Made by a program: the position numbers and the translations under genes
Notes under the pieces: generated by a model
The model's input: only the letters and a program-made list of their open reading frames with translations
Told to the model about the DNA's origin: nothing
The model's database searches: none
Assembly: GCA_022824495.1 (NCBI GenBank)
Contig: JAJDZU010000003.1
Span: 1-64,000, forward strand
From: Chloroflexota bacterium
Lineage (GTDB): Bacteria > Chloroflexota > UBA11872
Length of the DNA: 64,000 nt
Reading direction: 5' to 3'
Part shown: in pieces, positions 1-64,000 of the stretch
Position numbering within the stretch: the first letter of the stretch is position 1
How the letters are laid out: each line of letters starts with the position of its first letter

Positions 1-477
1 CACCTGTTCGGGCTCTGCGCCAGCGTCAGGGCCGGGACGACCCTGCTCTCCCACGGTCTCCAACGACCCAGGGCAGATCGGTCTGTCCCGGCCCCTGCAC
101 TGTCACCCTGGCGAATCCAGAGCTTCGGGAACATACAAGGGCAGAGGAGTGAGACAAGACGGGGGAGTGGATGTGAGGAGAGGCGGAGGTTGGGAGCTCT
201 GGGTCAGGGTGGGTTGGCAGGGGTGTGGTTCGACAGGCTCAGCAGGGACGCCAGGTGCGGTTTGGTGGTTGGTTGCTGCTGGGTCCCGGACGCGGACGAC
301 GGGATGACGAGGGACGGGATCGGGGGCCGGGGATGGCAGGTGCTGACAATGATGTCAATGCCAGCAACGCAAGCAGGGCGGGCAATGCTGGCAGGGATGG
401 GGGTGGCGGCGGGCTCAACGCTGTGGCTGGGTGGACTCTCGGAACGGGAGACGACGGCTAGAATGGAGGCAGCATCA
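1..477. other. No convincing gene
   Basis: I see no frame with believable protein sequence here. The stretch is very G-rich on the plus strand. At about 227-250 it contains half of the dispersed palindromic element seen intact at 6.5, 8.0, 9.1 and 10.8 kb (GGTTCGACAGGCTCAGC). The segment at about 183-225 resembles 7186-7226 (shared GAGGCGGAGGTTGGG), so this is probably decayed repeat-rich intergenic DNA. Confidence 0.5.
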
Positions 478-561
478 AAGGGGCGGCCCCGGTGCGTGCA
501 GCGGGGATGATTGAGATCGGGTCGGCGAGTTCGCCGTCACAACGAAGGGGCGCCCACGTGC
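478..561 (+). repeat. 84-bp direct repeat, copy 1
   Basis: The 84-bp block recurs at 992-1075 with only two differences. Each copy ends exactly 46 bp before the ATG of a small coiled-coil/TM gene. It contains a short GC palindrome (GGGGCGGCCCC), the start of a leader ORF (ATG at 507) and a compact inverted repeat, CGGCGA-GT-TCGCCG. One of the two differences falls in the loop of that inverted repeat. It may be a conserved leader or promoter unit, or one end of a 514-bp tandem duplication. Confidence 0.85.
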
Positions 562-611
562 GAGAACAGGTCCAGAGCAGAACCGGCACAGGCTCTCGGG
601 AAAACCGATGA
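507..611 (+). CDS. 34-codon leader ORF, copy 1
   Basis: A short frame starts at ATG 507 behind a GGGG run and encodes 34 residues beginning MIEIGSASSPSQRRGAHV. Its stop (TGA 609-611) overlaps the ATG at 608 of the next gene in an ATGA junction, the usual arrangement for translational coupling. The equivalent frame in the second module (1021-1125) has the same length, the same start and the same ATGA junction, although the second halves of the peptides differ. It is rich in Ser, Arg and Gln and has no recognisable domain. It could be a real leader peptide, or simply an open frame inside a duplicated repeat. Confidence 0.4.
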   Translation: MIEIGSASSPSQRRGAHVREQVQSRTGTGSRENR

Positions 612-946
612 CGGCCGATCTGTCCGCGCTCGACATCGAGCGACGATTGACGGCGATCGAGTCCACGCTGCCGACGTTCGCGACGAGAGCGGACATTCAC
701 TCGCTGCGAACTGACATCCAGGCAATGCGGACTGAGTGGAAGTCTGACCTTGGCGAGATGCGATCGGAGTGGAAGGCCGACCTTGGCGAGATGAGAGCCG
801 AGTTTGGCGAGATGAAGGCCGAACTGCACGCGCGGGAGGCGCGGCTGATCAAGTGGATTGCAGGACTGGTGGTAGCCGGGGCGGCCGCGGCGGCCGGGGT
901 GGCTATTGCCGTAAACCAGATTCTTGCGGCCGGCGTGGGGGGCTGA
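608..946 (+). CDS. Small coiled-coil protein with C-terminal TM segment
   Basis: The 112-residue product has three parts. An N-terminal heptad region includes the segment RADIHSLRTDIQAMRTEW. Next come three repeats of the type E-W-K-x-D-L-G-E-M-R. A single hydrophobic helix at about residues 84-107 (WIAGLVVAGAAAAAGVAIAV) ends the protein. This is the architecture of small tail-anchored coiled-coil proteins that are abundant but uncharacterised in Chloroflexota-like genomes; no enzyme motif is visible. The start is ATG 608, fixed by overlap with the leader ORF stop. A second gene of the same architecture lies 514 bp downstream with a nearly identical upstream region. Function unknown; membrane-attached oligomer is an inference. 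Confidence 0.65.
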   Translation: MTADLSALDIERRLTAIESTLPTFATRADIHSLRTDIQAMRTEWKSDLGEMRSEWKADLGEMRAEFGEMKAELHAREARLIKWIAGLVVAGAAAAAGVAIAVNQILAAGVGG

Positions 947-991
947 TCGAGGCCCACGCAGGACGCGACATGGGCTGTGGAGGCGGCTTCG

Positions 992-1075
992 AAGGGGCGG
1001 CCCCGGTGCGTGCAGCGGGGATGATTGAGATCGGGTCGGCGAATTCGCCGTCACAACGAAGGGGCGCCCGCGTGC
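992..1075 (+). repeat. 84-bp direct repeat, copy 2
   Basis: This is the second copy of the 478-561 block, displaced by exactly 514 bp, with 82 of 84 positions identical. The inverted repeat here is a perfect palindrome (CGGCGAATTCGCCG). Downstream spacing to the next ATG (46 bp) is the same as in copy 1, although the intervening sequence has diverged. Confidence 0.85.
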
Positions 1076-1125
1076 AACAGCCAACTCACAGCCGAAAAAA
1101 AGCCGGCTCTCGGGGTAACAGATGA
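1021..1125 (+). CDS. 34-codon leader ORF, copy 2
   Basis: This is the counterpart of the leader at 507-611. It has 34 codons from ATG 1021, begins MIEIGSANSPSQRRGARV and ends at TGA 1123-1125, overlapping the ATG at 1122 as ATGA. The last 16 residues (from QQPTHSRKK) differ from copy 1, yet the frame stays open and the junction is kept. That is the main argument that the leader is read. No protein evidence is available. Confidence 0.4.
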   Translation: MIEIGSANSPSQRRGARVQQPTHSRKKAGSRGNR

Positions 1126-1319
1126 CATCCGACGCCGATCGGCTGGCGCGGTTGGAAGGCGCCTACGAGCACCTGGCGACGAAGGCGGACCTGAAGGCCC
1201 TGGAGTTGCGACTGACGAGCGATCTCCGAAGCCAGGAAACCCGGTTGACGGTACGGCTGATGCTGGTGGTGAGCCTTGCCACGGGTATTGTCGTGGCCGT
1301 CGACATGCTCTCGAGTTGA
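1122..1319 (+). CDS. Small coiled-coil protein with C-terminal TM segment, second copy
   Basis: The 65-residue product has the same plan as the 608-946 gene. An amphipathic heptad region (RLARLEGAYEHLATKADLKA) is followed by a single C-terminal hydrophobic segment (LMLVVSLATGIVVAVDML). Coding sequence similarity to the first copy is low, while the upstream 84 bp are 98 percent identical. The family often carries the motif ATKADLKALE, seen here, and the first copy has FATRADIHSLR at the equivalent place. Start ATG 1122 is set by the ATGA overlap with its leader ORF. It is shorter than copy 1, mainly because the internal EWKxDLGEM repeats are absent. Function unknown. Confidence 0.6.
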   Translation: MTSDADRLARLEGAYEHLATKADLKALELRLTSDLRSQETRLTVRLMLVVSLATGIVVAVDMLSS

Positions 1320-1343
1320 CGAAGGCGCGGGAGACGTCGTGCG

Positions 1344-1508
1344 GTCTGGGGCGTTCGAGACGTAGGTGGCGAGTCGCTTCGAGTTATGGGTGGCGAAGAC
1401 CTCGCCGTCCACCTCGATGGCGACGACCTCGCCAACGTGGTCGGCCTCCACCTGCCGCTGGATGTCTCGCTGCTGAATCTCCTTGCCCAAGCTGGCGATC
1501 TCATCCGG
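1344..1508 (-). pseudogene. Relic of a small conserved protein (about 55 codons left)
   Basis: On the minus strand this stretch reads PDEIASLGKEIQQRDI, then QRQVEADHVGEVVAIEVDGE. That matches, from memory, the first half of a family of about 80-residue bacterial proteins with the pattern I-Y-x-R-D-I-R-x-x-V-E-x-x-H-x-G-E-x-V-x-I-D. The usual second half (a Leu-rich helix and an R-V-G-Y segment) is missing. No ATG is in frame; only a TTG at 1490 could serve as a start. The sequence downstream on this strand is not protein-like. I take it as a decayed fragment. The rest of 1320-1740 holds no other gene. Confidence 0.4.
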
Positions 1509-1656
1509 CGGGCGGTGTGGCGGGACTTGTCGCGTGCGTCGGCTCCGGGGAGTCTGCTCCTTTCACCGTTCCCCCTTCAAAGGCGCACTCCCAAGCCTTC
1601 TTACTGCCGGCTTGCGGGGACAGAAAAGGCCTAGACGCATGATCGATCAAGTAGCC

Positions 1657-1662
1657 TATAAT
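1657..1662 (+). promoter_or_regulatory. Candidate -10 box ahead of the low-GC orphan gene
   Basis: A perfect TATAAT lies in an AT-rich patch (about 1640-1720) that contrasts with the GC-rich surroundings, 79 bp before the ATG at 1741. No good -35 hexamer is seen at 16-18 bp; TAGACG at 1632-1637 is the nearest, at 19 bp. The call rests on the -10 match and the local AT content only. Confidence 0.35.
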
Positions 1663-1740
1663 ATACGCAATAGCCTTACAGTCTGTCCCTTCACATCACA
1701 TCTCGTAGATAGTTCTACCTAACGGCGGTCAGGGCCACTG

Positions 1741-3231
1741 ATGCAGGCTAGCCTACCGATTCAGGAGAGTACGCCGATAGATTCAAAGCTATTGTATTTC
1801 AACGAAGGCTTCCATGTGGACCATTGGGGAAACCTTGTATGTGCCATCTACATTGATCTTCATCACCCGTCGCCCCGATCACCCATCCCTCTCTTGGTGA
1901 AAGGATGCCGCCTTGAGCACGCGATCGAGCACGGTAACAACGTAAAGATAACCACTCCTAAGGCATTCAGATGTCAAGGCGAGAATCTGATACGGGACCC
2001 AGGGGAGGGATATTTCTCAGAAACAAGAGTTTTGCATGACGCCATTGACGACCCACGCGACATGGAGAGAGCAAGGCAGCGCAATCAGGATTTGAACCGA
2101 GCTGCAGAATTGACTGGCTTCGGATGGTGTTCCAGCACGACAGGAACGCAAAGGACAGTCTCCGAAACCAACACATTGAGATACACACCTAGAGGATGGC
2201 TGTTTTGTGCCTCCATCGCACCCACAACTCCGGAAGAATGGAGTGATTGGCAAGCAACTTTGGATGACGGCTATGACCATGTATCTTACATCTACCGGCC
2301 ACGCGAGTTTGCCCGCGCGCTGGGAAGTATGGTGGCGGAGCAAATTGGAGCACAGGCGGGTATGGGTCCGATGACCTCATCCTTGCCAGGGAAAGCGTCG
2401 CACCGAACCCAACACCCGTTGCAGATCGTCTTTCATGGTCCAGTCGTATACGTGGACGATGTCGAGTCATGGCTCCTCGGAGCGAAGTCCGAGGACGAGT
2501 TGTTCCGGCGGTCAGTGTTCACCAAGGGCATGTCGCATCAAGCGCAGCGGAAATATCGCTTCATGGTTTGTGCAGATGTGGAGCCTGAGCACGATTGTCA
2601 CTTGTTACGAGCAACTCCCGCTTTGGTGGACACCATGACCGGGGATGGCAACAGTATCGGCCCTCCAGGTTTCCCGACGATGGAATCTGTCGAAGACGAC
2701 TCCGCACGGCACGACGACGTGAAGCCGAATCCGCTTGTTGGACATAGGATGTGGTTTAACCTCGTTGGTGCCATACGAGAGCAGGCAGAGCAGCCGGGTG
2801 CAATCGTACGACCACATCGGCTGGATTCTGAAACGCTGCCCAGCGACTTTCGCATTCAAACTGCCGCTTACGCAGGCGTAACGGCGTTACGAAACAAGGT
2901 GAGGGACTTTCACGAACTGATTGACGAAACAGAAGAACGCAGAAACGCCGTCACTGCCGCAGCGTGGTTCGCCGAACAGGACATCAGAACACCGTGCGAA
3001 ACCCTCGAAGACCCCATTGCCGGAATCTCAATCAGTGAAGACGGATTCATTTTAGTCCATATTTCACTCCACGAGCATCCAGAGATGGAATGCCGCCTAG
3101 CTGTCGCGCCATCGGGTCATTCGACCATAAAGATGGAAAAGGGCAGTCGCCATAGTGTCAATTTAACGCTCGAGCCGTTCTGTAGAAATAATGTCGGTGA
3201 GAAGGTCAAAGAATTTGTTGAATGCATATAA
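1741..3231 (+). CDS. Unrecognised 496-residue protein, compositionally foreign
   Basis: This is a clean 496-codon frame starting at ATG 1741. I do not recognise the family. It has no signal peptide or membrane segment and looks like a soluble mixed alpha/beta protein. Segments that look conserved in character include DHVSYIYRPREFARALG (about residue 180) and HPLQIVFHGPVVYVDDVESW (about 225). A stretch FTKGMSHQAQRKYRF near residue 260 resembles an F-x-K-(n)-Q-x-x-Y-R-F motif often found in accessory proteins. Base composition is clearly less GC-rich than neighbouring genes, and codon choice is mixed rather than G/C-ending. It sits between coiled-coil modules and methylase debris, so it probably arrived by transfer. 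A defence or anti-element role is possible but unsupported. Confidence 0.65.
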   Translation: MQASLPIQESTPIDSKLLYFNEGFHVDHWGNLVCAIYIDLHHPSPRSPIPLLVKGCRLEHAIEHGNNVKITTPKAFRCQGENLIRDPGEGYFSETRVLHDAIDDPRDMERARQRNQDLNRAAELTGFGWCSSTTGTQRTVSETNTLRYTPRGWLFCASIAPTTPEEWSDWQATLDDGYDHVSYIYRPREFARALGSMVAEQIGAQAGMGPMTSSLPGKASHRTQHPLQIVFHGPVVYVDDVESWLLGAKSEDELFRRSVFTKGMSHQAQRKYRFMVCADVEPEHDCHLLRATPALVDTMTGDGNSIGPPGFPTMESVEDDSARHDDVKPNPLVGHRMWFNLVGAIREQAEQPGAIVRPHRLDSETLPSDFRIQTAAYAGVTALRNKVRDFHELIDETEERRNAVTAAAWFAEQDIRTPCETLEDPIAGISISEDGFILVHISLHEHPEMECRLAVAPSGHSTIKMEKGSRHSVNLTLEPFCRNNVGEKVKEFVECI

Positions 3232-3432
3232 GACGCAAGACTCAAAGGGCACGACCGATTTACGGCTGGGAGTCAACATGGCTTAGAGTAGTTGGAGATG
3301 TCGTCCGAGGCACAAGATAAGTGAATGTCGTGCGCCCGTTTCACGAATCTAAACTCGCCACCGGATGAGCAATTGGAATGTGTTGTATCGGTGCTATCGG
3401 CTTACCGCTTGAGACTTTCAGTGGTGGTGTGA

Positions 3433-4304
3433 CTAGAGGCGGTGGTTGGAGATGGTGGGTTCGGTGGCCAGGAGGTGGCGGAGGGTTGTGAGGTTGGGGA
3501 GGTTGAGGATTTTGTCGAGGGATTCGTCGAGGTGGCGGCGGGCGGGGCAGTGGTGCATGGCGGGGAGGCGTTGGAACTCGGCGTTGGTCATTTCGTCAAA
3601 TAGGTGGGAGAGGTTCTGTTGCTGCGTGCTTGAGAGTTGGCGGATGTCTAGTACGGCTAGTTCCTTCAGGTCCGCCTTTTTGAACTTGACCCAGCTGCCT
3701 TCGGTGGTGTTGCGGGTAGCGAGGAAGGTCAGTAAGCCGAGGCTGCCATTTAGCCAGACTGCAAGGGCTCTTTCGAAGCGACGATTGGCAATCTTGATTG
3801 GCCACCAGACATTCGATAGAACGGGCGTGGCGACGCACATGGCAGTTACCCTGGCCGTGTTCAAGCGAAGTCTTTCGGCGACCAATAACTGAGCAGCTGA
3901 TTGCCAAAGGCGTTCACCGTAGCCTGGCCTTTGACCGCCACGGGGCTCTGTGAGAGGCGCCAAGTAGGTGTCTGGTGACGTGACCATTGACCTTCGCTGA
4001 TCGGAGTCGTGACCTTGGACCATAGGGTAGGCAGTGACAGATCTGGTTCTCTGGAAGCCGTCAACGAGCCTTCGCTGATCGGGGCCAATCTGACCCAAGG
4101 CATTGAGTTTGCAGAGGGGGATTTCGTAACCTTGGCCTTCTGGCCCCCCCCCCCCCCGCCGCTAACGAGTATCTCGCCAGCGTCCAAGAGCTTGCGGGCG
4201 GTGCGGAGCAGGTCAGCGCGGGCTGAGAGACCGTGATCGCGGAGGAGTTGGGCAAGAAGGACGTTGGCGGCTTCTTCGCGGATGGTTTCGGGGCGGGACG
4301 GCAT
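3433..4304 (-). pseudogene. Relic of an N6-adenine DNA methylase / type I-like RM gene
   Basis: The two ends of one large methylase family are recognisable on the minus strand. The N-terminus begins at ATG 4304 with MPSRPETIREEAANVLLAQL. The C-terminus (3433 to about 3890) includes LLVAERLRLNTARV, VLSNVWWPIKI, LNGSLGLLTFLATR and LPAMHHCPARRHLDESL. Family members are roughly 900-1000 residues; here about 290 codons remain, in two reading frames. The SAM-binding and NPPY catalytic region is gone, so the product cannot methylate DNA. A run of 14 G (coding strand) lies just after the N-terminal piece. A 14-bp motif CCTTCGCTGATCGG occurs twice in the middle (3990-4003 and 4069-4082) and may mark the deletion. 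Next to the foreign-looking orphan at 1741, it suggests a decayed mobile or defence segment. Confidence 0.7.
4144..4157. repeat. 14-C homopolymer tract
   Basis: Fourteen consecutive C on the plus strand, equal to poly-G in the coding direction of the methylase relic. It is the longest homopolymer noticed in the window. Such tracts slip during replication and switch restriction-modification genes on and off in other bacteria. Here the gene is too damaged for that to matter unless the assembly is wrong. Confidence 0.9.
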
Positions 4305-5074
4305 GGGGCTTGATAGGGCGCTTGCTGGTGAGAGGTGTGACAGGGTTGGAAATTGGCGTGCACATCCGCCCTGTGTGCACGTGTCCTGATGCTCATTTTA
4401 CGTTTGGTCGGTCAAGAGGCCTATGGGCAGGTCCTGGACGATCGGGGATCGGGGCCCAGCTGTTAACGGGCCTTATGGCACTAGACGCGAGGGCGAGCTA
4501 CGGCGGGCTCTTGACTGTTTCCCGGGGCGGGTTGGGCAGGGGGTTGGGTGCCCGGAAGGGGCCGGTTGGAAACGCGGCGCCTACGCCAAGGAGGATGCAC
4601 CGCGGACGCCGGGATTGCGGCGGGGAGGAGGAGGCCTCACCGAATGCCGCGGTCGGCGTCTGACTCTCCCCCAGGAGAGGGTGAAGATGCGGGGATAGTG
4701 GAGGGGGAGGCCGACGGGCGGGTCGGAGACCGCGCCCCTGGGTGAGATCGGGACGGGATGGCGGGGATGGGGATTCGGAGGGATCTAGCGCCTGGGGTGC
4801 TGGGAGGTAGCGAGGGCGCGTTGCCGTGGACTTGCCTGGGTGCTGCTGGGTTCCGGCCCCGTTCGGCAGGCTCAGGGCAGGCTCGGACGCCGGGATTGGG
4901 GAGGGGATGGGAGTGGTCCACGAACGGCACGAAGGAGCACGAAGGGGGGCGACCTGGCGGTTTGTCGGTGTTGCGGGGTGAGTGGCCCGACCGTATGTGG
5001 ATGAGTTGGCGCGCGATGGACATACTCGAATCGGCTGGTGGGTGGAAGGGATTGGGGGCGTGGTGGGTGATGGG
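4305..5074. other. No convincing gene; repeat fragments
   Basis: No frame here reads like a real protein. The region contains an isolated palindrome CTCTCCCCCAGGAGAG (4664-4679), identical to the core of the MITE-like elements at 12.4 kb. It also contains a repeat of the type CACGAACGGCACGAAGGAGC near 4919. The plus strand is strongly G-rich. I read it as decayed repeat DNA between the methylase relic and the next gene. Confidence 0.5.
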
Positions 5075-6265
5075 GTGATTGGGTCGTATGTGGATGGGTT
5101 GGTGGGGCGGGGGGTGGTTCGGTCGGCGGGGGTGGAGCGGGCGTTTCGGGCGGTGCGGCGGGATTTGTTTGTGGAGCGGTTTTGGGTGGGGCGGGATTCG
5201 GCGTATGAAGTGGGGGCGGACGGGTGGTCGGCTGAGGCGCTGGGGTTGGTGTATGCGGACGAGGCGCTGATTACGCGCCGGGACGCGGATGGGAGTCCGA
5301 TGAGTTCGGCGTCGCAGCCGTCGGTGGTGGCGATGATGCTGGAGGCGCTGGACCTGGAGCCGGGGATGCGGGTGCTGGAGATTGGGGCGGGCACGGGTTA
5401 CAACGCGGCGCTGATGGCGGAGGTGGTGGGGGACCCGCGGCTGGTGACGACGATTGACATTGACCCTGACGTGGTGGCGCAGACGCGGGGGCTGCTGGCG
5501 CGGGCGGGGTATGGGGCGGTTGAGGTGATCTGCGGGGATGGAGCGCTGGGTCACGCGGCGAGCGCGCCGTTCGATCGGGTGGTGGCGACGGTGGGGTGCT
5601 CGGATATTTCGTGGGACTGGGTGGAGCAAATGCATCCGGACGGGCTGTTGCTGGTTCCGCTGGATCATGGGGGTTCGCATCCGCTGGTGAAGCTGCGGCT
5701 TGGCGCAACAGGCCGGATGACGGGGCGGATTGTGGGGTGGACAGGGTTTATGCGGATGCGGGGAGACCTGGAGACTTCGGGGCCGTGGGCTTTGCGTCCA
5801 CCTGATGTGGATGGCAGGGCGCCGGATGCGGTGCGTCCGCTGTTTCCGGCGCTGGAACGTGCGCTGGCCGATTCGTCACCGGTTACCGATACGGAGGCGG
5901 AGTGGTGGCGGATGCCAAGCGCCTGGTACGACTTCCACTTTTTTGCGTGTCTGTGCGATAGGCGCGCCTATCGGGGGCCGGAGGGGTTGGGGTTAGTTGA
6001 CGACGACGGGGCCAGTGCGGCGCTGATCAGGCGGGACGGGGTGCGGGTTTGGGGTGGTTCGGGGCTGTATGAGGAGCTCGAAACCGCATATGGGCGATGG
6101 GAGCGGCTGGGCGCGCCGGAATTGAGTTTGTGGGAAGTCGAAGTGGTCCCCCGTGGGGCACAGAGTCCAGAGTTCGTCGGGTCCGAGGAGGTGTTTGTGG
6201 TGGAGCGGGGGCGGTCGCGGCAGGTGGTGAAGGCGAGGGGGAGAGCGGAGAGGGCAGCGGAGTGA
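5075..6265 (+). CDS. Protein-L-isoaspartate O-methyltransferase family protein
   Basis: The product is a SAM-dependent methyltransferase of the PCMT type, which repairs or modifies isoaspartyl residues. About 100 residues in, motif I VLEIGAGTGYN is present, preceded by the family segment SSASQPSVVAMML (usually I-S-Q-P). D-G-A-L-G and PFDRVVATVGC follow as motifs II/III. The C-terminal 180 residues are an extension beyond classical 210-residue PCMT, as in actinobacterial-type long forms. I place the start at GTG 5075 because family similarity begins there. The frame is open back to GTG 4982, but that part does not look like protein. It stands alone between repeat-rich spacers. Target and true substrate are unknown. 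Confidence 0.75.
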   Translation: MIGSYVDGLVGRGVVRSAGVERAFRAVRRDLFVERFWVGRDSAYEVGADGWSAEALGLVYADEALITRRDADGSPMSSASQPSVVAMMLEALDLEPGMRVLEIGAGTGYNAALMAEVVGDPRLVTTIDIDPDVVAQTRGLLARAGYGAVEVICGDGALGHAASAPFDRVVATVGCSDISWDWVEQMHPDGLLLVPLDHGGSHPLVKLRLGATGRMTGRIVGWTGFMRMRGDLETSGPWALRPPDVDGRAPDAVRPLFPALERALADSSPVTDTEAEWWRMPSAWYDFHFFACLCDRRAYRGPEGLGLVDDDGASAALIRRDGVRVWGGSGLYEELETAYGRWERLGAPELSLWEVEVVPRGAQSPEFVGSEEVFVVERGRSRQVVKARGRAERAAE

Positions 6266-6341
6266 GGAGGGGAAGACGAGGAGTGAGAGCGGAGACGGCG
6301 GGGAGTAGACAAGGCGAGGACTCTGGTCCGACGAGCGAGTG

Positions 6342-7122
6342 TCAGGTCTCGGGCTTTTGGAGGTGGATTTGGATCCAGGCGGCGGTGACTGCGGCGGCTT
6401 CTTGGATGGCGTGGTGTTGGGTTTTGGGGGAGTGGGGTGGGAGGTTGAATGAGTGGTCGGCGCCGGGGATGACGTGGAGGGTTGCGTGGGGGTTAGTGCT
6501 GTTGCCGGGTGGTTCGACTCGGCCCTTCGAAAGACTGCGGGCCGGCTCACCACGAACGGATTGGGGGCCCAGCTGGTTGAGGATGGGTTGGAGGTGGGCG
6601 GGGTTGGAGTATTCGGGGTCGCGGGCGCCCTGGATGAAGAGGATAGGGACGGGGACGTGTTGGAGATGACTGATGGTGTCCGGCAGGAGGGCGTGCCAGC
6701 GGGTGGGGTAGACGTAGCAGATGAGGCCGCGGATGTGGGGGCTTGGTTCCTGGGCGAGGAGGAGGGACATGACCTGGCCGCTCATGGAGCGTCCGGCGAG
6801 GAAGAAGGGAAGGTCGGGGGCGAGGGCACGGGCGGCCTGGATGGCAGCACGGGTGGTTTGGAGGAGGACTTCGAGCGGATCGATGAGGTCTTCGCTGTAG
6901 CCGATTTGGAGGCGGTGGCTGTAGGGATAGTCGTAGCGGAAGGTGGCGATGCGGTGGCGGGCGAGGGCTTCGGCCAGCTGGTGCATGAGGGGGGGCGCGC
7001 ATGGGGGTGCCGGCGCCGTGGCCGAAGAGCATGAGGGCAATGGGGTTGTGGGGTTGGAGGAGGAGGGCGGGGAGGTGGGGGCCGGTGGGGGTTAGGGGGA
7101 AGGTGGTTTGGTGGATGTTCAT
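6342..7122 (-). pseudogene. Alpha/beta hydrolase, frameshifted, with repeat insertion
   Basis: The N-terminal part from ATG 7122 (MNIHQTTFPL, then PIALMLFGHGAGTPMR) contains the oxyanion segment G-H-G-A-G. It is in a different frame from the rest, which has HRIATFRYDYPYSHR, the nucleophile elbow FFLAGRSMSGQV, the acid-region segment ILFIQGARDPEY and the His segment VIPGADHSF. The frames meet at a 7-base C run (plus-strand G at 6989-6995) that would need 6 bases. It resembles KANL3/TEX30-type hydrolases. Between the acid and the His, about 17 residues (VRGEPARSLSKGRVEPPG) come from a dispersed palindromic repeat inserted in frame. Either a recent pseudogene or a sequencing error in a homopolymer. 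Confidence 0.7.
6509..6559. repeat. Palindromic repeat family A, inside a coding region
   Basis: The element starts GTGGTTCGAC and ends CTCACCACGAACGG, with a GC-rich inner palindrome (GGCCC...GGGCC). Copies lie at 7981, 9085 and 10803, with partial ones at 227 and 9151. This copy is within the hydrolase gene and keeps its frame open, adding about 17 residues. Confidence 0.8.
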
Positions 7123-7305
7123 GGGAGCGGTGGGGGGCTGAAGAAGGAGTGAGCTTAGAGGAGTGCGTGGTGAGAGAAGAGGCGGAGGTTGGGGGTATAT
7201 GGTCAGGCAGGGTTGCCAGGGGTGGCTTGGGTGCGCTGGAAGTGACTGGGGTACGGGGTCCCGGCCGGGTACGCCGGGATGGAAGAGGGGAGGCCGATAG
7301 GCAGG

Positions 7306-7334
7306 GTATGATTTTTTTGGTAGGTATTTCATAC
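7306..7334. promoter_or_regulatory. Inverted repeat, candidate operator for the VapBC-type operon
   Basis: GTATGA at 7306-7311 and TCATAC at 7329-7334 are exact reverse complements. They flank a T-run and sit 11 bp before the antitoxin ATG (7345), over the likely RBS/promoter zone. AbrB-type antitoxins usually repress their own operon through such inverted repeats. No binding data. Confidence 0.4.
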
Positions 7335-7344
7335 GGGGTGGGTC

Positions 7345-7560
7345 ATGCGGGTTTCGGAGCGGGGGCAGATTACGATTCCGAAGCGGTTGCGGGATCGGTT
7401 TGGGCTGCATCACAACGTTGAGGTGGAGGTGGTGCCGACGGCGAAGGGTCTGCTGATTCAGAAGCGGACGGCGGCTGAGCATCCGGTGGACCGCATCTCA
7501 GGGATCCTGAGCGGCGACTGGGATGTGGACGCGTACATCGAGGAGATTCGCGGACGTTGA
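7345..7560 (+). CDS. vapB: AbrB/MazE-type (SpoVT-AbrB) antitoxin
   Basis: The 71-residue DNA-binding antitoxin opens with the AbrB swapped-hairpin signature VSERGQITIPKRLRDRFGL, followed by VEVEVVPTAKGLLIQKR, which completes the fold. The last 25 residues (HPVDRISGILSGDWDVDAYI) look like the extended toxin-binding tail typical of VapB. The stop codon overlaps the toxin start by a TTGA junction, so the pair is translationally coupled. ATG 7345 follows GGGGTGGG. An inverted repeat just upstream is a likely autoregulatory operator. Confidence 0.85.
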   Translation: MRVSERGQITIPKRLRDRFGLHHNVEVEVVPTAKGLLIQKRTAAEHPVDRISGILSGDWDVDAYIEEIRGR

Positions 7561-7958
7561 TTTCGGCCGTGGACACGAACGTGCTGCTGGACGTTCTGAA
7601 TGCCAGGTCGCCGCACCACGCGCAATCGCGGGAGTGGCTCAGATCCGCCTATAACGATGGCGCGGTTCTGGTCTGTGACGTGATTTACGCGGAATTGGTG
7701 CCGGCCTTTGGCACCCGGGCGTTGCTGGACGCGTCGCTGCGAGAGGTGAGCGCCATGGTCTCGCCGATCGATACGGCGATCGCGTTTGAGGCGGGGGTGC
7801 GCTGGATGCGGTACCGGCAGGCGGGCGGGCCGCGGGCACGGATTATGGCCGATTTCCTGATTGGGGCGCATGCGCTGGCTTCGGCGGATAGTTTTCTGAC
7901 GAGGGACCGCGGGTTTTATGGGACGTATTTTCCGGAGCTGACGACACCGCAGCGCTAG
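7557..7958 (+). CDS. vapC: PIN-domain ribonuclease toxin
   Basis: The 133-residue PIN-domain nuclease is the toxin of a type II pair, expected to cleave tRNA or other RNA when free of its antitoxin. The metal-binding acids are visible: AVDTNVLLDVL (first Asp, residue 5), VCDVIYAELV (acidic pair, about residues 39-45), RIMADFLIGAHA (about 98) and the late LTRDRGFY Asp. The start is TTG 7557, overlapping the vapB stop by 4 bp. It appears intact and full length. VapBC pairs are common in accessory DNA. Confidence 0.85.
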   Translation: MISAVDTNVLLDVLNARSPHHAQSREWLRSAYNDGAVLVCDVIYAELVPAFGTRALLDASLREVSAMVSPIDTAIAFEAGVRWMRYRQAGGPRARIMADFLIGAHALASADSFLTRDRGFYGTYFPELTTPQR

Positions 7959-7980
7959 TTGCAGCGTGCGGACGCCGGAA

Positions 7981-8031
7981 TGTGGTTCGGCACGGGCAGG
8001 CGAAGACGGCTGCCGGGCTAACCACGAACGG
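7981..8031. repeat. Palindromic repeat family A
   Basis: About 51 bp beginning TGTGGTTCGGCACGGGCAGG and ending CTAACCACGAACGGG. It shows the family pattern of outer GTGGTTCG / CACGAAC ends and an inner GC palindrome (GGGCAG...CTGCC). It lies between the vapC stop and the aldo/keto reductase gene. Confidence 0.75.
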
Positions 8032-8075
8032 GGGCCAAGGCCAGCGGGGACGGGTGGGATTAGAATCCGGCGACG

Positions 8076-9062
8076 TTGAGTGTTGGGGTGTGTGGGGTGG
8101 CTTGGATTCCGCGGCGGCGGTTGGGGCGGTTTGGGCTGGAGTTGACGGAGATCAGCCTGGGGGCGGCGTTTATCGGCGGGCGGACGGATCCGCTGATGGA
8201 CGATCCGGAGGCGATGACGCGGCGGCTGGACGGGGTGGCGGTGGCGGCGGTGCAGCGGGCGCTGGAGTTGGGGATTTCGCATATCGACACCTCGCCGCTG
8301 TATGCGCCGAGTGAGCGTCGGATCGGCATGGCGCTGGCGGAGGTGGAGGCGCCGGGGTTGACGATCTCAACAAAGGTGGGGACGCACGCGGAGCGTCGAT
8401 ATAGCTATTTGGCGGACGATATCCGCTGGTCGCTGGAGCAGAGTTTGAAGCTGCTGGGTCGAGACCGGGTGGAGATTGTGCTGATTCACGATCCGCCGAC
8501 GATGGAGCCGGTGTTTGCGACTGGCGATGGGTTTGACGCGCTGGACCGGCTGCGGGATGAGGGTTTGCTGGATTACGTGGGGCTGGGGGCGCGGCCGATT
8601 GGGTTTCATGAGGCGGCGATCGAGTCAGGGCGGGTTGACGTGATCCTGACGTTTGCGGATTACAACCTGGTGCGGCGGCACGCGGCGGGGCTGATCGACA
8701 AGGCATCGGCGGCGGGCGTGGGGGTGCTGCTGGGCTCGCCGCAGATGCTGGGGTTGCTGGCGAAGGGGGATCCGCGGGAAACAGCAAAGATGCGGGGGTA
8801 TGGCTACTTTCCGGACGAGGACGTGCGCGGGGCGACGGCGTGGTGGGAATGGTGCCGGGAGCGTGAGGTGGAGTTTCGTCATCTGAATATGCGGTATGTG
8901 CTGGACCGGCCGGGGATCAGCACGGTGCTGAGCGGCGCGGCGACGGCGGCGGAGATCGAGACGAATGTGCGGGAGGCGCGGACAAGGATTCCGGATGAGA
9001 TTTGGGATGAGGCGCTGGCGCGGGTTGAGGCGTTGGACGCGCGGGGCGTGGGATCCGATTGA
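8076..9062 (+). CDS. Aldo/keto reductase
   Basis: This is an NAD(P)H-dependent oxidoreductase of the AKR superfamily (TIM barrel), 328 residues. The catalytic tetrad is complete: Asp71 and Tyr76 in HIDTSPLYAPSER, Lys100 in TISTK, His138 in VLIHDPP. C-terminal cofactor segments (GISTVLSGAATAAEIETN) are present. The closest subfamily by feel is the D-threo-aldose 1-dehydrogenase/L-fucose dehydrogenase group, which oxidises aldoses. The substrate cannot be read from the sequence. The start is uncertain: TTG 8076 is the longest frame, and GTG 8097 would begin closer to the conserved RRRLGRFG. Single gene between repeat-bearing spacers. Confidence 0.85.
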   Translation: MSVGVCGVAWIPRRRLGRFGLELTEISLGAAFIGGRTDPLMDDPEAMTRRLDGVAVAAVQRALELGISHIDTSPLYAPSERRIGMALAEVEAPGLTISTKVGTHAERRYSYLADDIRWSLEQSLKLLGRDRVEIVLIHDPPTMEPVFATGDGFDALDRLRDEGLLDYVGLGARPIGFHEAAIESGRVDVILTFADYNLVRRHAAGLIDKASAAGVGVLLGSPQMLGLLAKGDPRETAKMRGYGYFPDEDVRGATAWWEWCREREVEFRHLNMRYVLDRPGISTVLSGAATAAEIETNVREARTRIPDEIWDEALARVEALDARGVGSD

Positions 9063-9084
9063 TCTCGGGTGCTGTGGCTGACAG

Positions 9085-9134
9085 GTGGTTCGACACGGTC
9101 CGCCGGGTACGGCGGTCCGGCTCACCACGAAAGG
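9085..9134. repeat. Palindromic repeat family A
   Basis: Begins GTGGTTCGACACGGTCCGC, ends CTCACCACGAAAGG, with an inner palindrome GGTCCGCCGGGTACGGCGG. It lies just after the aldo/keto reductase stop and upstream of the DUF402 gene. Confidence 0.8.
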
Positions 9135-9150
9135 ACCGGGCAGTTCGGCC

Positions 9151-9187
9151 CATTCGACAAGCTCAGGACAGGCTGACCGTGAACGGA
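9151..9187. repeat. Palindromic repeat family A variant
   Basis: A variant reading CATTCGACAAGCTCAGGACA followed by GGCTGACCGTGAACGGA. It ends at the first base of the DUF402 start codon, so the repeat supplies the leader of that gene. Confidence 0.65.
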
Positions 9188-10149
9188 TGATGGCGAACTG
9201 GGTTGCGCGGGTGGTTGGGGATCGGATCCGGTTGCGGAAGTTGCGGTGGAATACCGAGGTGCCGGCGTGGCAGGTGAATGGGGTGGTTTCGCGGTCGAGC
9301 GCCGAGCGGCTGGACGTGCATGTGCCGAAGGGGACGGCGTATGAGATGCCGGGGCGGGAGATGTGGATTTCGGATCACGGGGAGGATCTGAGCTTTCGGC
9401 GCGGGGCGTGGGCGCACGTGATGCACGCGGAGGCGCCGGGGGTGCACTGGTATTGCAATGTGGCGACGCCGGTTGAGTACCGGGGCGGGGCGCTGACGTG
9501 GACGGACCTCGGGATTGACGTGGAGGTGTATCCGGGCGGGGATGTGGCGATTGACGATTTGCCGGAGTTCCTGGAGGTGCGGGAGGCGCTGCCGAAGGCG
9601 GAGTTCGAAAAGGCCGTACGGGCGACGCGGCGGCTGATGGCGGATGGGGCGGCGGGGCGGGCGCCGTTTCAGGTCGACGGCGGGCCGGCGGCTTGGATCG
9701 AGCAGAAGTTGTTCTGGTTGGGACCGGGGTTGGGCGACGGGCTGGCGGCGGTGGGGGAGGTTGCGCAACAGAGGCAGCCGGAGGTTGTGGGGCGGGTGCT
9801 GGAGACGGGGGCGCCGGGCGCGCTGACGAGGCTGGGCGCGGGGTCGTTGATGGGGCTGGTGGAGCGTGACTCGCCGCGGGATGGGGTGACGGTGCTGGTT
9901 GCCGAGTCGGAGTTGGCGGCGGGGTTGGAGTCGGTGCGGTTTGGGCTGCAGGCGTGGGGTCCGGGATTGCACGTGCGGCTGGTGGTGGTGCGGGATGAGC
10001 CGGAGGATGTGCGACGAGAGTTTGAGGCGGCGCTGCGGAGGCCGAGGGCTTCGGCGACGATGCGGCTGGCGGGGGCGCTGGCGCAGAGGTTGCCGGAGCC
10101 GCGGGGATACCTGACGGCGCGGGGGTTTGTGGCGGCGGTGTGGCGGTAG
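9187..10149 (+). CDS. DUF402-domain protein with C-terminal extension
   Basis: The 320-residue protein has an N-terminal half that fits the DUF402/FomD fold (nucleoside di/triphosphate phosphatase-like hydrolases): W-Q-V-N-G-V-V, the basic/acidic segment GREMWISDHGEDLSFRRGAW, HWYCNVATPVEYR and TDLGIDVEVYPGGDVAIDD, followed by a helix EALPKAEFEKAVRATRRLM. The remaining 160 residues (PVDG-rich, with VTVLVAESELAAGLESV) are not recognised; they may be a second small domain. Start ATG 9187 (or 9190); the open frame further upstream is read-through of repeat DNA. The family binds divalent metal through Asp/Glu residues. Its role here is unknown. Confidence 0.7.
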   Translation: MMANWVARVVGDRIRLRKLRWNTEVPAWQVNGVVSRSSAERLDVHVPKGTAYEMPGREMWISDHGEDLSFRRGAWAHVMHAEAPGVHWYCNVATPVEYRGGALTWTDLGIDVEVYPGGDVAIDDLPEFLEVREALPKAEFEKAVRATRRLMADGAAGRAPFQVDGGPAAWIEQKLFWLGPGLGDGLAAVGEVAQQRQPEVVGRVLETGAPGALTRLGAGSLMGLVERDSPRDGVTVLVAESELAAGLESVRFGLQAWGPGLHVRLVVVRDEPEDVRREFEAALRRPRASATMRLAGALAQRLPEPRGYLTARGFVAAVWR

Positions 10150-10197
10150 GGCGGCTGGCGGTGGTTGGATAGGCTGGCGGAAATCCGATTGCAAGCG

Positions 10198-10317
10198 GAG
10201 ATCTTTGCATCACCCGGGGATGGTTGCCCGGAAGACCCTCACCCCAACCCTCTCCCACAGGGAGAGGGAGCAAGACCGGACGCGGATGGGGGGCGAGGGG
10301 CGTTTTGCAAGGGTCTC
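10198..10317. repeat. MITE-like element, copy 1 (full length)
   Basis: The 120-bp element has terminal inverted repeats, GAGATCTTTGC on the left and GCAAGGGTCTC on the right. Its core carries CCCGGAAGACCCTCACCCC and a strong hairpin CTCTCCC-ACA-GGGAGAG. Other full or partial copies lie at 12.4, 13.7/15.1, 19.2, 20.6 and 23.7 kb. No ORF inside. It ends 15 bp before the cupin gene start. Confidence 0.8.
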
Positions 10318-10332
10318 AAGCGGGAGGGTGTG

Positions 10333-10740
10333 ATGGGGCGAGTGTTGCTTCGGGAGTCGGAGGCGGAGGTGTTCGATCGGGGCGGCGGGGTGCGGAGTAT
10401 TCCGCTGATGAGCGGGGCGAAGGGCGCGCAGAACGTCTCGACGGGTATGACGATCATGGCGCCGGGCGCCGGGCTGCCGCTGCACTTTCACGACACGGAG
10501 GAGTGCATTACCTGCGTGGAGGGAGTGGCCACGGCGGAGATTGACGGCGAGCAACTGACGCTGCAGCCGTTCGATCACGTCTGGATTCCGGAAGGGGCGC
10601 ATCACCGGTTCTGGAATGACGGCGATACGCAGATGCGGATCGTGTGGGCGTACGGGAAGCCGGAGGTGAGCCGGACGTTCGTGGCGACGGGGCAGACGGT
10701 GAAGCACATGTCGGCGGATGACGTGGCGGAGCCGCGATAG
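10333..10740 (+). CDS. Single-domain cupin protein
   Basis: The 135-residue beta-barrel protein has both cupin motifs. Motif 1 is LPLHFHDTEECITCVEG (two His and Glu as metal ligands) and motif 2 is HVWIPEGAHHRFWN (the third His). It therefore probably binds Fe, Mn or Zn, but single-domain cupins range from dioxygenases to sugar-binding sensors and the substrate is not evident. Start ATG 10333 follows GGGAGG; the frame is open further upstream only because it reads through the MITE. It is isolated, not in an operon. Confidence 0.8.
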   Translation: MGRVLLRESEAEVFDRGGGVRSIPLMSGAKGAQNVSTGMTIMAPGAGLPLHFHDTEECITCVEGVATAEIDGEQLTLQPFDHVWIPEGAHHRFWNDGDTQMRIVWAYGKPEVSRTFVATGQTVKHMSADDVAEPR

Positions 10741-10802
10741 CGGAGTAGCGAGCGAAGAAGAGGGAATGCGAGGGCCTGCGGGGCTTGAGAGCGCATTCGC
10801 AG

Positions 10803-10854
10803 GGTGGTTCGACACGGGCCTCCGAAAGACTCCGGCCCGGCTCACCACGAACGG
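10803..10854. repeat. Palindromic repeat family A
   Basis: Begins GGTGGTTCGACACGGGCC and ends GGCTCACCACGAACGG, with an inner GGGCC...GGCCC palindrome. It separates the plus-strand cupin gene from the convergent minus-strand lipoprotein gene. Confidence 0.8.
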
Positions 10855-10889
10855 GGCTCGAGGGGCGGGCGGTTGGTGGGTGGCTGGCC

Positions 10890-11369
10890 TTAGCCGCGGG
10901 TGGTGGTGAGTTCGAGGACGGCGGAGGAGGTTTCGCGGGCGCGGCGTTCGACCTTGATGAGGAGGTGCTGGGTGCCGTTGGGGCTTTCGTATTCGAGTTC
11001 GCCGCCGCGGGCGGAGAGTTCGGAGCGCGAAAGTTCCTTCCAGCCGAGGGCGGGCATTTCGTCCAGGTAGTAGTTGAGGACGTGGCCGGGGGTTAGCTCG
11101 GAGAAGTACACGGCGCGGTCGAGACGACCAGTTTCGGTGCGCTGTTCGAGATGGTCGGTGCGGCCGGCGCGCATTTCGGGCATGGCGGGCAACTGAGCGG
11201 CGAGGTTTTCACCCAAAGCTTCTTCGGTGATTTCCGGCGCCGGCGTTGGTTCGGGTTCAGCAACCGCCTCGCCGCAGGCAGCGAGGGCGAAGGCAAGCGG
11301 TGCGCCGAGGCCGGCGAGCCGAAGGAGCTTGCGGCGCGTTACGGGTTGGGTTTCAAGGTTGGAGTTCAA
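10890..11369 (-). CDS. Secreted lipoprotein, Tat-type signal
   Basis: The product is about 159 residues. The N-terminus TRRKLLRLAG has a twin-arginine motif, followed by a hydrophobic core and lipobox FALAAC, so it should be exported and lipid-anchored. A short Pro/Glu linker (EPEPTPAPEITEE) leads to a C-terminal 80-residue domain with RAVYFSELTPGHVLNYYLDE and a hydrophobic/charged strand pattern. That domain is unrecognised, perhaps a small alpha/beta stress or sensor module. I prefer TTG 11369 (AGGA lies 9 bp upstream) to the longer frame from 11459, whose extra part is not signal-like. It is transcribed divergently from folP. Confidence 0.65.
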   Translation of the reverse strand: MNSNLETQPVTRRKLLRLAGLGAPLAFALAACGEAVAEPEPTPAPEITEEALGENLAAQLPAMPEMRAGRTDHLEQRTETGRLDRAVYFSELTPGHVLNYYLDEMPALGWKELSRSELSARGGELEYESPNGTQHLLIKVERRARETSSAVLELTTTRG

Positions 11370-11431
11370 GGGGGGATCCTGAGCCTGGTGCAATACTCCG
11401 TCGCGTCGTACCCAGTATCGCCTGTCAGCGG

Positions 11432-12319
11432 GTGCTTGTGCAGGTAAATAAAGCCGCAAGTCTGCGGATTGGGACGCGCGAGCTTGCCTGGGGCGTTCGG
11501 ACGTATGTGATGGGGGTGCTGAACGCGACGACGGACTCGTTCAGCGGCGACGGCGTGGCGGCCGATCCGGAGGCGCTGGAGCGGCGGGTGCGGGAGCTGG
11601 TGGACGAGGGGCCGGACGTGATTGACATCGGCGGGGAATCGACGCGTCCGGGCGCGGCGCCGGTGGACGCCGAGACGGAGTTGGCGCGGGTGCTGCCGGC
11701 GATCGAGGCGGTGAGAGCGCACGACCTGGAATTGCCGATTTCGATCGATACGCGCAAGGCGGTAGTGGCGGAGCGGGCCATCGTGGCGGGTGCAGATGCG
11801 ATCAATGACGTGAGCGGGCTGCGGGAAGATCCGGAAATGGCCGAGCTTGCGGCGGGGACGGGGGTTCCGGTGGTGCTGATGCACAGCCGGCGGGCGCGGG
11901 CGGTAGTCACGGAGTTGGGCGGACAATATCGAGGGGTTCGGTATGGCGACGTGGCCGGGGATGTGTTGCGGGAGGGGCTGGAACTCGTGGATGCGGCGCT
12001 GGAGGCGGGGATTGCGCAGCAGGCGCTGATTTTCGACCCGGGGATTGGGTTCGGGAAGACGCCGGCGCAGAACGTGGAGTTGCTGCGAAACCTGGAGAGG
12101 TTGCGCGAGATCGGGTTGCCGCTGCTGGTGGGGGTGTCGCGGAAGTCGTTCATTGGAGAACTGACCGGGCAGGCGCCTGGGGACCGGCTGGAAGGGTCGC
12201 TGGCGGCGGCGGTGGCGGCGGCGACTAAGGGCGCGGATATGGTGCGGGTGCATGACGTGGGGGCGACGCGGAGGGCGCTGGCGGTGGCGGATGCGCTGTT
12301 TCGGGATTCCGCTGTCTAG
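11432..12319 (+). CDS. folP: Dihydropteroate synthase
   Basis: DHPS condenses dihydropterin pyrophosphate with p-aminobenzoate in folate synthesis (cytoplasm). All family signatures are present in order: YVMGVLNATTDSFSGDG, VIDIGGESTRPGA, SIDTRKA, INDVSGL, VVLMHSR, FDPGIGFGKT, GVSRKSFIG and the terminal MVRVHDV. Length (about 295) is normal. GTG 11432 or GTG 11438 is the likely start; the frame continues upstream only as antisense of the lipoprotein gene. No other folate gene is adjacent, but the next gene downstream on the same strand also has a pterin-binding fold. Confidence 0.92.
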   Translation: MLVQVNKAASLRIGTRELAWGVRTYVMGVLNATTDSFSGDGVAADPEALERRVRELVDEGPDVIDIGGESTRPGAAPVDAETELARVLPAIEAVRAHDLELPISIDTRKAVVAERAIVAGADAINDVSGLREDPEMAELAAGTGVPVVLMHSRRARAVVTELGGQYRGVRYGDVAGDVLREGLELVDAALEAGIAQQALIFDPGIGFGKTPAQNVELLRNLERLREIGLPLLVGVSRKSFIGELTGQAPGDRLEGSLAAAVAAATKGADMVRVHDVGATRRALAVADALFRDSAV

Positions 12320-12354
12320 GGTTGCGAGTTTCCGGGCTGTTGTGCGGGGAAGAG

Positions 12355-12552
12355 CCTCACCCCCAGGAGAGACCTTTGCGCAATCCTGGGGTGGGTGCCC
12401 GGAAGACCCTCACCCCAACCCTCTCCCACGGGAGACCTTTGCGTAACCTGGGCTTGGTTGCCCGGAAGCCCCCTCACCCCAACCCTCTCCCCCAGGAGAG
12501 GGAGCAAGAGGGGCCGCAGCTTCGAGGGCGAGGGGCGTTTTGCAAGGGTCTC
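12355..12552. repeat. Tandem cluster of MITE-like elements (copies 2-4)
   Basis: Three head-to-tail pieces lie here. The first is a short fragment (12355-12368). The second is a left part beginning GAGACCTTTGCGCAA at 12369 and broken off after the first hairpin arm. The third is a full 121-bp copy from GAGACCTTTGCGTAA (12432) to GCAAGGGTCTC (12552). Together they fill the spacer between folP and the next gene. The sharp joins suggest insertion of one copy into, or recombination between, others. Confidence 0.8.
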
Positions 12553-12688
12553 CACACGGAGAGGGATCAATAGCGGATCGGCCTTTGAGTGACTTCGGCG
12601 TTGAAGGGGGAAGGTGGCGGGCGTATGCTTTTTGGCCGCCCGAGCCTGGCCCTGGGTTTCCCGTGCCATCTGTGAGGTTTAACGTCCT

Positions 12689-13639
12689 GTGAATACTGTT
12701 TTGCGAGGTCGTGAGGGGCTGGAGGTTGTGGTCAGCCGTGAGGGTCCGTTTACGCCGATTGGCGAGCGGCTAAACCCGACGAATAAGCCGCGGTTGCAGC
12801 GGGCGTACGACACGGGCAACTGGGCGTACGTACAGCGGGACGCCAAACGGCAGGTGCGGGCCGGGGCGCGGGTAATTGACGTGAATACGGGCGATCCGCA
12901 TCACGACATCGAAGAGCGAAAGATGCGGGACGCGGTGCGGGCGGTGCAGGAGGCGGTTGAGGTTCCGGTGAGCGTGGACAGCTACACGGTGGACGTGCTG
13001 CTGGCCGGTCTGGAAGTGGCGGAGGGACGGCCGATCGTCAACTCGGTGCCGTTCGAGGCCGAGTACATGGACGAATTGCTGCCGGCGATCGCGGAGCACG
13101 GCGCGGCGATGATCGGCATGTGTACGAAGGGCGGGGCGGCGATGCCCGAGAACGCCGCCGAGCGGGTGGAGAACGCGCGGGACCTGATTGCGGCGGCGGG
13201 CGAGCACGGGGTCAAGCCCGAAGACATCATCATTGATCCGGTATGCCTGCCGATCGGGGCGAGCGACACGTATGGGCCCGGGCTGATCGAGGCGATTCAC
13301 ATCCTGGCCGAAGAGGACGGGATGAATATGAGCATCGGGCTGAGCAACGTGTCGTTCGGGCTGCCGAACCGGCGACCGCTGAACGCCGCGGCGTTACTGA
13401 TGGCCATCGAAGCGGGCCTAACGGCGGCGATCCTGGACATGACGCACAAGGAGACGCGGCACGCGGTACTGGCGGCGAACCTGGTGCATGGGATGGATGA
13501 GTTTTCGTCCGGCTGGATCCGCAACTACCGCGACGAGGAAGCCAGGAAAGAGCGGCTGGAGCAGCGGCGGGCGGCGAAGGCGGGAAATGCAAAGGCGCCG
13601 CCGGCAGCGCCAACGAGGAGCGCGCCCCTGGAGTTGTAG
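12689..13639 (+). CDS. Pterin-binding methyltransferase-like protein (MeTr/AcsE type)
   Basis: The 316-residue TIM-barrel protein is of the DHPS/methyltetrahydrofolate methyltransferase family. Visible motifs are FTPIGERLNPTNK, ARVIDVNTGDPHHD, VPVSVDSYTVDVL, PIVNSVPFEAEY, IIIDPVCLPIGASD and the MeTr-specific SIGLSNVSFGLPNRRPLNAA. AcsE-type proteins pass the methyl group of methyl-THF to a corrinoid protein; others act in methionine or glycine-betaine metabolism. No corrinoid protein or CODH/ACS gene is nearby. Its C-terminal 40 residues are an Ala/Arg-rich tail. Start GTG 12689. It follows folP after a MITE cluster. Confidence 0.8.
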   Translation: MNTVLRGREGLEVVVSREGPFTPIGERLNPTNKPRLQRAYDTGNWAYVQRDAKRQVRAGARVIDVNTGDPHHDIEERKMRDAVRAVQEAVEVPVSVDSYTVDVLLAGLEVAEGRPIVNSVPFEAEYMDELLPAIAEHGAAMIGMCTKGGAAMPENAAERVENARDLIAAAGEHGVKPEDIIIDPVCLPIGASDTYGPGLIEAIHILAEEDGMNMSIGLSNVSFGLPNRRPLNAAALLMAIEAGLTAAILDMTHKETRHAVLAANLVHGMDEFSSGWIRNYRDEEARKERLEQRRAAKAGNAKAPPAAPTRSAPLEL

Positions 13640-13666
13640 GCGAGGGCCGGGTTTTTGCTCTGGGTT

Positions 13667-13818
13667 GAGACCTTTGCGTAACCCGGGCCTGGTTGCCAGG
13701 AAGACCCCTCGTCTCTTCCCCAGGAGAGGGGAAGAAAGGCGGCGACGGGGGCGGCGTGGTTGGCTCGGGGCTTGGGAGGGCCTCCAAGCTTTCGACCCTC
13801 ACCCTAGCCCTCTCCCTG
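13667..13818. repeat. MITE-like element(s), left part, interrupted by IS
   Basis: Begins with the family end GAGACCTTTGCGTAAC (13667) and runs through a first hairpin (CTTCCCC-AGG-AGAGGGGAAG). After a spacer comes the core CCCTCACCCTAGCCCTCTCC of a second copy. The second hairpin is cut in its loop by the IS element; its other half resumes at 15087 and the right end GCAAAGGTCTC is at 15137-15147. Confidence 0.8.
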
Positions 13819-15081
13819 TGTGCAGACCGGGGACATCATGAACACCCGTTCGGAGACATGGTGAACACATTGGCAAGCCATGAGGGTATGGGCCGGTGCC
13901 GTTTGAGGATCGATCGATGACGGAGCAACGGGCGGAGTTTGTGGCGCTGGCGCAACAGCCCGGCGCGAATCGGCGGGCCTTGTGCCGGGCCTTCAGGATC
14001 GCGCCGGCGACCGGCTACAAGTGGCTGCAGCGCTACGCGGCCGAGGGGCCGGCGGGTTTGCAGGATCGCTCGCGGCGGCCGCACCAGAGTCCGGCGCAGA
14101 CCGCCCCGGCCATCGAGCAGGCGGTGCTGGCCCTGCGCGCGCGGCACCCCACCTGGGGCGGCCGCAAGCTGCGCGTGCTGCTGGCTCGGCAAGGCGTCCA
14201 GCCGCTGCCGGCCGCGTCGACCATCACGGCCATCCTGCGCCGCCACCACCAGCTGGATCCGGCGCAGGGGGCCGGCCAGCCGCGGGCGCTGCAGCGCTTC
14301 GAGCATCCCTATCCCAACGCCCTGTGGCAGATGGACTTCAAGGCGGGCTGGCCCTGCGGCCCCGGGCGCTGCCATCCGCTGACCATCCTCGACGACCACT
14401 CGCGCTACGCCCTCGGCCTGGTCGCCTGTCCCAATCAGCGCACCGCCACCGTGCAGGCCCACCTGATCACAGCCTTCCAGCGCTATGGCCTGCCCGACCG
14501 CCTGTTGGTCGACAACGGCAGTCCCTGGGGCAACCACCCGGCCCATCCCTACACCCCGCTGACCGTCTGGCTGCGCCGCTTGGACATCGCCGTCAGCCAC
14601 AGCCGGCCGTACCACCCCCAGACGCTCGGCAAGGACGAGCGTTTCCACGGCACCCTCGAGCGCGACCTCGGGCGGCAGCCGCCGCGCCCCGATCTGGCCA
14701 GTTGGCAGACCGCCTTCGATGCCTGGCGCCAGGAGTACAACCAGGTGCGGCCCCACGAGGCGCTGGCCTTGGCGGTGCCCGCCAGTCGCTATCACGTCAG
14801 CCCCCGGCCCTATCCGGCCCAGCTGCCGCCGTTGCCCTATGGCCCCGACGATCAGGTGCGCAAGGTCCAGGCCGGCGGCTGGGTGTCCTTCCAGGGGCGT
14901 CACCTGCGATTGCCCAAAGCCTTGCGCGGCCAGGCCGTCGCCTTTCGTCCGACCGCCACCGACGGCTCCTGGGCGATCCGCTTTCTGACCGACGACCTGG
15001 GGACCCTCGACCTGCGGGAGCCCGCTTAAAAGTGTTCACCATGTCTCCGAACACCTGTTCACCATGTGTCCGGTCTGGACA
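13819..15081 (+). mobile_element. IS481-family insertion sequence, complete
   Basis: The 1263-bp element has 50-bp terminal inverted repeats (13819-13868 and 15032-15081), 42 of 50 positions matching, ends TGT...ACA. Each end contains two copies of a GACATNNTGAACA-type motif, likely transposase binding sites. It is flanked by a 5-bp direct repeat CCCTG (13814-13818 and 15082-15086). The single transposase gene is open, so the copy may be active. It interrupts a MITE-like repeat. Confidence 0.92.
13917..15029 (+). CDS. IS481-family transposase (DDE, integrase core)
   Basis: The 370-residue transposase opens with a helix-turn-helix region (RRALCRAFRIAPATGYKWL), then an HTH-29-like linker and LQDRSRRPHQSP. 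The rve core has the three acids in WQMDFKAG (Asp about 140), LLVDNGSPWG (Asp about 199) and GKDERFHGTLERDL (Glu about 241). The C-terminal strand region VRKVQAGGWVSFQGR is typical of the family. ATG 13917 is chosen over GTG 13896 because GAGGA lies 7 bp before it. Codon use is C-ending, unlike the G-ending plus-strand neighbours, consistent with recent arrival. Confidence 0.92.
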   Translation: MTEQRAEFVALAQQPGANRRALCRAFRIAPATGYKWLQRYAAEGPAGLQDRSRRPHQSPAQTAPAIEQAVLALRARHPTWGGRKLRVLLARQGVQPLPAASTITAILRRHHQLDPAQGAGQPRALQRFEHPYPNALWQMDFKAGWPCGPGRCHPLTILDDHSRYALGLVACPNQRTATVQAHLITAFQRYGLPDRLLVDNGSPWGNHPAHPYTPLTVWLRRLDIAVSHSRPYHPQTLGKDERFHGTLERDLGRQPPRPDLASWQTAFDAWRQEYNQVRPHEALALAVPASRYHVSPRPYPAQLPPLPYGPDDQVRKVQAGGWVSFQGRHLRLPKALRGQAVAFRPTATDGSWAIRFLTDDLGTLDLREPA

Positions 15082-15147
15082 CCCTGCCAGGGAGAGGGAA
15101 TAAGACGGCGTCTCCTCTGAGGGGGAGGGGCGTTGTGCAAAGGTCTC
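15082..15147. repeat. MITE-like element, right part
   Basis: This is the second half of the element split by the IS. It starts at the target-site duplication CCCTG, continues CCAGGGAGAGGG (the other hairpin arm) and ends GTTGTGCAAAGGTCTC, the inverted complement of the left end at 13667. Confidence 0.8.
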
Positions 15148-15234
15148 CCAGGAGAGGGGAAAGAATGACGTTGCCTCGAGGGGATTGACACCGCGCATCC
15201 GCCGGCGACGACGGCGACGGCCTCACCCCCGAGG

Positions 15235-16629
15235 CTAGGATTGGGTCAGGGCGTCGGCGATTGGGCCGAGGCCGATGCCGTTGCTGGCCTTGAGGAGGAC
15301 GGCGTCGGTGGGTTCGAGGATTTCGCGGAGATAGTTTTCAAGGCCTTCGCGGGCGGCGCTGAGTGAATCGGGGTCTTCGAGGGTGGCTGGGAGCAGGACG
15401 ACGCGCTCGCCTGGTAGGCCGGCCTGTTGCGCGCCCTCGGCGATTCCGGCGGCGTCCTCGCCGATGGCAATGAGCAGGTCGGCGGCGGTGGCGGCGTGGC
15501 CGACCCGAATGTGGTCGCGCCTGGATTCGTCGCCGAGTTCGAGCATGTCGCCGAGGACGGCGATGCGGCGGCCTTCGACCGGAAGTTGGGCGAGGGTGTC
15601 GAGGGCGGCGAGCATGGAGGCGGCGTTGGCGTTGTAGGTGTCGTCGAGGAGGGTGGCGCCGGCGGGGGTGCGGCGGAGAGCCATGCGGTGGGGGGCGGGT
15701 TGGAAGGATTGCAGGGCGTCCAGCGCCGGTTGGAGGTTCAGTCCGAGCGCCAGGACGGTGGCGGCGGCGGCGCCGAAAACGAGGTCGATGGGGCCGGCGA
15801 TTCCGGGGGCGTGGACCTGGCCTGAACCTCCGGGTGTTTGGAGCGAGACGGTGGTGCCGTCGAGGGTGACCCGGCTTGACACGACAACGTCGGCGGCCGG
15901 GTCGCGGCCGAAGGTGAGGACGGGGCCGGGGGCGCGAGCGCGGAGTTGGGGAAGCCAGCGGCTGTCGGCGGGAAGGACGGCGGGGGCGTCATCGTGCAGG
16001 GCGGTGAGGAGCTCGGACTTGGCCTGGACGATGTTCTCTATGGAGCCGAAGAGGCCGATGTGGGCGCCGGAGATGCTGGTGATGACGGCGGCATCGGGGG
16101 CGGCGACGCGGCAGTAGGACTCGATCTCGCCGCGGACCTGGGCGCCCATTTCGATGACGGCGAAGCGGTGGTCGGGGAGCAATCGGGAGAGGGTGGTGGG
16201 GACGCCGACGTCGGTGTTCTCGCTGCGGTCGGTGGCCAGGGTGAGGCCGTGCGCGCCGAGGGCGGCGGCCAGGGCCTGCTTGGTGGAGGTCTTGCCATTG
16301 CTGCCGGTGACGCCGACGAAGGTGGCGGCGGAGCGGTCGCGAAGGGCGCGGGCGAGTTGCTGGAAGGCGGCGAGAGCGTCGGGGGCGGTTACCTGGCGCC
16401 AGGTGGGGTGTTCGGGGTCGACGCGGCTGCCCAGGGTTGCGGCTGCGCCGCGGTGGAGGGCGTCGCCGATGTAGTCGTTGCCGTCAACGCGGGCGCCGGG
16501 CAGGGCGACGAAGAGCATGCCGGGCTGGATGCGGCGGCTGTCGAAGTGGGCGGCGGGGATGTCAGGGTCGCGGATGTCGGGCGGGAATGGCTGGCCGGCT
16601 GCCGCGTGTACGTCAGAGAGCTTGAACAT
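15235..16629 (-). CDS. murF: UDP-N-acetylmuramoyl-tripeptide--D-alanyl-D-alanine ligase
   Basis: MurF adds D-Ala-D-Ala to the UDP-MurNAc-tripeptide in peptidoglycan precursor synthesis. The 464 residues show the N-terminal domain (HFDSRRIQPGMLFVALPG), the ATP P-loop FVGVTGSNGKTSTK (about 104-117), VIEMGAQVRGEIE, the Mur central segment ITSISGAHIGLFGSIENI and the C-terminal domain with LLDDTYNANAASMLAAL and VLGDMLELG. Start ATG 16629. It is the last gene of a minus-strand group after mraY and a kinase-like gene (5-bp gap). murC/D/E/G and ddl are not in the window, so this is a partial wall cluster. Confidence 0.9.
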   Translation of the reverse strand: MFKLSDVHAAAGQPFPPDIRDPDIPAAHFDSRRIQPGMLFVALPGARVDGNDYIGDALHRGAAATLGSRVDPEHPTWRQVTAPDALAAFQQLARALRDRSAATFVGVTGSNGKTSTKQALAAALGAHGLTLATDRSENTDVGVPTTLSRLLPDHRFAVIEMGAQVRGEIESYCRVAAPDAAVITSISGAHIGLFGSIENIVQAKSELLTALHDDAPAVLPADSRWLPQLRARAPGPVLTFGRDPAADVVVSSRVTLDGTTVSLQTPGGSGQVHAPGIAGPIDLVFGAAAATVLALGLNLQPALDALQSFQPAPHRMALRRTPAGATLLDDTYNANAASMLAALDTLAQLPVEGRRIAVLGDMLELGDESRRDHIRVGHAATAADLLIAIGEDAAGIAEGAQQAGLPGERVVLLPATLEDPDSLSAAREGLENYLREILEPTDAVLLKASNGIGLGPIADALTQS

Positions 16630-16634
16630 GGCGG

Positions 16635-17687
16635 TCAGGCGCCGGGGCGCAGGGCGGCGACGGTGGCGCGCAGGCGGTCGCGGGTGGGGGTGTCGTGAAT
16701 GAGTTCAGCGGCGGCCAGGTGAAACCAGTGGAGGTAGCGGGGCAGGCGCTGCCGGTAGGTATTGGCGAGGGGTGGGTTGGAAGCGCGGAGGCGGTGGCTG
16801 CGGACGTGGGCGGTGGCGGCGTAGGTGAGGGATCGTTCGGCGGCGGCGGACCAGAAGGTGTCGAGGCGCAGGCCCTGGTCGGCGATGACGTTGGCGGCCT
16901 GTTGGGCCGCGTGGTCGGGCGATCCCCAGCCGGGGAAGGTGAGGAGGTCGGCGAAGTCGATTTCGGGCGGGGCGACGGCGAGGGTTTCCCAGTCGATGAC
17001 GACGAGGCGGTCGTCGTTCCAGATGAGGTTCAGCGGCGAGAAGCCGTTGTGGACGATGCGGCGGGGGCTGTTGAGAAGGGGCTTGATGAGGGTGTCGACG
17101 AGGTCCCAGGGCGCGTCGGGGGCGGTGCGGCGGGGGGAGGCCGTTGGAGCCGGGCTGGCGGTGGGGTCGGGCAGGCGGACGAAGGCGGAGGCGTAGCGGC
17201 GTTCGAGGGTGCGGCGGGTGATGCGGTCGAGGTCGGACTGGTAGGCGAGGGCCCGAAGCATGGGACCAAACCGCACGGTGACGGCCTGGAAGCGGCGGTA
17301 GGCGTGGAGCGCGGCGCCGAGGGCCTGTTTACGTTCGGCGTCGGAGTCTGTGGGCAGGCTGTCGGCGAGGGAGTGACTGCCGACATGTTGCATGGCCAGG
17401 GCGGCCCATTGGCCGGGGGCGTGGGCGGCGGCGAGGGGTTGGGGTGCGAGGCCCGGGGCGTAGCGGTGGAGGAGGTCGAGGGCGCGTTCCTCGCGGCGCC
17501 AGCGGTGGGCGTAGTAGATGTCGATGCCGGGCAGGTAGCCCTTGACGACGACGGGGTGGGGTCGGGACTCGATCAGCCAGAGACGGTGGCGGCCGTCGGT
17601 GGCCATGGGGCGCCAGGAGGCGGATGCGTCGCCGAGGCCGGCCGCAATGGCTACACGGAGATGGTGGGGAACGTCAGGGTTTTTCAT
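16635..17687 (-). CDS. Aminoglycoside/choline-kinase-fold protein lacking the catalytic Asp
   Basis: The 350-residue APH/choline-kinase-like protein has the N-lobe Lys segment HPVVVKGYLP, the helix ERALDLLHRYAPGLAPQPLA, the loop segment RRIVHNGFSPLNLIW and the metal-binding VVIDWETLAVAPPEIDFADL. In active members the loop reads H-[GN]-D-x-x-x-x-N; here it is H-N-G-F-S-P-L-N, so the catalytic Asp is Gly (codon GGC, one base from GAC). The rest is well kept, so it may be a pseudokinase or a recent mutant. It lies 4 bp after mraY and 5 bp before murF, pointing to a role in cell-wall precursor metabolism. Start ATG 17687; the frame upstream of it is antisense-like. Confidence 0.7.
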   Translation of the reverse strand: MKNPDVPHHLRVAIAAGLGDASASWRPMATDGRHRLWLIESRPHPVVVKGYLPGIDIYYAHRWRREERALDLLHRYAPGLAPQPLAAAHAPGQWAALAMQHVGSHSLADSLPTDSDAERKQALGAALHAYRRFQAVTVRFGPMLRALAYQSDLDRITRRTLERRYASAFVRLPDPTASPAPTASPRRTAPDAPWDLVDTLIKPLLNSPRRIVHNGFSPLNLIWNDDRLVVIDWETLAVAPPEIDFADLLTFPGWGSPDHAAQQAANVIADQGLRLDTFWSAAAERSLTYAATAHVRSHRLRASNPPLANTYRQRLPRYLHWFHLAAAELIHDTPTRDRLRATVAALRPGA

Positions 17688-17691
17688 GGCG

Positions 17692-19014
17692 CTAGGGACG
17701 TTGGGCCTCGGCCATCCATTGAGACAGGGCGTATGCGTTTCTGGGTTGACCGGCGAGATCGGCGCGGACGACGACTTCGGCCAAGCGGCGGTCTTGGATG
17801 GTCTCGAGTCGTCGGAAGAGGCGAAGTGGGCCCAACTGAATTGGGCGGCCATGCATGACGGAAACCGATTCGCCGTCGACATGAAGAAAGGCGGGGCGGA
17901 GCCACATGGCGCTGAGCCAGAAGGCGAGGCCGACGACGCCGCAGAGTATGAGGGCGGGGATAGCGGCCGCGGAGAGATGAACCGCGACGACTCCGGCCGC
18001 GGCAGCGAGGAATGAGGTGACCCAGAAGAGCAGGACGATGGAGCGCCGGTCAAGCCCCAGGAGCTCCCAGTGGTAATGAAGGGGCACCGCCAGCAGCGGA
18101 AGCGAAAAGCACTGATGCGGGAGCGGGGCGCCATCGGGGTCGCGGGGATCGACGAGGCGGCGGATGAAGGGGATGAGGATTTTGACCTGGATCATGGATG
18201 AGAAGCCTTCGAGCAGGAGCGGAGCGGCGATGAGGGGCCAGAGGAGGTCGTAGCCGGCCACGATGGCGGCGACCGCCATGGTGGCGCCAAGGGTGAGGGC
18301 TCCGCTGTCGCCGATGTAGGCGCGGGCGCGGCGGGGTCGATCGCGGGCGGAGGGCGCCCAGCGGGACGGAAGGTTCCAGACCAGGGCGCCGCCGGCGCCG
18401 GCGGCGGTGAGGCCGGCCCAGACGCCAGTGACCGGGCCGGCGACGAGCCAGAGGCCGGCCATGAGAATGGTGGCTGAGCCGGCCGTGAGGCCGTCCATGC
18501 CATCGCTAAAGCCGGCGGCGAGGGTGGTTCCAAGGATCAGGACGAAATACCAGATGGCGAGGGGCAGCCAGGCGTCGGTTCCGAGGTGGGTGGCCAAGGC
18601 GAAAGGTGTGAGGGTTCCGAGATCGTGGAAGTCGCGGCTGAGGATCAGGGCCGCGGCGGCGATCGAGAGCAGGAGGACCACGGCGAAGTAGAGGCCCTCG
18701 CCGATTCCGCGGCCGCGGAGGGTCTTGGCGAGGTCGTCGATGAAGCCGAAGGCGAAGAAGCCGGCGACGGCGGCGAGGGGCCAGAGGGGGGCGTCAGGGT
18801 GGAACAGGACACCGATGGTGAGCGCCAGAGCGAGGATCGGTCCGCCGACAAGGGGGAGGCGGCTGCTAGTGCGGGTGGCGAAGGCGACCTGGCTGGATTG
18901 GGGCTTGGACTCGCGGGAGCGAAAGCGGGGGAAGAGGGCGAGGGCGATTGGGGTGAGGGCCGCGGTCAGCACCAGAGGAACGAGTACGAAGGCCAGGACG
19001 AGCACGATTGCCAT
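17692..19014 (-). CDS. mraY: Phospho-N-acetylmuramoyl-pentapeptide transferase family (MraY)
   Basis: The polytopic membrane enzyme transfers phospho-MurNAc-pentapeptide to undecaprenyl phosphate, making lipid I. MraY/WecA motifs are in order: AFGFIDDLAK (Asp pair about 93-94), GFSDGMDGL (Asp about 171 and 174), AYIGDSGALTLG (Asp about 236) and LHYHWELLG (His-His-Glu about 313-317; MraY rather than WecA usually has H-H-H-x-E here). The protein has 440 residues against 320-360 normally. Four further hydrophobic helices and a C-terminal soluble tail of about 75 residues (FLHVDGESVSVMHGRP) follow. ATG 19014 is preferred to TTG 19020. First gene of mraY-kinase-murF. Confidence 0.85.
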   Translation of the reverse strand: MAIVLVLAFVLVPLVLTAALTPIALALFPRFRSRESKPQSSQVAFATRTSSRLPLVGGPILALALTIGVLFHPDAPLWPLAAVAGFFAFGFIDDLAKTLRGRGIGEGLYFAVVLLLSIAAAALILSRDFHDLGTLTPFALATHLGTDAWLPLAIWYFVLILGTTLAAGFSDGMDGLTAGSATILMAGLWLVAGPVTGVWAGLTAAGAGGALVWNLPSRWAPSARDRPRRARAYIGDSGALTLGATMAVAAIVAGYDLLWPLIAAPLLLEGFSSMIQVKILIPFIRRLVDPRDPDGAPLPHQCFSLPLLAVPLHYHWELLGLDRRSIVLLFWVTSFLAAAAGVVAVHLSAAAIPALILCGVVGLAFWLSAMWLRPAFLHVDGESVSVMHGRPIQLGPLRLFRRLETIQDRRLAEVVVRADLAGQPRNAYALSQWMAEAQRP

Positions 19015-19178
19015 GACCAATTGTGCAGGCTGGGTTGGGTCGAACTCGATCTTGGTCGCCCGAGCGGCTCAACAGGGTGAGTATATGGGTGGAGGCGGCG
19101 CTCAATGACGGGCGCTGGCATAAGCGATCAGGCGAGCGCGAGCACCGGCCCGAGCGTTGGAGTTTGGGCCGCTATCGA

Positions 19179-19221
19179 CCCTCACCCCGGCCCTCTCCCT
19201 GGAAGGGAGAGGGAGAAAGAG
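19179..19221. repeat. MITE-like element fragment overlapping a gene end
   Basis: CCCTCACCCCGGCCCTCTCC followed by the hairpin arm GGGAGAGGGAGAAAGAG is the core of the 10.2-kb element family without either terminal inverted repeat. It supplies the stop codon (19182-19184) and the last dozen codons of the glycosyltransferase gene on the minus strand. Confidence 0.75.
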
Positions 19222-20408
19222 CCGCCGATGAGGGAGTCGTAGACGCGGATGATGGCTTGGATCTGGCGGTCCCAGCCGTACAGGCGTTCGACGCGGCGGC
19301 GGAGGGTGTGGGCGTGGCGGGTGCGGAGGTCGGGGTCGGCGAGGTAGCGGAGCAGGGCCTGGGCGAGACCCTCGACGGAACCGACGGGGACGCGGAGGCC
19401 GGCCGGACCGAGGAGTTCGCGGGCGACGGGGCCGTCGTAGGCGACGACGGGGAGGCCGGCGGCCATGTAGTTGAGGACCTTGCCGTTGCCTTCCGACTCG
19501 GAGCGCTTGGGGGCGACGGCGATATCGAGGACGCGGAGCATCTCGGGCGCGTCGGCGTAGGGAATGCGGCCGGTGAAGTGCATGTGGTCGGCGAGGCCGG
19601 CGGCGTGGGCGGCGTGGCGGTAGGCGTCTTCGTTGGGGAAGCCCATGACGAGGAAGTGGGCGCCGGGATTGCGTCGCACGACGAGTTGGGCGGCTTGGAT
19701 CAGGTCGTCGGTTCCCTGGTAGGGGGCCAGGAGGCCGAGATAGCCGACGAGGAGGCGGTTGGGTGGGATGCCGAGGCGAAAGCGAAGCTCCCGGAGGTCG
19801 GCGTCGTCTTCCTGTTGGCGGGGGCGGAAGCGGGTGAGGTTGACGCCGTCGGTGACGGCAACGACGCGATCCGAGGGAATCCCTGAGCCGGCGATGAGGG
19901 AGTTTCGGGCATTCTCGGAACTGGTGAGAATGCGGTTGGGGAGGCGGTTGGCAAGGCGTTCGAGCCAGGAGAAGACGTGGAGCAGGGGGTTGGCGGGGCG
20001 GATGAATTGGTGGTCGAGCATTTCGCGCGTGAGACTGCCCTGGAAGTCGAAGACCAGTCCCGCGCCATGCATGCGAGCCAAAGGCCAACCGATGAGCACG
20101 CCTTCGTGCAGGTGGGCGTGCACGATGTCGATGCCTCTGGACGGAAGGCGGGTGAGGGCGGTGGCGAGCAGGGCCGGATCGAGCATGAGCTTGCGCCAGT
20201 GGGAGCCGACGCGGGGGGCGCCGCGGTGAAGCCAGGGCGGGATGCGGACGACGCGGAGACCGGGTGGATCCTGGCCACCGGGGTACGTTACAACGGTAAC
20301 GTCATAGCCATGCTGCTGGAGGGCGCGGGCTTCTTCGAGAATGCGGACGTGGCAGCCGTAGTCGGCGAAGAAGCCGGTAGGCGCGATCTTGAGAACATGA
20401 CGACGCAC
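19182..20408 (-). CDS. GT4-family glycosyltransferase
   Basis: The 408-residue GT-B enzyme has an N-lobe with ADYGCHVRILEEARALQQHG and DIVHAHLHEGVLIG, and a C-lobe with VGYLGLLAPYQGTDDLIQA, FTGRIPYADAPEMLRVLDI and a GT4 E-x7-E-like loop SESEGNGKVLNYMAAGLPVV. It transfers a sugar from a nucleotide donor to a cell-surface acceptor; donor and acceptor cannot be read. The last 12 residues (SFSLSLPGRGPG) are encoded by a MITE fragment, so the native end was replaced. GTG 20408 is the start. It precedes mraY on the same strand, 167 bp away, so it may belong to envelope synthesis. Confidence 0.85.
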   Translation of the reverse strand: MRRHVLKIAPTGFFADYGCHVRILEEARALQQHGYDVTVVTYPGGQDPPGLRVVRIPPWLHRGAPRVGSHWRKLMLDPALLATALTRLPSRGIDIVHAHLHEGVLIGWPLARMHGAGLVFDFQGSLTREMLDHQFIRPANPLLHVFSWLERLANRLPNRILTSSENARNSLIAGSGIPSDRVVAVTDGVNLTRFRPRQQEDDADLRELRFRLGIPPNRLLVGYLGLLAPYQGTDDLIQAAQLVVRRNPGAHFLVMGFPNEDAYRHAAHAAGLADHMHFTGRIPYADAPEMLRVLDIAVAPKRSESEGNGKVLNYMAAGLPVVAYDGPVARELLGPAGLRVPVGSVEGLAQALLRYLADPDLRTRHAHTLRRRVERLYGWDRQIQAIIRVYDSLIGGSFSLSLPGRGPG

Positions 20409-20434
20409 GACGCGAGGCTCCCGTACACGCGAAA

Positions 20435-20460
20435 CCTCCGCCGGTCGGGGCCGACGGAGG
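20435..20460 (-). promoter_or_regulatory. Hairpin in the leader of the glycosyltransferase gene
   Basis: CCTCCG and CGGAGG close a 26-bp inverted repeat with 10-11 paired positions and a 2-base turn, 26 bp before the GTG start at 20408. It could be a transcript hairpin or an operator; there is no T-run, so it is not a classical terminator. Confidence 0.35.
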
Positions 20461-20601
20461 CGAGGTGGATTCTAGGGGTGTGGTCTGGACGGGGCAACGG
20501 CGGAGGCCCTGGAACGCATCCGCAGGCGGGCCGAGATCCGGGAGTCCGGTTGGTTGGCGAGACAGCGAGCGCGGCGACTCTCGCCCTCCTCGCTCCCACA
20601 G

Positions 20602-20722
20602 GAGATTTCTGCGTAACCCGCGGAAGGTTGCCCGGAAGACCCACACCCCAACCCTCTCCCACGGGGAGAGGGAGAAAGAGTAGCCGCACCTTCGAGGACG
20701 AGAGGCGTTTGGCAGAGGTTTC
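20602..20722. repeat. MITE-like element (full length, diverged ends)
   Basis: Left end GAGATTTCTGCGTAACCC and right end GGCAGAGGTTTC are degenerate inverted repeats. The core has CCCGGAAGACCCACACCCCA and the hairpin CTCTCCC-ACGG-GGAGAG. It occupies the divergent spacer between the glycosyltransferase and tsaE; the rest of that 380-bp spacer holds no gene that I can see. Confidence 0.75.
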
Positions 20723-20788
20723 CGGAGGGCGAGGGAAAGAGCGACGCAGTCTAGTTTTGCGTCGGTCCGAGCCAGGTTGCTGGTCGAA

Positions 20789-21307
20789 ATGACCGATCGC
20801 CGGTCGCCGTCAGGTGTAAGGGCCAAGTGCCGGTTGACGCTGGAGTCTCACGATGAGCTAGCGACGCGCGAGCTTGGGCGGGCGTTGGGTGTGGCGTGCG
20901 GTGGGCGGGTGTGCGTGGCGCTGCGGGGGGCGCTGGGGGCGGGCAAGACGGTGCTGGTGAAGGGGATTGCCGAAGGACTGGGCGTGACGGACCACGTGAC
21001 CTCACCGACATTCACTTTTGTGAACGAGTATGGGGCGGGCGGGCGCCGGCTGACGCATGTTGATCTGTATCGAATCGAGAGCGAGGACGACCTGGAGTCG
21101 ATCGGGTGGTCGGACGTGGTGCTGGAGGCAGACGTGCTGGCGGTGGAGTGGGCCGAGCATGCTGGCGAGGAACTTCCGACGGCGCGAATTGACGTGGAGC
21201 TTGTGCTGGGATCAGGCGACGAGCGGCGGGTGGAACTGCGGGCGTATGGCGACGAGGCGTGCGGGGTGCTTGCACATCTGAGCTTGAGCGGGGCCGATCA
21301 CACGTGA
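20789..21307 (+). CDS. tsaE: tRNA t6A biosynthesis ATPase TsaE
   Basis: TsaE is the ATPase of the TsaBDE complex that installs threonylcarbamoyl on A37 of ANN-decoding tRNAs. The P-loop GALGAGKTVLVKGIAEGLG is clear, followed by TSPTFTFVNEY and the catalytic helix HVDLYRIESEDDLESIGW, then VLAVEWAEHAGE. About 172 residues, slightly longer than E. coli TsaE. ATG 20789 is preferred to TTG 20777. Its TGA overlaps the tsaB GTG (GTGA). First gene of tsaE-tsaB-rimI-tsaD. Confidence 0.92.
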   Translation: MTDRRSPSGVRAKCRLTLESHDELATRELGRALGVACGGRVCVALRGALGAGKTVLVKGIAEGLGVTDHVTSPTFTFVNEYGAGGRRLTHVDLYRIESEDDLESIGWSDVVLEADVLAVEWAEHAGEELPTARIDVELVLGSGDERRVELRAYGDEACGVLAHLSLSGADHT

Positions 21308-21954
21308 TTGCGGTCCTGCATACAACCTTTGAGCAGCCGGCGTTTGGGGTTGGCGAGGGCGGGCGGCTGCTGGGTTGGGCGTGTGCGCCGAGGTGGCCGG
21401 CCGATCTGACGGAGCTTGTCGCGGGAGTGCTTGGCAAGGCGGGACTCGCGGCGGATGCCGGAGTTGACGTGATGGTGGTGACCACGGGACCGGGGCGTTT
21501 TGGGGCCGTGCGGGGGGGCATCGCGTTTGCCAAGGGCCTGGCGCTGGCGAGGAGCGTGCCGCTGGTTGGCGTCCCGACGGCCGCGGCGGTGGCCGAGGCG
21601 GCGGGTGACAGCGATGCCACCATCGTGCTGCCGGCGGGGCGGGGGCGGTGGTATGTGACGACGCGGGATCCGGACGGCGCGATCGGCCTAGTGGATGCGG
21701 ATGAACTGACATTGGCGGTCCCGGCGGGCGCGCTCGTGGCGGGGCCGTTGGGTGCGGACATTGCCGGGGAGTTGGGGGACAGTGGCCGGCAGGTCTGTCG
21801 TGTTGACAGCGAGGCGGTGCTGGGGGCGCTGGTGCGGCTGGCGGAACGTCGGCTCACGGAGGGCTGCGGGCCGGCGACTCTTGGGGCGCAGCCGGTGTAT
21901 GCGGCGCCCGCGACTCGCGCGAGGCCGTGGGTTCGTGGTATGCCGCACGGTTGA
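21304..21954 (+). CDS. tsaB: tRNA t6A biosynthesis protein TsaB
   Basis: TsaB is the non-catalytic ASKHA-fold partner that scaffolds TsaD and TsaE. The family segment VVTTGPGRFGAVRGGIAFAK (usual G-P-G-S-F-T-G-L-R) is visible about 65 residues in, with GVPTAAAVAEA after it and IVLPAGRGRWYVT in the second half. GTG 21304 is fixed by the 4-bp overlap with tsaE. The N-terminus (IAVLHTTFEQPAFG) lacks the usual I-D-T-S pattern, so this is a diverged TsaB. Confidence 0.85.
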   Translation: MIAVLHTTFEQPAFGVGEGGRLLGWACAPRWPADLTELVAGVLGKAGLAADAGVDVMVVTTGPGRFGAVRGGIAFAKGLALARSVPLVGVPTAAAVAEAAGDSDATIVLPAGRGRWYVTTRDPDGAIGLVDADELTLAVPAGALVAGPLGADIAGELGDSGRQVCRVDSEAVLGALVRLAERRLTEGCGPATLGAQPVYAAPATRARPWVRGMPHG

Positions 21955-21983
21955 ATCGGTGAGGTTGCGTAGCTGAAATAGGA

Positions 21984-22007
21984 GGGCGCCCACAAGGGGT
22001 GCCCCTA
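21984..22007. repeat. Short dispersed-type hairpin repeat
   Basis: GGGCGCCCACAAGGGGTGCC is a compact GC hairpin of a type widespread in bacterial intergenic DNA (G-G-G-C-A-C-C-C-A-C-A-A-G-G-G-G-T-G-C-C-C). It lies in the only real gap of the t6A cluster, between tsaB and rimI. It is a single copy in this window. Confidence 0.5.
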
Positions 22008-22035
22008 CACGGAGGGCGGTCGCGCGGGCGGGGCG

Positions 22036-22635
22036 ATGTTTGAGGAAGAGTTCGTGGTTGAGCCCATGCGGATGGAGCAGCTGGACCAGGTGCGGCGGAT
22101 CGAGCGCGCGTGCTTTCCGACGCCGTGGCCGAGGAATGCGTATCGCCGGGAGATTGAAAAGAATGAGCGGGCGCACTACCTGGTGGTGCGGACGAGCGAG
22201 CCGGCGCAAGAACCGCAGCGGCAGTTTCCGCTTTCGATTTTTCCCTTCGGGCGCTCGGGCTCGCGGGACGTGGTGGGGTATTGCGGGGTCTGGGTGATGC
22301 TGGACGAGGCGCACATCACGACGATTGCAGTGGATCCCGACTACCGGCGGTTGGGGTTGGGTCAGTTGCTGATCATCCAGATGGCGCGGATTGCGCTGCA
22401 GGCGCGGGCGACGCGGATGACGCTGGAAGTGCGGATGAGCAACGAGGGGGCGCAGCGGTTGTACCGGAAGTACGGGTTCAGCGATGGGGGTGTGCGACCG
22501 CGGTATTACAGCGATGACTTTGAGGACGCGCTGATCATGCGGAGCGAGGAACTGAAGAGCCCGAGCTTTGCGGAGCGGATGGACGCCGGGGAAGAAGAAC
22601 TGCGGCGGCGAGTGCGGTGGACGACGCGGCTGTGA
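22036..22635 (+). CDS. rimI: Ribosomal-protein-alanine N-acetyltransferase (GNAT)
   Basis: The GNAT acetyltransferase is named rimI after the usual tsaB-rimI-tsaD order; RimI acetylates the N-terminus of S18 and related proteins. N-terminal motif DQVRRIERACFPTPW (the RimI C-F-x-x-P-W), CoA-binding DYRRLGLGQLL (the R-x-x-G-x-G/A loop), LEVRMSNEGAQRLYRKYGF and RPRYYSDD are all typical. An insertion of about 20 residues (PAQEPQRQFPLSIFPFG) before the central sheet and a charged C-terminal tail of 35 residues are unusual. The end overlaps the tsaD start by 19 bp. Confidence 0.85.
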   Translation: MFEEEFVVEPMRMEQLDQVRRIERACFPTPWPRNAYRREIEKNERAHYLVVRTSEPAQEPQRQFPLSIFPFGRSGSRDVVGYCGVWVMLDEAHITTIAVDPDYRRLGLGQLLIIQMARIALQARATRMTLEVRMSNEGAQRLYRKYGFSDGGVRPRYYSDDFEDALIMRSEELKSPSFAERMDAGEEELRRRVRWTTRL

Positions 22636-23696
22636 CGAACGGGATTCCGCGCTGGCTGGTGGCCATCGAGACGTCGTGCGACGACACGTCGGTGTCGGTG
22701 CTGCGCGAGGGTCGCGAGGCGGTGGCGACGGTGAGCCAGGCGCAGGTGGCGCCGCACGCGGCGTATGGCGGGATCGTGCCAGAGGTGGCGTCGCGGATCC
22801 ATGCGGAGGCCATTGACTCGGTTTGCGAGGCGGCGCTGGAGGAGGCGGACGTCCGTACCGACGAGATTGGGGCGGTGGCGGTGACGGTGGGGCCGGGGCT
22901 GCCGGGGTCGCTGCTGGTGGGGTTGGAGTTTGCGCGGGGGCTGGCGTTTGGGCTGGGGGTTCCGCTGGTTCCGGTGAATCACCTGGAAGGACACATCGCG
23001 GCGGCGTGGCTGGACGTGGACGAAGGGCCCGAGTTGCCGGCGGTGGCGCTGATTGTTTCGGGCGGGCACACGGAACTGGTGCTGGTGAATGGTCCGGGGC
23101 GCTACCGGATGCTGGGGCGGACGCGGGACGACGCGGCGGGGGAGGCCTTTGACAAAGTGGCGCGGATGCTGGGGCTCGGGTTTCCGGGCGGCCCGGCGAT
23201 TCAGAAGGCGGCCGAGGGGGTGGAGGACACGCCTTATATGCTGCCGCGCGCCTGGTTGCGGGGAACCAACGACTTCAGTTTCAGCGGGCTGAAGACGGCG
23301 GTACGGCGGTTGCTGGACGACCGGTTGGGGCCGGATGAATCGGCGCGAATTATGGGCGGTGCGAATGAGCTTGTGCGGGCCGCGGACGGCGATGTGCTGG
23401 TGGGGCAGGTGGCGTTGGCTTTCGAGAAGTCGGTGGTGGAGGTGCTGGTGCGGAAGACCGTGGATGCCGCCGGGGCGGTGGGTGCGCGGTCGATCATCGT
23501 GACGGGCGGGGTGGCGGCGAATGCGCGGCTGCGGGCGGAGGTGCGAGGAGCGACGTCGATTCCGCTCTTCATTCCGGCGCCGGCGCGGTGCACGGATAAC
23601 GCGGCGATGATCGGGCTGGCGGGGGCGTGGGCGATTAAGCGGGGGGACGCGGACGAGGAGCGACTGGAGATTCAGCCGGGGATGCGGTTGGTCTGA
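22617..23696 (+). CDS. tsaD: tRNA N6-threonylcarbamoyladenosine transferase TsaD
   Basis: TsaD transfers the threonylcarbamoyl group to A37 of tRNA; it is the catalytic subunit. N-terminal LVAIETSCDDTSVSVL, the metal-binding His pair in VPVNHLEGHIAAAW, phosphate loop ALIVSGGHTELVLV, DDAAGEAFDKVARMLGL, NDFSFSGLKTAVRR and C-terminal IIVTGGVAANARLR plus PARCTDNAAMIG are all present, and length (359) is standard. GTG 22617 lies inside the end of rimI, indicating coupled translation. Ends the t6A operon; a MITE follows. Confidence 0.94.
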   Translation: MDDAAVTNGIPRWLVAIETSCDDTSVSVLREGREAVATVSQAQVAPHAAYGGIVPEVASRIHAEAIDSVCEAALEEADVRTDEIGAVAVTVGPGLPGSLLVGLEFARGLAFGLGVPLVPVNHLEGHIAAAWLDVDEGPELPAVALIVSGGHTELVLVNGPGRYRMLGRTRDDAAGEAFDKVARMLGLGFPGGPAIQKAAEGVEDTPYMLPRAWLRGTNDFSFSGLKTAVRRLLDDRLGPDESARIMGGANELVRAADGDVLVGQVALAFEKSVVEVLVRKTVDAAGAVGARSIIVTGGVAANARLRAEVRGATSIPLFIPAPARCTDNAAMIGLAGAWAIKRGDADEERLEIQPGMRLV

Positions 23697-23722
23697 GGCC
23701 GGGGCCATCTAGTCGGCCGCTG

Positions 23723-23843
23723 GAGACCTTTGCGTAGCCTGAGGGCGGGTGCCCGGAAGACCCTCACCCCAACCCTCTCCCACTGGGAGCGGGAGAAAGA
23801 GCGGCCGCTCATCAGCAGACGAGAGTCGTTAGGCAGAGGTCTC
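23723..23843. repeat. MITE-like element (full length)
   Basis: The 121-bp copy runs from GAGACCTTTGCGTAGCC to GGCAGAGGTCTC, with hairpin CTCTCCC-ACT-GGGAGCGGGAG. It fills the spacer between convergent tsaD and glgA and ends 2 bp before the glgA stop codon, so it could act as a bidirectional terminator-like hairpin. Confidence 0.8.
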
Positions 23844-23845
23844 CG

Positions 23846-25351
23846 CTATGAGGCCGCGGCGAGGGCGGGTGAGGGCTGGGTGCGGCGGGTGGCGAGGGCT
23901 TCGGCGTAGAGGCGTTCGTAGGCGGCGGCGGATGTGTCCCAGGAGGAGTCGCGGGCCATGCCGCGGCGGATGATCCGGGTCCAGGTGTCGGGGATGCGGT
24001 AAAGCTCGAGGGCTCGGGCGACGGCGCCGAAGAAGCCGATGGCGTCGTAGCGGCGGAAGACGAAACCGACGCCTGTGTCGGCGGATGGATCGACGTCCTC
24101 GACGGTGTCGGCCAGGCCGCCGGTGGCGCGGACGACGGGGACGCTGCCGTAGCGCATGGCGATGAGCTGGCCGAGGCCGCAGGGTTCATGGCGAGAGGGC
24201 ATAAGGAAGATGTCGCTGCCTCCGTAGATGCGGCTGGCGAGCGGGTTGTCGAAGCGGATGGCGGCGGCGACCTGATCGGGGTGGGCGAGGGCCAATTCGC
24301 AGAGGGCTTCCTCGTAGCGGGGCTCGCCGAGGCCGAGCACGACCAACTGGGCGCCGCGGTCAAGGATGTGGGGGAGGGAGGCCAGGAGCACGTCCATTCC
24401 CTTGTGCTCGGCGAGGCGGGTGACCATGCCGAGGAGGGGGATATCGGGCCGGACGGGGAGGCCGACGGCCTGCTGCAGGGCGGCCTTGTTGGGGGCGCGG
24501 CGTTCGAGCGTTTCGAGGGCGTAGTGGCTGGCGAGATGAGGATCGGTGGCGGGGTCGTAGGCCTCGATGTCGATGCCGTTGAGGATGCCGTGGAGGTCGG
24601 CTTCGCGGTCGCGCAGGAGGGGATCGAGGTCGTGACCGAAGTCTGGCGTGAGGACTTCACCGGCGTAGCGGGGGCTGACGGTGTTGATCTTGTCGGCGAA
24701 GAGGATGCCGCGGGCCATGAAGACGAAGACGTTGCTGAGGTCGTCACGGGTGGGGTGGGGGATGAGGCCGTCGGGGGCGAGGCCGGAAGTCTCGAGGACG
24801 GACGAGTCGAAGTGGCCCTGGTATTCGAGGTTGTGGATGGTGAAGACGCTGGCGGTGTCGGCGAATTCGGGGGCGTGGCGGTCGGTCGTGCGCAGCCAGT
24901 TGGGGATGAGGCCGGTGTGCCAGTCGTGGCAGTGGATGATGTCGGGGTGCCAGTCGAGCACGCGGGCGGTTTCGAGGGCGGCGCGGGCGAAGAAGGTGAA
25001 GCGGTGGCCGTCGTCGGGGTAGCCGTAGATGCCGGGTCGTGCGCTGACGTAATGCTCGTTGTCAATGAGCAGGACTTCGAAGCCATTGACCTCCACGGCA
25101 TCCAAGCGCACGGGTTCCCGGCGTCCGTTGAAGGGCAGGTCGAAGCGGGCGATGCCGGGGCGTCGGGAGACACCGGTGAGGTCAACGGAGCCGTAGCGGG
25201 GGATGGCGACCCGGACGTCGAGGCCGCGGCGGGCGAGGGCCTTCGGCAGAGAGGCCAGCACGTCGGCCAGGCCGCCGGTCTTGGCGAAGGGGTCGAACTC
25301 GGCCGAGACCATGAGAACGCGGAGCGGGGGGCGTGGGTCAGTGCTGGACAT
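23846..25351 (-). CDS. glgA: Glycogen (starch) synthase, ADP-glucose type
   Basis: This GT5-family enzyme elongates alpha-1,4-glucan from ADP-glucose. N-terminal MVSAEFDPFAKTGGLADV carries the K-T-G-G-L ADP-glucose site. IIHCHDWHTGLIP, VFTIHNLEYQG, GILFADKINTVSPRYAGEV and LLGMVTRLAEHKGMDVLLA follow. The GT5 signature IFLMPSRHEPCGLGQLIAMRYG (from residue 388) and RATGGLADTVED are also present. 501 residues, normal. ATG 25351, 10 bp after purH, so it is probably transcribed with the purine genes; no other glycogen gene (glgB, glgC, glgP) is near. Confidence 0.93.
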   Translation of the reverse strand: MSSTDPRPPLRVLMVSAEFDPFAKTGGLADVLASLPKALARRGLDVRVAIPRYGSVDLTGVSRRPGIARFDLPFNGRREPVRLDAVEVNGFEVLLIDNEHYVSARPGIYGYPDDGHRFTFFARAALETARVLDWHPDIIHCHDWHTGLIPNWLRTTDRHAPEFADTASVFTIHNLEYQGHFDSSVLETSGLAPDGLIPHPTRDDLSNVFVFMARGILFADKINTVSPRYAGEVLTPDFGHDLDPLLRDREADLHGILNGIDIEAYDPATDPHLASHYALETLERRAPNKAALQQAVGLPVRPDIPLLGMVTRLAEHKGMDVLLASLPHILDRGAQLVVLGLGEPRYEEALCELALAHPDQVAAAIRFDNPLASRIYGGSDIFLMPSRHEPCGLGQLIAMRYGSVPVVRATGGLADTVEDVDPSADTGVGFVFRRYDAIGFFGAVARALELYRIPDTWTRIIRRGMARDSSWDTSAAAYERLYAEALATRRTQPSPALAAAS

Positions 25352-25361
25352 TGGGGCCGGG

Positions 25362-26915
25362 TTAGTGCCGGAAGTGGCGTTCGTCGACGAGGACGAGGAT
25401 GCCGCCGCGGGCGTCGACGGCGTCGATGACTTCCTGGTCGCGGAGCGATCCGGCGACGGAGACGATGGCGCGCACGCCGGCGTCGAGGGCGGCTTCGGGG
25501 CCGTCGGCGAAGGGGAAGAAGGCGTCGGAGGCCAGGTAGGAACCGCTGGCGGCGTCGCCAGCTTGTTCGGCGGCGTGGCGCACGGCGTTGACGCGGTTGA
25601 CCTGGCCGCTGCCGAGGCCGATTAGGCGTCCGTCCCTGACCAGGACGATTGCGTTGGACTTGACATGGCGGATGACCTTGAGGCCGAAGCGGAGCTGGTC
25701 GAGGTCGTCGGCCGTTGGCTGGGCCTTGCTGACCACGCGCATTTCAAGGTCGGGGCGGGGCGCGCGGTCGGGGGCCTGGACGAGGTAGCCGCGGTCGATG
25801 CCCCAGACGTGGGCGGCTTCGAAGTGGAGGGGTGGGCGGGTCGCGGAGGCGGGCCAACGCATGATGCGGAGGTCCTTGCGGCGGCGGAGGCGGCGGAGGG
25901 CGGCCGGTTCGTAGTCGGGAGCGACGATGACGTGGTAGAGGTGGCCGCGCATGGCGGCGACGGTTTCGGCGGTGACGGTTCGATTGAAACCGAGGATGCC
26001 GCCGAAGGCGGATATGGGATCGGTTTCGCGGGCGCGACGATAGGCCTCAACCTGGGACTTGGGGTGGGTTGCCAGGCAGCAAGGCATGGTGTGCTTGATG
26101 ATGGAGACCGCGATGTCGTCGAAGTCGTTGGCGGAGGCCCAGGCGGCTTGCAGGTCGAGGATGTTGATGTAGGAGAGCTCGAGGCCGTGGAGTTGCTCGA
26201 CGCCGGCGAGTTCGCTGTCGCCGAGTTCGGCGGCGCCGGCGGCGTAGAAGGCGCCGGGCTGGTGGGGGTTTTCGCCGTAGCGGAGGCTCTGGAGACGGCG
26301 CAAGGGAATGGTGAGCAGTTCGGGAAAGGTCTCACCCAGGTCATGATGCAGGTAGGCGGCGATGTGGGCGTCGTAGAAGGCGGTGAGGGCGAACGCCTTG
26401 GCGGCGAGCTCGCGGCGGAGTGCATCCGCACTCTCCGGCTGATCCAGCGCTTCGAGAACCCTTGAGTAGTCGGCGGGGTCGACGAGGATCCAGACGTCGT
26501 CGGGGTTCTTGGCGGCGGCGCGGATTAGGGTGACGCCGCCGATGTCGATGTTCTCGAGGAGTTGGTTGCGGTCGTCGGTGGCGGCGAGGGTGGCGGCGAA
26601 GGGATAGAGGTTGACGGCGACGAGATCGATGGCGCCGATGCCGAGGTCGGCTAGCTCGGAGACGTGTTGGTCGGAAGAGCGGCGGGCGAGGATGCCGCCG
26701 TGGATGGCGGGGTGGAGGGTCTTGACGCGGCCGTCGAGCATTTCGGGGGCGCCGGTTACGTCTTCGACCTCAAGGACGGAATGCCCGTCGGCGGCGATGG
26801 CGGCGGCGGTACCGCCGGAGGCGACAAACTCCCAGCCGCGGGCGGCGAGGCCGGCGGCGAAGTCTTCAAGGCCGGTCTTGTCGTAGACGCTGATCAGGGC
26901 GCGGGGTGCGGCCAT
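25362..26915 (-). CDS. purH: Bifunctional AICAR formyltransferase / IMP cyclohydrolase
   Basis: PurH performs the last two steps to IMP. The N-terminal MGS-like cyclohydrolase domain starts ALISVYDKTGLEDFAAGLA, with GTAAAIAADGHSVLEVEDVTG and the signature GRVKTLHPAIHGGILARR. The C-terminal formyltransferase has LRYGENPHQPGAFY, SYINILDLQAAW, IIKHTMPCCLAT (usual K-H-x-N-P-C-G), SAFGGILGFNR and SDAFFPFADGPEAALDAGVR. The Asn of K-H-x-N-P is replaced by Met (K-H-T-M-P), worth noting. 517 residues. Overlaps purN by 22 bp. Confidence 0.93.
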   Translation of the reverse strand: MAAPRALISVYDKTGLEDFAAGLAARGWEFVASGGTAAAIAADGHSVLEVEDVTGAPEMLDGRVKTLHPAIHGGILARRSSDQHVSELADLGIGAIDLVAVNLYPFAATLAATDDRNQLLENIDIGGVTLIRAAAKNPDDVWILVDPADYSRVLEALDQPESADALRRELAAKAFALTAFYDAHIAAYLHHDLGETFPELLTIPLRRLQSLRYGENPHQPGAFYAAGAAELGDSELAGVEQLHGLELSYINILDLQAAWASANDFDDIAVSIIKHTMPCCLATHPKSQVEAYRRARETDPISAFGGILGFNRTVTAETVAAMRGHLYHVIVAPDYEPAALRRLRRRKDLRIMRWPASATRPPLHFEAAHVWGIDRGYLVQAPDRAPRPDLEMRVVSKAQPTADDLDQLRFGLKVIRHVKSNAIVLVRDGRLIGLGSGQVNRVNAVRHAAEQAGDAASGSYLASDAFFPFADGPEAALDAGVRAIVSVAGSLRDQEVIDAVDARGGILVLVDERHFRH

Positions 26916-27541
26916 AGGGCCTGACTCTCCTCCGATTGGATGTGGACGTGTCCGTCTTCGATGCGCACGCGGTCCTCGGCGAACCAGCGCAGGGCCAAAG
27001 GATAAACGCGATGCTCCTGCACGAGAATCCGATCCGAGAGCGAGTCGACGGTGTCGCCGGGAAGCACGGGGACGGCGGCCTGGGCGACGATCGGGCCGGA
27101 GTCCAGATCGTCGGTTACGACGTGGACGGTGCAGCCGCTGATGGTGACGCCGGCGCGAAGGGCTTCGGTCTGCGGTACGGGCGCCATGCCGCCGGCGAAG
27201 GCGGGGAGCAGGGACGGGTGGATGTTGAGGATGCGGTTGGGGTAGGCAGCGATGATGAAGGGGCGGAGGATGGCGTCGAAGCCCGCCAGGGCGACGAAGT
27301 CGGCGCCGGAGGTCTGCAATAGCTCGAGCATGCGGCGCTGTTGGGCGTTGCGGGAGAGGAAGGCGCGGCGCGGCACGGGGTAGCCGGGGACGTTGTGGGA
27401 TCTTGCTACGTCCAGCGCGCCGACGTTTTCGCGATTGGTGATCAGGGCGACGGCGCGGGCGTCGAGTTTGTCAGTGGCGATGGCGTCGAGGATGGCGGCC
27501 GCGTTGGAGCCGCGGCCGGAGGCCATGATGGCGAGATTCAT
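26894..27541 (-). CDS. purN: Phosphoribosylglycinamide formyltransferase
   Basis: PurN formylates GAR using 10-formyl-THF. The start LAIMASGRGSNAAAILDAI contains the phosphate loop G-R-G-S-N. ALITNRENVGALDVA, VALAGFDAILRPFIIAAYPNR, the active-site ILNIHPSLLPAF (Asn and His) and the Asp segment CTVHVVTDDLDSGPIVAQ are present. 215 residues, normal for the monofunctional enzyme. ATG 27541 overlaps the purM stop by 4 bp (ATGA); its own stop lies within purH. Confidence 0.93.
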   Translation of the reverse strand: MNLAIMASGRGSNAAAILDAIATDKLDARAVALITNRENVGALDVARSHNVPGYPVPRRAFLSRNAQQRRMLELLQTSGADFVALAGFDAILRPFIIAAYPNRILNIHPSLLPAFAGGMAPVPQTEALRAGVTISGCTVHVVTDDLDSGPIVAQAAVPVLPGDTVDSLSDRILVQEHRVYPLALRWFAEDRVRIEDGHVHIQSEESQALWPHPAP

Positions 27542-28560
27542 GGCGTGGGCGTGAGCTCCACGGGGGACTGGCGGTGGGCGGCGATGGCGCCGACGCGCAG
27601 GGCGTGTGGCAGTTCCGCCAGCAACTGGTCTGCCGCTTCGGGCGAGGCCACGAGGATTGCGCCGACGCCCATGTTGAAGACGCGGAACATCTCGGCAGGG
27701 GAGACGTCGAGGCCGTCGGCGATGGCTTCGAAGATCGGCGGTTGGGACCAGGTGCCTGTGTCGATCAGGGCGGTGACGGAGTCGGGGAGGACGCGTTCGA
27801 GGTTTTCGGCGATTCCGCCGCCGGTGATGTGGGCGGCGACGCGCGTGCCGGGAACGGCGAAGGCGGCGGCGAATTCGGGGAGATAGGAGAGGTGGGGCGC
27901 GAGGAGGGCGTCCTCGAGGGTCTGGTCGCCGATGGGGGTTTCGCGGTGGTAGATGGTGAGCAGTTCGCGGGCGAGGCTGTAGCCGTTGGTGTGGGGGCCG
28001 CTGGAGGGGAGGCCGATGCAGACGTCGCCGACGGAAACAGAGTTCTTGTCAGGGAGTTGTGCGGCGGAGGCGATGCCGATGACCGCGCCGACAGCGTCGT
28101 AGCGGCCGGGAGCGTAGGTGTCGGGCATGAGGGCGGTTTCGCCGCCGACGATGGAGACGCCGGCCTCGCGGCAGGCCGAAGCCATGCCCTGGACGAGCGA
28201 CGTCAGGACCGACGGGTCCAGGCGGTCGGCGGCGACGTAGTCGAGGAAGGCGATGGGGCGGGCGTTCTGGACGGCCACGTCGTTGAGGCAATGGTTGACG
28301 AGATCGCGCCCGGCGTCGGCCGGGCGGCCCATTTCGATGGCCAGGTGGAGCTTGGTGCCGACGCCGTCGATGCTGGCGACGATGGCGGGATCGGGAATGT
28401 CCGCCGGGATCCGGATCACGCCGCCGAAGCTGCCGAAGGCGTCAAGCGTGAGAGGGGTTGCAGTGGAGGCGACGGCTGAACTCAGGCCGGCCTTGGCGCG
28501 CTGAGCCAGATCCAGGTCAACGCCGGCTTCCGCGTAGCTGGAGGTTGGGCTGTCTTGCAC
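27538..28560 (-). CDS. purM: Phosphoribosylformylglycinamidine cyclo-ligase (AIR synthetase)
   Basis: PurM closes the imidazole ring to make AIR, with ATP. It reads SSYAEAGVDLDLAQRAK, DAFGSFGGVIRIP, IVASIDGVGTKLHLAIEMGR, HCLNDVAVQNARPIAFLDYV, VSIVGGETALMPDTYAPGRY (the usual G-G-E-T-A-E-M-P), GLPSSGPHTNGYSLAR and HITGGGIAENLERVLP. 340 residues. GTG 28560 begins the conserved part and lies 13 bp after purF; the longer frame upstream is the antiparallel reading of purF. Confidence 0.93.
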   Translation of the reverse strand: MQDSPTSSYAEAGVDLDLAQRAKAGLSSAVASTATPLTLDAFGSFGGVIRIPADIPDPAIVASIDGVGTKLHLAIEMGRPADAGRDLVNHCLNDVAVQNARPIAFLDYVAADRLDPSVLTSLVQGMASACREAGVSIVGGETALMPDTYAPGRYDAVGAVIGIASAAQLPDKNSVSVGDVCIGLPSSGPHTNGYSLARELLTIYHRETPIGDQTLEDALLAPHLSYLPEFAAAFAVPGTRVAAHITGGGIAENLERVLPDSVTALIDTGTWSQPPIFEAIADGLDVSPAEMFRVFNMGVGAILVASPEAADQLLAELPHALRVGAIAAHRQSPVELTPTP

Positions 28561-28573
28561 GCGGGCGGCCGGG

Positions 28574-30133
28574 TCAGCCCTTGGAGCGTGTGCGGGATTC
28601 CACGCGGTCGATGGTGGCCTCGCGCGGGAACACCATGGCGGTGGCGATGTTCTCGGGACGCTCGAGCAGGAACTTGTCAAAGGTCAGCTGCACGTCCAGC
28701 GGGTAGGTGTGGGTGAAACAGCCCAGGCAGAGGCGATCGCTGGAGCGGCCGATGGCCTGCACCAGGTTTTCCGTGGACTGGTATCCGAGGCTGTCGGCGC
28801 CGATGTCCGCGCAGATCTGGTCCACGTCCAGCTTATGGGCGACGAGGTCATCAGGGTCGGGGATGTCGATGCCGAGGAAGCAGGGCCAGCGGATTGGCGG
28901 TGCGGTAATGCGGACGTGCACCTCGGAGGCGCCGCCTTCTTCACGAAGGAGCCGGACCAGCGAGGCCTGGGTGGTGCCGCGCACGATGGTGTCGTCCACC
29001 ATGACCACTCGCTTGCCTGCAGTGATGTCGGGGAGCGCGCTGTACTTAAGGCGGACCCCAAGCTTGCGGAGGCGCGGGGTGGGCTCGATGAAGGTGCGGC
29101 CGATGTAGCGGTTGCGGACGAACCCGTCGCCATAGGGCAGGCCGGACTCCTCAGCGTAGCCGGTGGCGGCAGCCGTGGCGGAGTCGGGGACGCCGATGAC
29201 GATGTCGGCGTCGACGGGGTGCTGGCGGGCGAGCAGCCGGCCCATTGAGCGCCGAGCAGAGTGAACGCTTGCGCCGTCCAACATCGAGTCGGGACGCGAG
29301 AAGTAGATGTACTCGAAAGCGCAAACGGCATGGCGCTGGGGCATTTCGAGCTTGAACGACTGCATGCCGTCGTCGTCGATAGCGACGATCTCGCCCGGTT
29401 CGACGTCGCGTTCGAAGGTGGCGCCGATGGTGTCGAGTGCGCAGGTCTCGGAGGCGATGACGCGGGTTCCGTTGGCTCTACCGATCGACAGCGGACGGTT
29501 GCCCATACCGTCGCGGACGGCGATCAACTGGGTGGGCGTGGCGATGATGAGGCAGAACGAGCCCTGAAGACGCGGTGCGATCCGGCGCACGCGATCGACC
29601 ATGGTTGCGCCGGGGGCGGTGGCTATGAGGTCGGCAATGACGGCGGAGTCGGTGGTGGACGAGTCAGGGAAGGCGTCCAGGGCGGCGTTGTTGCGAAGGT
29701 CAAGCGCGTTGACGATGTTGCCGTTGTGGCCGAGCGCCATCGGCCCGATGTCGGTGTTGCGCAGGATGGGCTGGATGTTGGAAGCGTTGCTGGAGCCGGC
29801 CGTCGAGTAGCGGCAGTGGCCAATGGCCAGGTGTCCCTTGAGGCGGGCCAGGCGGTGGTCGGAAAAGACTCGGGAGACCAGGCCCATGCGGCGTTCGGCG
29901 TGGAGGCGCTGGCCGTCGCCGACGGCAATGCCGGCGCTCTCCTGCCCGCGATGCTGCACGGCAAAGAGAGCGAAGTAGGTTTGGACGGCGGCGTCGTCGG
30001 TAGCACCGTGGACGCCGATAACCCCGCAGGCCTCACGCAGATTCGGAGACCCGTCGGGGGCGGCCGGTTCGTAGGACGGACCCAGGCTCAGCGCCAGCGC
30101 AGAATCTTCCGCAGCTTGCTCCCCGTGCCGCAT
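28574..30133 (-). CDS. purF: Amidophosphoribosyltransferase
   Basis: PurF makes phosphoribosylamine from PRPP and glutamine, the first committed step. The glutaminase nucleophile Cys is in LREACGVIGVHG after a short propeptide of about 35 residues. HRGQESAGIAV, GHCRYSTAGSSNASNIQP and LGHNGNIVNA complete that domain. The PRTase domain carries VMVDDTIVRGTT. Four Cys (VCAFEYIYF, WPCFLGID, LCLGC) match the [4Fe-4S] ligands of Bacillus-type PurF. 519 residues. ATG 30133, one base after the purL stop. Confidence 0.94.
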   Translation of the reverse strand: MRHGEQAAEDSALALSLGPSYEPAAPDGSPNLREACGVIGVHGATDDAAVQTYFALFAVQHRGQESAGIAVGDGQRLHAERRMGLVSRVFSDHRLARLKGHLAIGHCRYSTAGSSNASNIQPILRNTDIGPMALGHNGNIVNALDLRNNAALDAFPDSSTTDSAVIADLIATAPGATMVDRVRRIAPRLQGSFCLIIATPTQLIAVRDGMGNRPLSIGRANGTRVIASETCALDTIGATFERDVEPGEIVAIDDDGMQSFKLEMPQRHAVCAFEYIYFSRPDSMLDGASVHSARRSMGRLLARQHPVDADIVIGVPDSATAAATGYAEESGLPYGDGFVRNRYIGRTFIEPTPRLRKLGVRLKYSALPDITAGKRVVMVDDTIVRGTTQASLVRLLREEGGASEVHVRITAPPIRWPCFLGIDIPDPDDLVAHKLDVDQICADIGADSLGYQSTENLVQAIGRSSDRLCLGCFTHTYPLDVQLTFDKFLLERPENIATAMVFPREATIDRVESRTRSKG

Positions 30134-30134
30134 G

Positions 30135-32360
30135 TTAGCCGGGCGGGGCGTGTCCGGCTAGCGCCAGCTCGAGTCCCTGGGACCAGACCGGCTCGGCCTG
30201 GGCAAGCGGGACGTCGATGGGGCCGATGCAGAGGCGGTCGCCGCCGACTTTTCCAACCGGCCTAATTGGCACCGAGAGGGTAGCGGCGGCGGCGGCGACG
30301 GCGGCGGCGGCCAGGGGCGGATAGCTGACGACGATGCGGGACTGAGACTCGCCGAAGAGGGTCTCGTCGAGTCGTCCGAGGATCGGCAGGTCGGGAGCCC
30401 GGACGCCGAGGCCGCCGGCGAACGCGGACTCGGCCAGGGCAGTGGCGAGGCCGCCGTCGGAGCAGTCGTGGGCGGAGGAGAGGAGGCGGGCGACGATGAG
30501 TTCGCGGACGAGGCGCTGGACGGCGACCTCGTCGACCAGGTTTATTTCGGGGCAGCCGGAGACCCGGCCGTGGGCTACCGACAGGTACTCGCTGCCATCG
30601 AGCCGGGGGCGGCCGGCGCCGAGGACCGCGATTTCATCGCCTTCGGCGGTGAAGCCGGCGCCGCAGCGGCGGTCGAGCTCGTCCAGGACGCCGAGCATGC
30701 CGACGACCGGGGTTGGCCAGATGGCCTCGCCACCGGACTCGTTGTAAAGGCTGACGTTGCCGCTGATGACGGGAGTCTCAAGCGCGCGGGCGGCGGCGGC
30801 CATGCCGTCGATGGCCCGGGACAGCTGGTAGTAGGCGGCGGGCTGCTCGGGGGAGCCGAAGTTGAGGCAGTTGGTGAAGGCGAGAGGACGCGCGCCGGTG
30901 CAGGAAACGTTGCGAGCAGACTCGGCGATAGCAGCGGCACCGCCGACGAAGGGGTCGAGGTAGGTGGTGCGGCCGTTGCCGTCGGTGGCGATGGCGACGC
31001 CCAGGGGGGTGTCCTTGATACGCAGGACGGCGGCGTCGCCGCCGGGAGCGATGACGGTGTTGGCCCCGACCATGTGGTCGTACTGGCGGTAGATGGGCCG
31101 GCGGCTGGAGATGTTGGGGGAGGCGAGGAGTTGCAGGAAAGCGTCGGTCGGGTCTTCGGGTTCGGGGAGGGCGTCCAGGTGAATCGGGCCGACCTCATCC
31201 AGGTAGGCGGGGCGCTCGACTGGGTAGGTGTAGGTGGGAGCGTCGGTGAGCATTCCGATCGGCAGGGTGGCGGCGGGCTGGCCGTTGTCGATGACTTCCA
31301 GGAGGCCGGACTCGGTGACTTCGCCGATGACGTCGCTGTGCAGCCCCCACTTTGTGAAGACCTCTTGAACTTCGGCGGCGCGGCCGCGGGCGGCGACGAC
31401 GAGCATGCGCTCCTGGCTCTCACTTAACATAACTTCGTAGGGCGTCATGCCCGAGGCGCGCCGGGCGACGTGCTCCAAGTGCAGGGCGACACCGGTACCG
31501 CCGCGACCAGCGGACTCGACGGACGAGCTGGTAAGGCCGGTGGCGCCGAGGTCCTGCAGACCGAGCACAGCGTCCGTGGTCTGCAGGACTTCGAGGCAGG
31601 CTTCCAGCAGCAGCTTTTCCATGAAAGGGTTGCCGACCTGGACGACGCCGCGGTGGGAGGCTTCGGGATCGTCGACCGAGGCGAAGGTGGCACCGTGGAT
31701 GCCGTCGCGGCCGGTGTCGGCGCCGACCAGGATGAGCTCGTTGCCGACTCCGCTGGCGGCGGCGCTGGTGAGCTGCGAGTGCTCAATCAGGCCGACGCAC
31801 ATGGCGTTGACGAGCGGGTTGCCGCGATAGGCGCCGGACACGTAGACCTCGCCGCCAACGGTGGGGACGCCCATGCAGTTCCCGTACCAGGCGATGCCGC
31901 CGACGATGCCGTTGGCCAGATAGCGCCCGCGGCGGTCATCGAGCGGACCGAAGCGGAGGCTGTCGAGAAGTGCGATGGGGCGGGCGCCCATGGTGAAGAT
32001 GTCGCGGAGGATGCCGCCGACGCCGGTGGCGGCGCCCTGGAAGGGTTCGACGGCGCTGGGGTGATTGTGGCTCTCGACCTTCATGACGATGGCGAGGCCG
32101 TGCCCAATGTCGACGGCGCCGGCGTTTTCCTCGCCAGGGCCGATGAGGACCTGGGGACCTTCGCTGGGCAGGCGCGAGAGGAGCGGGCGGGAGTGCTTGT
32201 ACCCGCAGTGCTCGCTCCACATCCCGCCGATAATTCCAAGTTCGACGGGGTTGGGCGGGCGGTCCAGCAGATCGGCGGCGAAGTGATATTCGTCGCGGGT
32301 GAGAGCGACTTCGCGCAGGGTTTCGTCGCTGGGCGGTTGGTGGGCGGAGGTGGCGGTCAT
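30135..32360 (-). CDS. purL: Phosphoribosylformylglycinamidine synthase subunit PurL
   Basis: This is the small-type FGAM synthetase (741 residues), which works with PurQ and PurS. It shows [77 protein letters not shown] (quoted in parts), [43 protein letters not shown], the second-half [16 protein letters not shown] and [15 protein letters not shown]. The ATP and substrate motifs are thus intact. It overlaps purQ by ATGA and is one base from purF. Confidence 0.94.
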
Positions 32361-33049
32361 GCGCCCGCCGCCGCGAGGAGCGATTCCCAGATGGCGCGTC
32401 CGTCCTCGCCGCCAAGCTCGGCCTCGGAGGCGCGCTCGGGGTGGGGCATCATGCCGACGACGTTGCGGCGCTGGTTGCAGATGCCAGCAATGTCGTCGAT
32501 GGCGCCGTTGGGATTGGTCTTGGGCGAGCGGTTGCCCGACGCGGAGACGTAGCGGAAGACGACGCGATCCTGGTCGTGCAAGTGGGCGAGGCCGTCGGGG
32601 TCGATGACGTAGTTGCCTTCGGCGTGGGCGATGGGCAGGCGGAGCACCTGGCCGTTACTGGCCGCGGACGTGCACGGGGTGTCGGTGGATTCCACCCGGA
32701 GGTGGGTCCACTCGCAGCGGAACTGGGTGCTGTCGTTGAGCAGCATTGCGCCGGGGAGCAGGCCGGCTTCCAGGAGGATTTGGAACCCGTTGCAGATGCC
32801 GAGGACGGGACGGCCCCCGTCGGCATGCTCCCGCACGGCCGACATGATGGGCGCGCGGGCGGCCATGGCGCCGGTGCGAAGGTAGTCGCCGTGGCTGAAG
32901 CCGCCGGGTAGCACGACCAGGTCGACATCATCGAGGCTGGTGTCGGCATGCCAGGCGTAGCGGGCGTTCATGCCGACCACGTTGCCGAGGACGTGCAGGG
33001 TATCGGCGTCGCAGTTGCTGCCGGGAAAGACGACGACGGCGGCCTTCAC
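32357..33049 (-). CDS. purQ: Phosphoribosylformylglycinamidine synthase glutaminase PurQ
   Basis: PurQ is the class I glutaminase that delivers ammonia to PurL. It reads [40 protein letters not shown] and the nucleophile Cys in [30 protein letters not shown] and the catalytic His-Pro-Glu in [12 protein letters not shown] complete the triad. 230 residues. GTG 33049 overlaps the purS stop as GTGA; the frame further upstream overlaps purS and is not coding. Confidence 0.93.
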
Positions 33050-33333
33050 GCGGGTTGCGCGACCTTGCCGTCGACAGGCTCCAGGGCCTCGATTGCGAAC
33101 GACTCGATCACCGGGTTGACCAGGAGCTGGCGGCACATGGATTCGGCGCGTTCGGCGGCGGCCGTTTCGTTGTCCGCCGACAGCCCGATGGTGATGAGCT
33201 TGCCGATGCGGACGTCGTTCACCTCAGTGAAGCCCAGATCGTGAAGGCTGCCGCGGACGGTGAGGCCCTGCGGATCGTTGACGCCGGCGTTGAGCTGGAC
33301 GGCCACGCGAACCCGGAAGCGCTGGCCGGTCAT
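33046..33333 (-). CDS. purS: Phosphoribosylformylglycinamidine synthase subunit PurS
   Basis: PurS is a small subunit (95 residues) that bridges PurQ and PurL in the multi-subunit FGAM synthetase. It shows [18 protein letters not shown], then [20 protein letters not shown] and the C-terminal [15 protein letters not shown], all typical of the PurS dimer fold. ATG 33333 overlaps the purC stop (ATGA) and its stop overlaps the purQ start. Confidence 0.92.
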
Positions 33334-34205
33334 CCAGCCAGCAATTCCTGGGCTTCGCGGTAGCGGGCGGACGTTTGCTCGATGATTTCGCGCGGGAGGC
33401 TGGGGATCGGCGGTTCGCGGTCCCAGCCGGTGGCGATCAGGTGGTTGCGCACGATCTGCTTATCGAAGCTGGGCGGCGACATGCCGACCTGGTATTCGCG
33501 CACATCCCAGAAGCGCGAGGAGTCCGGGGTCAAGACCTCGTCGATCAGGGTGATTTCACCGTTGACGTAGCCGAACTCGAACTTGGTGTCGGCCAGGATG
33601 ATTCCGCGCTCTTTGGCGTAGTCGCGGCCGAACTCGTAGACCGCGATGGTGAGGTCGCGCAGCTGTTCGGCTACGTCGCCGACGATGGCACGGAAGTCCT
33701 CGAAGCCGATGTTCTCGTCGTGGCCGGACTCGGCCTTGGTGGCGGGGGTGAAGAGGGTTTCGTCGAAGGGCTCGGCTTCCTGCATTCCGGCGGGGATGGA
33801 GATACCGCAAATCTCGCCGTCGCGCTGGTAGTCCACCCAGCCGGAACCGGTGATGAAGCCGCGGGCGACGCATTCGGCGTCGATACGGTCGGCCTTGTGC
33901 ACGAGCATGGTGCGGCCGCGCAGGGCGTCGCGGTGCGGAGCGACCTCGGGGCCCATCTCCTCGACGTTGGTGGTGATGAGGTGGTTGGGCACGATGTGGG
34001 AAGTCAGCCCGAACCAGTGCTCCGACATACCCGTGAGGACGGCTCCCTTGCCGGGGATCGGGTCGGGGAGGACGTGGTCGAAGGCTGATATGCGATCGGT
34101 GGCGACGATCAGCAACCGGTCGTCCAGGTCGTAGATGTCGCGGACTTTGCCGCGGTTGATCAGGTTCAGGCCAGCGAGGCTGGTCTCGGTGATGGTTGCG
34201 CTCAC
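33330..34205 (-). CDS. purC: SAICAR synthetase
   Basis: PurC ligates aspartate to CAIR, ATP-dependent. It has NLINRGKVRDIYDLDDRLLI, VATDRISAFDHVLPDPIPGKG, HADRIDAECVARGFITGSGW (with H-K here), GRDYAKERGIILADTKFEFG, EVLTPDSSRFWDVREY and PSFDKQIVRNHL. 291 residues, the type found in many bacteria and yeast. GTG 34205 overlaps the purB stop by 4 bp (GTGA). Confidence 0.93.
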   Translation of the reverse strand: MSATITETSLAGLNLINRGKVRDIYDLDDRLLIVATDRISAFDHVLPDPIPGKGAVLTGMSEHWFGLTSHIVPNHLITTNVEEMGPEVAPHRDALRGRTMLVHKADRIDAECVARGFITGSGWVDYQRDGEICGISIPAGMQEAEPFDETLFTPATKAESGHDENIGFEDFRAIVGDVAEQLRDLTIAVYEFGRDYAKERGIILADTKFEFGYVNGEITLIDEVLTPDSSRFWDVREYQVGMSPPSFDKQIVRNHLIATGWDREPPIPSLPREIIEQTSARYREAQELLAG

Positions 34206-35542
34206 GAGGTGGTGACCTCCCATTCCGCCGCCGGAGTCGGTTCCGGCGTGCGATCCAATCCCATTCGTTCATAGGCCGTGTCGACCCAGCGCAGGTGGGG
34301 CGCGGGGCTGAACGCGGCGTCGAGCTGTTCGTCGCTAAGCAAGGCGGTGACGCGCGCGTCGGCGCGTACGGCGTCCTGGAAGCTGGCCCCGCCTTCCCAG
34401 GATGCAGTGGCATGTTCCTGCATGACGTCGTAGGCGTCCTGCCGGGACATGCCGGCGTGAATCATGGAGAGCATGACGACCTGGGAGTAGATGAGGCCGC
34501 CGGTGGCTTCCACGTTGGCCGCCATGCGCTCGGGGTAGACCCGCATGTCGCGCGCAATGGGATTGAACAGCCAGAGCATGTAGTCCAGCGCGAGGCAGGC
34601 GTCCGGAAGGATGATCCGCTCGGCGGAGGAGTGGCTGATGTCGCGCTCGTGCCAGAGCGTGACGTTTTCGAGCGCGACCTGGGCGTGCGACCGCAGCAGG
34701 CGGGCGAGGCCGGAGATGCGTTCCAGGCGCGAGGGGTTGCGCTTGTGGGGCATGGACGACGAGCCGTGGCGGCCGGCTTCGAACGGTTCTTCGGCTTCGC
34801 GGATTTCGGTTCGCTGCAGGGAGCGTAGCTCCGTGGCGAACTTGTCGAGCGAGCTGGCAATGAGGGCCAGCGTGCAGACGAAGTGGGCATGGCGGTCGCG
34901 CTGGACGATCTGGTTGGAGACCGGCGCCACGCCCAGGCCCAACTCCTCGCAGGTCCAGTCTTCGACGTGCGGCGGGACGTTGGCGTGGGTGCCGACGGAA
35001 CCGGAGATCTTGCCGACGGCGATGTGCTCGCGCGCCTCCGCCAGGCGCCATCGGTGACGCCGGACTTCGCCAAGCCAGATGAGGAGCTTGAGACCGAAGG
35101 TGATGGGTTCGGCGTGGACGCCGTGGCTGCGACCGATCATGAGGGTGTACTTGTGGGTGAGGGCCTGAACGCTGAGGATGTCGTCAAGTTCCGCCAGGCG
35201 CTGATCCAGCAGGTCGGTGGCGTCGACGAGCTGGAGGGCCAGGCCGGTATCCAGCACGTCGCTGGACGTGAGACCGAGGTGGAGCCAGCGGGACTCGGGA
35301 CCGACGGATTCGGCGAGGGCGTCGACGAAGGCATTGGTCTCGTGGTCGTTGACGCTCTCGAGCTCGTCGATGCGTTCGAGGGTGAAGCTGGCCTGCATGA
35401 GCTTTTTCGCGTCTTCGGCGGGTATTCGGCCCGCGCGCGCCCAGGCGTTGACGGCCGCGAGTTCCACGTCGCGCTGCTTTTCGAAATAGACCTGCCGGTC
35501 CCAGACGGCGGCCATCTCAGGTCGCGAGTAGCGCGGGATCAT
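34202..35542 (-). CDS. purB: Adenylosuccinate lyase
   Basis: PurB removes fumarate from SAICAR and from adenylosuccinate, so it serves both IMP and AMP synthesis. It shows IPRYSRPEMAAVWDRQVYFE, HETNAFVDALAESVG, LHLGLTSSDVLDTGLALQL, MIGRSHGVHAEPITFGLKL, GSVGTHANVPPHVED and the signature loop GSSSMPHKRNPSRLE, containing the catalytic Ser. 446 residues. ATG 35542 overlaps the purD stop (ATGA); the open frame upstream is not conserved. Confidence 0.94.
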   Translation of the reverse strand: MIPRYSRPEMAAVWDRQVYFEKQRDVELAAVNAWARAGRIPAEDAKKLMQASFTLERIDELESVNDHETNAFVDALAESVGPESRWLHLGLTSSDVLDTGLALQLVDATDLLDQRLAELDDILSVQALTHKYTLMIGRSHGVHAEPITFGLKLLIWLGEVRRHRWRLAEAREHIAVGKISGSVGTHANVPPHVEDWTCEELGLGVAPVSNQIVQRDRHAHFVCTLALIASSLDKFATELRSLQRTEIREAEEPFEAGRHGSSSMPHKRNPSRLERISGLARLLRSHAQVALENVTLWHERDISHSSAERIILPDACLALDYMLWLFNPIARDMRVYPERMAANVEATGGLIYSQVVMLSMIHAGMSRQDAYDVMQEHATASWEGGASFQDAVRADARVTALLSDEQLDAAFSPAPHLRWVDTAYERMGLDRTPEPTPAAEWEVTTS

Positions 35543-36834
35543 GAAGTCACCGCCATTCGCGACTGGCCGACAGGCGCTTGTTCGGTGGCGGCGATGTCGG
35601 TTCGCCACTGGCTGTCCTGGAAGGTCACGTGATCCACCGCTGCATACGCGTTTTCCCTCGCTGCCGGAACGTCCGGCCCTGTGCCAACGATTCCAAGTAC
35701 TCGACCGCCGGCGGTGTAAATCCCATCGTTTCGGGTTTCGGTGCCCGCGTGAAAGGCCAGGGCGCCGGCGGGAAGAGCATCCAAACCTATGATTTCGTGT
35801 CCTGTCTCGTAGGAACCCGGGTAGCCGCCTGAGGCGAGGACTACGCAGACAGCGGCGGTGCCGTCGGGCGCAAGGTCCACCCTGCTGACGTCACCTTCGA
35901 GGGCGGCCAGCATGGCGGTGACCAGATCGCCGTGCATGGTGGGCAGGATGACCTGGGCTTCCGGGTCGCCGAAGCGGATGTTGAATTCGATTACGACGGG
36001 ACCGACTTCGGTGAGCATGAGGCCGGCGTAGAGCACGCCGGTGAAGGGCCCGCCGGCATCCGATGCCGCCTGCAAGGTGGGGCCGATGATGCGGTCGGCG
36101 ACTTCCTGGAGGAGTTCGTCGTCCGCGTCCGCCACGGGCGAATAGGCGCCGACGCCGCCGGTGTTGAGGCCGCGGTCGTCGTCGTAGGCGCGCTTGTAGT
36201 CGCGGGCGGAGCCGATGATTTGGAAGCTGGTACCGGCGCAGATGGCGAAGACGGAGAGTTCCGGGCCGTAGCAGCGTTCCTGGATGACGACGGACGAACC
36301 GGCGTCGCCGAACTGGCGCTCGACCATGACGGCGTTGATGGCGGCGTGGGCTTCGTCGGGCGTGTCGCAGACCAGGACGCCCTTGCCGAGGGCGAGACCG
36401 TCGGCTTTGACAACGAGGGGGTCGACCGAGTCGTCGACGTAGTCGTGGGCGTCGCCGGGCGAGTCGAAGACGGCGGAGTCCGGGATGGGGACGCCGGCGC
36501 GGTCAAGAAGCTCGGTGGTCCAGGCCTTGCTGGATTCGAGGCGAGTGGCGGCGGCGCTGGGGCCGAAGGCGCGGATACCGGCCTCGGCCAAGCGATCAAC
36601 CAGACCCATTGCGCAGGGATCCTCGGGGCCGACGATCACAAGGTCGGGGCGGTTGGTCACGGACCAGTCAACGAGGCCGGAAATGTCGTCCGCGGCCAGG
36701 GGGACGGTCGTGGCGATGCCGGCGATGGCGGAGCTGCCGGGGGCGCAGTAGAGGTCGGCATCGGGGCGGTCGGCGCGGACGCGCCAGCAGAGGGCGTGCT
36801 CGCGTCCGCCGCTGCCAACAACGAGGATTCTCAT
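35539..36834 (-). CDS. purD: Phosphoribosylamine--glycine ligase
   Basis: PurD makes GAR from phosphoribosylamine, glycine and ATP (ATP-grasp). It has RILVVGSGGREHALCWRV, LVIVGPEDPCAMGLVDRLAE, FGPSAAATRLESSKAWT, VVKADGLALGKGVLVCDT, VIQERCYGPELSVFAICAG (usual L-x-G-x-E), ARDYKRAYDDDRGLNTGGVG, VLYAGLMLTEVGPVVIEFN and RFGDPEAQVILP. 432 residues. ATG 36834 overlaps the guaA stop (ATGA). Confidence 0.94.
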   Translation of the reverse strand: MRILVVGSGGREHALCWRVRADRPDADLYCAPGSSAIAGIATTVPLAADDISGLVDWSVTNRPDLVIVGPEDPCAMGLVDRLAEAGIRAFGPSAAATRLESSKAWTTELLDRAGVPIPDSAVFDSPGDAHDYVDDSVDPLVVKADGLALGKGVLVCDTPDEAHAAINAVMVERQFGDAGSSVVIQERCYGPELSVFAICAGTSFQIIGSARDYKRAYDDDRGLNTGGVGAYSPVADADDELLQEVADRIIGPTLQAASDAGGPFTGVLYAGLMLTEVGPVVIEFNIRFGDPEAQVILPTMHGDLVTAMLAALEGDVSRVDLAPDGTAAVCVVLASGGYPGSYETGHEIIGLDALPAGALAFHAGTETRNDGIYTAGGRVLGIVGTGPDVPAARENAYAAVDHVTFQDSQWRTDIAATEQAPVGQSRMAVTS

Positions 36835-38396
36835 TCCCACTCGATGGTTCCCGGGGGTTTGGAGGTCACGTCGTAGACCACGCGGGTGGCGCTCGGGACC
36901 TCGTTGACGATGCGGGCGGAGATGCGGGCGAGGACATCGTTTGGGATGCGAGCCCAGTCGGCGGTCATGAAGTCGTCGGTGGTTACAGCGCGCAGGGCTA
37001 TCAACTCGCCATAGGAGCGGCCGTCGCCCATGACGCCGACGGTTTGGACCCCGGGCAGAACGGCGAAGTACTGGGAGAGCTGGCGTTCGAGGCCGGCCTC
37101 CGCGATTTCGGCGCGCAGGATGGCGTCGGCCTGCTGGAGCAGGGCGACCTTGGGGGCGGTGACTTCGCCGACGATGCGGACGGCGAGGCCGGGTCCGGGG
37201 AAGGGCTGACGCCAGACGAGGTGGTCGGGGAGGCCGAGTTGGGATCCCAGAGTTCGGACTTCGTCCTTGAAGAGGTCGCGGAGGGGTTCGACGAGCTCGA
37301 ATTCCAGGTCGTCCGGCAGGCCTCCGACATTGTGGTGGCTCTTGATGACGGCGGCGGTGCCGTGGATGCCGCCGCTCTCGATGAGGTCGGGGTAAATGGT
37401 GCCCTGGGCGAGGAAGTCGGCGTCGGCAATGCGGGCGGCTTCGCGTTCGAAAACGCGGACGAAGCGTTCGCCGATGACCTGGCGCTTGGCCTCCGGATCG
37501 GTGACGCCGCGGAGGGCGTCGAGGAATTCATCGGCGGCGTCGACGATGACGAGGCGCAAGTCGAATCCTTCCTCGAACGATGCTCTCACTTCGGCCGCTT
37601 CATTGGCTCGCAGCAGGCCGGTATCGATGAGGATGGCGGTGAGCCGGTCGCCGACGGCTCGGGAAACCAGGGCGGCGGTCACGGCGCTGTCGACGCCGCC
37701 GCTGAGGCCGCAAATGACGTGGCCGTCGCCGACCTGGCGGCGGATCTGGGCCACGCGCTCGTCGATGATCGAGGTGGGAATCCAGTCGCCGCGACAGCCG
37801 CACATGTCGACGGCGAAGTTGCGCAGCAGTTGCTGGCCGTGGGCCGTGTGGCGGACTTCGGGGTGAAACTGGACGGCGACCACGCCGTTGTCGTTGCCCA
37901 TGGCGGCCATTGCGGATTCGGTGCGGGCAAGGGGGCGGAGACCGGGCGGCGCTTCGGCGACGACGTCGCCGTGGCTCATCCAGACGTCGATCACGTTCGG
38001 TAGGCCGCGGAAGATTGCGTGGGAGTTGTCGGTAATGCGGGCACGGGCCGGGCCATACTCGCGGTCGTCGGCGGGTTCGACGGAGCCGCCGAGGGAGTGG
38101 CCCAGCAACTGCATGCCGTAGCAAATGCCCAGGACCGGGACGCCGGCGTCGAGCACGGCCGACGGGAGTTGAGGGGCGCCATCGTCGTAGACGCTGGTGG
38201 GTCCCCCGGAGAGGATGACGCCGCGCAGATTGGGTTCTCGCAGGGCGTCGGGCTGGTTGCAGGGGGCGAGCACGGTGCGAACGCCCAACTCGCGGACGCG
38301 ACGGGCGATGAGTTGACTGTATTGGGCGCCGAAGTCGAGGACCACGATTGTCTCGTGGACTGTTGCAGGGTCGGACGCGCGCAAGGTCGCGTTCAC
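36831..38396 (-). CDS. guaA: GMP synthase (glutamine-hydrolysing)
   Basis: GuaA aminates XMP to GMP. The N-terminal glutaminase has VVLDFGAQYSQLIARRVREL, Cys in VLGICYGMQLLGHSLGG and His/Glu in VQFHPEVRHTAHG. The ATP-pyrophosphatase domain has the P-loop ICGLSGGVDSAVTAALV, TGLLRANEAAEV and FLAQGTIYPDLIESG. The C-terminal dimerisation domain has RQPFPGPGLAVRIVGE and a terminal GTIEWE. About 521 residues. GTG 38396 is chosen as the first start near the conserved part. First gene of the tightly coupled purine run; the 170-bp gap to thrB may hold its promoter. guaB is not in the window. Confidence 0.94.
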   Translation of the reverse strand: MNATLRASDPATVHETIVVLDFGAQYSQLIARRVRELGVRTVLAPCNQPDALREPNLRGVILSGGPTSVYDDGAPQLPSAVLDAGVPVLGICYGMQLLGHSLGGSVEPADDREYGPARARITDNSHAIFRGLPNVIDVWMSHGDVVAEAPPGLRPLARTESAMAAMGNDNGVVAVQFHPEVRHTAHGQQLLRNFAVDMCGCRGDWIPTSIIDERVAQIRRQVGDGHVICGLSGGVDSAVTAALVSRAVGDRLTAILIDTGLLRANEAAEVRASFEEGFDLRLVIVDAADEFLDALRGVTDPEAKRQVIGERFVRVFEREAARIADADFLAQGTIYPDLIESGGIHGTAAVIKSHHNVGGLPDDLEFELVEPLRDLFKDEVRTLGSQLGLPDHLVWRQPFPGPGLAVRIVGEVTAPKVALLQQADAILRAEIAEAGLERQLSQYFAVLPGVQTVGVMGDGRSYGELIALRAVTTDDFMTADWARIPNDVLARISARIVNEVPSATRVVYDVTSKPPGTIEWE

Positions 38397-38566
38397 TGTC
38401 GTGCCGTCGAACGGACGGTCAATGGGAGGTGTGACCGGAGGTATGGCGATGCGACGGTACCAGCGCAAGCTTGCGCGCCGTCCACGCGGATGGTGCCTCC
38501 CAGCTGCCGCGTCGTGAGTAGACGCGGCTCATCCCTGCCGAGCATGAGTATACGAACCGCACGGGC

Positions 38567-39481
38567 TTATGTTGAGGCCAGCGGCTCCATCATCTCGGCA
38601 CCGGTCTCGGCGGCGCTGGCCACATAGGTCTCGCAGCCTGACGATGCATCGATTGCCGCGTCGGCCATGGCGCCGGCGACGCGCATGGTGCGGTCCTTGG
38701 GCGCGAATGCGATGAGCGTTGGACCCGATCCGCTGAGGGCAGCGCCGTAGGCGCCGGCGCGAAGGGCGGCCTGGACTCCGGGCTCGAGCGCGGGATTGAG
38801 TTCGGCCCGGTAGGGCTGGTGGAGAAAGTCCTGCGTCGCCACGCGCAATTCCGCATAGCACCCCGTCTGCAACGCGGCGATCAACATGGCGGCGCGACCG
38901 AGATTGGCAACTGCGTCGGCTCGCGGAACGTGGGTGGGCAGCGCCGCCCGCGCACGCGCAGTCGGCACGTGGTAGCCGGGCACAACGACGACGATTCCAA
39001 TGTCGCTCGGAAATGGAACGCGCACTGCGTGCAGGGTTTCGTCGGCCTGAACTGTCAACACCAAGCCGCCCAGCAGCGCTGCGGCCACGTTGTCGGGGTG
39101 GCCTTCGATTTCGGTCGCGCGGCGCAGCAACTCGTCGTCGTCCAACCCACGACAGAAGGCGTGATTTGCGGCGACGAGTCCGCCAACGATGGCGCTGGCC
39201 GAGCCGCCCAGGCCTCCTTGCGGCGGGATTTCGCGAACCGCGCGCAACCTGTACGGGCCGGCCGCGGCCGGCGCCAGCGACCTGAAGGCACGGAAGGCCA
39301 GGTTTCGCCGGGTATCGCGGGGGACGTGTTTCAGGAACTTGCCCGCCGGCTCGATGGAGTCGCGGCTGGCCGGCTCGAACTGGTACTCGTCGCGCACGTC
39401 AATCGCAAGGCCGAACACGTCGAAGCCCGCGCCCAGGTTGCCTGAGGACGCGGGGACGGATACCCGGGCGCGGCCGGTCAC
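38567..39481 (-). CDS. thrB: Homoserine kinase (GHMP family)
   Basis: ThrB phosphorylates homoserine for threonine synthesis. It shows RVSVPASSGNLGAGFDVFGL, the GHMP ATP loop IPPQGGLGGSASAIVGGLVA (P-x-x-x-G-L-G-S-S-A), EIEGHPDNVAAALLGGLV and AALSGSGPTLIAFAP. 304 residues, complete. GTG 39481 overlaps the rodA stop (GTGA), so it is co-translated with the cell-shape genes, an odd place for an amino acid gene. thrA and thrC are not seen. Confidence 0.92.
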   Translation of the reverse strand: MTGRARVSVPASSGNLGAGFDVFGLAIDVRDEYQFEPASRDSIEPAGKFLKHVPRDTRRNLAFRAFRSLAPAAAGPYRLRAVREIPPQGGLGGSASAIVGGLVAANHAFCRGLDDDELLRRATEIEGHPDNVAAALLGGLVLTVQADETLHAVRVPFPSDIGIVVVVPGYHVPTARARAALPTHVPRADAVANLGRAAMLIAALQTGCYAELRVATQDFLHQPYRAELNPALEPGVQAALRAGAYGAALSGSGPTLIAFAPKDRTMRVAGAMADAAIDASSGCETYVASAAETGAEMMEPLAST

Positions 39482-40641
39482 CTGCCCAGGCCGCCGCGCG
39501 GACCGGCCGCGGGCAGAGATCCTCGAACGACGTGCATTGACTGCTGCCGGAAGGGGGCCGCTCCGCGGTGTGCGTGAATACTCAGCAGGATGCCGACCGA
39601 CAGGAGGGTCACGAGCAGCGAGTTCTTGCCCAGGCTCACCAGCGGCAGGGTGATTCCGGTGACCGGCATCAGCCCGACGTTCATTCCGATGTTGACAAAC
39701 GACTGCGTGAAGATCATGGCGGCAATGCCGACTGCCAGCAAGCGGCCAAACATGTCGCGTGCTCGCAGCCCGATGACGAGGGCCTGAACGATGAGCAAGG
39801 TAAAGAACGCCAAGAGACCAACCGTTCCCGCGAGCCCAAGCTGCTCGCCGAGCATGGCGAAGATGAAGTCGGTATCCCGCACGCGCAGGAATTCAAGCTG
39901 GGACTGCGAGCCCTGGCCAAGGCCATGGCCGAACCAGCTGCCGGAACCGATGGAAATCCGCGCCTGCAGCACGTTGTAGCCGGCGCCAAGCGGGTCGCTG
40001 CTTGGATCGAGGAACGTCACGAAGCGCTGCCGCATGTAGTCCTGGGCGAAGAACCAGGCGAACGGGAAGGCGGCGAGCGCGATCGCGACCGGCATGAGCA
40101 GGTGCCACCAACGCGCGCCGGCCACAAACACCATGGCGATCCAGATGGCGCCGAAGATCAGGGCGGTGCCCAGATCGGGCTGCAAGAAGATCAGGCCCGC
40201 CGGGATAAGCATGAGTCCGAGGCTGACCATGACGGTACGGAACGATTGCGTCGAGCCGCGGCGATCGGCCAGGTATTTCGCGAACGCCACAACGGCCGCC
40301 ACTTTCATGAACTCCGATGGCTGGATGACGATCGAGCCCACTTCAAACCACCGGCGGGCGCCGAGGTCGAAGTCTCCGACCAACAGCACCATAACCAGAG
40401 CGAGCACCCCCGCGAGGTACAGAGGTACTGCCACGCCGTGCAGCGCGCGGTAGTCGATCTGAGCCATGGCGAAGGCAAACCCGAGGCCGACTGCGCCAAG
40501 GATGGCCTTCTGGACCGCCTGGTTCTGCAGGCCGTTGGCGCCTGGATCGGCGGTGGTGCTGAGCATGAGGACGCCGAATGCCACGAGAGCGATGGTCGAC
40601 ACGACGATTGCCCACTCGATGCGCGCAAGTCGGAGCAGCAT
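39478..40641 (-). CDS. rodA: RodA-type SEDS peptidoglycan glycosyltransferase
   Basis: This multi-pass SEDS enzyme polymerises lipid II during cell elongation, paired with PBP2. It has about ten membrane helices. The conserved block YNVLQARISIGSGSWFGHG, LGQGSQSQLEFLRVRDTDFI, FAMLGEQLGLAG and the terminal TGITLPLVSLGKNSLLVTLL are diagnostic of RodA/FtsW. 387 residues. ATG 40641 overlaps the mrdA stop by one base. The neighbour order mreB-mreC-mreD-mrdA-rodA identifies it as RodA rather than FtsW. Confidence 0.93.
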   Translation of the reverse strand: MLLRLARIEWAIVVSTIALVAFGVLMLSTTADPGANGLQNQAVQKAILGAVGLGFAFAMAQIDYRALHGVAVPLYLAGVLALVMVLLVGDFDLGARRWFEVGSIVIQPSEFMKVAAVVAFAKYLADRRGSTQSFRTVMVSLGLMLIPAGLIFLQPDLGTALIFGAIWIAMVFVAGARWWHLLMPVAIALAAFPFAWFFAQDYMRQRFVTFLDPSSDPLGAGYNVLQARISIGSGSWFGHGLGQGSQSQLEFLRVRDTDFIFAMLGEQLGLAGTVGLLAFFTLLIVQALVIGLRARDMFGRLLAVGIAAMIFTQSFVNIGMNVGLMPVTGITLPLVSLGKNSLLVTLLSVGILLSIHAHRGAAPFRQQSMHVVRGSLPAAGPRGGLGR

Positions 40642-42563
40642 CAGAGCCGCTGATCCGGTGAAATGAAGTCTGGGCGTTCCTGCGGCAGAGGCGGCATGTC
40701 GCCGGTCATCAGGTAGTCCACGATGTCCCGCGCGATTGGCGCTGCGGCGAAGGAGCCTTCGCCACCGTCGCGCACGAGGACCGCAAATGCGTATTGCGGC
40801 TGTTCAGCTGGCGCGTATCCGGCAAACCAGGCGTGGCTGGGCAGGCGACCTTCAGCATCGCGCAGCCCGCTGTATTCGGCGGTGCCCGTCTTACCGGCCA
40901 CGACCGTATGCGACGAGCGCGCACGCGGACCCGTGCCTGAGGGTTCATTGACGGCACGGTAGAGGCCTGACTGAAGCAGGCGCAGGTGGTCGTCGCTGAT
41001 CGGCAATACGCTGCGAACCCGCGGCGCCGTGCGTTCGGCCACGTTGCCATGCTGGTCGAGCATGCGGTCGATCAAGCGCGGACGCATGACCCGTCCGCCG
41101 TTGCCGATGGCGGCGTACATGCTGGCGATCTGCAGGGGTGTCACCTGAACAAGGCCCTGGCCGATTGCCGCGTGGTAGGTATCGCCGGTTACCCACGGCT
41201 GTTGCAGGTTCTTGTTCTTCCATTCCGAGGTTGGGACGAGACCGGATGCCTCGCCCGGGAGATCGATTCCGGTCCGTTCGCCGAATCCGAAGGATCGCTC
41301 GAACTCGGCAAGACGGCGGTTGCCAAGTCCCTGAAGCCGCGTATAGGGATTGCCGCCGGAGACGTTATAGAAGTAGATGTTGCAAGACTCGGCGATGGCG
41401 CGTTCGAGGTCGACGAGCCCGTGGCCCTGGGGCAACCAGTCATCGAACGCCCAGCCGCTGGGCAAGATCAAGCGCCCGCCGCAGTGAATCTTGCTTTGCG
41501 GCAGAACCACACCTGCTTCCAAGGCGCCGCTGGCGGCGATGACTTTGTAGGTTGAGCCTGGGGGATACAGGCCGGAGATTGCGTGGTTGATCAGCGGCCG
41601 GCGAGGGTCGCTGACCAGCAGCGCGAAGCTCTCGGACGAAGCGCCGCGGGTGAAGATGTTGCTGTCGTAATCGGGCAGGCTCACCATTGCGACCACGTCG
41701 CCGGAGTCCGGGCGGAGCACAACCGCGGCGCCGGCGCCGCGATCGCGGAGGGCGAGATGGCGGGCCAGGATTTCGCGAATGGCCTTTTGTTCGTTCAATG
41801 CGATGGTGAGGACGGCGTGCTGGCCAACCTGCGGCGGTCTGAACGACAGCTCGTTAAGCGTGCGACCAAAGGCATCAGCTTCCAGCCGCTGTTCGCCGTC
41901 CCGGCCGCGAAGTTGGGTCTGCAAGCTGCGTTCAACACCCGCGAGGCCGATGTCTTCGTCGAACCGCACGCCCTGGCGACGATAGCCTTCAACTTCCTCG
42001 GCCGGGATTGGTCCGGTGAAGCCCAGGATGTGGCCGAACACGTCACCATGCGCGTATTCACGCCGGGTGCCCGTGCGCACGATGATTCCGGGAAGATCGT
42101 GCCGGCGTTCTTCGATTGTGAGGGCCGATTCGCGCGGCACGGCGCGCGCCAGCCGCGCGGGCGTGTCCGGGGTCGTCCGCGCCTGATTCAGCTTGAACTG
42201 AAGGTCTTCCAAGCGCTCGCCCGACAAGACAGCCAGGTTGGCAAGCACGGGTCCTTCGCGCTCGGGCGGAAGATCGCCGGGACGCAGCCAGACGCTGAAG
42301 ACCGGAGCGTTCGCGACGAGCGGCTCGCGGTTACGGTCGAAGATCAGCCCGCGAAGGGGCTGGATAGGTCGCGTACGGGCGCGGTTTTGCGCTGCCTGCA
42401 CCCGGTAGGTGTCGGACTCGACAACTTGAAGCTGCCAGAGGCGGGCGGCCAGCGCGGTGTTACCGGCTATCGCGGCACCGCCGAGGAGCAGCGTGCGACG
42501 GGTGCCGCTGATGCGCGGCTGTCCGGCCCCGGTCCTGGCCGCCGGGCGTGGATGCGCCTCCAA
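40641..42563 (-). CDS. mrdA: Penicillin-binding protein 2 (elongation transpeptidase)
   Basis: This class B PBP, anchored by one TM helix (LLLGGAAIAGNTALAARLW, residues about 25-43), crosslinks peptidoglycan with RodA. The dimerisation region includes PIQPLRGLIFDRNREPLVAN. The transpeptidase has SxxK in PPGSTYKVIAASGALEAG, SxN in AESCNIYFYN and KTG in VVAGKTGTAEYSG. 640 residues. The start is TTG 42563, supported by a strong GGAGGA 5 bp before it (42569-42574). mreD is just upstream. Confidence 0.93.
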   Translation of the reverse strand: MEAHPRPAARTGAGQPRISGTRRTLLLGGAAIAGNTALAARLWQLQVVESDTYRVQAAQNRARTRPIQPLRGLIFDRNREPLVANAPVFSVWLRPGDLPPEREGPVLANLAVLSGERLEDLQFKLNQARTTPDTPARLARAVPRESALTIEERRHDLPGIIVRTGTRREYAHGDVFGHILGFTGPIPAEEVEGYRRQGVRFDEDIGLAGVERSLQTQLRGRDGEQRLEADAFGRTLNELSFRPPQVGQHAVLTIALNEQKAIREILARHLALRDRGAGAAVVLRPDSGDVVAMVSLPDYDSNIFTRGASSESFALLVSDPRRPLINHAISGLYPPGSTYKVIAASGALEAGVVLPQSKIHCGGRLILPSGWAFDDWLPQGHGLVDLERAIAESCNIYFYNVSGGNPYTRLQGLGNRRLAEFERSFGFGERTGIDLPGEASGLVPTSEWKNKNLQQPWVTGDTYHAAIGQGLVQVTPLQIASMYAAIGNGGRVMRPRLIDRMLDQHGNVAERTAPRVRSVLPISDDHLRLLQSGLYRAVNEPSGTGPRARSSHTVVAGKTGTAEYSGLRDAEGRLPSHAWFAGYAPAEQPQYAFAVLVRDGGEGSFAAAPIARDIVDYLMTGDMPPLPQERPDFISPDQRL

Positions 42564-42578
42564 GCGTGTCCTCCGTCG

Positions 42579-43160
42579 TTAGCGGAAATGGCCGCCGCGC
42601 GCGCGTCCCAGATAGCGTGCAGTGCTCTGCGGGCGAGTCCACTGGTCCACTAAACGTACAACCGGGTACAGCAGCGCGGTTGCTCCCGCATTGACCGCCA
42701 CGGCGCGCGGAAGGCGCTTCCAGACTTGCTCTCCCCAGTCTAATTCGAATCCCAGCCATTGCAGCGACAGAACCACGGCGGGGTAGTACAGCAGGGTGGC
42801 AGCCACACCGGCCAAAATGGGAAACACCACGTTGACTCGGTCGAATCGATGCCCCTGGCCACCGACGATGTAGACGATCAACGTGAAGATCAGGATGTTG
42901 ACGCCGACTGGCGCCGCCGAGAGCAGATCTATCAACAGTCCACCCAGAAAGCCCCAGTACAGCGCCCGGGAATCTTCGCTCACCATTACCAGAATTACTG
43001 CCGCCATCAGGACAAGCGACGGTCGAATGCCGGCTATGGCGAAGGAGGGAAAGACAGACGTCTGCAAGAGGCCCAACGTCAGAATGAGCAGCGTGGCAGC
43101 GATGGTGCCGATGCGTACCCGCCAGCCTCGGTGGGGCTGCGGGATTCTGGCGGCCATCAC
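42579..43160 (-). CDS. mreD: Rod-shape protein MreD
   Basis: The 193-residue integral membrane protein has five or six hydrophobic helices, e.g. IGTIAATLLILTLGLLQTSV and ILIFTLIVYIVGG. A central SRALYWGFLGGLLIDLLSAA is the most conserved MreD segment (W-G-F-x-x-G-L-x-x-D). It couples the MreB/MreC cytoskeleton to wall synthesis. Start GTG 43160 or ATG 43157, overlapping the mreC stop. Identified by fold and position between mreC and mrdA. Confidence 0.88.
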   Translation of the reverse strand: MMAARIPQPHRGWRVRIGTIAATLLILTLGLLQTSVFPSFAIAGIRPSLVLMAAVILVMVSEDSRALYWGFLGGLLIDLLSAAPVGVNILIFTLIVYIVGGQGHRFDRVNVVFPILAGVAATLLYYPAVVLSLQWLGFELDWGEQVWKRLPRAVAVNAGATALLYPVVRLVDQWTRPQSTARYLGRARGGHFR

Positions 43161-43981
43161 GACGAGCTCGGTGAGCGCCCAACCACGATCTGAACCACCC
43201 CCACGCGCTCGATTCTGACGAAGGGCTCAACCGCAGCTTCCCGAAACACACTTTCAGGGGATGTGAACACAGCGACTACCCGGCCGATGGGCAGACCGCG
43301 CGGGAATCCACCGCCAAGGCCCGACGTCACGACCAGGCTGCCGATTGAAAGGGGAGCGTCAGGCTCAATCCGAGTCAAGAGCAGACCGCCGTTTTCGTCG
43401 GCTTCAACGATGCCGTCGGCCTCGCCGTCGACTCCTTGGGCCAGGGCATTCACCACGCTGGATGTGCTCTGAACCGGCACGACGTTGGCTGATGTCGTCG
43501 AAACGCTCCGCACCCGTCCGGCCAGGCTTCCTTCGGCGAGTACGGCCATGCCGATCTGAATGCCGTCCGACGCGCCGCGGTCAATGATGAGGGTATCGAG
43601 CGTGTCGACGCTGTCCCGACCCGCGACCTGCGCAGTCAGCAGTGTGAACTCTGTGTTCTCGCGCTGGTAGTCGAGCGCCGCTCGCAATTCCTCGTTTTCT
43701 CGGCGCGTGGCCTCAACGTCAGCCGCGCTTGACCGCAGTCGTGCTACTTCCGCGCGAAGCGCCGCGTTCTCATTCCGCACTTCGTTGAATTGCTGTGCGT
43801 CCGCAATCGCGGCGGCGGCGCCAGACGCGGCGCTTGTCAGCGCGGAGCGAACCGGCGAAATGGCGGCCAGGACTGCTGTTTCCAGACCGGATCCGGCGCC
43901 CGTGTTTCGCAGAGTGGCCAGAATGAGGGCAGCCACAACCAGAACCAGGAGCAGGAGCACCGACCGCTGTCCGCCGCGCAT
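43157..43981 (-). CDS. mreC: Rod-shape protein MreC
   Basis: The 274-residue bitopic protein has an N-terminal TM helix (VLLLLVLVVAALILATL) and a coiled coil at about residues 60-100 (FNEVRNENAALRAEVARLRS). The periplasmic beta domain has LIIDRGASDGIQIGMAVLAE and the conserved LVVTSGLGGGFPRGLPIGRV near the C-terminus. It forms the scaffold around PBP2/RodA. ATG 43981, 11 bp after mreB. Confidence 0.92.
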   Translation of the reverse strand: MRGGQRSVLLLLVLVVAALILATLRNTGAGSGLETAVLAAISPVRSALTSAASGAAAAIADAQQFNEVRNENAALRAEVARLRSSAADVEATRRENEELRAALDYQRENTEFTLLTAQVAGRDSVDTLDTLIIDRGASDGIQIGMAVLAEGSLAGRVRSVSTTSANVVPVQSTSSVVNALAQGVDGEADGIVEADENGGLLLTRIEPDAPLSIGSLVVTSGLGGGFPRGLPIGRVVAVFTSPESVFREAAVEPFVRIERVGVVQIVVGRSPSSS

Positions 43982-43992
43982 CCTGTGTACGT

Positions 43993-45048
43993 CTACACGT
44001 AGGGCGCGGCGTTCTCGGCAACGAACACTTCGCGAAAAGCCTCGAGGTTGTGCAGGCAGGCGCCCGTGCCGCGCACTACGGCCTCAAGCGGGTTGTTGGC
44101 GATGTGCACGGGGATATCCGTTTCCTGCTCAATGCGCCGATCGAGCCCTCGCAGGAGTGCGCCGCCGCCGGCCACGGCGATTCCGTGTTCCATCACGTCG
44201 GCCAGCAACTCGGGAGGTGTGGCTTCAAGGGCGAGCTTGATGTTCTCGACGATTTCGGTGACCGGCCCGCTGATCGCCTCGCGGATCTGTCCTTCGGTGA
44301 GTTCGACCTGTCGTGGTAGTCCCGATTGCAGATCGCGTCCACGAACGACCGTGGTTTCTTCCTGGGGTCCCGGCGCAGCCGAGCCGATGGCAATCTTGCA
44401 TCCTTCCGCCGTGCGCTCGCCGATCAGGAGATTGTGAGCGTTTCGGCAGTAATCGACGATTTGCTCGTCAACTTCGTCGCCCGCAATTCGGATGCTGTGG
44501 CTGACCACCACGCCGCCGAGGGATATGACGGCAACTTCGGTGGTACCACCCCCGATGTCCACGATCATGCTGCCGCTCGCATCCTGGATCGGTTGCCCGG
44601 CGCCAATGGCGGCCGCCATGGGTTCTTCGATCAGGTAAACCTCGCGGGCGCCCGCCTGCAGGCTCGCTTCGTGTACCGCGCGTTTTTCGACTTCGGTGAC
44701 ACCGGATGGAACGCCCACGATGACGCGCGGTCGCGCGGCGATGGGCAGTTCGCCATGCACCTGGCCAATGAAGTACGACAGCATGGCGTGGACGGTATCG
44801 AAGTCGGCAATAACGCCGTCACGAAGCGGACGCGTGGCCACAATGTTGGTGGGTGTTCGGCCGACCATCTTCTTGGCCTCGGCACCAACAGCCAAGACGC
44901 GTGAGGTGTGCGTGTCGGTGGCGACGACCGACGGTTCCGCGAGCATAATGCCGCGGTCCTTGACATAAACAAGGGTGTTTGCCGTACCTAAGTCAATCCC
45001 GAGGTCGCGTGAGAAGAGCCCAAGCAGCGCGTTGAACGGTCCAAACAT
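43993..45048 (-). CDS. mreB: Rod-shape actin homologue MreB
   Basis: This bacterial actin organises elongation. It begins with a membrane-binding amphipathic end (FGPFNALLGLFSR), then phosphate-1 motif LGIDLGTANTLVYVKDRG. KKMVGRTPTNIVATRPLRDG, the interdomain IEEPMAAAIGAG, phosphate-2 MIVDIGGGTTEVAVISLGG and the adenosine motif GIAVAGGGALLRGLD follow. 352 residues. ATG 45048 is preferred to TTG 45051. First gene of mreB-mreC-mreD-mrdA-rodA-thrB; a 100-bp gap separates it from lon. Confidence 0.95.
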   Translation of the reverse strand: MFGPFNALLGLFSRDLGIDLGTANTLVYVKDRGIMLAEPSVVATDTHTSRVLAVGAEAKKMVGRTPTNIVATRPLRDGVIADFDTVHAMLSYFIGQVHGELPIAARPRVIVGVPSGVTEVEKRAVHEASLQAGAREVYLIEEPMAAAIGAGQPIQDASGSMIVDIGGGTTEVAVISLGGVVVSHSIRIAGDEVDEQIVDYCRNAHNLLIGERTAEGCKIAIGSAAPGPQEETTVVRGRDLQSGLPRQVELTEGQIREAISGPVTEIVENIKLALEATPPELLADVMEHGIAVAGGGALLRGLDRRIEQETDIPVHIANNPLEAVVRGTGACLHNLEAFREVFVAENAAPYV

Positions 45049-45148
45049 CAACGATTCCGGGAGGGAAGGGGCGCGGCGAACGCTGCCCGCGAGTCAGCAT
45101 AGCCGCATGGCGACCCGCGAGACGGTCCGACAGCGGCGGACAGGCGAG

Positions 45149-47563
45149 CTATCTGAAGTCTATGAGCGCGCTGTGCAGCGCTTCGTCAACCGTGGCGATT
45201 TCGATGAAGGTAATGTCCTGCCTGACGTAGCTGGGTAGTTCGGCGAGGTCTTGCCGGTTGCCTTGCGGCAAGAGGAACGTGCGAACCCCCGCCCGGTGTG
45301 CGCCGAGGACCTTGGGCTTAATGGCGCCGACCGGCAGAATTCGACCCTGCAGCGTGATCTCTCCGGTCAGCGTCAGATCGTGGCGGACTTGCTGGCGCGT
45401 CAGCGCTGAGATCAGCGCCACGACTACGGCAAGGCCGGCCGATGACCCATCCTTGGGCAACGCGCCTGATGGCACGTGCACGTGCACGTCGAGCTTGGCG
45501 AAGTCGTGATCGGTGCTGGCACGTCGGTCGAGCCACGCCCGAGCGTAGGTGAGCGCCGCGTGCGCCGACTCTTTCATCACACTGCCGAGCAGCCCCGTTA
45601 GCAGGATCTGCCCAGATCCTGGCGCCAGTGAGACCTCGACCGGCGAAAGGTCGCCCCCTGCCGGGGTATTGAAGACAGCCGTCGCCGCGCCGACGCTCGC
45701 CTCGGTCTCGGGCGCGCCGAAGCGGAATCGAGGCGGGCCAAGGGTGTCGGAAACGTCCCTGGAGCGAATGTTCCAGTTCCGTTCCTTGCGCTCGGCTCGC
45801 GCCAGCGCGCGTTTGCGTGCCACGGCCGCAATGGAGCGCGTCAGTCCCCGTACCCCGGCCTCGCGCGTGTACTCGCGGATGATTCGGGTCAGCGCGCCGC
45901 GTGTGAAGCGAATGGCGTCCGACTCCAGACCGTGCTGATCGAGCTCCCGTGGAACCAGAAATCGTTCGGCAATCGCCAGTTTCTCGTCCTCCACGTAGCC
46001 GGGTAGTTCGACGACCTCCATGCGGTCAATCAGTGCCGGCGGCAGACCATCCAGCGAGTTGGCCGTGGCAATGAAGATGACGCGGCTGAGGTCGTAGGGT
46101 ATCTCCAGGTAGTGGTCGCTGAATGCGGCGTTCTGCTCGGGATCGAGTACTTCGAGCAGGGCGGCCGAGGGATCGCCCCGGAAATCCACACCGAGCTTGT
46201 CGAGTTCGTCGATCATGAACACGGGATTCACGGTTCCCGCCTGTCGCATCATCTGGAGGATGCGACCGGGCATCGAACCGATGTATGTCATTCGGTGACC
46301 GCGGATTTCGGCTTCGTCGCGAACACCGCCAAGCGAAACCCGGACGAATTTTCGGGAGAGCGCCTGGGCGATCGACTGCCCGAGGCTGGTCTTGCCGACG
46401 CCGGGTGGACCGACAAAGCACAGAATCGGGCTGCGCGACTGTCGCGCCAGTCGTCGCACGGCAATGTACTCGAGGAGCCGCTCCTTGACTCGGTCGAGGC
46501 CGTGATGATGCGCGTCGAGAATCCGGGCCGCTCGTTTGATGTCCGTGTTGTCGCGGGTGCGCTTCTTCCAGGGAAGCTCTATCAGCCACTCCAGGTAGTT
46601 CCGAACCATGCTCGCTTCGGGTGATCCCGGCGGCATGGCGTTGAGACGCTCGATCTCTTTGAGTCCGCGCTCGATAACGGCCGTGGGATAGCGCCCGGCT
46701 TCCAGCTTGTCGCGAAACTCGCTGATCTCGGTGTTTTGCGCGCTGGTCTCGCCCAGTTCCTTCGTAATCGTCCGCAGCTGTTCGCGCAGGATGAACTCGC
46801 GCTGGTCCTTGTCCACTTCCTCGCGCACGTCGTCGCGGAGCTGGCGCTCCAGTTCCAGCACCCGAATCTCTTCCTCGAGGACGGTGTGCACAAGCCGAAG
46901 GCGCTCCGAGACTTCCCGAATCTCGAGCAATTCCTGTTGGGTGCCGTACACCAGGTTGAGCGAGGCCGCCACGATGTCGGCCAGCAATCCGGGCGTCTCC
47001 GCGTTCATCGCGCGGATATAGGCCTCGTCAGGCGTCGTGTCGTTGAGTTCCACCACGCTGTGAAACAGTTCCAGCGTCAGCGGCATCAGATCCCGGGCTT
47101 CGGCCGGTGCTTCGTTCAGCTCCTCCACAACCCATCCAATCGCCCGGATGAATGGGTGCTCGGAAACCGGGGTGATGGCTCGCACTCGTCGGATGCCTTC
47201 GGCCAGCACGCTGGTGCTTCCATCGGGCAACTTGAGCACGCGCGCGATTTTGGCTTCCGTTCCAACCTCGTGCAGATCGCTAAAGGTCACGGTCTCGGCG
47301 TCGGGATCGTGCTGACTGATGGCCAGGACGCGGCGGTCACGACTCAAGGCTTCCTCGATCGCGGCCAGGGACTGCTCGCGACCCACCACGAACGAATTCA
47401 CCGTATCGGGGATTGGGAACAGGGTTTCGCCGCGTAGGGGCAGCACGGGCAGGTCAACTTCGACGGGTCCGTCGTCGTGAGCGGCAGACGGTCCGGGCGC
47501 CGCAATCTCGTCGTGTTCCGGCGCCGCCCGCGGGTCCTCTCGCAGGACCGTGGTATCGGCCAT
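45149..47563 (-). CDS. lon: ATP-dependent protease Lon
   Basis: LonA is a hexameric AAA+ serine protease that degrades misfolded and regulatory proteins in the cytoplasm. Substrate-recognition domain at about 36-240 (LPVLPLRGETLFP), coiled coil, then Walker A GPPGVGKT at 385-392, Walker B PVFMIDELDKLG, sensor-1 FIATANSLDGLPPALIDRME and the protease domain with Ser708 in LPKDGSSAG and Lys751 in GAIKPKVLGAHRAG. 804 residues, complete. ATG 47563, 5 bp after the PHP gene, so the two share a transcript. No obvious HAIR-type heat-shock repeat seen upstream. Confidence 0.94.
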   Translation of the reverse strand: MADTTVLREDPRAAPEHDEIAAPGPSAAHDDGPVEVDLPVLPLRGETLFPIPDTVNSFVVGREQSLAAIEEALSRDRRVLAISQHDPDAETVTFSDLHEVGTEAKIARVLKLPDGSTSVLAEGIRRVRAITPVSEHPFIRAIGWVVEELNEAPAEARDLMPLTLELFHSVVELNDTTPDEAYIRAMNAETPGLLADIVAASLNLVYGTQQELLEIREVSERLRLVHTVLEEEIRVLELERQLRDDVREEVDKDQREFILREQLRTITKELGETSAQNTEISEFRDKLEAGRYPTAVIERGLKEIERLNAMPPGSPEASMVRNYLEWLIELPWKKRTRDNTDIKRAARILDAHHHGLDRVKERLLEYIAVRRLARQSRSPILCFVGPPGVGKTSLGQSIAQALSRKFVRVSLGGVRDEAEIRGHRMTYIGSMPGRILQMMRQAGTVNPVFMIDELDKLGVDFRGDPSAALLEVLDPEQNAAFSDHYLEIPYDLSRVIFIATANSLDGLPPALIDRMEVVELPGYVEDEKLAIAERFLVPRELDQHGLESDAIRFTRGALTRIIREYTREAGVRGLTRSIAAVARKRALARAERKERNWNIRSRDVSDTLGPPRFRFGAPETEASVGAATAVFNTPAGGDLSPVEVSLAPGSGQILLTGLLGSVMKESAHAALTYARAWLDRRASTDHDFAKLDVHVHVPSGALPKDGSSAGLAVVVALISALTRQQVRHDLTLTGEITLQGRILPVGAIKPKVLGAHRAGVRTFLLPQGNRQDLAELPSYVRQDITFIEIATVDEALHSALIDFR

Positions 47564-47568
47564 CAGGC

Positions 47569-48246
47569 TTAGGCGCCTTCCGCGATGGATCGACCCAGCC
47601 GAGCCAGGAGCTCAAGCGGATTGTCCACGAGCACCGTCTCGGTTTCATCGGCGTCCAGGCCGGCGCCGCGCGCAACGCGGCGGGCCAGCGCCTCGGTGAG
47701 AAGGTCGCCAGGTTCGTGTGCATCGCTGTTGACGAGGAGCTTCGCTCCCGCCTCTCGACAGACGTTGGCCACGTGGCCGTTGGTGAGGGAATGCCCGCGT
47801 CGGGCCGACAATTCAACAAACTTGCCGTTCTCGCGTGCGACGTGGCTTAGCTCTGGGCTGAGCAGCCCAGGATGCACCAGCGCGTGTACATATTCCGACT
47901 CCAGAGCCGCGCGGTTGGTGCCCGCGGCTACCGGCTCCACAATGGTCTCGCCGTGAACGGCGATGAACTCCGCGCCGGCCTCCGCGGCCATACGCGCCAC
48001 CCGGTCGATCGCGGCCGGAGGCACGTGGGTAAGCTCCACGCCGGCCAGCGCCACCATGTCCCAGGCCCTTTCCGCCTCCCGGCAATCGCGGGCCAGGGCC
48101 TCGACGAGACTCTGCACGTTCGCCGGGCTGGCGTGGTCGGTGATGGCTATGGCCGTGTAGCCCGAGACATGGCACCGGCGCAGCAGTTCTATTGGCGACA
48201 GAACGCCATCGCTGAGGAAGGTGTGGGTCTGAAAGTCAAAAAGCAT
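47569..48246 (-). CDS. PHP-domain phosphoesterase
   Basis: The 225-residue PHP-fold metallo-phosphoesterase has the metal-ligand motifs LFDFQTHTFLSDG (usual D-x-H-x-H, here Q-T-H-T-F), IAITDHAS, GVELTHVPP, FIAVHGETIVEP, YVHALVHPGLL and LLVNSDAHEPGD. Relatives include histidinol phosphatase and nucleic-acid-linked PHP enzymes; the substrate is not identifiable. ATG 48246 begins the domain; the longer frame upstream is not conserved. It is transcribed with lon and divergently from the Nudix gene. Confidence 0.82.
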   Translation of the reverse strand: MLFDFQTHTFLSDGVLSPIELLRRCHVSGYTAIAITDHASPANVQSLVEALARDCREAERAWDMVALAGVELTHVPPAAIDRVARMAAEAGAEFIAVHGETIVEPVAAGTNRAALESEYVHALVHPGLLSPELSHVARENGKFVELSARRGHSLTNGHVANVCREAGAKLLVNSDAHEPGDLLTEALARRVARGAGLDADETETVLVDNPLELLARLGRSIAEGA

Positions 48247-48453
48247 GGTTTCGGTGACCAGTGATTGGAATGGCGTCGTTCGCCACGTCGATTCTAGGGA
48301 GCCTGGGTGGTGGACTCCAACGCGGCGGATGGTCGGCTGTCGACGACGTAGCCAGGCTGCGGTCCCCACATAGGCAACCCGAGTGTGCGTTGCCGCGCGT
48401 AGTCCATAATCGGTGGCTGCGGGTGGGCGAGCACGAGTGGGGCAAACGCGCTG

Positions 48454-48930
48454 ATGGGCCTTGAGCAATATAACCAGGGCTACAACGTCGGGGTCGGCGG
48501 CGCCGTGGTCCGCGGCCGGTCCGTGCTGTTCGTCCGCCGCGCTTCGCGATATGGACGCGGCAACTGGCAAATCCCGGGCGGTTTCGTTGAACGCGACGAG
48601 ACGTTGGATACGGCTGTGGTGCGCGAGGTGCGCGAGGAAACCGGAGTGGAAGCCTCTGTCCAAGGAGTCTTGGCGGTTCGCAGCCGCCGGGATGCCACGA
48701 ATAGTACGTACGTCGTGTTTCTCATGCGGCCGGAGGCTGGCGAGCCCGTGCCCGGCGACGAAGTTGACCGAGCGGAGTATCTGACCCTGTCTGAACTGGA
48801 TGCGTTGGAACAGGTGCCCGAAATCAATCGCGCTATCGCCGCGCGAGCGCTTGGCGTCTCACGCAATCTTCTGTATCCGGCCGACGTGGACAATCCCCGA
48901 GGCGGGGAATATTGCCTGTTCCTGGGCTGA
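48454..48930 (+). CDS. Nudix hydrolase
   Basis: The 158-residue nucleoside-diphosphate-linked hydrolase has the Nudix box GGFVERDETLDTAVVREVRE followed by ETGVE (fits G-x5-E-x7-R-E-x2-E-E-x-G). The preceding strand VRRASRYGRGNWQIPGGF is typical of ADP-ribose/MutT-like members. The last 30 residues (LLYPADVDNPRGGEYCLFLG) are an extension not needed for the fold. The substrate cannot be assigned. Single gene, divergent from the PHP/lon pair. Confidence 0.88.
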   Translation: MGLEQYNQGYNVGVGGAVVRGRSVLFVRRASRYGRGNWQIPGGFVERDETLDTAVVREVREETGVEASVQGVLAVRSRRDATNSTYVVFLMRPEAGEPVPGDEVDRAEYLTLSELDALEQVPEINRAIAARALGVSRNLLYPADVDNPRGGEYCLFLG

Positions 48931-49021
48931 GCGCCCACTCGGCAGGATTCCCGACTCGGCCGCCAATGCTTGCCAAGACCAACACGACCGACTGCGGACG
49001 GCACGGAAAGGCGCTGGGTGA

Positions 49022-51856
49022 ATGACGGTTGATCCGACCATCCTCCCAGGTCTGCTTCTGCTGGTCCTGGAATTGCTGGTGTTGGCCGCTGTCGGTGTTG
49101 TGGTCGCACGGGTGGCGTTGCGGCAGTCCAACGACTTGCTGGCGCTGGCCCAGGGGATGGTGATTGGTCCGGCGCTGTGGGGATTGATTGTCAATTTCGT
49201 TCTGCACGCGTTTTCTGGTTTGGCTGGCGCCCTTGCTGCCTGGGGCGTCACGCTTGCACTGGCTGCGGCGCTGGCGTGGCGGGCTCGGGACAGGCTGCGA
49301 CTAGCACCACGCACCGTCGCAGGGTTCGTGATGGCTGCACTGGTGCTCTTCTGGTTTGTGCTGGCCAGCCGTCAGTTGATGTACATCGTTGACGCCTATT
49401 TGCACCTGGGCCTGGCCGCATCAATCCGCGCCGGGGGCTACCCGCCGGCGTTTCCCTGGCACCCGGGGCTACCCGCGCCGTACCACTACGGGGCGGACTT
49501 GCTGATGGCCCTGCTGGCGCCGCCGGTGGGACCAGACCCGGCGTTTTCGACCGAGATCATCGACGCATACGCGTGGACCAGCCTGGCGCTGATCGTGGTC
49601 GCAACGGTCGTGCGGTTTGGCTCGCGGATCGCTGCGCTGGTGATTTGCCCGCTGCTGCTGTCGTTTGGACTGTGGACGCAACTGCACTACACGGCGCCGC
49701 CGGGCATCTTGCAGGTCCCGATTCCGGCGGGCATCCCGGAGGCCGGCGTACGCGCTTCGCTGTGGGGACTGTACTGGCCCACGGTGGACTATCCCTGGCA
49801 GACCGCGGTTGAAGGGTCGCCGGCGAACATCTGGAAGCCCCACTTCGTGCTCGCGTATGCCGTGGCATTTGTGGTGCTCGAGCGAGTGGCGGCGCGCGGC
49901 AGGCGAGGGTGGCTGGGGCATGTCGCCCTGGCGCTGGCCATTGGTTTTCTGGGGCTGGTTGACGAGACCGTGGCCCCGGTCGTACTGGGTCTGTGGGGAC
50001 TTCTGGAACTGTACGAGCTGCATCGCGGCTCACATCTCGCTCCAATCCTTCGGCGATTGCGCGGCGGCGACAGCCACAGCCCGATGCGGTGGGAGCCGAT
50101 GCTGCGCGCAAGTTCGGGACCCGTGCTTGCCGCGATACTCCTGGCCATTGGCGGCGGCGCGATTACCGGGGTTCTGACCAGTTCGTCACACTCGGGGTTG
50201 TCGCTCGGCTGGATCGCCGACGCGGGCAGCCGGCGTCCGTTGGGCGACTTCACCCGGTTGTCGGGCGGCGTAGGCGTGCTGGCGCTGGGCACCGTGCCCG
50301 TCACCGTCGGAGCCCTGCTGCTGGCGTGGCGACAACGACTGGTTCTGACTCTGGCGGCAACCAGTCTTTCGATGCTGCTGGCGGCGCTGTCGCTGCGCTA
50401 CGAGTACTCGCTGGATCTGGTTCGTCTTGACGGGCATGCAAGGAACTTCGCGCTGCTGGCGTTGATGGTGGCGTTGGGCGTGCGAATGGCCGCGCTCTCG
50501 CCACGCTGGCGCTATGCCGCCAGCGCGGTGCTGGTTGCCCTTGTCACGTGGCCAACGGTCGCGGCACCGGCACAGAACATTGGCCTTGCGCTTAGGCGCG
50601 GGCCCGAGCTTGCGAATGCGCGACTCGATCCGTCAGCCGCACCCTCGGACCTGATTGGCCGCTACGTGATGCGTGAACCGATGTCGGTGGTGGTTGCCGA
50701 ATACGTCCGCGAGCGCACGTCCGTCGACGACCGCATCCTGTCGCCGTCGCCTATCGAAATGTCGATTGTCACCGGCCGTCCGAACGCCTCGGCCTACGCC
50801 GAGTTTGTGCAATTCGTGCCGGTGCATGGCCCCGAGTACCTGGACGCGATCCGTTTTCTTGAACCGCTGGCGGTCCGACGCCTTGGGGTCAGTTACGTCC
50901 ATGCGCCTGACACCTGGATTGCCGATTTGCCGGAGCGCGCGCAGCGCTGGCTGCAAGACCGGAACTTATTCGAACCGCTGATTCGCGACGGCGTCGATAC
51001 GCTGTACCGAGTGCAGCCTGCGTTCCTGAATCTGGAGACGACACCGCCGCCTGAGTCGTTCGAGGGTTTGCGGCAAGCGGTGTCGCCCGACGCCACGGTG
51101 TACCTCTCGCCGGCTCTAGAACCCGTAAACTCCATTCGTGCCGCCGTGGTGCTTTCGCACACGCAGCTTCTCGGTCGTGCGCGACCGACGCCGACCTGGC
51201 ACAGCCGACCCCATTTTCCTACCGAACCACTGGGCGAGCGCACGCCTGATCTCATCGTTACATCCGCGCGCCTGGCGCCCTCCGCGTTTCCCCTGGACCG
51301 GCGCCAGCCAATCTGGTGGAACGACGAGATTGCGATATATCCGCTAGGCAAAGCCGCCAATCCGATCATGCCGCCGCCGCCGCGTCCGTTCAGCGTTGAG
51401 GTGTCCGACGTCCAGACGGCCGATGGTCGAATCGCCTTCACCGCGACGTTCCTGGATCTGGAGCCCGACCAATGGAAAGGCCAGGATTGGCTGGTGACGT
51501 CAACCGACGCCTCGCCCTGGGCGATTCCGCGCGAATTCGAGGCGGACGAACGCCGTCGTGCCGGGTCGCAATGGTTCGGCGGCCAGGTCGTTCCCGGCAG
51601 GGGCACGACGGAACGCCGGTTTGAGTTTGACCCGCGTGCGGTGAGCCTTCTGGTGGCGGAGGGCGACGGTGAATTCGCGGCGGCGCCTTCCTCCGGTACG
51701 GCCCTTGATCCGGGCAACTGGACGCTGGCCGTACGCCTGCGAGGCGACTGGTGGGAACTCGCGTACATCCCGCTGATGAGGATTAAGGTCTCGAGCTCGG
51801 GCGAGGCGAGTTACACCGTCTACGAGGGAACGCTGAGCGCCGCGCTGATTCCTTGA
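49022..51856 (+). CDS. Large polytopic membrane protein, GT-C-like, paralogue 1
   Basis: The 944-residue protein has an N-terminal half (about 1-510) of roughly 13 hydrophobic helices and a C-terminal soluble half of about 430 residues. Conserved among the copies in this window are: YHYGADLLMALL in the first large loop, GLVDETVAPVVL, VRLDGHARNFALLALM, VTWPTVAAPAQNIGLA, VTGRPNASAYAEF, GPEYLDAIRFLEP, YVHAPDTWIADLPERAQRWL, GQDWLVTSTDASPWAIP and the final YTVYEGTL. The many-helix plus exoplasmic-domain layout and an acidic-His loop (DAYLHLGLAASIRAGG) recall GT-C lipid-linked glycosyltransferases. I do not recognise the exact family, so function is open. Confidence 0.75.
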   Translation: MTVDPTILPGLLLLVLELLVLAAVGVVVARVALRQSNDLLALAQGMVIGPALWGLIVNFVLHAFSGLAGALAAWGVTLALAAALAWRARDRLRLAPRTVAGFVMAALVLFWFVLASRQLMYIVDAYLHLGLAASIRAGGYPPAFPWHPGLPAPYHYGADLLMALLAPPVGPDPAFSTEIIDAYAWTSLALIVVATVVRFGSRIAALVICPLLLSFGLWTQLHYTAPPGILQVPIPAGIPEAGVRASLWGLYWPTVDYPWQTAVEGSPANIWKPHFVLAYAVAFVVLERVAARGRRGWLGHVALALAIGFLGLVDETVAPVVLGLWGLLELYELHRGSHLAPILRRLRGGDSHSPMRWEPMLRASSGPVLAAILLAIGGGAITGVLTSSSHSGLSLGWIADAGSRRPLGDFTRLSGGVGVLALGTVPVTVGALLLAWRQRLVLTLAATSLSMLLAALSLRYEYSLDLVRLDGHARNFALLALMVALGVRMAALSPRWRYAASAVLVALVTWPTVAAPAQNIGLALRRGPELANARLDPSAAPSDLIGRYVMREPMSVVVAEYVRERTSVDDRILSPSPIEMSIVTGRPNASAYAEFVQFVPVHGPEYLDAIRFLEPLAVRRLGVSYVHAPDTWIADLPERAQRWLQDRNLFEPLIRDGVDTLYRVQPAFLNLETTPPPESFEGLRQAVSPDATVYLSPALEPVNSIRAAVVLSHTQLLGRARPTPTWHSRPHFPTEPLGERTPDLIVTSARLAPSAFPLDRRQPIWWNDEIAIYPLGKAANPIMPPPPRPFSVEVSDVQTADGRIAFTATFLDLEPDQWKGQDWLVTSTDASPWAIPREFEADERRRAGSQWFGGQVVPGRGTTERRFEFDPRAVSLLVAEGDGEFAAAPSSGTALDPGNWTLAVRLRGDWWELAYIPLMRIKVSSSGEASYTVYEGTLSAALIP

Positions 51857-51957
51857 GCCATCGCCGAGCCCGCGAAGCGTCATTCATGCTTCACGAAGCG
51901 GCCTGCCTTCGTTCCGGCTGACAGTTTAAGGTGGAAACCCGAAGTGGATCTGTTTGA

Positions 51958-52614
51958 GTGACGGTCGAATTTGGGCTGCTGATGCTGGGGCTGGAACTTG
52001 CGGTGCTGGTCGCGGTGGGCTTGGTAGGGGTACAGATTCTGCGCACCGCGGCTGCCGCCACGCACGATCGCCGGACTCACCGTCGCGACGCTGGCCATCT
52101 TCTGGATGGCCGTGGCCGGGCGCAAGCTCCTCACCAGCCCGATCGTGAAATCCACCTCGGCGGTGGGGTGGTTTCGCGTATGGTGGCGCGATCGTCGGGC
52201 AATGCCGAGAGGCTGAGTTTCGGGTGAAACACAACGGCGGGTGACCGTGGGCCCCTGGGTTTCTTCGACGCCTTAGCGGGTAGCATCGTGCTCTTGGGCT
52301 TCGGTCCGCTGCCGATCGCGAGGTTCGCGGCGATGCTGGACCGATGCGAGCGACTCATGCCGGCCCTGGTTGCCAGGAGCCGTGCGATGCTGCGCGCAAG
52401 TCTCGTTTGGCAGTATGAGCCTGCGCGGGACGTCTCGAGGCTTGACGGGCACGCGCGAAACTCTGAGCCCTGTCCACTGCCGGTCGCACTCAGCATCCGC
52501 TTGATGGCGCTGCAGCCGCGCTTAGGTCTTGGAGTTATCCGGCTCCGCCCTGGAGCCGGTGATGTGCATTACGAGGTCTATGAGGGCGACCTCGAGGCGA
52601 GGCTGCTTGACTAG
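51958..52614 (+). pseudogene. Decayed fourth copy of the large membrane protein
   Basis: Fragments of the same family lie in order but in several frames. MTVEFGLLMLGLELAVLVAV (51958, cf. the start of paralogue 1) and RTIAGLTVATLAIFWMAVAG (about 52064-52124, another frame) come first. SLVWQYEPARDVSRLDGHAR (about 52400-52460) and a terminal YEVYEGDLEARLLD ending at 52614 follow. About 220 of 940 codons remain, so large internal deletions and frameshifts have occurred. It directly follows paralogue 1, consistent with tandem duplication and loss. Confidence 0.75.
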
Positions 52615-52772
52615 TCTTAGTTGTCCCACGACTTACGATTGTCGGGTTCAGATGCCGCTCGGGAACGAATTGTCGCCTCAATTGCAGGGTTCAACAAACA
52701 GCCATCCGACTTCTGCGATTGGTCGTGGCAAGGCAGAATTCGCAGACTCTGCTGCGCCCGGGGCTGGAGATT

Positions 52773-54953
52773 GTGACTAGAAACATCGCGGACGGGATAC
52801 TTGGTTCGGCCAGGCTGGAGATCGACCGGCCGGGCGTGGCCGGGCAGCCGGTGACGTTTCGCATCATCTACACGGCCGGGGCGGCGGGGGTGGATGACCG
52901 CGGCGCCGTGCGGGTTTCGTGGCGGTCGCAGGCGGGGTTGGGGGAGCCGCAGCTAGCAGATCCGGCGGCACCAGGCTACCTGGCGGTTCGGACGGTGTCG
53001 GAGGGTACGGTGCGGCCGGTGGCCCGCTTCAATGAGCGCGGGCATCGGCGGCCATTTGTGCCGGCGGTCACCGTTCATACGGACGATGGCGGGCTGTGGC
53101 CGGGCGACCGGCTGGAGCTGACGTTCGGTGACACGTCCGGTGGAAGTCCCGGCATCCGTGCCCCCGTGACGGTGGTGAAGGATTTCGAGTTCCAGGTCTC
53201 CGTTGACTGCAAAGGCGCGCAGGAGTTCCTGGATCTGGATGGCTTCCTTACGTTTCCGGTTGATGCTGGGCCGGCGGTTCGGCTGGTGGCCATTGCCCCG
53301 AGCGACGTCAAGGCGGGCGAGCCGTTTACCGTGCATGCGCGGTTCGAGGACGTGTGGGGGAATCCCACCGAGTTGCCCGGCGCCTCGCTACAGGTCGGCA
53401 TCGGTGACGGCGAGGACGTGCGCGGCTCGGCAGTTGGCGCGGGACCGGTAATCCCCATTGAAAATCTGAAGATAGAGGCGTGCGGTGTCGTCCGCCTGGA
53501 AGTCACGGACCAGACCAGCGGGCTGCGGGCCACCAGCAATCCGATCCGGGTTGCGCCCGAATTTCCGGTTCAGCGTCATTGGTGGGGTGACTTGCACGGG
53601 CAGAGCGGCGAGACCGTAGGAACCAACCCCTCAGCCGACTATTTCCACTACGCCAGATACCTCGCCTGCGCCGACTTCACCTGTCACCAGGGCAACGACT
53701 TTCAAATCACGGAAGAGTTCTGGGCACGTTTGCGGCGCGAGGTGGAGGCAATCCACGAAGACGGCGAGTTCGTGTGCTTTCACGGCTACGAGTGGTCGGG
53801 AAACACCGAGGTGGGCGGCGACCGAAACGTGATATTCAGGGGCGTTCCGGAGGCCGGCGACATCTGGCGCTCGGGGCACTGGCTAATCGGCGACCGGCGG
53901 CCGCTGGATCCCCAGCAGGATGCTCTCAATCTGGATGAACTCTACGCGCGGTTTCGCGGACGCGATGACGTGATGCTGCTGCCGCACGTGGGTGGCCGTC
54001 GCGCTGAGCTCAGTTGGATAGATCCCGAGCTGGAGCCTGTCGTGGAAGTGCACTCGGCGCACGGCACTTCGGAGTGGTTCCTGCGACAGGCGCTGGCGAC
54101 GGGTGTGAAGGTGGGTTTCCTGGCGGGCAGCGACGATCACATGGGACGGCCGGCGGCGACGCTGGCCAATTCCAATGAGATGCCGGTGAACGGCGGCCTG
54201 GCCTGCATTCGCGCGTCGGCACTCACGCGTGATGGGATCTGGGACGGGCTGCACTCGCGTCACTGTCATGGAACGACTGGGGCGCGGATTCTGATTGACA
54301 CGCAGGTCGCGGGCGCGCGCATGGGCGCCGAAGCCGCCGCGAAGGGTGCTGTACCGGTTGACGTTCGGGTCAACGGCACGGCTCCGATTATCGAGATCGC
54401 GGTCTACCGGGACGGAGAGCCGGTGCATCGCTGGACGCCGGCCGGCGACCCATCGCAGGTGCTTGTGGCCTGGACCGGGAACCTGCGGATCGCCCGCGGG
54501 CGCAAGCAGCGGTGGGATGGTGAGTTGACCGTGCGGGGGGCACGCATCCATGACGTCTCGCCGTTCGCTTTCGACCATCCGCAAGAGGGCTTGATCGGAG
54601 GCGACGGGCATCGCGTGGCATGGACCAGCGAGACGGCGGGCGACTACGACGGGTTGTGGCTGGAGTTGGTTGACGTGACGGATCCCGTGATCCAATTCGC
54701 GGCCGAGCCGCTGACCGTGGCGCAGCCGCTGGCCGGGATCGAGGACGGTCCGCTCTTCGTGGCGGCGAAGGGTTTGGGGGCGCACCTGCGTCTGCAAGCG
54801 CTGCCGCATGACGGCGGTCCGTTGGACGCCGGAATGTCGTGGGTCGACTCCGCGCCGCCAGGCGGCGTTCATGCCTACCACGTGCGTGTGACGCAACTGG
54901 ACGGGCACATGGCGTGGTCAAGCCCCACGTACGTTGACATAACAGCAGGGTGA
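52773..54953 (+). CDS. DUF3604/PHP-like protein with N-terminal beta domains
   Basis: The product is about 726 residues. The first 260 look like beta-sandwich modules (AGQPVTFRIIYTAGAAG; VKAGEPFTVHARFEDVWGNP). Then comes the DUF3604 core: HWWGDLHGQSGETVG (metal-binding D-x-H), ADFTCHQGNDFQITEEFW, VCFHGYEWSGNTEVGGDRNV, VMLLPHVGGRRAELSW, VEVHSAHGTSEWFLRQAL and VGFLAGSDDHMGRPA. This is a predicted metallohydrolase related to PHP phosphoesterases; substrate unknown. No signal peptide is evident. GTG 52773 (GGAG just upstream) or TTG 52719 could start it. Confidence 0.75.
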   Translation: MTRNIADGILGSARLEIDRPGVAGQPVTFRIIYTAGAAGVDDRGAVRVSWRSQAGLGEPQLADPAAPGYLAVRTVSEGTVRPVARFNERGHRRPFVPAVTVHTDDGGLWPGDRLELTFGDTSGGSPGIRAPVTVVKDFEFQVSVDCKGAQEFLDLDGFLTFPVDAGPAVRLVAIAPSDVKAGEPFTVHARFEDVWGNPTELPGASLQVGIGDGEDVRGSAVGAGPVIPIENLKIEACGVVRLEVTDQTSGLRATSNPIRVAPEFPVQRHWWGDLHGQSGETVGTNPSADYFHYARYLACADFTCHQGNDFQITEEFWARLRREVEAIHEDGEFVCFHGYEWSGNTEVGGDRNVIFRGVPEAGDIWRSGHWLIGDRRPLDPQQDALNLDELYARFRGRDDVMLLPHVGGRRAELSWIDPELEPVVEVHSAHGTSEWFLRQALATGVKVGFLAGSDDHMGRPAATLANSNEMPVNGGLACIRASALTRDGIWDGLHSRHCHGTTGARILIDTQVAGARMGAEAAAKGAVPVDVRVNGTAPIIEIAVYRDGEPVHRWTPAGDPSQVLVAWTGNLRIARGRKQRWDGELTVRGARIHDVSPFAFDHPQEGLIGGDGHRVAWTSETAGDYDGLWLELVDVTDPVIQFAAEPLTVAQPLAGIEDGPLFVAAKGLGAHLRLQALPHDGGPLDAGMSWVDSAPPGGVHAYHVRVTQLDGHMAWSSPTYVDITAG

Positions 54954-55094
54954 ACTGCAGCTCGAGGCGTGAGGCGAGGGCGTGGGTATGACGAAGCCGG
55001 CAGGTGTGTCGGCGGCGTTGGGTTGACGGGTGTGAGGCCGCTCTCTAGCCTCGGTTCCGCTCGGGCCAACCCGATAGACCGGCGAGGGTGATCA

Positions 55095-57092
55095 ATGGCG
55101 GCGGCGCAGGACACGCATCAGGCTTCCCAGGAGACCGAGTTATTCGCCCCTCCCGCGGACTTCGCGGCGGCCGCGCACGTCCCGTCGTTCGAGGCATACC
55201 AGGAGCTTCACCGGCGCAGCCTCGAGGATCCCGAAGGCTTCTGGCGGGAGATCACCGACGGCTTTACCTGGTTCAAGCCGTGGACACAGTTGCAAGAGGG
55301 CGAGCCGCCGTTCGTCAAGTGGTTCGTGGACGGCGAGACCAACATCTCCGCCAACTGTCTGGACCGGCATGTGGAAGCCGGGCGCGGAGACAAAGTGGCC
55401 TACTACTGGGAAGGCGAGCCTGGCGACACCCGCGTAATCACCTATGCCGACCTGTTGTCGGATGTGCAGCGCTTTGCCAACGCGCTGAAGGCCCAGGGCC
55501 TGGAACCCGGCGACCGCGTGGTGCTCTACATGCCCATGGTTCCGGAACTTCCCGTCGCCATGCTGGCCTGCGCACGCCTGGGTGTGGTCCACAGCGTCGT
55601 GTTCGGCGGATTCAGTGCCGATGCCATTCGCGATCGGGTCAACGACGCCGGCGCCCGCATGATCATCACCGCGGACGGCGGCTGGCGGCGCGGACGCGTG
55701 ATTCCCCTGAAGGCCAACGTGGACGCCGCACTGGGCGACGATGCTTGCCCGTCGGTCGAGAGCGTGATTGTGCTCAAGCGCTGCAAGAACGAGATTGGCT
55801 GGAACGACGCACACGACATCTGGTGGGACGACGCAATCGCCGGTCAGTCCGACGCCTGCCCGCCCGCGCAGCTGCCCGCCGAGCATCCGCTGTACATCCT
55901 GTACACCAGCGGAACGACCGGGAAGCCCAAGGGCGTAGTGCATGCCCAGGCCGGCTACATGGTCTACACCGCCTTGACGTCGAAGCTGATCTTCGACCTC
56001 AGGGACGACGACATCTACTGGTGTACGGCCGACATCGGCTGGGTGACCGGGCACAGCTACATCGTCTACGGAATCCTGGCCAACGGCATCACCGGCGTGA
56101 TGTACGAAGGCGCGCCCAACCATCCGGCGGAAGACCGCTTCTGGGAACTCGTCGAGAAATACCGGGTTACGGTGTTCTACACGGCGCCTACCGCCATCCG
56201 CACGTTCGTGCGCTGGGGCGACCATCATCCGCAGGGGCACGACCTGTCGAGCCTGCGGCTGTTGGGCACCGTGGGCGAGCCGATCAACCCTGACGCTTGG
56301 CTCTGGTATCACCGGGTCATCGGCGGCGGGCGCTGCCCGATTGTGGACACCTGGTGGCAGACTGAGACGGGCGGAGTCCTCATCACGCCCCTCCCCGGAG
56401 CTACAACCCTGAAGCCCGGTTCCGCCACGCTGCCGTTTCCGGGCGTGGAGCCGGCGGTGGTTGGCGAAAACGGCGAGCCGGTACCGGATGGGCAGCGCGG
56501 GCTGCTGATCATCAAGCGCGCCTGGCCGTCGATGCTTCGCGGCATCTACAAGGAAGGCTGGGGCCAGCCGGGGCATCCCGGCGAATACGGCGACAGCGAG
56601 CGGCTGATCGAAACGTACTGGGAGAAGTTCCCCGGCCGTTATCTGACCGGCGACGGCGCCGTACGCGATACCGATGGCTACTACTGGGTAATCGGCCGCG
56701 TGGACGACACGCTGAGCGTTTCGGGCCACCGCATTGGCACGGCCGAGGTTGAGAGCGCCTTGGTCAGCCATCCGTCAGTGGCCGAATCGGCCGTTGTCGG
56801 TGCGCCGGATCCGATCACGGGCGAGTTCATCTCGGCCTTCGTCACACTGCGCGCGGAAATTGAGGGCAGCGACGAACTGCAGGCTGAACTGATCGCGCAC
56901 GTTGGGCAGGTGCTTGGTCGCTTTGCCTGCCCCAAGCAGTTGCGGTTTACGGACGCGTTGCCCAAGACCCGCAGCGGCAAGATCATGCGCCGCCTGCTGC
57001 GTGACATTGCGGCGGGCCGGGAGGTCGTTGGCGATACCACGACGCTTGAGGACCTGACAGTGCTCGCGGCACTGCGGGGCGACGAGGAATAG
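55095..57092 (+). CDS. acsA: Acetyl-CoA synthetase (AMP-forming)
   Basis: AcsA activates acetate to acetyl-CoA via acetyl-AMP. Full-length (665 residues) ANL enzyme: N-terminal [18 protein letters not shown]-loop [87 protein letters not shown] and the C-terminal [16 protein letters not shown] with the catalytic, acetylation-prone Lys. ATG 55095 follows GAGGG. It is a single transcription unit in front of the cytochrome gene. Confidence 0.95.
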
Positions 57093-57197
57093 CCATTCGT
57101 AGGCTGCCAGGGCTGGCCGCGAAGATTAGCGGCGAACGGACTTTGTGAATACAATCACAACCGACGGCGCGCCTGCGCCCGAGGAGACCGTGACCGC

Positions 57198-57749
57198 ATG
57201 ACCGGCTTCAGTCCCAGCCGCCGCCTGCTTGGCGCGCTGGCCGTCTCGCTGTTGCTCGCCGGTGTGCTGGCGTCGTGCGGGGAGAGCCGCCCAGTGGCCA
57301 CCACCAGTGCGGTCGTAGTTGCGCCCCCGGTGGCGCAGATAACCATGCCGCCGGATCGGACACCCGCGGCGGCGGTGGAGTCGCCCACGCCGCGCGTGGC
57401 CGAGGCGATTGTGGCCGTAACTCCCGTAACGGCCGTTCCCACGGCCGTGGCAGCCGCCCAGCCGACGGAAGCGGCGGGCGCGACCGAAACTCCGGTCGCC
57501 ATCGCTTCCCTGAGCGGCGCCGCTGAAGAGGGCCGCAAGCAATTCACGGCGCTGGGCTGCATCGCCTGCCACGGTACCGACCTGAGTGGGGGCATCGGAC
57601 CGGAACTTCGCAAGCGAACGATTGATGACTTGCCCGATTCGCGGATCCGTGAGCAGGCCATGCAAGGCGGCAACGGGATGCCGGCGTTCCCCAACATGTC
57701 CGAGCAGGAACTGCAGAACTTCATCGCGTTCATCCGCAGCCAGGCGTAG
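57198..57749 (+). CDS. Lipid-anchored class I cytochrome c
   Basis: The 183-residue secreted lipoprotein has a signal peptide RRLLGALAVSLLLAGVLASC with lipobox Cys27. An 80-residue Ala/Pro/Thr/Val-rich linker follows, then a monohaem domain with the haem-binding CIACH (Cys121, Cys124, His125) and an axial Met in NGMPAFPNMSEQEL (Met161). It should carry electrons at the outer face of the membrane, as small subunits of cytochrome oxidases and related complexes do; no oxidase gene is near. ATG 57198. Confidence 0.88.
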   Translation: MTGFSPSRRLLGALAVSLLLAGVLASCGESRPVATTSAVVVAPPVAQITMPPDRTPAAAVESPTPRVAEAIVAVTPVTAVPTAVAAAQPTEAAGATETPVAIASLSGAAEEGRKQFTALGCIACHGTDLSGGIGPELRKRTIDDLPDSRIREQAMQGGNGMPAFPNMSEQELQNFIAFIRSQA

Positions 57750-57834
57750 CCGAGGGCAATTCGTTCGGGCGGTTTCGATTCCTCGTCGCGAGAGCGTCGT
57801 GCCGGATGGCCAAGTACCCTCGGTATCGAACCAC

Positions 57835-57907
57835 GCCCAGGTAGCTCAGTCGGCAGAGCAGCGGTTTTGTAAACCGCAGGTTGTGGGTTCGAATCCCACC
57901 CTGGGCT
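57835..57907 (+). tRNA. tRNA-Thr (anticodon TGT)
   Basis: Cloverleaf by eye: acceptor GCCCAGG/CCTGGGC (57835-57841 with 57900-57906), D-arm with TAGCTCAGTCGGCAGAGCA, anticodon stem GCGGT/ACCGC around the loop TTTGTAA (anticodon TGT at 57868-57870), and T-arm GTGGG-TTCGAAT-CCCAC. Discriminator T, and no encoded CCA. The anticodon reads ACA/ACG-type Thr codons, so it is a substrate of the TsaBDE t6A pathway encoded at 20.8-23.7 kb. Confidence 0.96.
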
Positions 57908-58081
57908 CCCTGGCCGATCCGCAACGGACGGCGTCGGGCAAGACCCGTGGCGAGCGCTGCCACGGTCCGTCGGATGAGCGAGCCGCTTTTGGTCCTGGGC
58001 TAGAATCCACGCGGTGCGGCGGACGGTCCGCGCCACAATGCCTGACTCGCCCACGCTGATCGGAGTGCGCTGAAGCAGCCC

Positions 58082-59107
58082 ATGCGCGTGCTGGTAACCG
58101 GCGCGGCCGGCTTTATGGGAAGCCACGCCGTGGACCGTCTGCTTGACCACGGCCACGAGGTCACCGCCGCCGACAGCCTGATCGGCGGCTACGTCGAGAA
58201 CGTCAACCCGGCCGCCGAGTTTGTCGAGTGCGACCTGGCCGACCGCGCGGCGGCAACCGAACTGGTTGAAGCGTCGAATCCCGAAATCATCTTTCACTAC
58301 GCGGCCGACGCTACCGAGGGGCGCAGCCAGTTCACCCCGCTGAGTTCCATGGACAACAACGTGGTCGGCTATCTCAACACGCTGGTCCCGGCCATCGAAC
58401 GCGGGCTATCGAAGATGGTGTTGGTCAGCTCGATGAGCGTGTACGGCGCGCAGCAGGCGCCGTTTGAAGAATCGATGCCGCGCCTTCCCGAGGACGTCTA
58501 CGCGGCAATGAAGGCGTCCATGGAGGCCGCCACCGAGCACCTGTCGGCGGTCCACGGCTTTGACTACGCCATCTTTCGCCCGCATAACGTGTACGGCGAG
58601 CGCCAGAACCTGGCGGACCCGTATCGCAACGTCGTGGCGATCTTTATCAACGCTTTGCTACGGGGCCGCGCATTCCACATATACGGTGACGGTGAACAGC
58701 GCCGCGCCTACTCGTACATCGGCGATACGAATCCCGTGATGGTTGACGGTGGCCTCAGTGAACGCTCCAACGGCCGCATCTTCAACGTTGGCTCGTCGGA
58801 GGACGTTTCGATCAACCAGCTGGCGGATGTCGTTCGCGAAGTGTTCTTTGACGGCGGACCGTGGCCGGCCGGCCTGGAGCCGAAGTACATGCCGGGCCGA
58901 CCGCTTGAGGTCAGGAACGCCTATTGCGCGCACGACGCGGCCGAACAGATCCTCGGTTTCCGCAATACCACCACGCTGCGCGAGGGTGTTGAGGCCATGG
59001 TGCGCTGGGCGCGCGAGGTCGGCGCGCGCGAGCCGACTTATCTGCCAGACAGCCTCGAAATCGGAAGCGAACGCGCACCCGCGACCTGGCGCGAGCAGTT
59101 GATCTGA
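58082..59107 (+). CDS. NAD-dependent epimerase/dehydratase (extended SDR)
   Basis: The 341-residue sugar-nucleotide epimerase-type SDR starts with the Rossmann loop [20 protein letters not shown] (G-x-x-G-x-x-G) and has the acidic NAD end [11 protein letters not shown]. The catalytic Ser region is [19 protein letters not shown], and Tyr/Lys are in VYAAMKAS (Y-x-x-x-K). [12 protein letters not shown] and [18 protein letters not shown] are typical of UDP-glucose 4-epimerase-like enzymes. The exact sugar is unknown. It sits convergent to the large membrane-protein paralogue 2, suggesting surface polysaccharide work. Confidence 0.87.
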
Positions 59108-59183
59108 TTCGACGCTATCTCGCGGGTCGGACTGCCATCCCGAACTTCCGGGGGACCGTGGCGCCGGCGGGACGCGTCTGCTG

Positions 59184-62003
59184 CTACGGCTCCGATGGGC
59201 GTGGTGAGGGATTGACACCGTACTCGCCCTCGTACGCCTCATACGACACGTTGCCGGTCTCGGTCACCACGACCTTCGCGACGGGGATGAAGCCGGCGAG
59301 TTGATACTCGCTGCGCAGCCGCACGGCCAGGATCCAAACCCCGGAGTCCAGCCGATCGCCTGACGAGTCCAGTTGCACCGCCCCCGACGGCGAGTCCCGA
59401 AGGCTGAGTCTCACCGCTTGCGGGTCAAACTCGTAGCGATGTGTCACCGATCCAGGCCTCGGGCTGGCCTGGCCAGCAAACCATTGCGCCGCCGGATCAG
59501 TCGGGCGGATGCGCGGCAGCGCCCACGGCGACTCGTCCGCCGGCACCACCAGCCAGTCCTGACCCGTCCAGCCTTCGCCCGAGGAATCGGAAAGCGTGGC
59601 AGTGAAGACCAAGCGGCCGCCACTCTCCTCGGCGTTCCTGAGTCGAACCGTGAAAGGCCGCGCCGGAGGCTCCCGAACCGGCGCGATGACGCCATCCGGC
59701 GCGTAAACCGCAATCTCCTCGTTCCAGAAGACCGGGCGCCGCGCGCCTGGCTGAAACATAGACGGGCCAAGCTGCGCAGCGGTCACCACGAAGTCAGCGG
59801 ATTCGTCTCGGAGCGGTGTCGGTCGTACGTCTGCTTGCAGATGCAAGTTCGGAATGTGAAGTGCGGCCTCGTCAGGCAGGCCCAAGAGCTGGGACTGTGG
59901 TAACACCGCCAGCGCACGAAATGTGTTTAACGAGCCATTGGCGTGTGAAAGGTAGACCGTGGATTGGTCCGGGACGGCCTCTCGTAACGCCTCGTAGGCA
60001 CCCGGAGTTGGTGGCACATCAAGCTGCAGGAATCCCTGCCGTACTCGGTAGAGCGCTTGCGTATCCTCGCGCACCAGCACTTCAAAAAACTCTGGATCGG
60101 CCAGCCAGCGCTTGGCGCGGTCAGGCAAGCTGTCGATCCAGCTATCTGGCGCGTGTATGTACGAGAAACCAAGGCGCTTAATTGCCGCCGGTTCCAGATA
60201 GCGAATGGAGTCAAGGTATTCGGGACCTGTTGCTGGCCGTGGATGCAGGAACTGCGCGAATCCAGAGGCGTTCGGCCGTCCGGTCGTAACCGTCATGGCG
60301 TGGGGAATCGGGGACAGCACTCGCGCGTCTGGTCTGGTGTGCTCACTAATCCAGACGTCGATCTGGTCTGATGGGAAGCGCTTGATTACGTTTCTTCCCA
60401 TCCACCAGTACCAGACGCCGAACTCACGCGGCCCAGGCTGGGCGTTGGAAATCGCGACACCATGGCCTGCAGCCAGACCGATTTTGCGCGCCGGAACAGC
60501 GACTGTTGGCCAGGTCACAAGTCCCGCGATCAAAACAACAGCGGCGTAGCGCCACCGGTGTTTGAGGTCGGCTAGACGCTGACTCAGCGCCAGCATGAGC
60601 GCCAGAAGCGCGAAGTTGCGAGCGTGCCCGTCGAAGCGCCCGAGATCATGCGGAGCGGCCTCGTACCTCAAGATCAGCGCTGCTGTCAGAAACACGCCGA
60701 AGCTTGCGGCAAGAAGCAGAATCAACCGGTCGCGTCGAGCCAGGACTACGGCGCAAGTTATTACTACAAGGGACCCAAGTCCGAGTAGTCCAAGCCCCCC
60801 GGCAACTGACAGGACTGAGCTGACAGCGCCCCGACTCCGTGGATCGACTGGCCACGCAACTGCCAGCTCGCCCGCCCCCGCACTCTCGGTGAGCACTCCC
60901 GTGATTACTCCCCCACCGACCGCTAGCAGCATGGCGGCTAGCATGGGGCCGGCTTCCGCTTGGAGGATTGCTCGGAGGCGAACGTGCCGCTCCGGGCTAG
61001 CCTTCCAAGCGGCGTGGGCTTCGACGACGCCCCAGAGTATGAGCACGACCGGCGCGACCGTTTCGTCCACAAGTCCCAAGAAGCCAATGAGGGCTGCGAG
61101 CGCAAGCTGCGCCGACCATGCTCGTCCGACTCCGGCAGCGATACGTTCCAGCGCAACCAGGGCCAGGGCGTAGGTCAGAGGAAACTGAGGCTTCCAGATA
61201 TTGGGCGGAACTGCGTGCTGTTCCGACATCCAGGGAAGCTCGACGACTGGCCAATAGACCTCGCCAAGCGCCGCGCGGAGTCCGGCTTCTGGAGTCCCGA
61301 CCGGAACTGGAACCTGTAGCAGCGTGGGCTGCTCGCCAAAGACGAGGGACCAGGCGCCATGGGCGAGCAAGAGCGGCAAGAGGGTCAGTGTGACGGCCCA
61401 GGAGCCACTTCGCAGGAGGAGTGCTGCGGAGAGAAGCACGAGGGCTGTCCAGACGTAGGCTCCGAGTATCTCCGTTGTGAATGCAAGGTCCGGACCTGTT
61501 GGAGGAGTCAAGAGCCCGACGAGCAAATCCGGGCCGTGGTGATAGGCCAACTCCAGGTCGGGATTCCAGCCCAGCGTTGGCGGCCAGCCGCCCGCTCGAA
61601 TGGTGGCGGGAACCATCGTGTGAAGGACTTCATCTGGAATGATCAGCAGTTGGCGGCTGGCCAGCGCGACCCAGAAGATCGCGGTGACGGCAAGGCCGAA
61701 GCCGGCAATCGTTCGCGGTGCAACCGATAAGTCATGGCGCTGTCGCCACGCCAGACCGGCACCGAGGCCCAGCACCACAATCCATCCCGCCAAAGCTCCG
61801 GCCAGACCGGGAAATATGTGCAGAACGAAATTGACAATCAGCCCCCACAACGCCAGCCCAATCACCAGCCCCTGGGCTAGCGCCAGCCGATCGTCCGTCT
61901 GCCGCAGCGCCACGCGTGCCACGACATATCCGACTGCAGAGAGGGTTAGAATTTTCGCAAGGAGAAGAAAGAGCCCAGGAGCGACGCTGGGATCGACGGT
62001 CAC
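59184..62003 (-). CDS. Large polytopic membrane protein, GT-C-like, paralogue 2
   Basis: The 939-residue homologue of the 49022-51856 protein is full length and in frame. It starts MTVDPSVAPGLFLLLAKILT (paralogue 1 starts MTVDPTILPG). Shared blocks: YHHGPDLLVGLLTPPTGPDL, GLVDETVAPVVLILWGVVE, GGGVITGVLTESAGAG, FDGHARNFALLALMLALSQR, VTWPTVAVPARKIGLA, TTGRPNASGFAQF, GPEYLDSIRYLEP, YIHAPDSWIDSLPDRAKRWL, GQDWLVVPADESPWALP. Hydrophobic helices occupy about residues 5-480; the rest is a soluble, probably exoplasmic domain. Same unknown function as paralogue 1. Confidence 0.75.
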   Translation of the reverse strand: MTVDPSVAPGLFLLLAKILTLSAVGYVVARVALRQTDDRLALAQGLVIGLALWGLIVNFVLHIFPGLAGALAGWIVVLGLGAGLAWRQRHDLSVAPRTIAGFGLAVTAIFWVALASRQLLIIPDEVLHTMVPATIRAGGWPPTLGWNPDLELAYHHGPDLLVGLLTPPTGPDLAFTTEILGAYVWTALVLLSAALLLRSGSWAVTLTLLPLLLAHGAWSLVFGEQPTLLQVPVPVGTPEAGLRAALGEVYWPVVELPWMSEQHAVPPNIWKPQFPLTYALALVALERIAAGVGRAWSAQLALAALIGFLGLVDETVAPVVLILWGVVEAHAAWKASPERHVRLRAILQAEAGPMLAAMLLAVGGGVITGVLTESAGAGELAVAWPVDPRSRGAVSSVLSVAGGLGLLGLGSLVVITCAVVLARRDRLILLLAASFGVFLTAALILRYEAAPHDLGRFDGHARNFALLALMLALSQRLADLKHRWRYAAVVLIAGLVTWPTVAVPARKIGLAAGHGVAISNAQPGPREFGVWYWWMGRNVIKRFPSDQIDVWISEHTRPDARVLSPIPHAMTVTTGRPNASGFAQFLHPRPATGPEYLDSIRYLEPAAIKRLGFSYIHAPDSWIDSLPDRAKRWLADPEFFEVLVREDTQALYRVRQGFLQLDVPPTPGAYEALREAVPDQSTVYLSHANGSLNTFRALAVLPQSQLLGLPDEAALHIPNLHLQADVRPTPLRDESADFVVTAAQLGPSMFQPGARRPVFWNEEIAVYAPDGVIAPVREPPARPFTVRLRNAEESGGRLVFTATLSDSSGEGWTGQDWLVVPADESPWALPRIRPTDPAAQWFAGQASPRPGSVTHRYEFDPQAVRLSLRDSPSGAVQLDSSGDRLDSGVWILAVRLRSEYQLAGFIPVAKVVVTETGNVSYEAYEGEYGVNPSPRPSEP

Positions 62004-62145
62004 TTAGAAGGGCTCGACGCGAAAGTGCTTGTGGAGATCTCGGGTGCGAGGATTCTGAATAGGAAGTGAAGGGCTTTCGGATGGCACCCTTGAAGCAGGG
62101 TCTGGAAGAGCGACGATAGCTGGCACACGTTGCCGTCGAGTAGGC

Positions 62146-64000
62146 TCAAAACCTACCTCGAGGCGAATCTATCGGGCCTGAGGTTGGACGGAGGCCAAGC
62201 TCACCCTGGAAGACCTCGTAAGACGCGTCTCCACCTTCCGAAATTGAAATTCTGGCAACTGGAGCCAGGGCCACAAGACGGTAATCGTCTCGCAGGCGAA
62301 CGCTCAGCAGCCAGACGCCCGGGCCGAGCCCTTCGCCAGCCGACGGAAGGACTGCCAAGCTCGATCCATTGTCCCGTAGCGCCAGCTGGCCGTCCCTAGG
62401 GTTGTATTCGTAGCGATGCACAAGCGTCCCTGACTGTGGAGCAATTTGCCCGGCGAACCACTGGGGAGTTCGGTCGATCGGCCAGCTGTCAGGAAATGCC
62501 CAGGGCGAGGAATCGGCCCGTGTAACAACCCAGTCCTGACCTGTCCAACCCTCGGCATTCTGATTGGCGAGAGTTGCGGTAAATGCTAGCCGGCCGTTTG
62601 TCGCCTGCCAGTCGGTAACTTCAACCCAGAACGGGCGAGGCGGAGGTGCCATGACCGACACAGCCGTGCCGTTCAACGAGTAGACGGCGATTTCGTTGTT
62701 CCAGAAGGTCGGCTGCCGCCATTCGGGCGGCAGCATGGCAGGCGCCAGGCGGGCCGAAGCTACGGCAAAGTCTGGCAGTGTGCGGCCCAGCGGTTCCGGT
62801 CGAATGTCCGAACTCAGCGAGACGTCCCGAACACGCAAGCTGTACCGGCTTCCTTGATCTAGGAATTCGGACTCTGGCATTGCTGCTGCGGCGCGAGCGA
62901 TGTTCAAAGGGTCTGTCGCTGCCGAAAGGTAGACCACTGACCCTTCTGGAATTGTCTTCCGCAGCGTCTCATACGATGCGCCGTCTGACGGCACTTCGAT
63001 GCCGCGAAACGCGGGACGCACCTGGTAGAGAGAGTCTGTGCCGGCGCGGATCAGCGGTTCGAACAGACCGGGATCAGCCAGCCAGCGTCGTGCTCGATCT
63101 GGGAGCTTGGCGACCCATGGGTCGGGCGCGTGAACATACTCGATCTGCAGACTTGCGATGGCCGCCGGTTCGAGGTAGCGGATCGAGTCCAGATACTCAG
63201 GGCCGTAGGTTGCCCGTCCGTGGGGAAATCGAATGAAGCCTGCGGCGTTCGGCCGGCCGGTGGCGATTGTCATTGCGAGTGGTGCTGGTGAGAGGATTCG
63301 CGCTTCGGCGGACGTGTGTTCGCGGATCCAGGAGATGAGTTCGTCGGGTATCCGGTCTTGAGGGGAGTACCGCCCCATGTACCAATACCAGTCGCCGAAC
63401 TCGGGCTCCTGGGAGATTGCATTTGCGATTTGAACACCGTGACCAATTGCCAGGCCAAGATTCCGCGCTGGCGCGGCCACCGTTGGCCAGGTCACGAGTC
63501 CAAACATCACAACCGCAGCGCCAAGGCTCCGCAGTCGAGGCAACGCCGCGAATCGATGAGCCAGCGCCAGAAGGAACGCCAGCAGCGCAAAGTTCCTAGC
63601 GTGCCCATCGAATCGAGCGACGTCATGCGGAGCCGCCTCATATCGAAGCGTGAGTGCACCAATCAAGAACATGAGGCTTGCGCCTGCCAGCAGGAGCACG
63701 AGCCGATTGCGAAAAGCAATCATGCAGGCAACGCTGGCCACGACCGCCGTGCCAATGTTCAGGAGGCCAAGTCCGCCCGGCTGCGTGGCGACCGAGACGA
63801 GCGCGCCGCGGTCACGTGGATCAAGGGGCCAGCCGAGGGCGAGTGCGCCGCCGCCCCCGGACCCGGTCAGGACTCCCGTAAGGACGCCGCCGCTTCCAGC
63901 CAGGAGCGCAGCTGCAAACGCCGGCCCGGCGGCAGTGCGAAGTGTGGCTGGGAGGGAGATCGGGCCGACTCTCCGTTGATTTGAGAGTCGGCAGACCTCT
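62146..64000 (-). CDS. Large polytopic membrane protein, GT-C-like, paralogue 3 (5' end beyond window)
   Basis: The minus-strand frame is open from the right edge of the window to 62146, so the start lies outside; about 617 codons are visible. It reads GGVLTGVLTGSGGGGALALG, FDGHARNFALLAFLLALAHR, VTWPTVAAPARNLGLA, IATGRPNAAGFIRF, GPEYLDSIRYLEP, YVHAPDPWVAKLPDRARRWL, GQDWVVTRADSSPWAFP and YEVFQGELGLR near the C-terminus. It follows paralogue 2 on the same strand with a 142-bp gap. Closest in wording to paralogue 2, so a local tandem duplication is likely. Confidence 0.75.
   Translation of the reverse strand, partial: EVCRLSNQRRVGPISLPATLRTAAGPAFAAALLAGSGGVLTGVLTGSGGGGALALGWPLDPRDRGALVSVATQPGGLGLLNIGTAVVASVACMIAFRNRLVLLLAGASLMFLIGALTLRYEAAPHDVARFDGHARNFALLAFLLALAHRFAALPRLRSLGAAVVMFGLVTWPTVAAPARNLGLAIGHGVQIANAISQEPEFGDWYWYMGRYSPQDRIPDELISWIREHTSAEARILSPAPLAMTIATGRPNAAGFIRFPHGRATYGPEYLDSIRYLEPAAIASLQIEYVHAPDPWVAKLPDRARRWLADPGLFEPLIRAGTDSLYQVRPAFRGIEVPSDGASYETLRKTIPEGSVVYLSAATDPLNIARAAAAMPESEFLDQGSRYSLRVRDVSLSSDIRPEPLGRTLPDFAVASARLAPAMLPPEWRQPTFWNNEIAVYSLNGTAVSVMAPPPRPFWVEVTDWQATNGRLAFTATLANQNAEGWTGQDWVVTRADSSPWAFPDSWPIDRTPQWFAGQIAPQSGTLVHRYEYNPRDGQLALRDNGSSLAVLPSAGEGLGPGVWLLSVRLRDDYRLVALAPVARISISEGGDASYEVFQGELGLRPTSGPIDSPRGRF

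Follow-up and report, generated by a model that had tools for sequence, protein, structure and literature searches.

The DNA analysed here (hereafter the window) comprises 64,000 nucleotides of a contig from a Chloroflexota bacterium, whose genome is represented by 3.37 Mb in 25 contigs. Near the beginning of the window, two neighbouring modules carry a repeated upstream element, a short leader ORF and a gene for a small coiled-coil membrane protein. Comparison of the copies in related genomes makes it fairly probable that each module is a cassette with translational coupling, controlled by a candidate regulatory RNA. The cassette has undergone tandem duplication and has spread within one genus.

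Two modules in the window

The original prediction described an 84-bp repeat at an offset of 514 bp, followed in both copies by a leader ORF of equal length and an ATGA junction. These observations are correct. Positions 478–561 and 992–1075 are identical at 82 of 84 bases, with mismatches only at 529 and 556. At the 514-nt spacing, ungapped similarity reaches 155 nt with 83% identity, and the 22-bp core pattern has two matches in the window vs 0 across 100 shuffles. The ORFs at 507–611 and 1021–1125 each contain 34 codons and a stop, ATGA lies at 608 and 1122, and the downstream ORFs encode 112 aa in module 1 and 65 aa in module 2. The 84-bp element turned out to be mostly 5' UTR. The features of the two modules are as follows:

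459–464, + strand: -10-like hexamer TAGAAT of a putative module 1 promoter (sequence and multi-copy alignment)
481–555, + strand: candidate structured 5' UTR of module 1; P1 481–485/551–555, P2 487–506, P3 521–538 (RNAalifold, 21 copies)
507–557, + strand: N-terminal part of the leader as drawn earlier (MIEIGSASSPSQRRGAH), judged untranslated
544–550, + strand: leader Shine-Dalgarno sequence GAAGGGG of module 1, score 14 vs 9 for the module 1 main gene
558–611, + strand: leader ORF of module 1, GTG start, 17 codons (VREQVQSRTGTGSRENR), TGA at 609–611, drawn from multi-copy conservation
608–946, + strand: A-type gene, 112 aa, with a predicted short N-terminal helix, LPTFATRAD break, coiled-coil stalk and C-terminal TM helix
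995–1069, + strand: candidate structured 5' UTR of module 2; P1 995–999/1065–1069, P2 1001–1020, P3 1035–1052
1058–1064, + strand: leader Shine-Dalgarno sequence GAAGGGG of module 2
1072–1125, + strand: leader ORF of module 2, GTG start, 17 codons (VQQPTHSRKKAGSRGNR), TGA stop
1122–1319, + strand: B-type gene, 65 aa, with the LATKAD motif, a short stalk and a predicted C-terminal hydrophobic (TM) segment

In the multi-copy alignment, copies in the first position mostly carry TACAAT, TAGAAT or TAGGAT as the -10-like hexamer. The hexamer of module 2 is degenerate, and therefore this module is probably transcribed by read-through from module 1.

Some other features of the window lie outside the modules. 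Positions 1–154 belong to a dispersed repeat with 98–99% copies near the ends of contigs C4, C15 and C25, and the same segment gives a sub-threshold match to the Rfam family sX15 (E 0.00098). The + strand contains the hexamer GGGCGG 156 times and the − strand 18 times, and there is a strong G skew across much of the first 40 kb. A 496-aa ORF at 1741–3231, located in a stretch of lower GC content, has no match in Pfam, PHROGs or PADLOC.

Distribution of the element

DNA and covariance searches place the element in a single Chloroflexota genus, where 8 of 13 genomes carry 22 copies between them; the remaining 28 genomes of the class gave no hit. The genome that contains the window holds five copies, two in the window and the others on contigs C10, C21 and C3; the module 2 element scores 110.6 bits with the covariance model of this class (R1). 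All 22 copies in the class precede a gene of one of two types or the remnant of such a gene: type A (87–112 aa, MTADLSALDIERRL...) or type B (65 aa, MTSDPERLARLEGAYEHLATKADL...). The unit was thus found ahead of two distinct coiled-coil/TM gene types. For the same reason, the alternative offered earlier, a repeat inserted upstream of unrelated genes, is not supported, and the copies do not behave like a dispersed mobile repeat of the REP or MITE kind, which would be scattered independently of the gene. A phage origin was also dropped because the viral contigs searched gave zero matches to the element. Common descent and gene conversion link the copies, so the counts given here are not independent. 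In five copies the element is cut off from the leader or the main gene by an insert, which counts against the coupled-unit reading.

The upstream element as a candidate RNA

Folding of 21 aligned copies with RNAalifold gave a three-way junction of the stems P1 (GGGCG/CGCCC), P2 (CCCCG...CGGGG) and P3 (CGGCN...NGCCG). All 360 of 360 pair cells are standard, and a two-sided change was found in only one of the 18 pairs (GC, UA, GU, UG). Variable columns account for 6 of 36 paired and 30 of 40 unpaired positions, with the structure derived from the same alignment. The single-sequence folding energy of the element is no better than that of shuffles. The 3' arm of P1 is located between the leader Shine-Dalgarno sequence and the start codon, so that the fold would directly gate leader initiation. 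In the A-type modules, the core diverges by 0.124 per site, the four-fold sites by 0.252 and the leader by 0.256. Since the core evolves more slowly than four-fold sites, it is either constrained or homogenised by conversion. Judging from these comparisons, a regulatory RNA role of the element is plausible.

Alternatively, the coupling may be real and the conserved 66–75 bp may be a DNA regulatory site, such as an inverted-repeat operator or an extended promoter, and not an RNA fold. P3 is near-palindromic (CGGCGAATTCGCCG in module 2), most stem columns are invariant and hence do not discriminate between the two readings, and the folding energy equals that of shuffles. However, the changes seen in the P1 and P2 stems, from G-C to G-U or from U-A to U-G, are compatible with RNA, and the element lies downstream of the -10 hexamer and ends right around the leader ribosome site. 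We consider a DNA site rather unlikely.

Three alleles (L140, L141 on the − strand, and L165) are without 66 bp between two GAAGGGGCG repeats, just upstream of the leader of a B gene. In these tandem B genes P2 and P3 are gone, and the ribosome site and the leader are kept; thus, the RNA would be dispensable in the second position. The alleles fit a deletion between the direct GAAGGGGCG repeats ahead of a second-position gene. A pseudoknot of the P2 loop (CGUG) with CACG was rejected by eye because several copies break the pairing. Among the families of Rfam release 15, none matched the element at any E value up to 5. No known Rfam element is located on the module; weak sX15 and Guanidine-II matches at 1–109 lie outside it. 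Like the cis-regulatory RNAs of Rfam, the element would act as a 5' UTR regulatory RNA over the ribosome site, and unlike them it has no family match and is confined to one genus.

A second class of 5' UTR

A second class of 5' UTR, described by the models R2 and R3, has the following layout: a -10 hexamer TACAAT or TAGAAT, GGGCGG, a hairpin, GGAGGA, CCG or CCGCCC, and ATG. R2 finds 54 copies and R3 finds 61, in 12 genomes (11 of the window's genus and one of another family of the class); none were detected in 388 other Chloroflexota genomes sampled. In at least seven families of small TM/coiled-coil genes, such a UTR immediately precedes the start codon. Among 37 matches read out, 35 end at the ATG of a small TM/coiled-coil ORF (examples are L203–L232, e.g. 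G000:C9:29592-29676, C7:87557-87643 and C16:407798-407884). Two-sided change was observed in 10 of 13 pairs, more than in any of the shuffles, on alignments that were fitted to the model. The covariation is significant on 36 and 34 distinct sequences and non-significant on 9. When the fold was predicted independently, the P3 hairpin alone was recovered.

In both classes, a GGGCGG 5' arm lies close to the start of the transcript, followed by hairpins and a ribosome site, and an arm of CCGCCC or CCG precedes the start codon. The R2 and R3 models do not detect the window elements, nor do the models of both classes detect each other, and MAFFT gave no usable alignment between the window elements and the second class. 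A common origin of the two is offered here as a hypothesis. It is possible, if somewhat doubtful, that the window element is a variant of a lineage-specific 5' UTR RNA system controlling a set of small coiled-coil membrane proteins. In that case, the window family would have gained a coupled leader ORF between the RNA and the gene. We also observed a shorter hairpin UTR, GGGCGG...GGAGCCGCCC-ATG/GTG, located 5' of an RTG start at L183, L187, L188, L189, L192 and L193. It precedes coiled-coil genes with an N-terminal TM segment (MTPELI.../MTPDII...), and its ribosome site adjoins the pairing arm.

The leader and its probable coupling to the main gene

The leader was originally drawn as a 34-codon ORF beginning with MIEIGSA, and this claim did not survive the comparison with relatives, where 16 of the 21 aligned copies have lost the frame. 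Only 5 of 21 keep both the ATG and the full frame, and the ATG507 position reads ACG or AAG in 9 of 21. Other copies contain inserts, are shifted by one base, or run into a stop at codon 9 or 12. In the core part, in-frame copies change least at the third codon position (0.139 vs 0.224 and 0.235 at the other two). Because of the broken frame and the lack of a coding signal in the MIEIGSA part, we rejected the 34-codon leader as a coding gene; by this comparison, the part at 507..557 is untranslated. The conserved leader start is GTG558 or GTG1072 rather than ATG507 or ATG1021. The short leader thus runs from GTG558 to TGA611 in module 1 and from GTG1072 to TGA1125 in module 2, in the same frame as the 34-codon ORF. 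As judged from the alignment, the leader is real but shorter than first drawn.

Nineteen copies, 16 with the element and 3 without its central part, contain a leader of exactly 17 codons that starts with GTG, TTG or ATG and overlaps the main gene at (A/T)TGA (ATGA in 18 of these full-length copies and TTGA in one). The start codon varies only in its first base and is never CTG; the sole exception to NTG is G010b, with GCG. Apart from this start, the GAAGGGG-type Shine-Dalgarno sequence and the start codon are kept across copies. Internal stops are absent from the leader frame and occur in the other two frames in 4 and 7 of the 19 copies. In G012a, G013b, G010a and G012c, indels or stops break the long frame, yet the short leader is intact, because these lesions lie upstream of the NTG start. 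An open frame of 17 codons is not rare at 66% GC, and this counts against the leader reading.

Inserts in the leader are also informative. Three copies carry inserts whose lengths (147, 147 and 189 nt) are divisible by three, and their frame is open to the ATGA; these inserts may share one insertion event. Several leaders hold repeat inserts in open frame, and in several genomes the leader is extended or replaced by repeat DNA, reaching 66–150 codons. In the repeat-made leaders of related genes, the coupled frame is open for 112–151 codons in the longest cases, and the other frames contain 1–10 stops. When shuffled, the longest of these leaders stay open in 1–4% of cases, and shorter regions do so more often. 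The leader is broken only in G009, G011e and G015, all of which have a damaged downstream A gene: it is deleted in G009 and decayed in G011e, and in G015, where the leader stop lies within a 501-nt insert, it is frameshifted and split into two frames. The 51-nt leader is free of indels unless the gene is broken, whereas the more slowly evolving core does have indels. Repeat inserts with the ends ACCTTTGCAAAAC and GTTTTGCAAAGGT and the motif CCCTCACCCCAACCCTCTCCC pile up in leaders and UTRs (L014 1595-1712, L012, L134).

It could be supposed that the modules belong to an amplified gene family in which conservation is only apparent, being due to recent ancestry and gene conversion, with no regulation involved. 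The restriction to one genus agrees with such neutral hitchhiking, as do the decayed, truncated and repeat-interrupted copies that are frequent in the gene family. However, several findings speak against neutral hitchhiking: a core that evolves at half the four-fold rate, a leader spared the indels found in that core, inserts that keep frame and openness, and a start codon varying in one base with a single exception. We regard it as quite unlikely.

The pN/pS of the leader peptide is 0.98, matching the other two frames. This comparison of synonymous and non-synonymous change gives no sign of peptide constraint, and the two-peptide cassette considered earlier is therefore unlikely. Recurring residues (S-R at 7–8, a final R-x-x-R) and the conserved start and stop could point to an active peptide, either in such a cassette or in attenuator-like nascent-peptide stalling, but with this ratio and with leaders lengthened or replaced by translated repeat DNA in several genomes, it is very improbable. 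Because the peptide drifts freely, selection appears to act on leader translation and not on the peptide.

The Shine-Dalgarno score of the leader is 10–16, mostly 14, and that of the main gene is 8–12; stand-alone relatives with the second UTR class mostly score 14. Coupling by leader initiation, termination at ATGA and re-initiation is well supported by the comparison of copies, because the start, frame, ATGA overlap and openness are kept while the peptide drifts and the Shine-Dalgarno sequence of the main gene is weaker. Translation of the leader probably switches on the main gene. Thus, the original prediction of a copied and diversified, translationally coupled unit holds as regards the start, the frame and the ATGA, which are kept even through inserts, and fails as regards the 34-codon leader.

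The coiled-coil membrane proteins

The A protein matches the Pfam CCDC90-like family with an E of 9e-4 and 19.6 bits vs a cut-off of 33.5, i.e. below it, and gives a weak match to PDB 6h9l (E 0.0037). The B protein has no Pfam match. We therefore describe the proteins only as CCDC90-like and do not file them under CCDC90/DUF1640 (PF07798). In the AlphaFold model of the A protein (pLDDT 77), helices at 2–20 and 27–109 are separated by a break at 21–26, at LPTFAT, and the long helix ends in a hydrophobic segment. A search for defence-system proteins returned just LeoC (E 0.013), and this assignment was rejected.

CCDC90 and MCUR1 (DUF1640) are membrane proteins of the coiled-coil type, built from a head, a neck, a stalk and an anchor. 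The proteins studied here may resemble them in a predicted C-terminal anchor and in ATKAD at the start of the stalk, which fits the beta-layer motif of DUF1640, [aliphatic]-A-T-K-[polar]-[DE] (PMC4786415). The motif reads LATKAD in B, FATKAD in most A copies and FATRAD in the A protein of module 1. Unlike CCDC90 and MCUR1, our proteins fall below the Pfam cut-off, are only 65–112 aa long and have a stalk that varies between copies.

Divergence of the A genes is 0.05 at codon positions 1+2 vs 0.252 at four-fold sites, which indicates that these genes are under purifying selection. The B-type gene of module 2 is 85–89% identical to copies in related genomes. Among A copies that are otherwise ~90% identical, stalk lengths differ by +7, +18, +21 and +25 residues, and every difference is a sum of heptads and hendecads. 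On this comparison, A-type stalks vary rapidly in length.

Proposed mechanism and significance

We propose that each module would work as one transcription-translation unit, in which a 5' UTR of ~75 nt is followed by a strong Shine-Dalgarno sequence, the 17-codon leader, a TGA over the ATG of the main gene, and a weaker Shine-Dalgarno sequence for that gene. Ribosomes would load at the leader, translate it, stop at the ATGA and re-initiate on the membrane-protein gene. The leader would serve as a coupling device, and the sequence of its peptide would be irrelevant. In the three-way junction of the UTR, the closing stem P1 would bridge the gap between the leader Shine-Dalgarno sequence and the start codon, and its opening or closing by a ligand, a protein, temperature or a trans RNA would set the expression of the leader and the main gene. 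The cassette has been copied in tandem and has spread within one Chloroflexota genus, with the length of the protein stalk changing.

Translationally coupled leader-peptide control is known for plasmid replication genes, namely tap-repA of R1 and repY-repZ of ColIb-P9/IncB. Those genes are regulated by antisense RNA, and in IncB/ColIb-P9 additionally by a pseudoknot. The original papers on these systems are listed among the references of PMC10724649. Like these systems, the module has a short leader ORF just before the controlled gene, a proposed RNA control of leader initiation, and a main gene that would depend on leader translation. It differs in that the gene is chromosomal and codes for a coiled-coil membrane protein, and in that leader and gene overlap directly through ATGA; neither an antisense RNA nor a pseudoknot was found here.

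The cassette offers a natural comparative experiment on translational coupling, in which the start, frame and stop overlap persist despite free drift of the peptide and tolerated repeats. It also connects a candidate regulatory RNA that has not been described before with CCDC90-like coiled-coil membrane proteins whose family is amplified in a Chloroflexota genus, and the second UTR class offers a concrete starting point for defining a regulon of these proteins.
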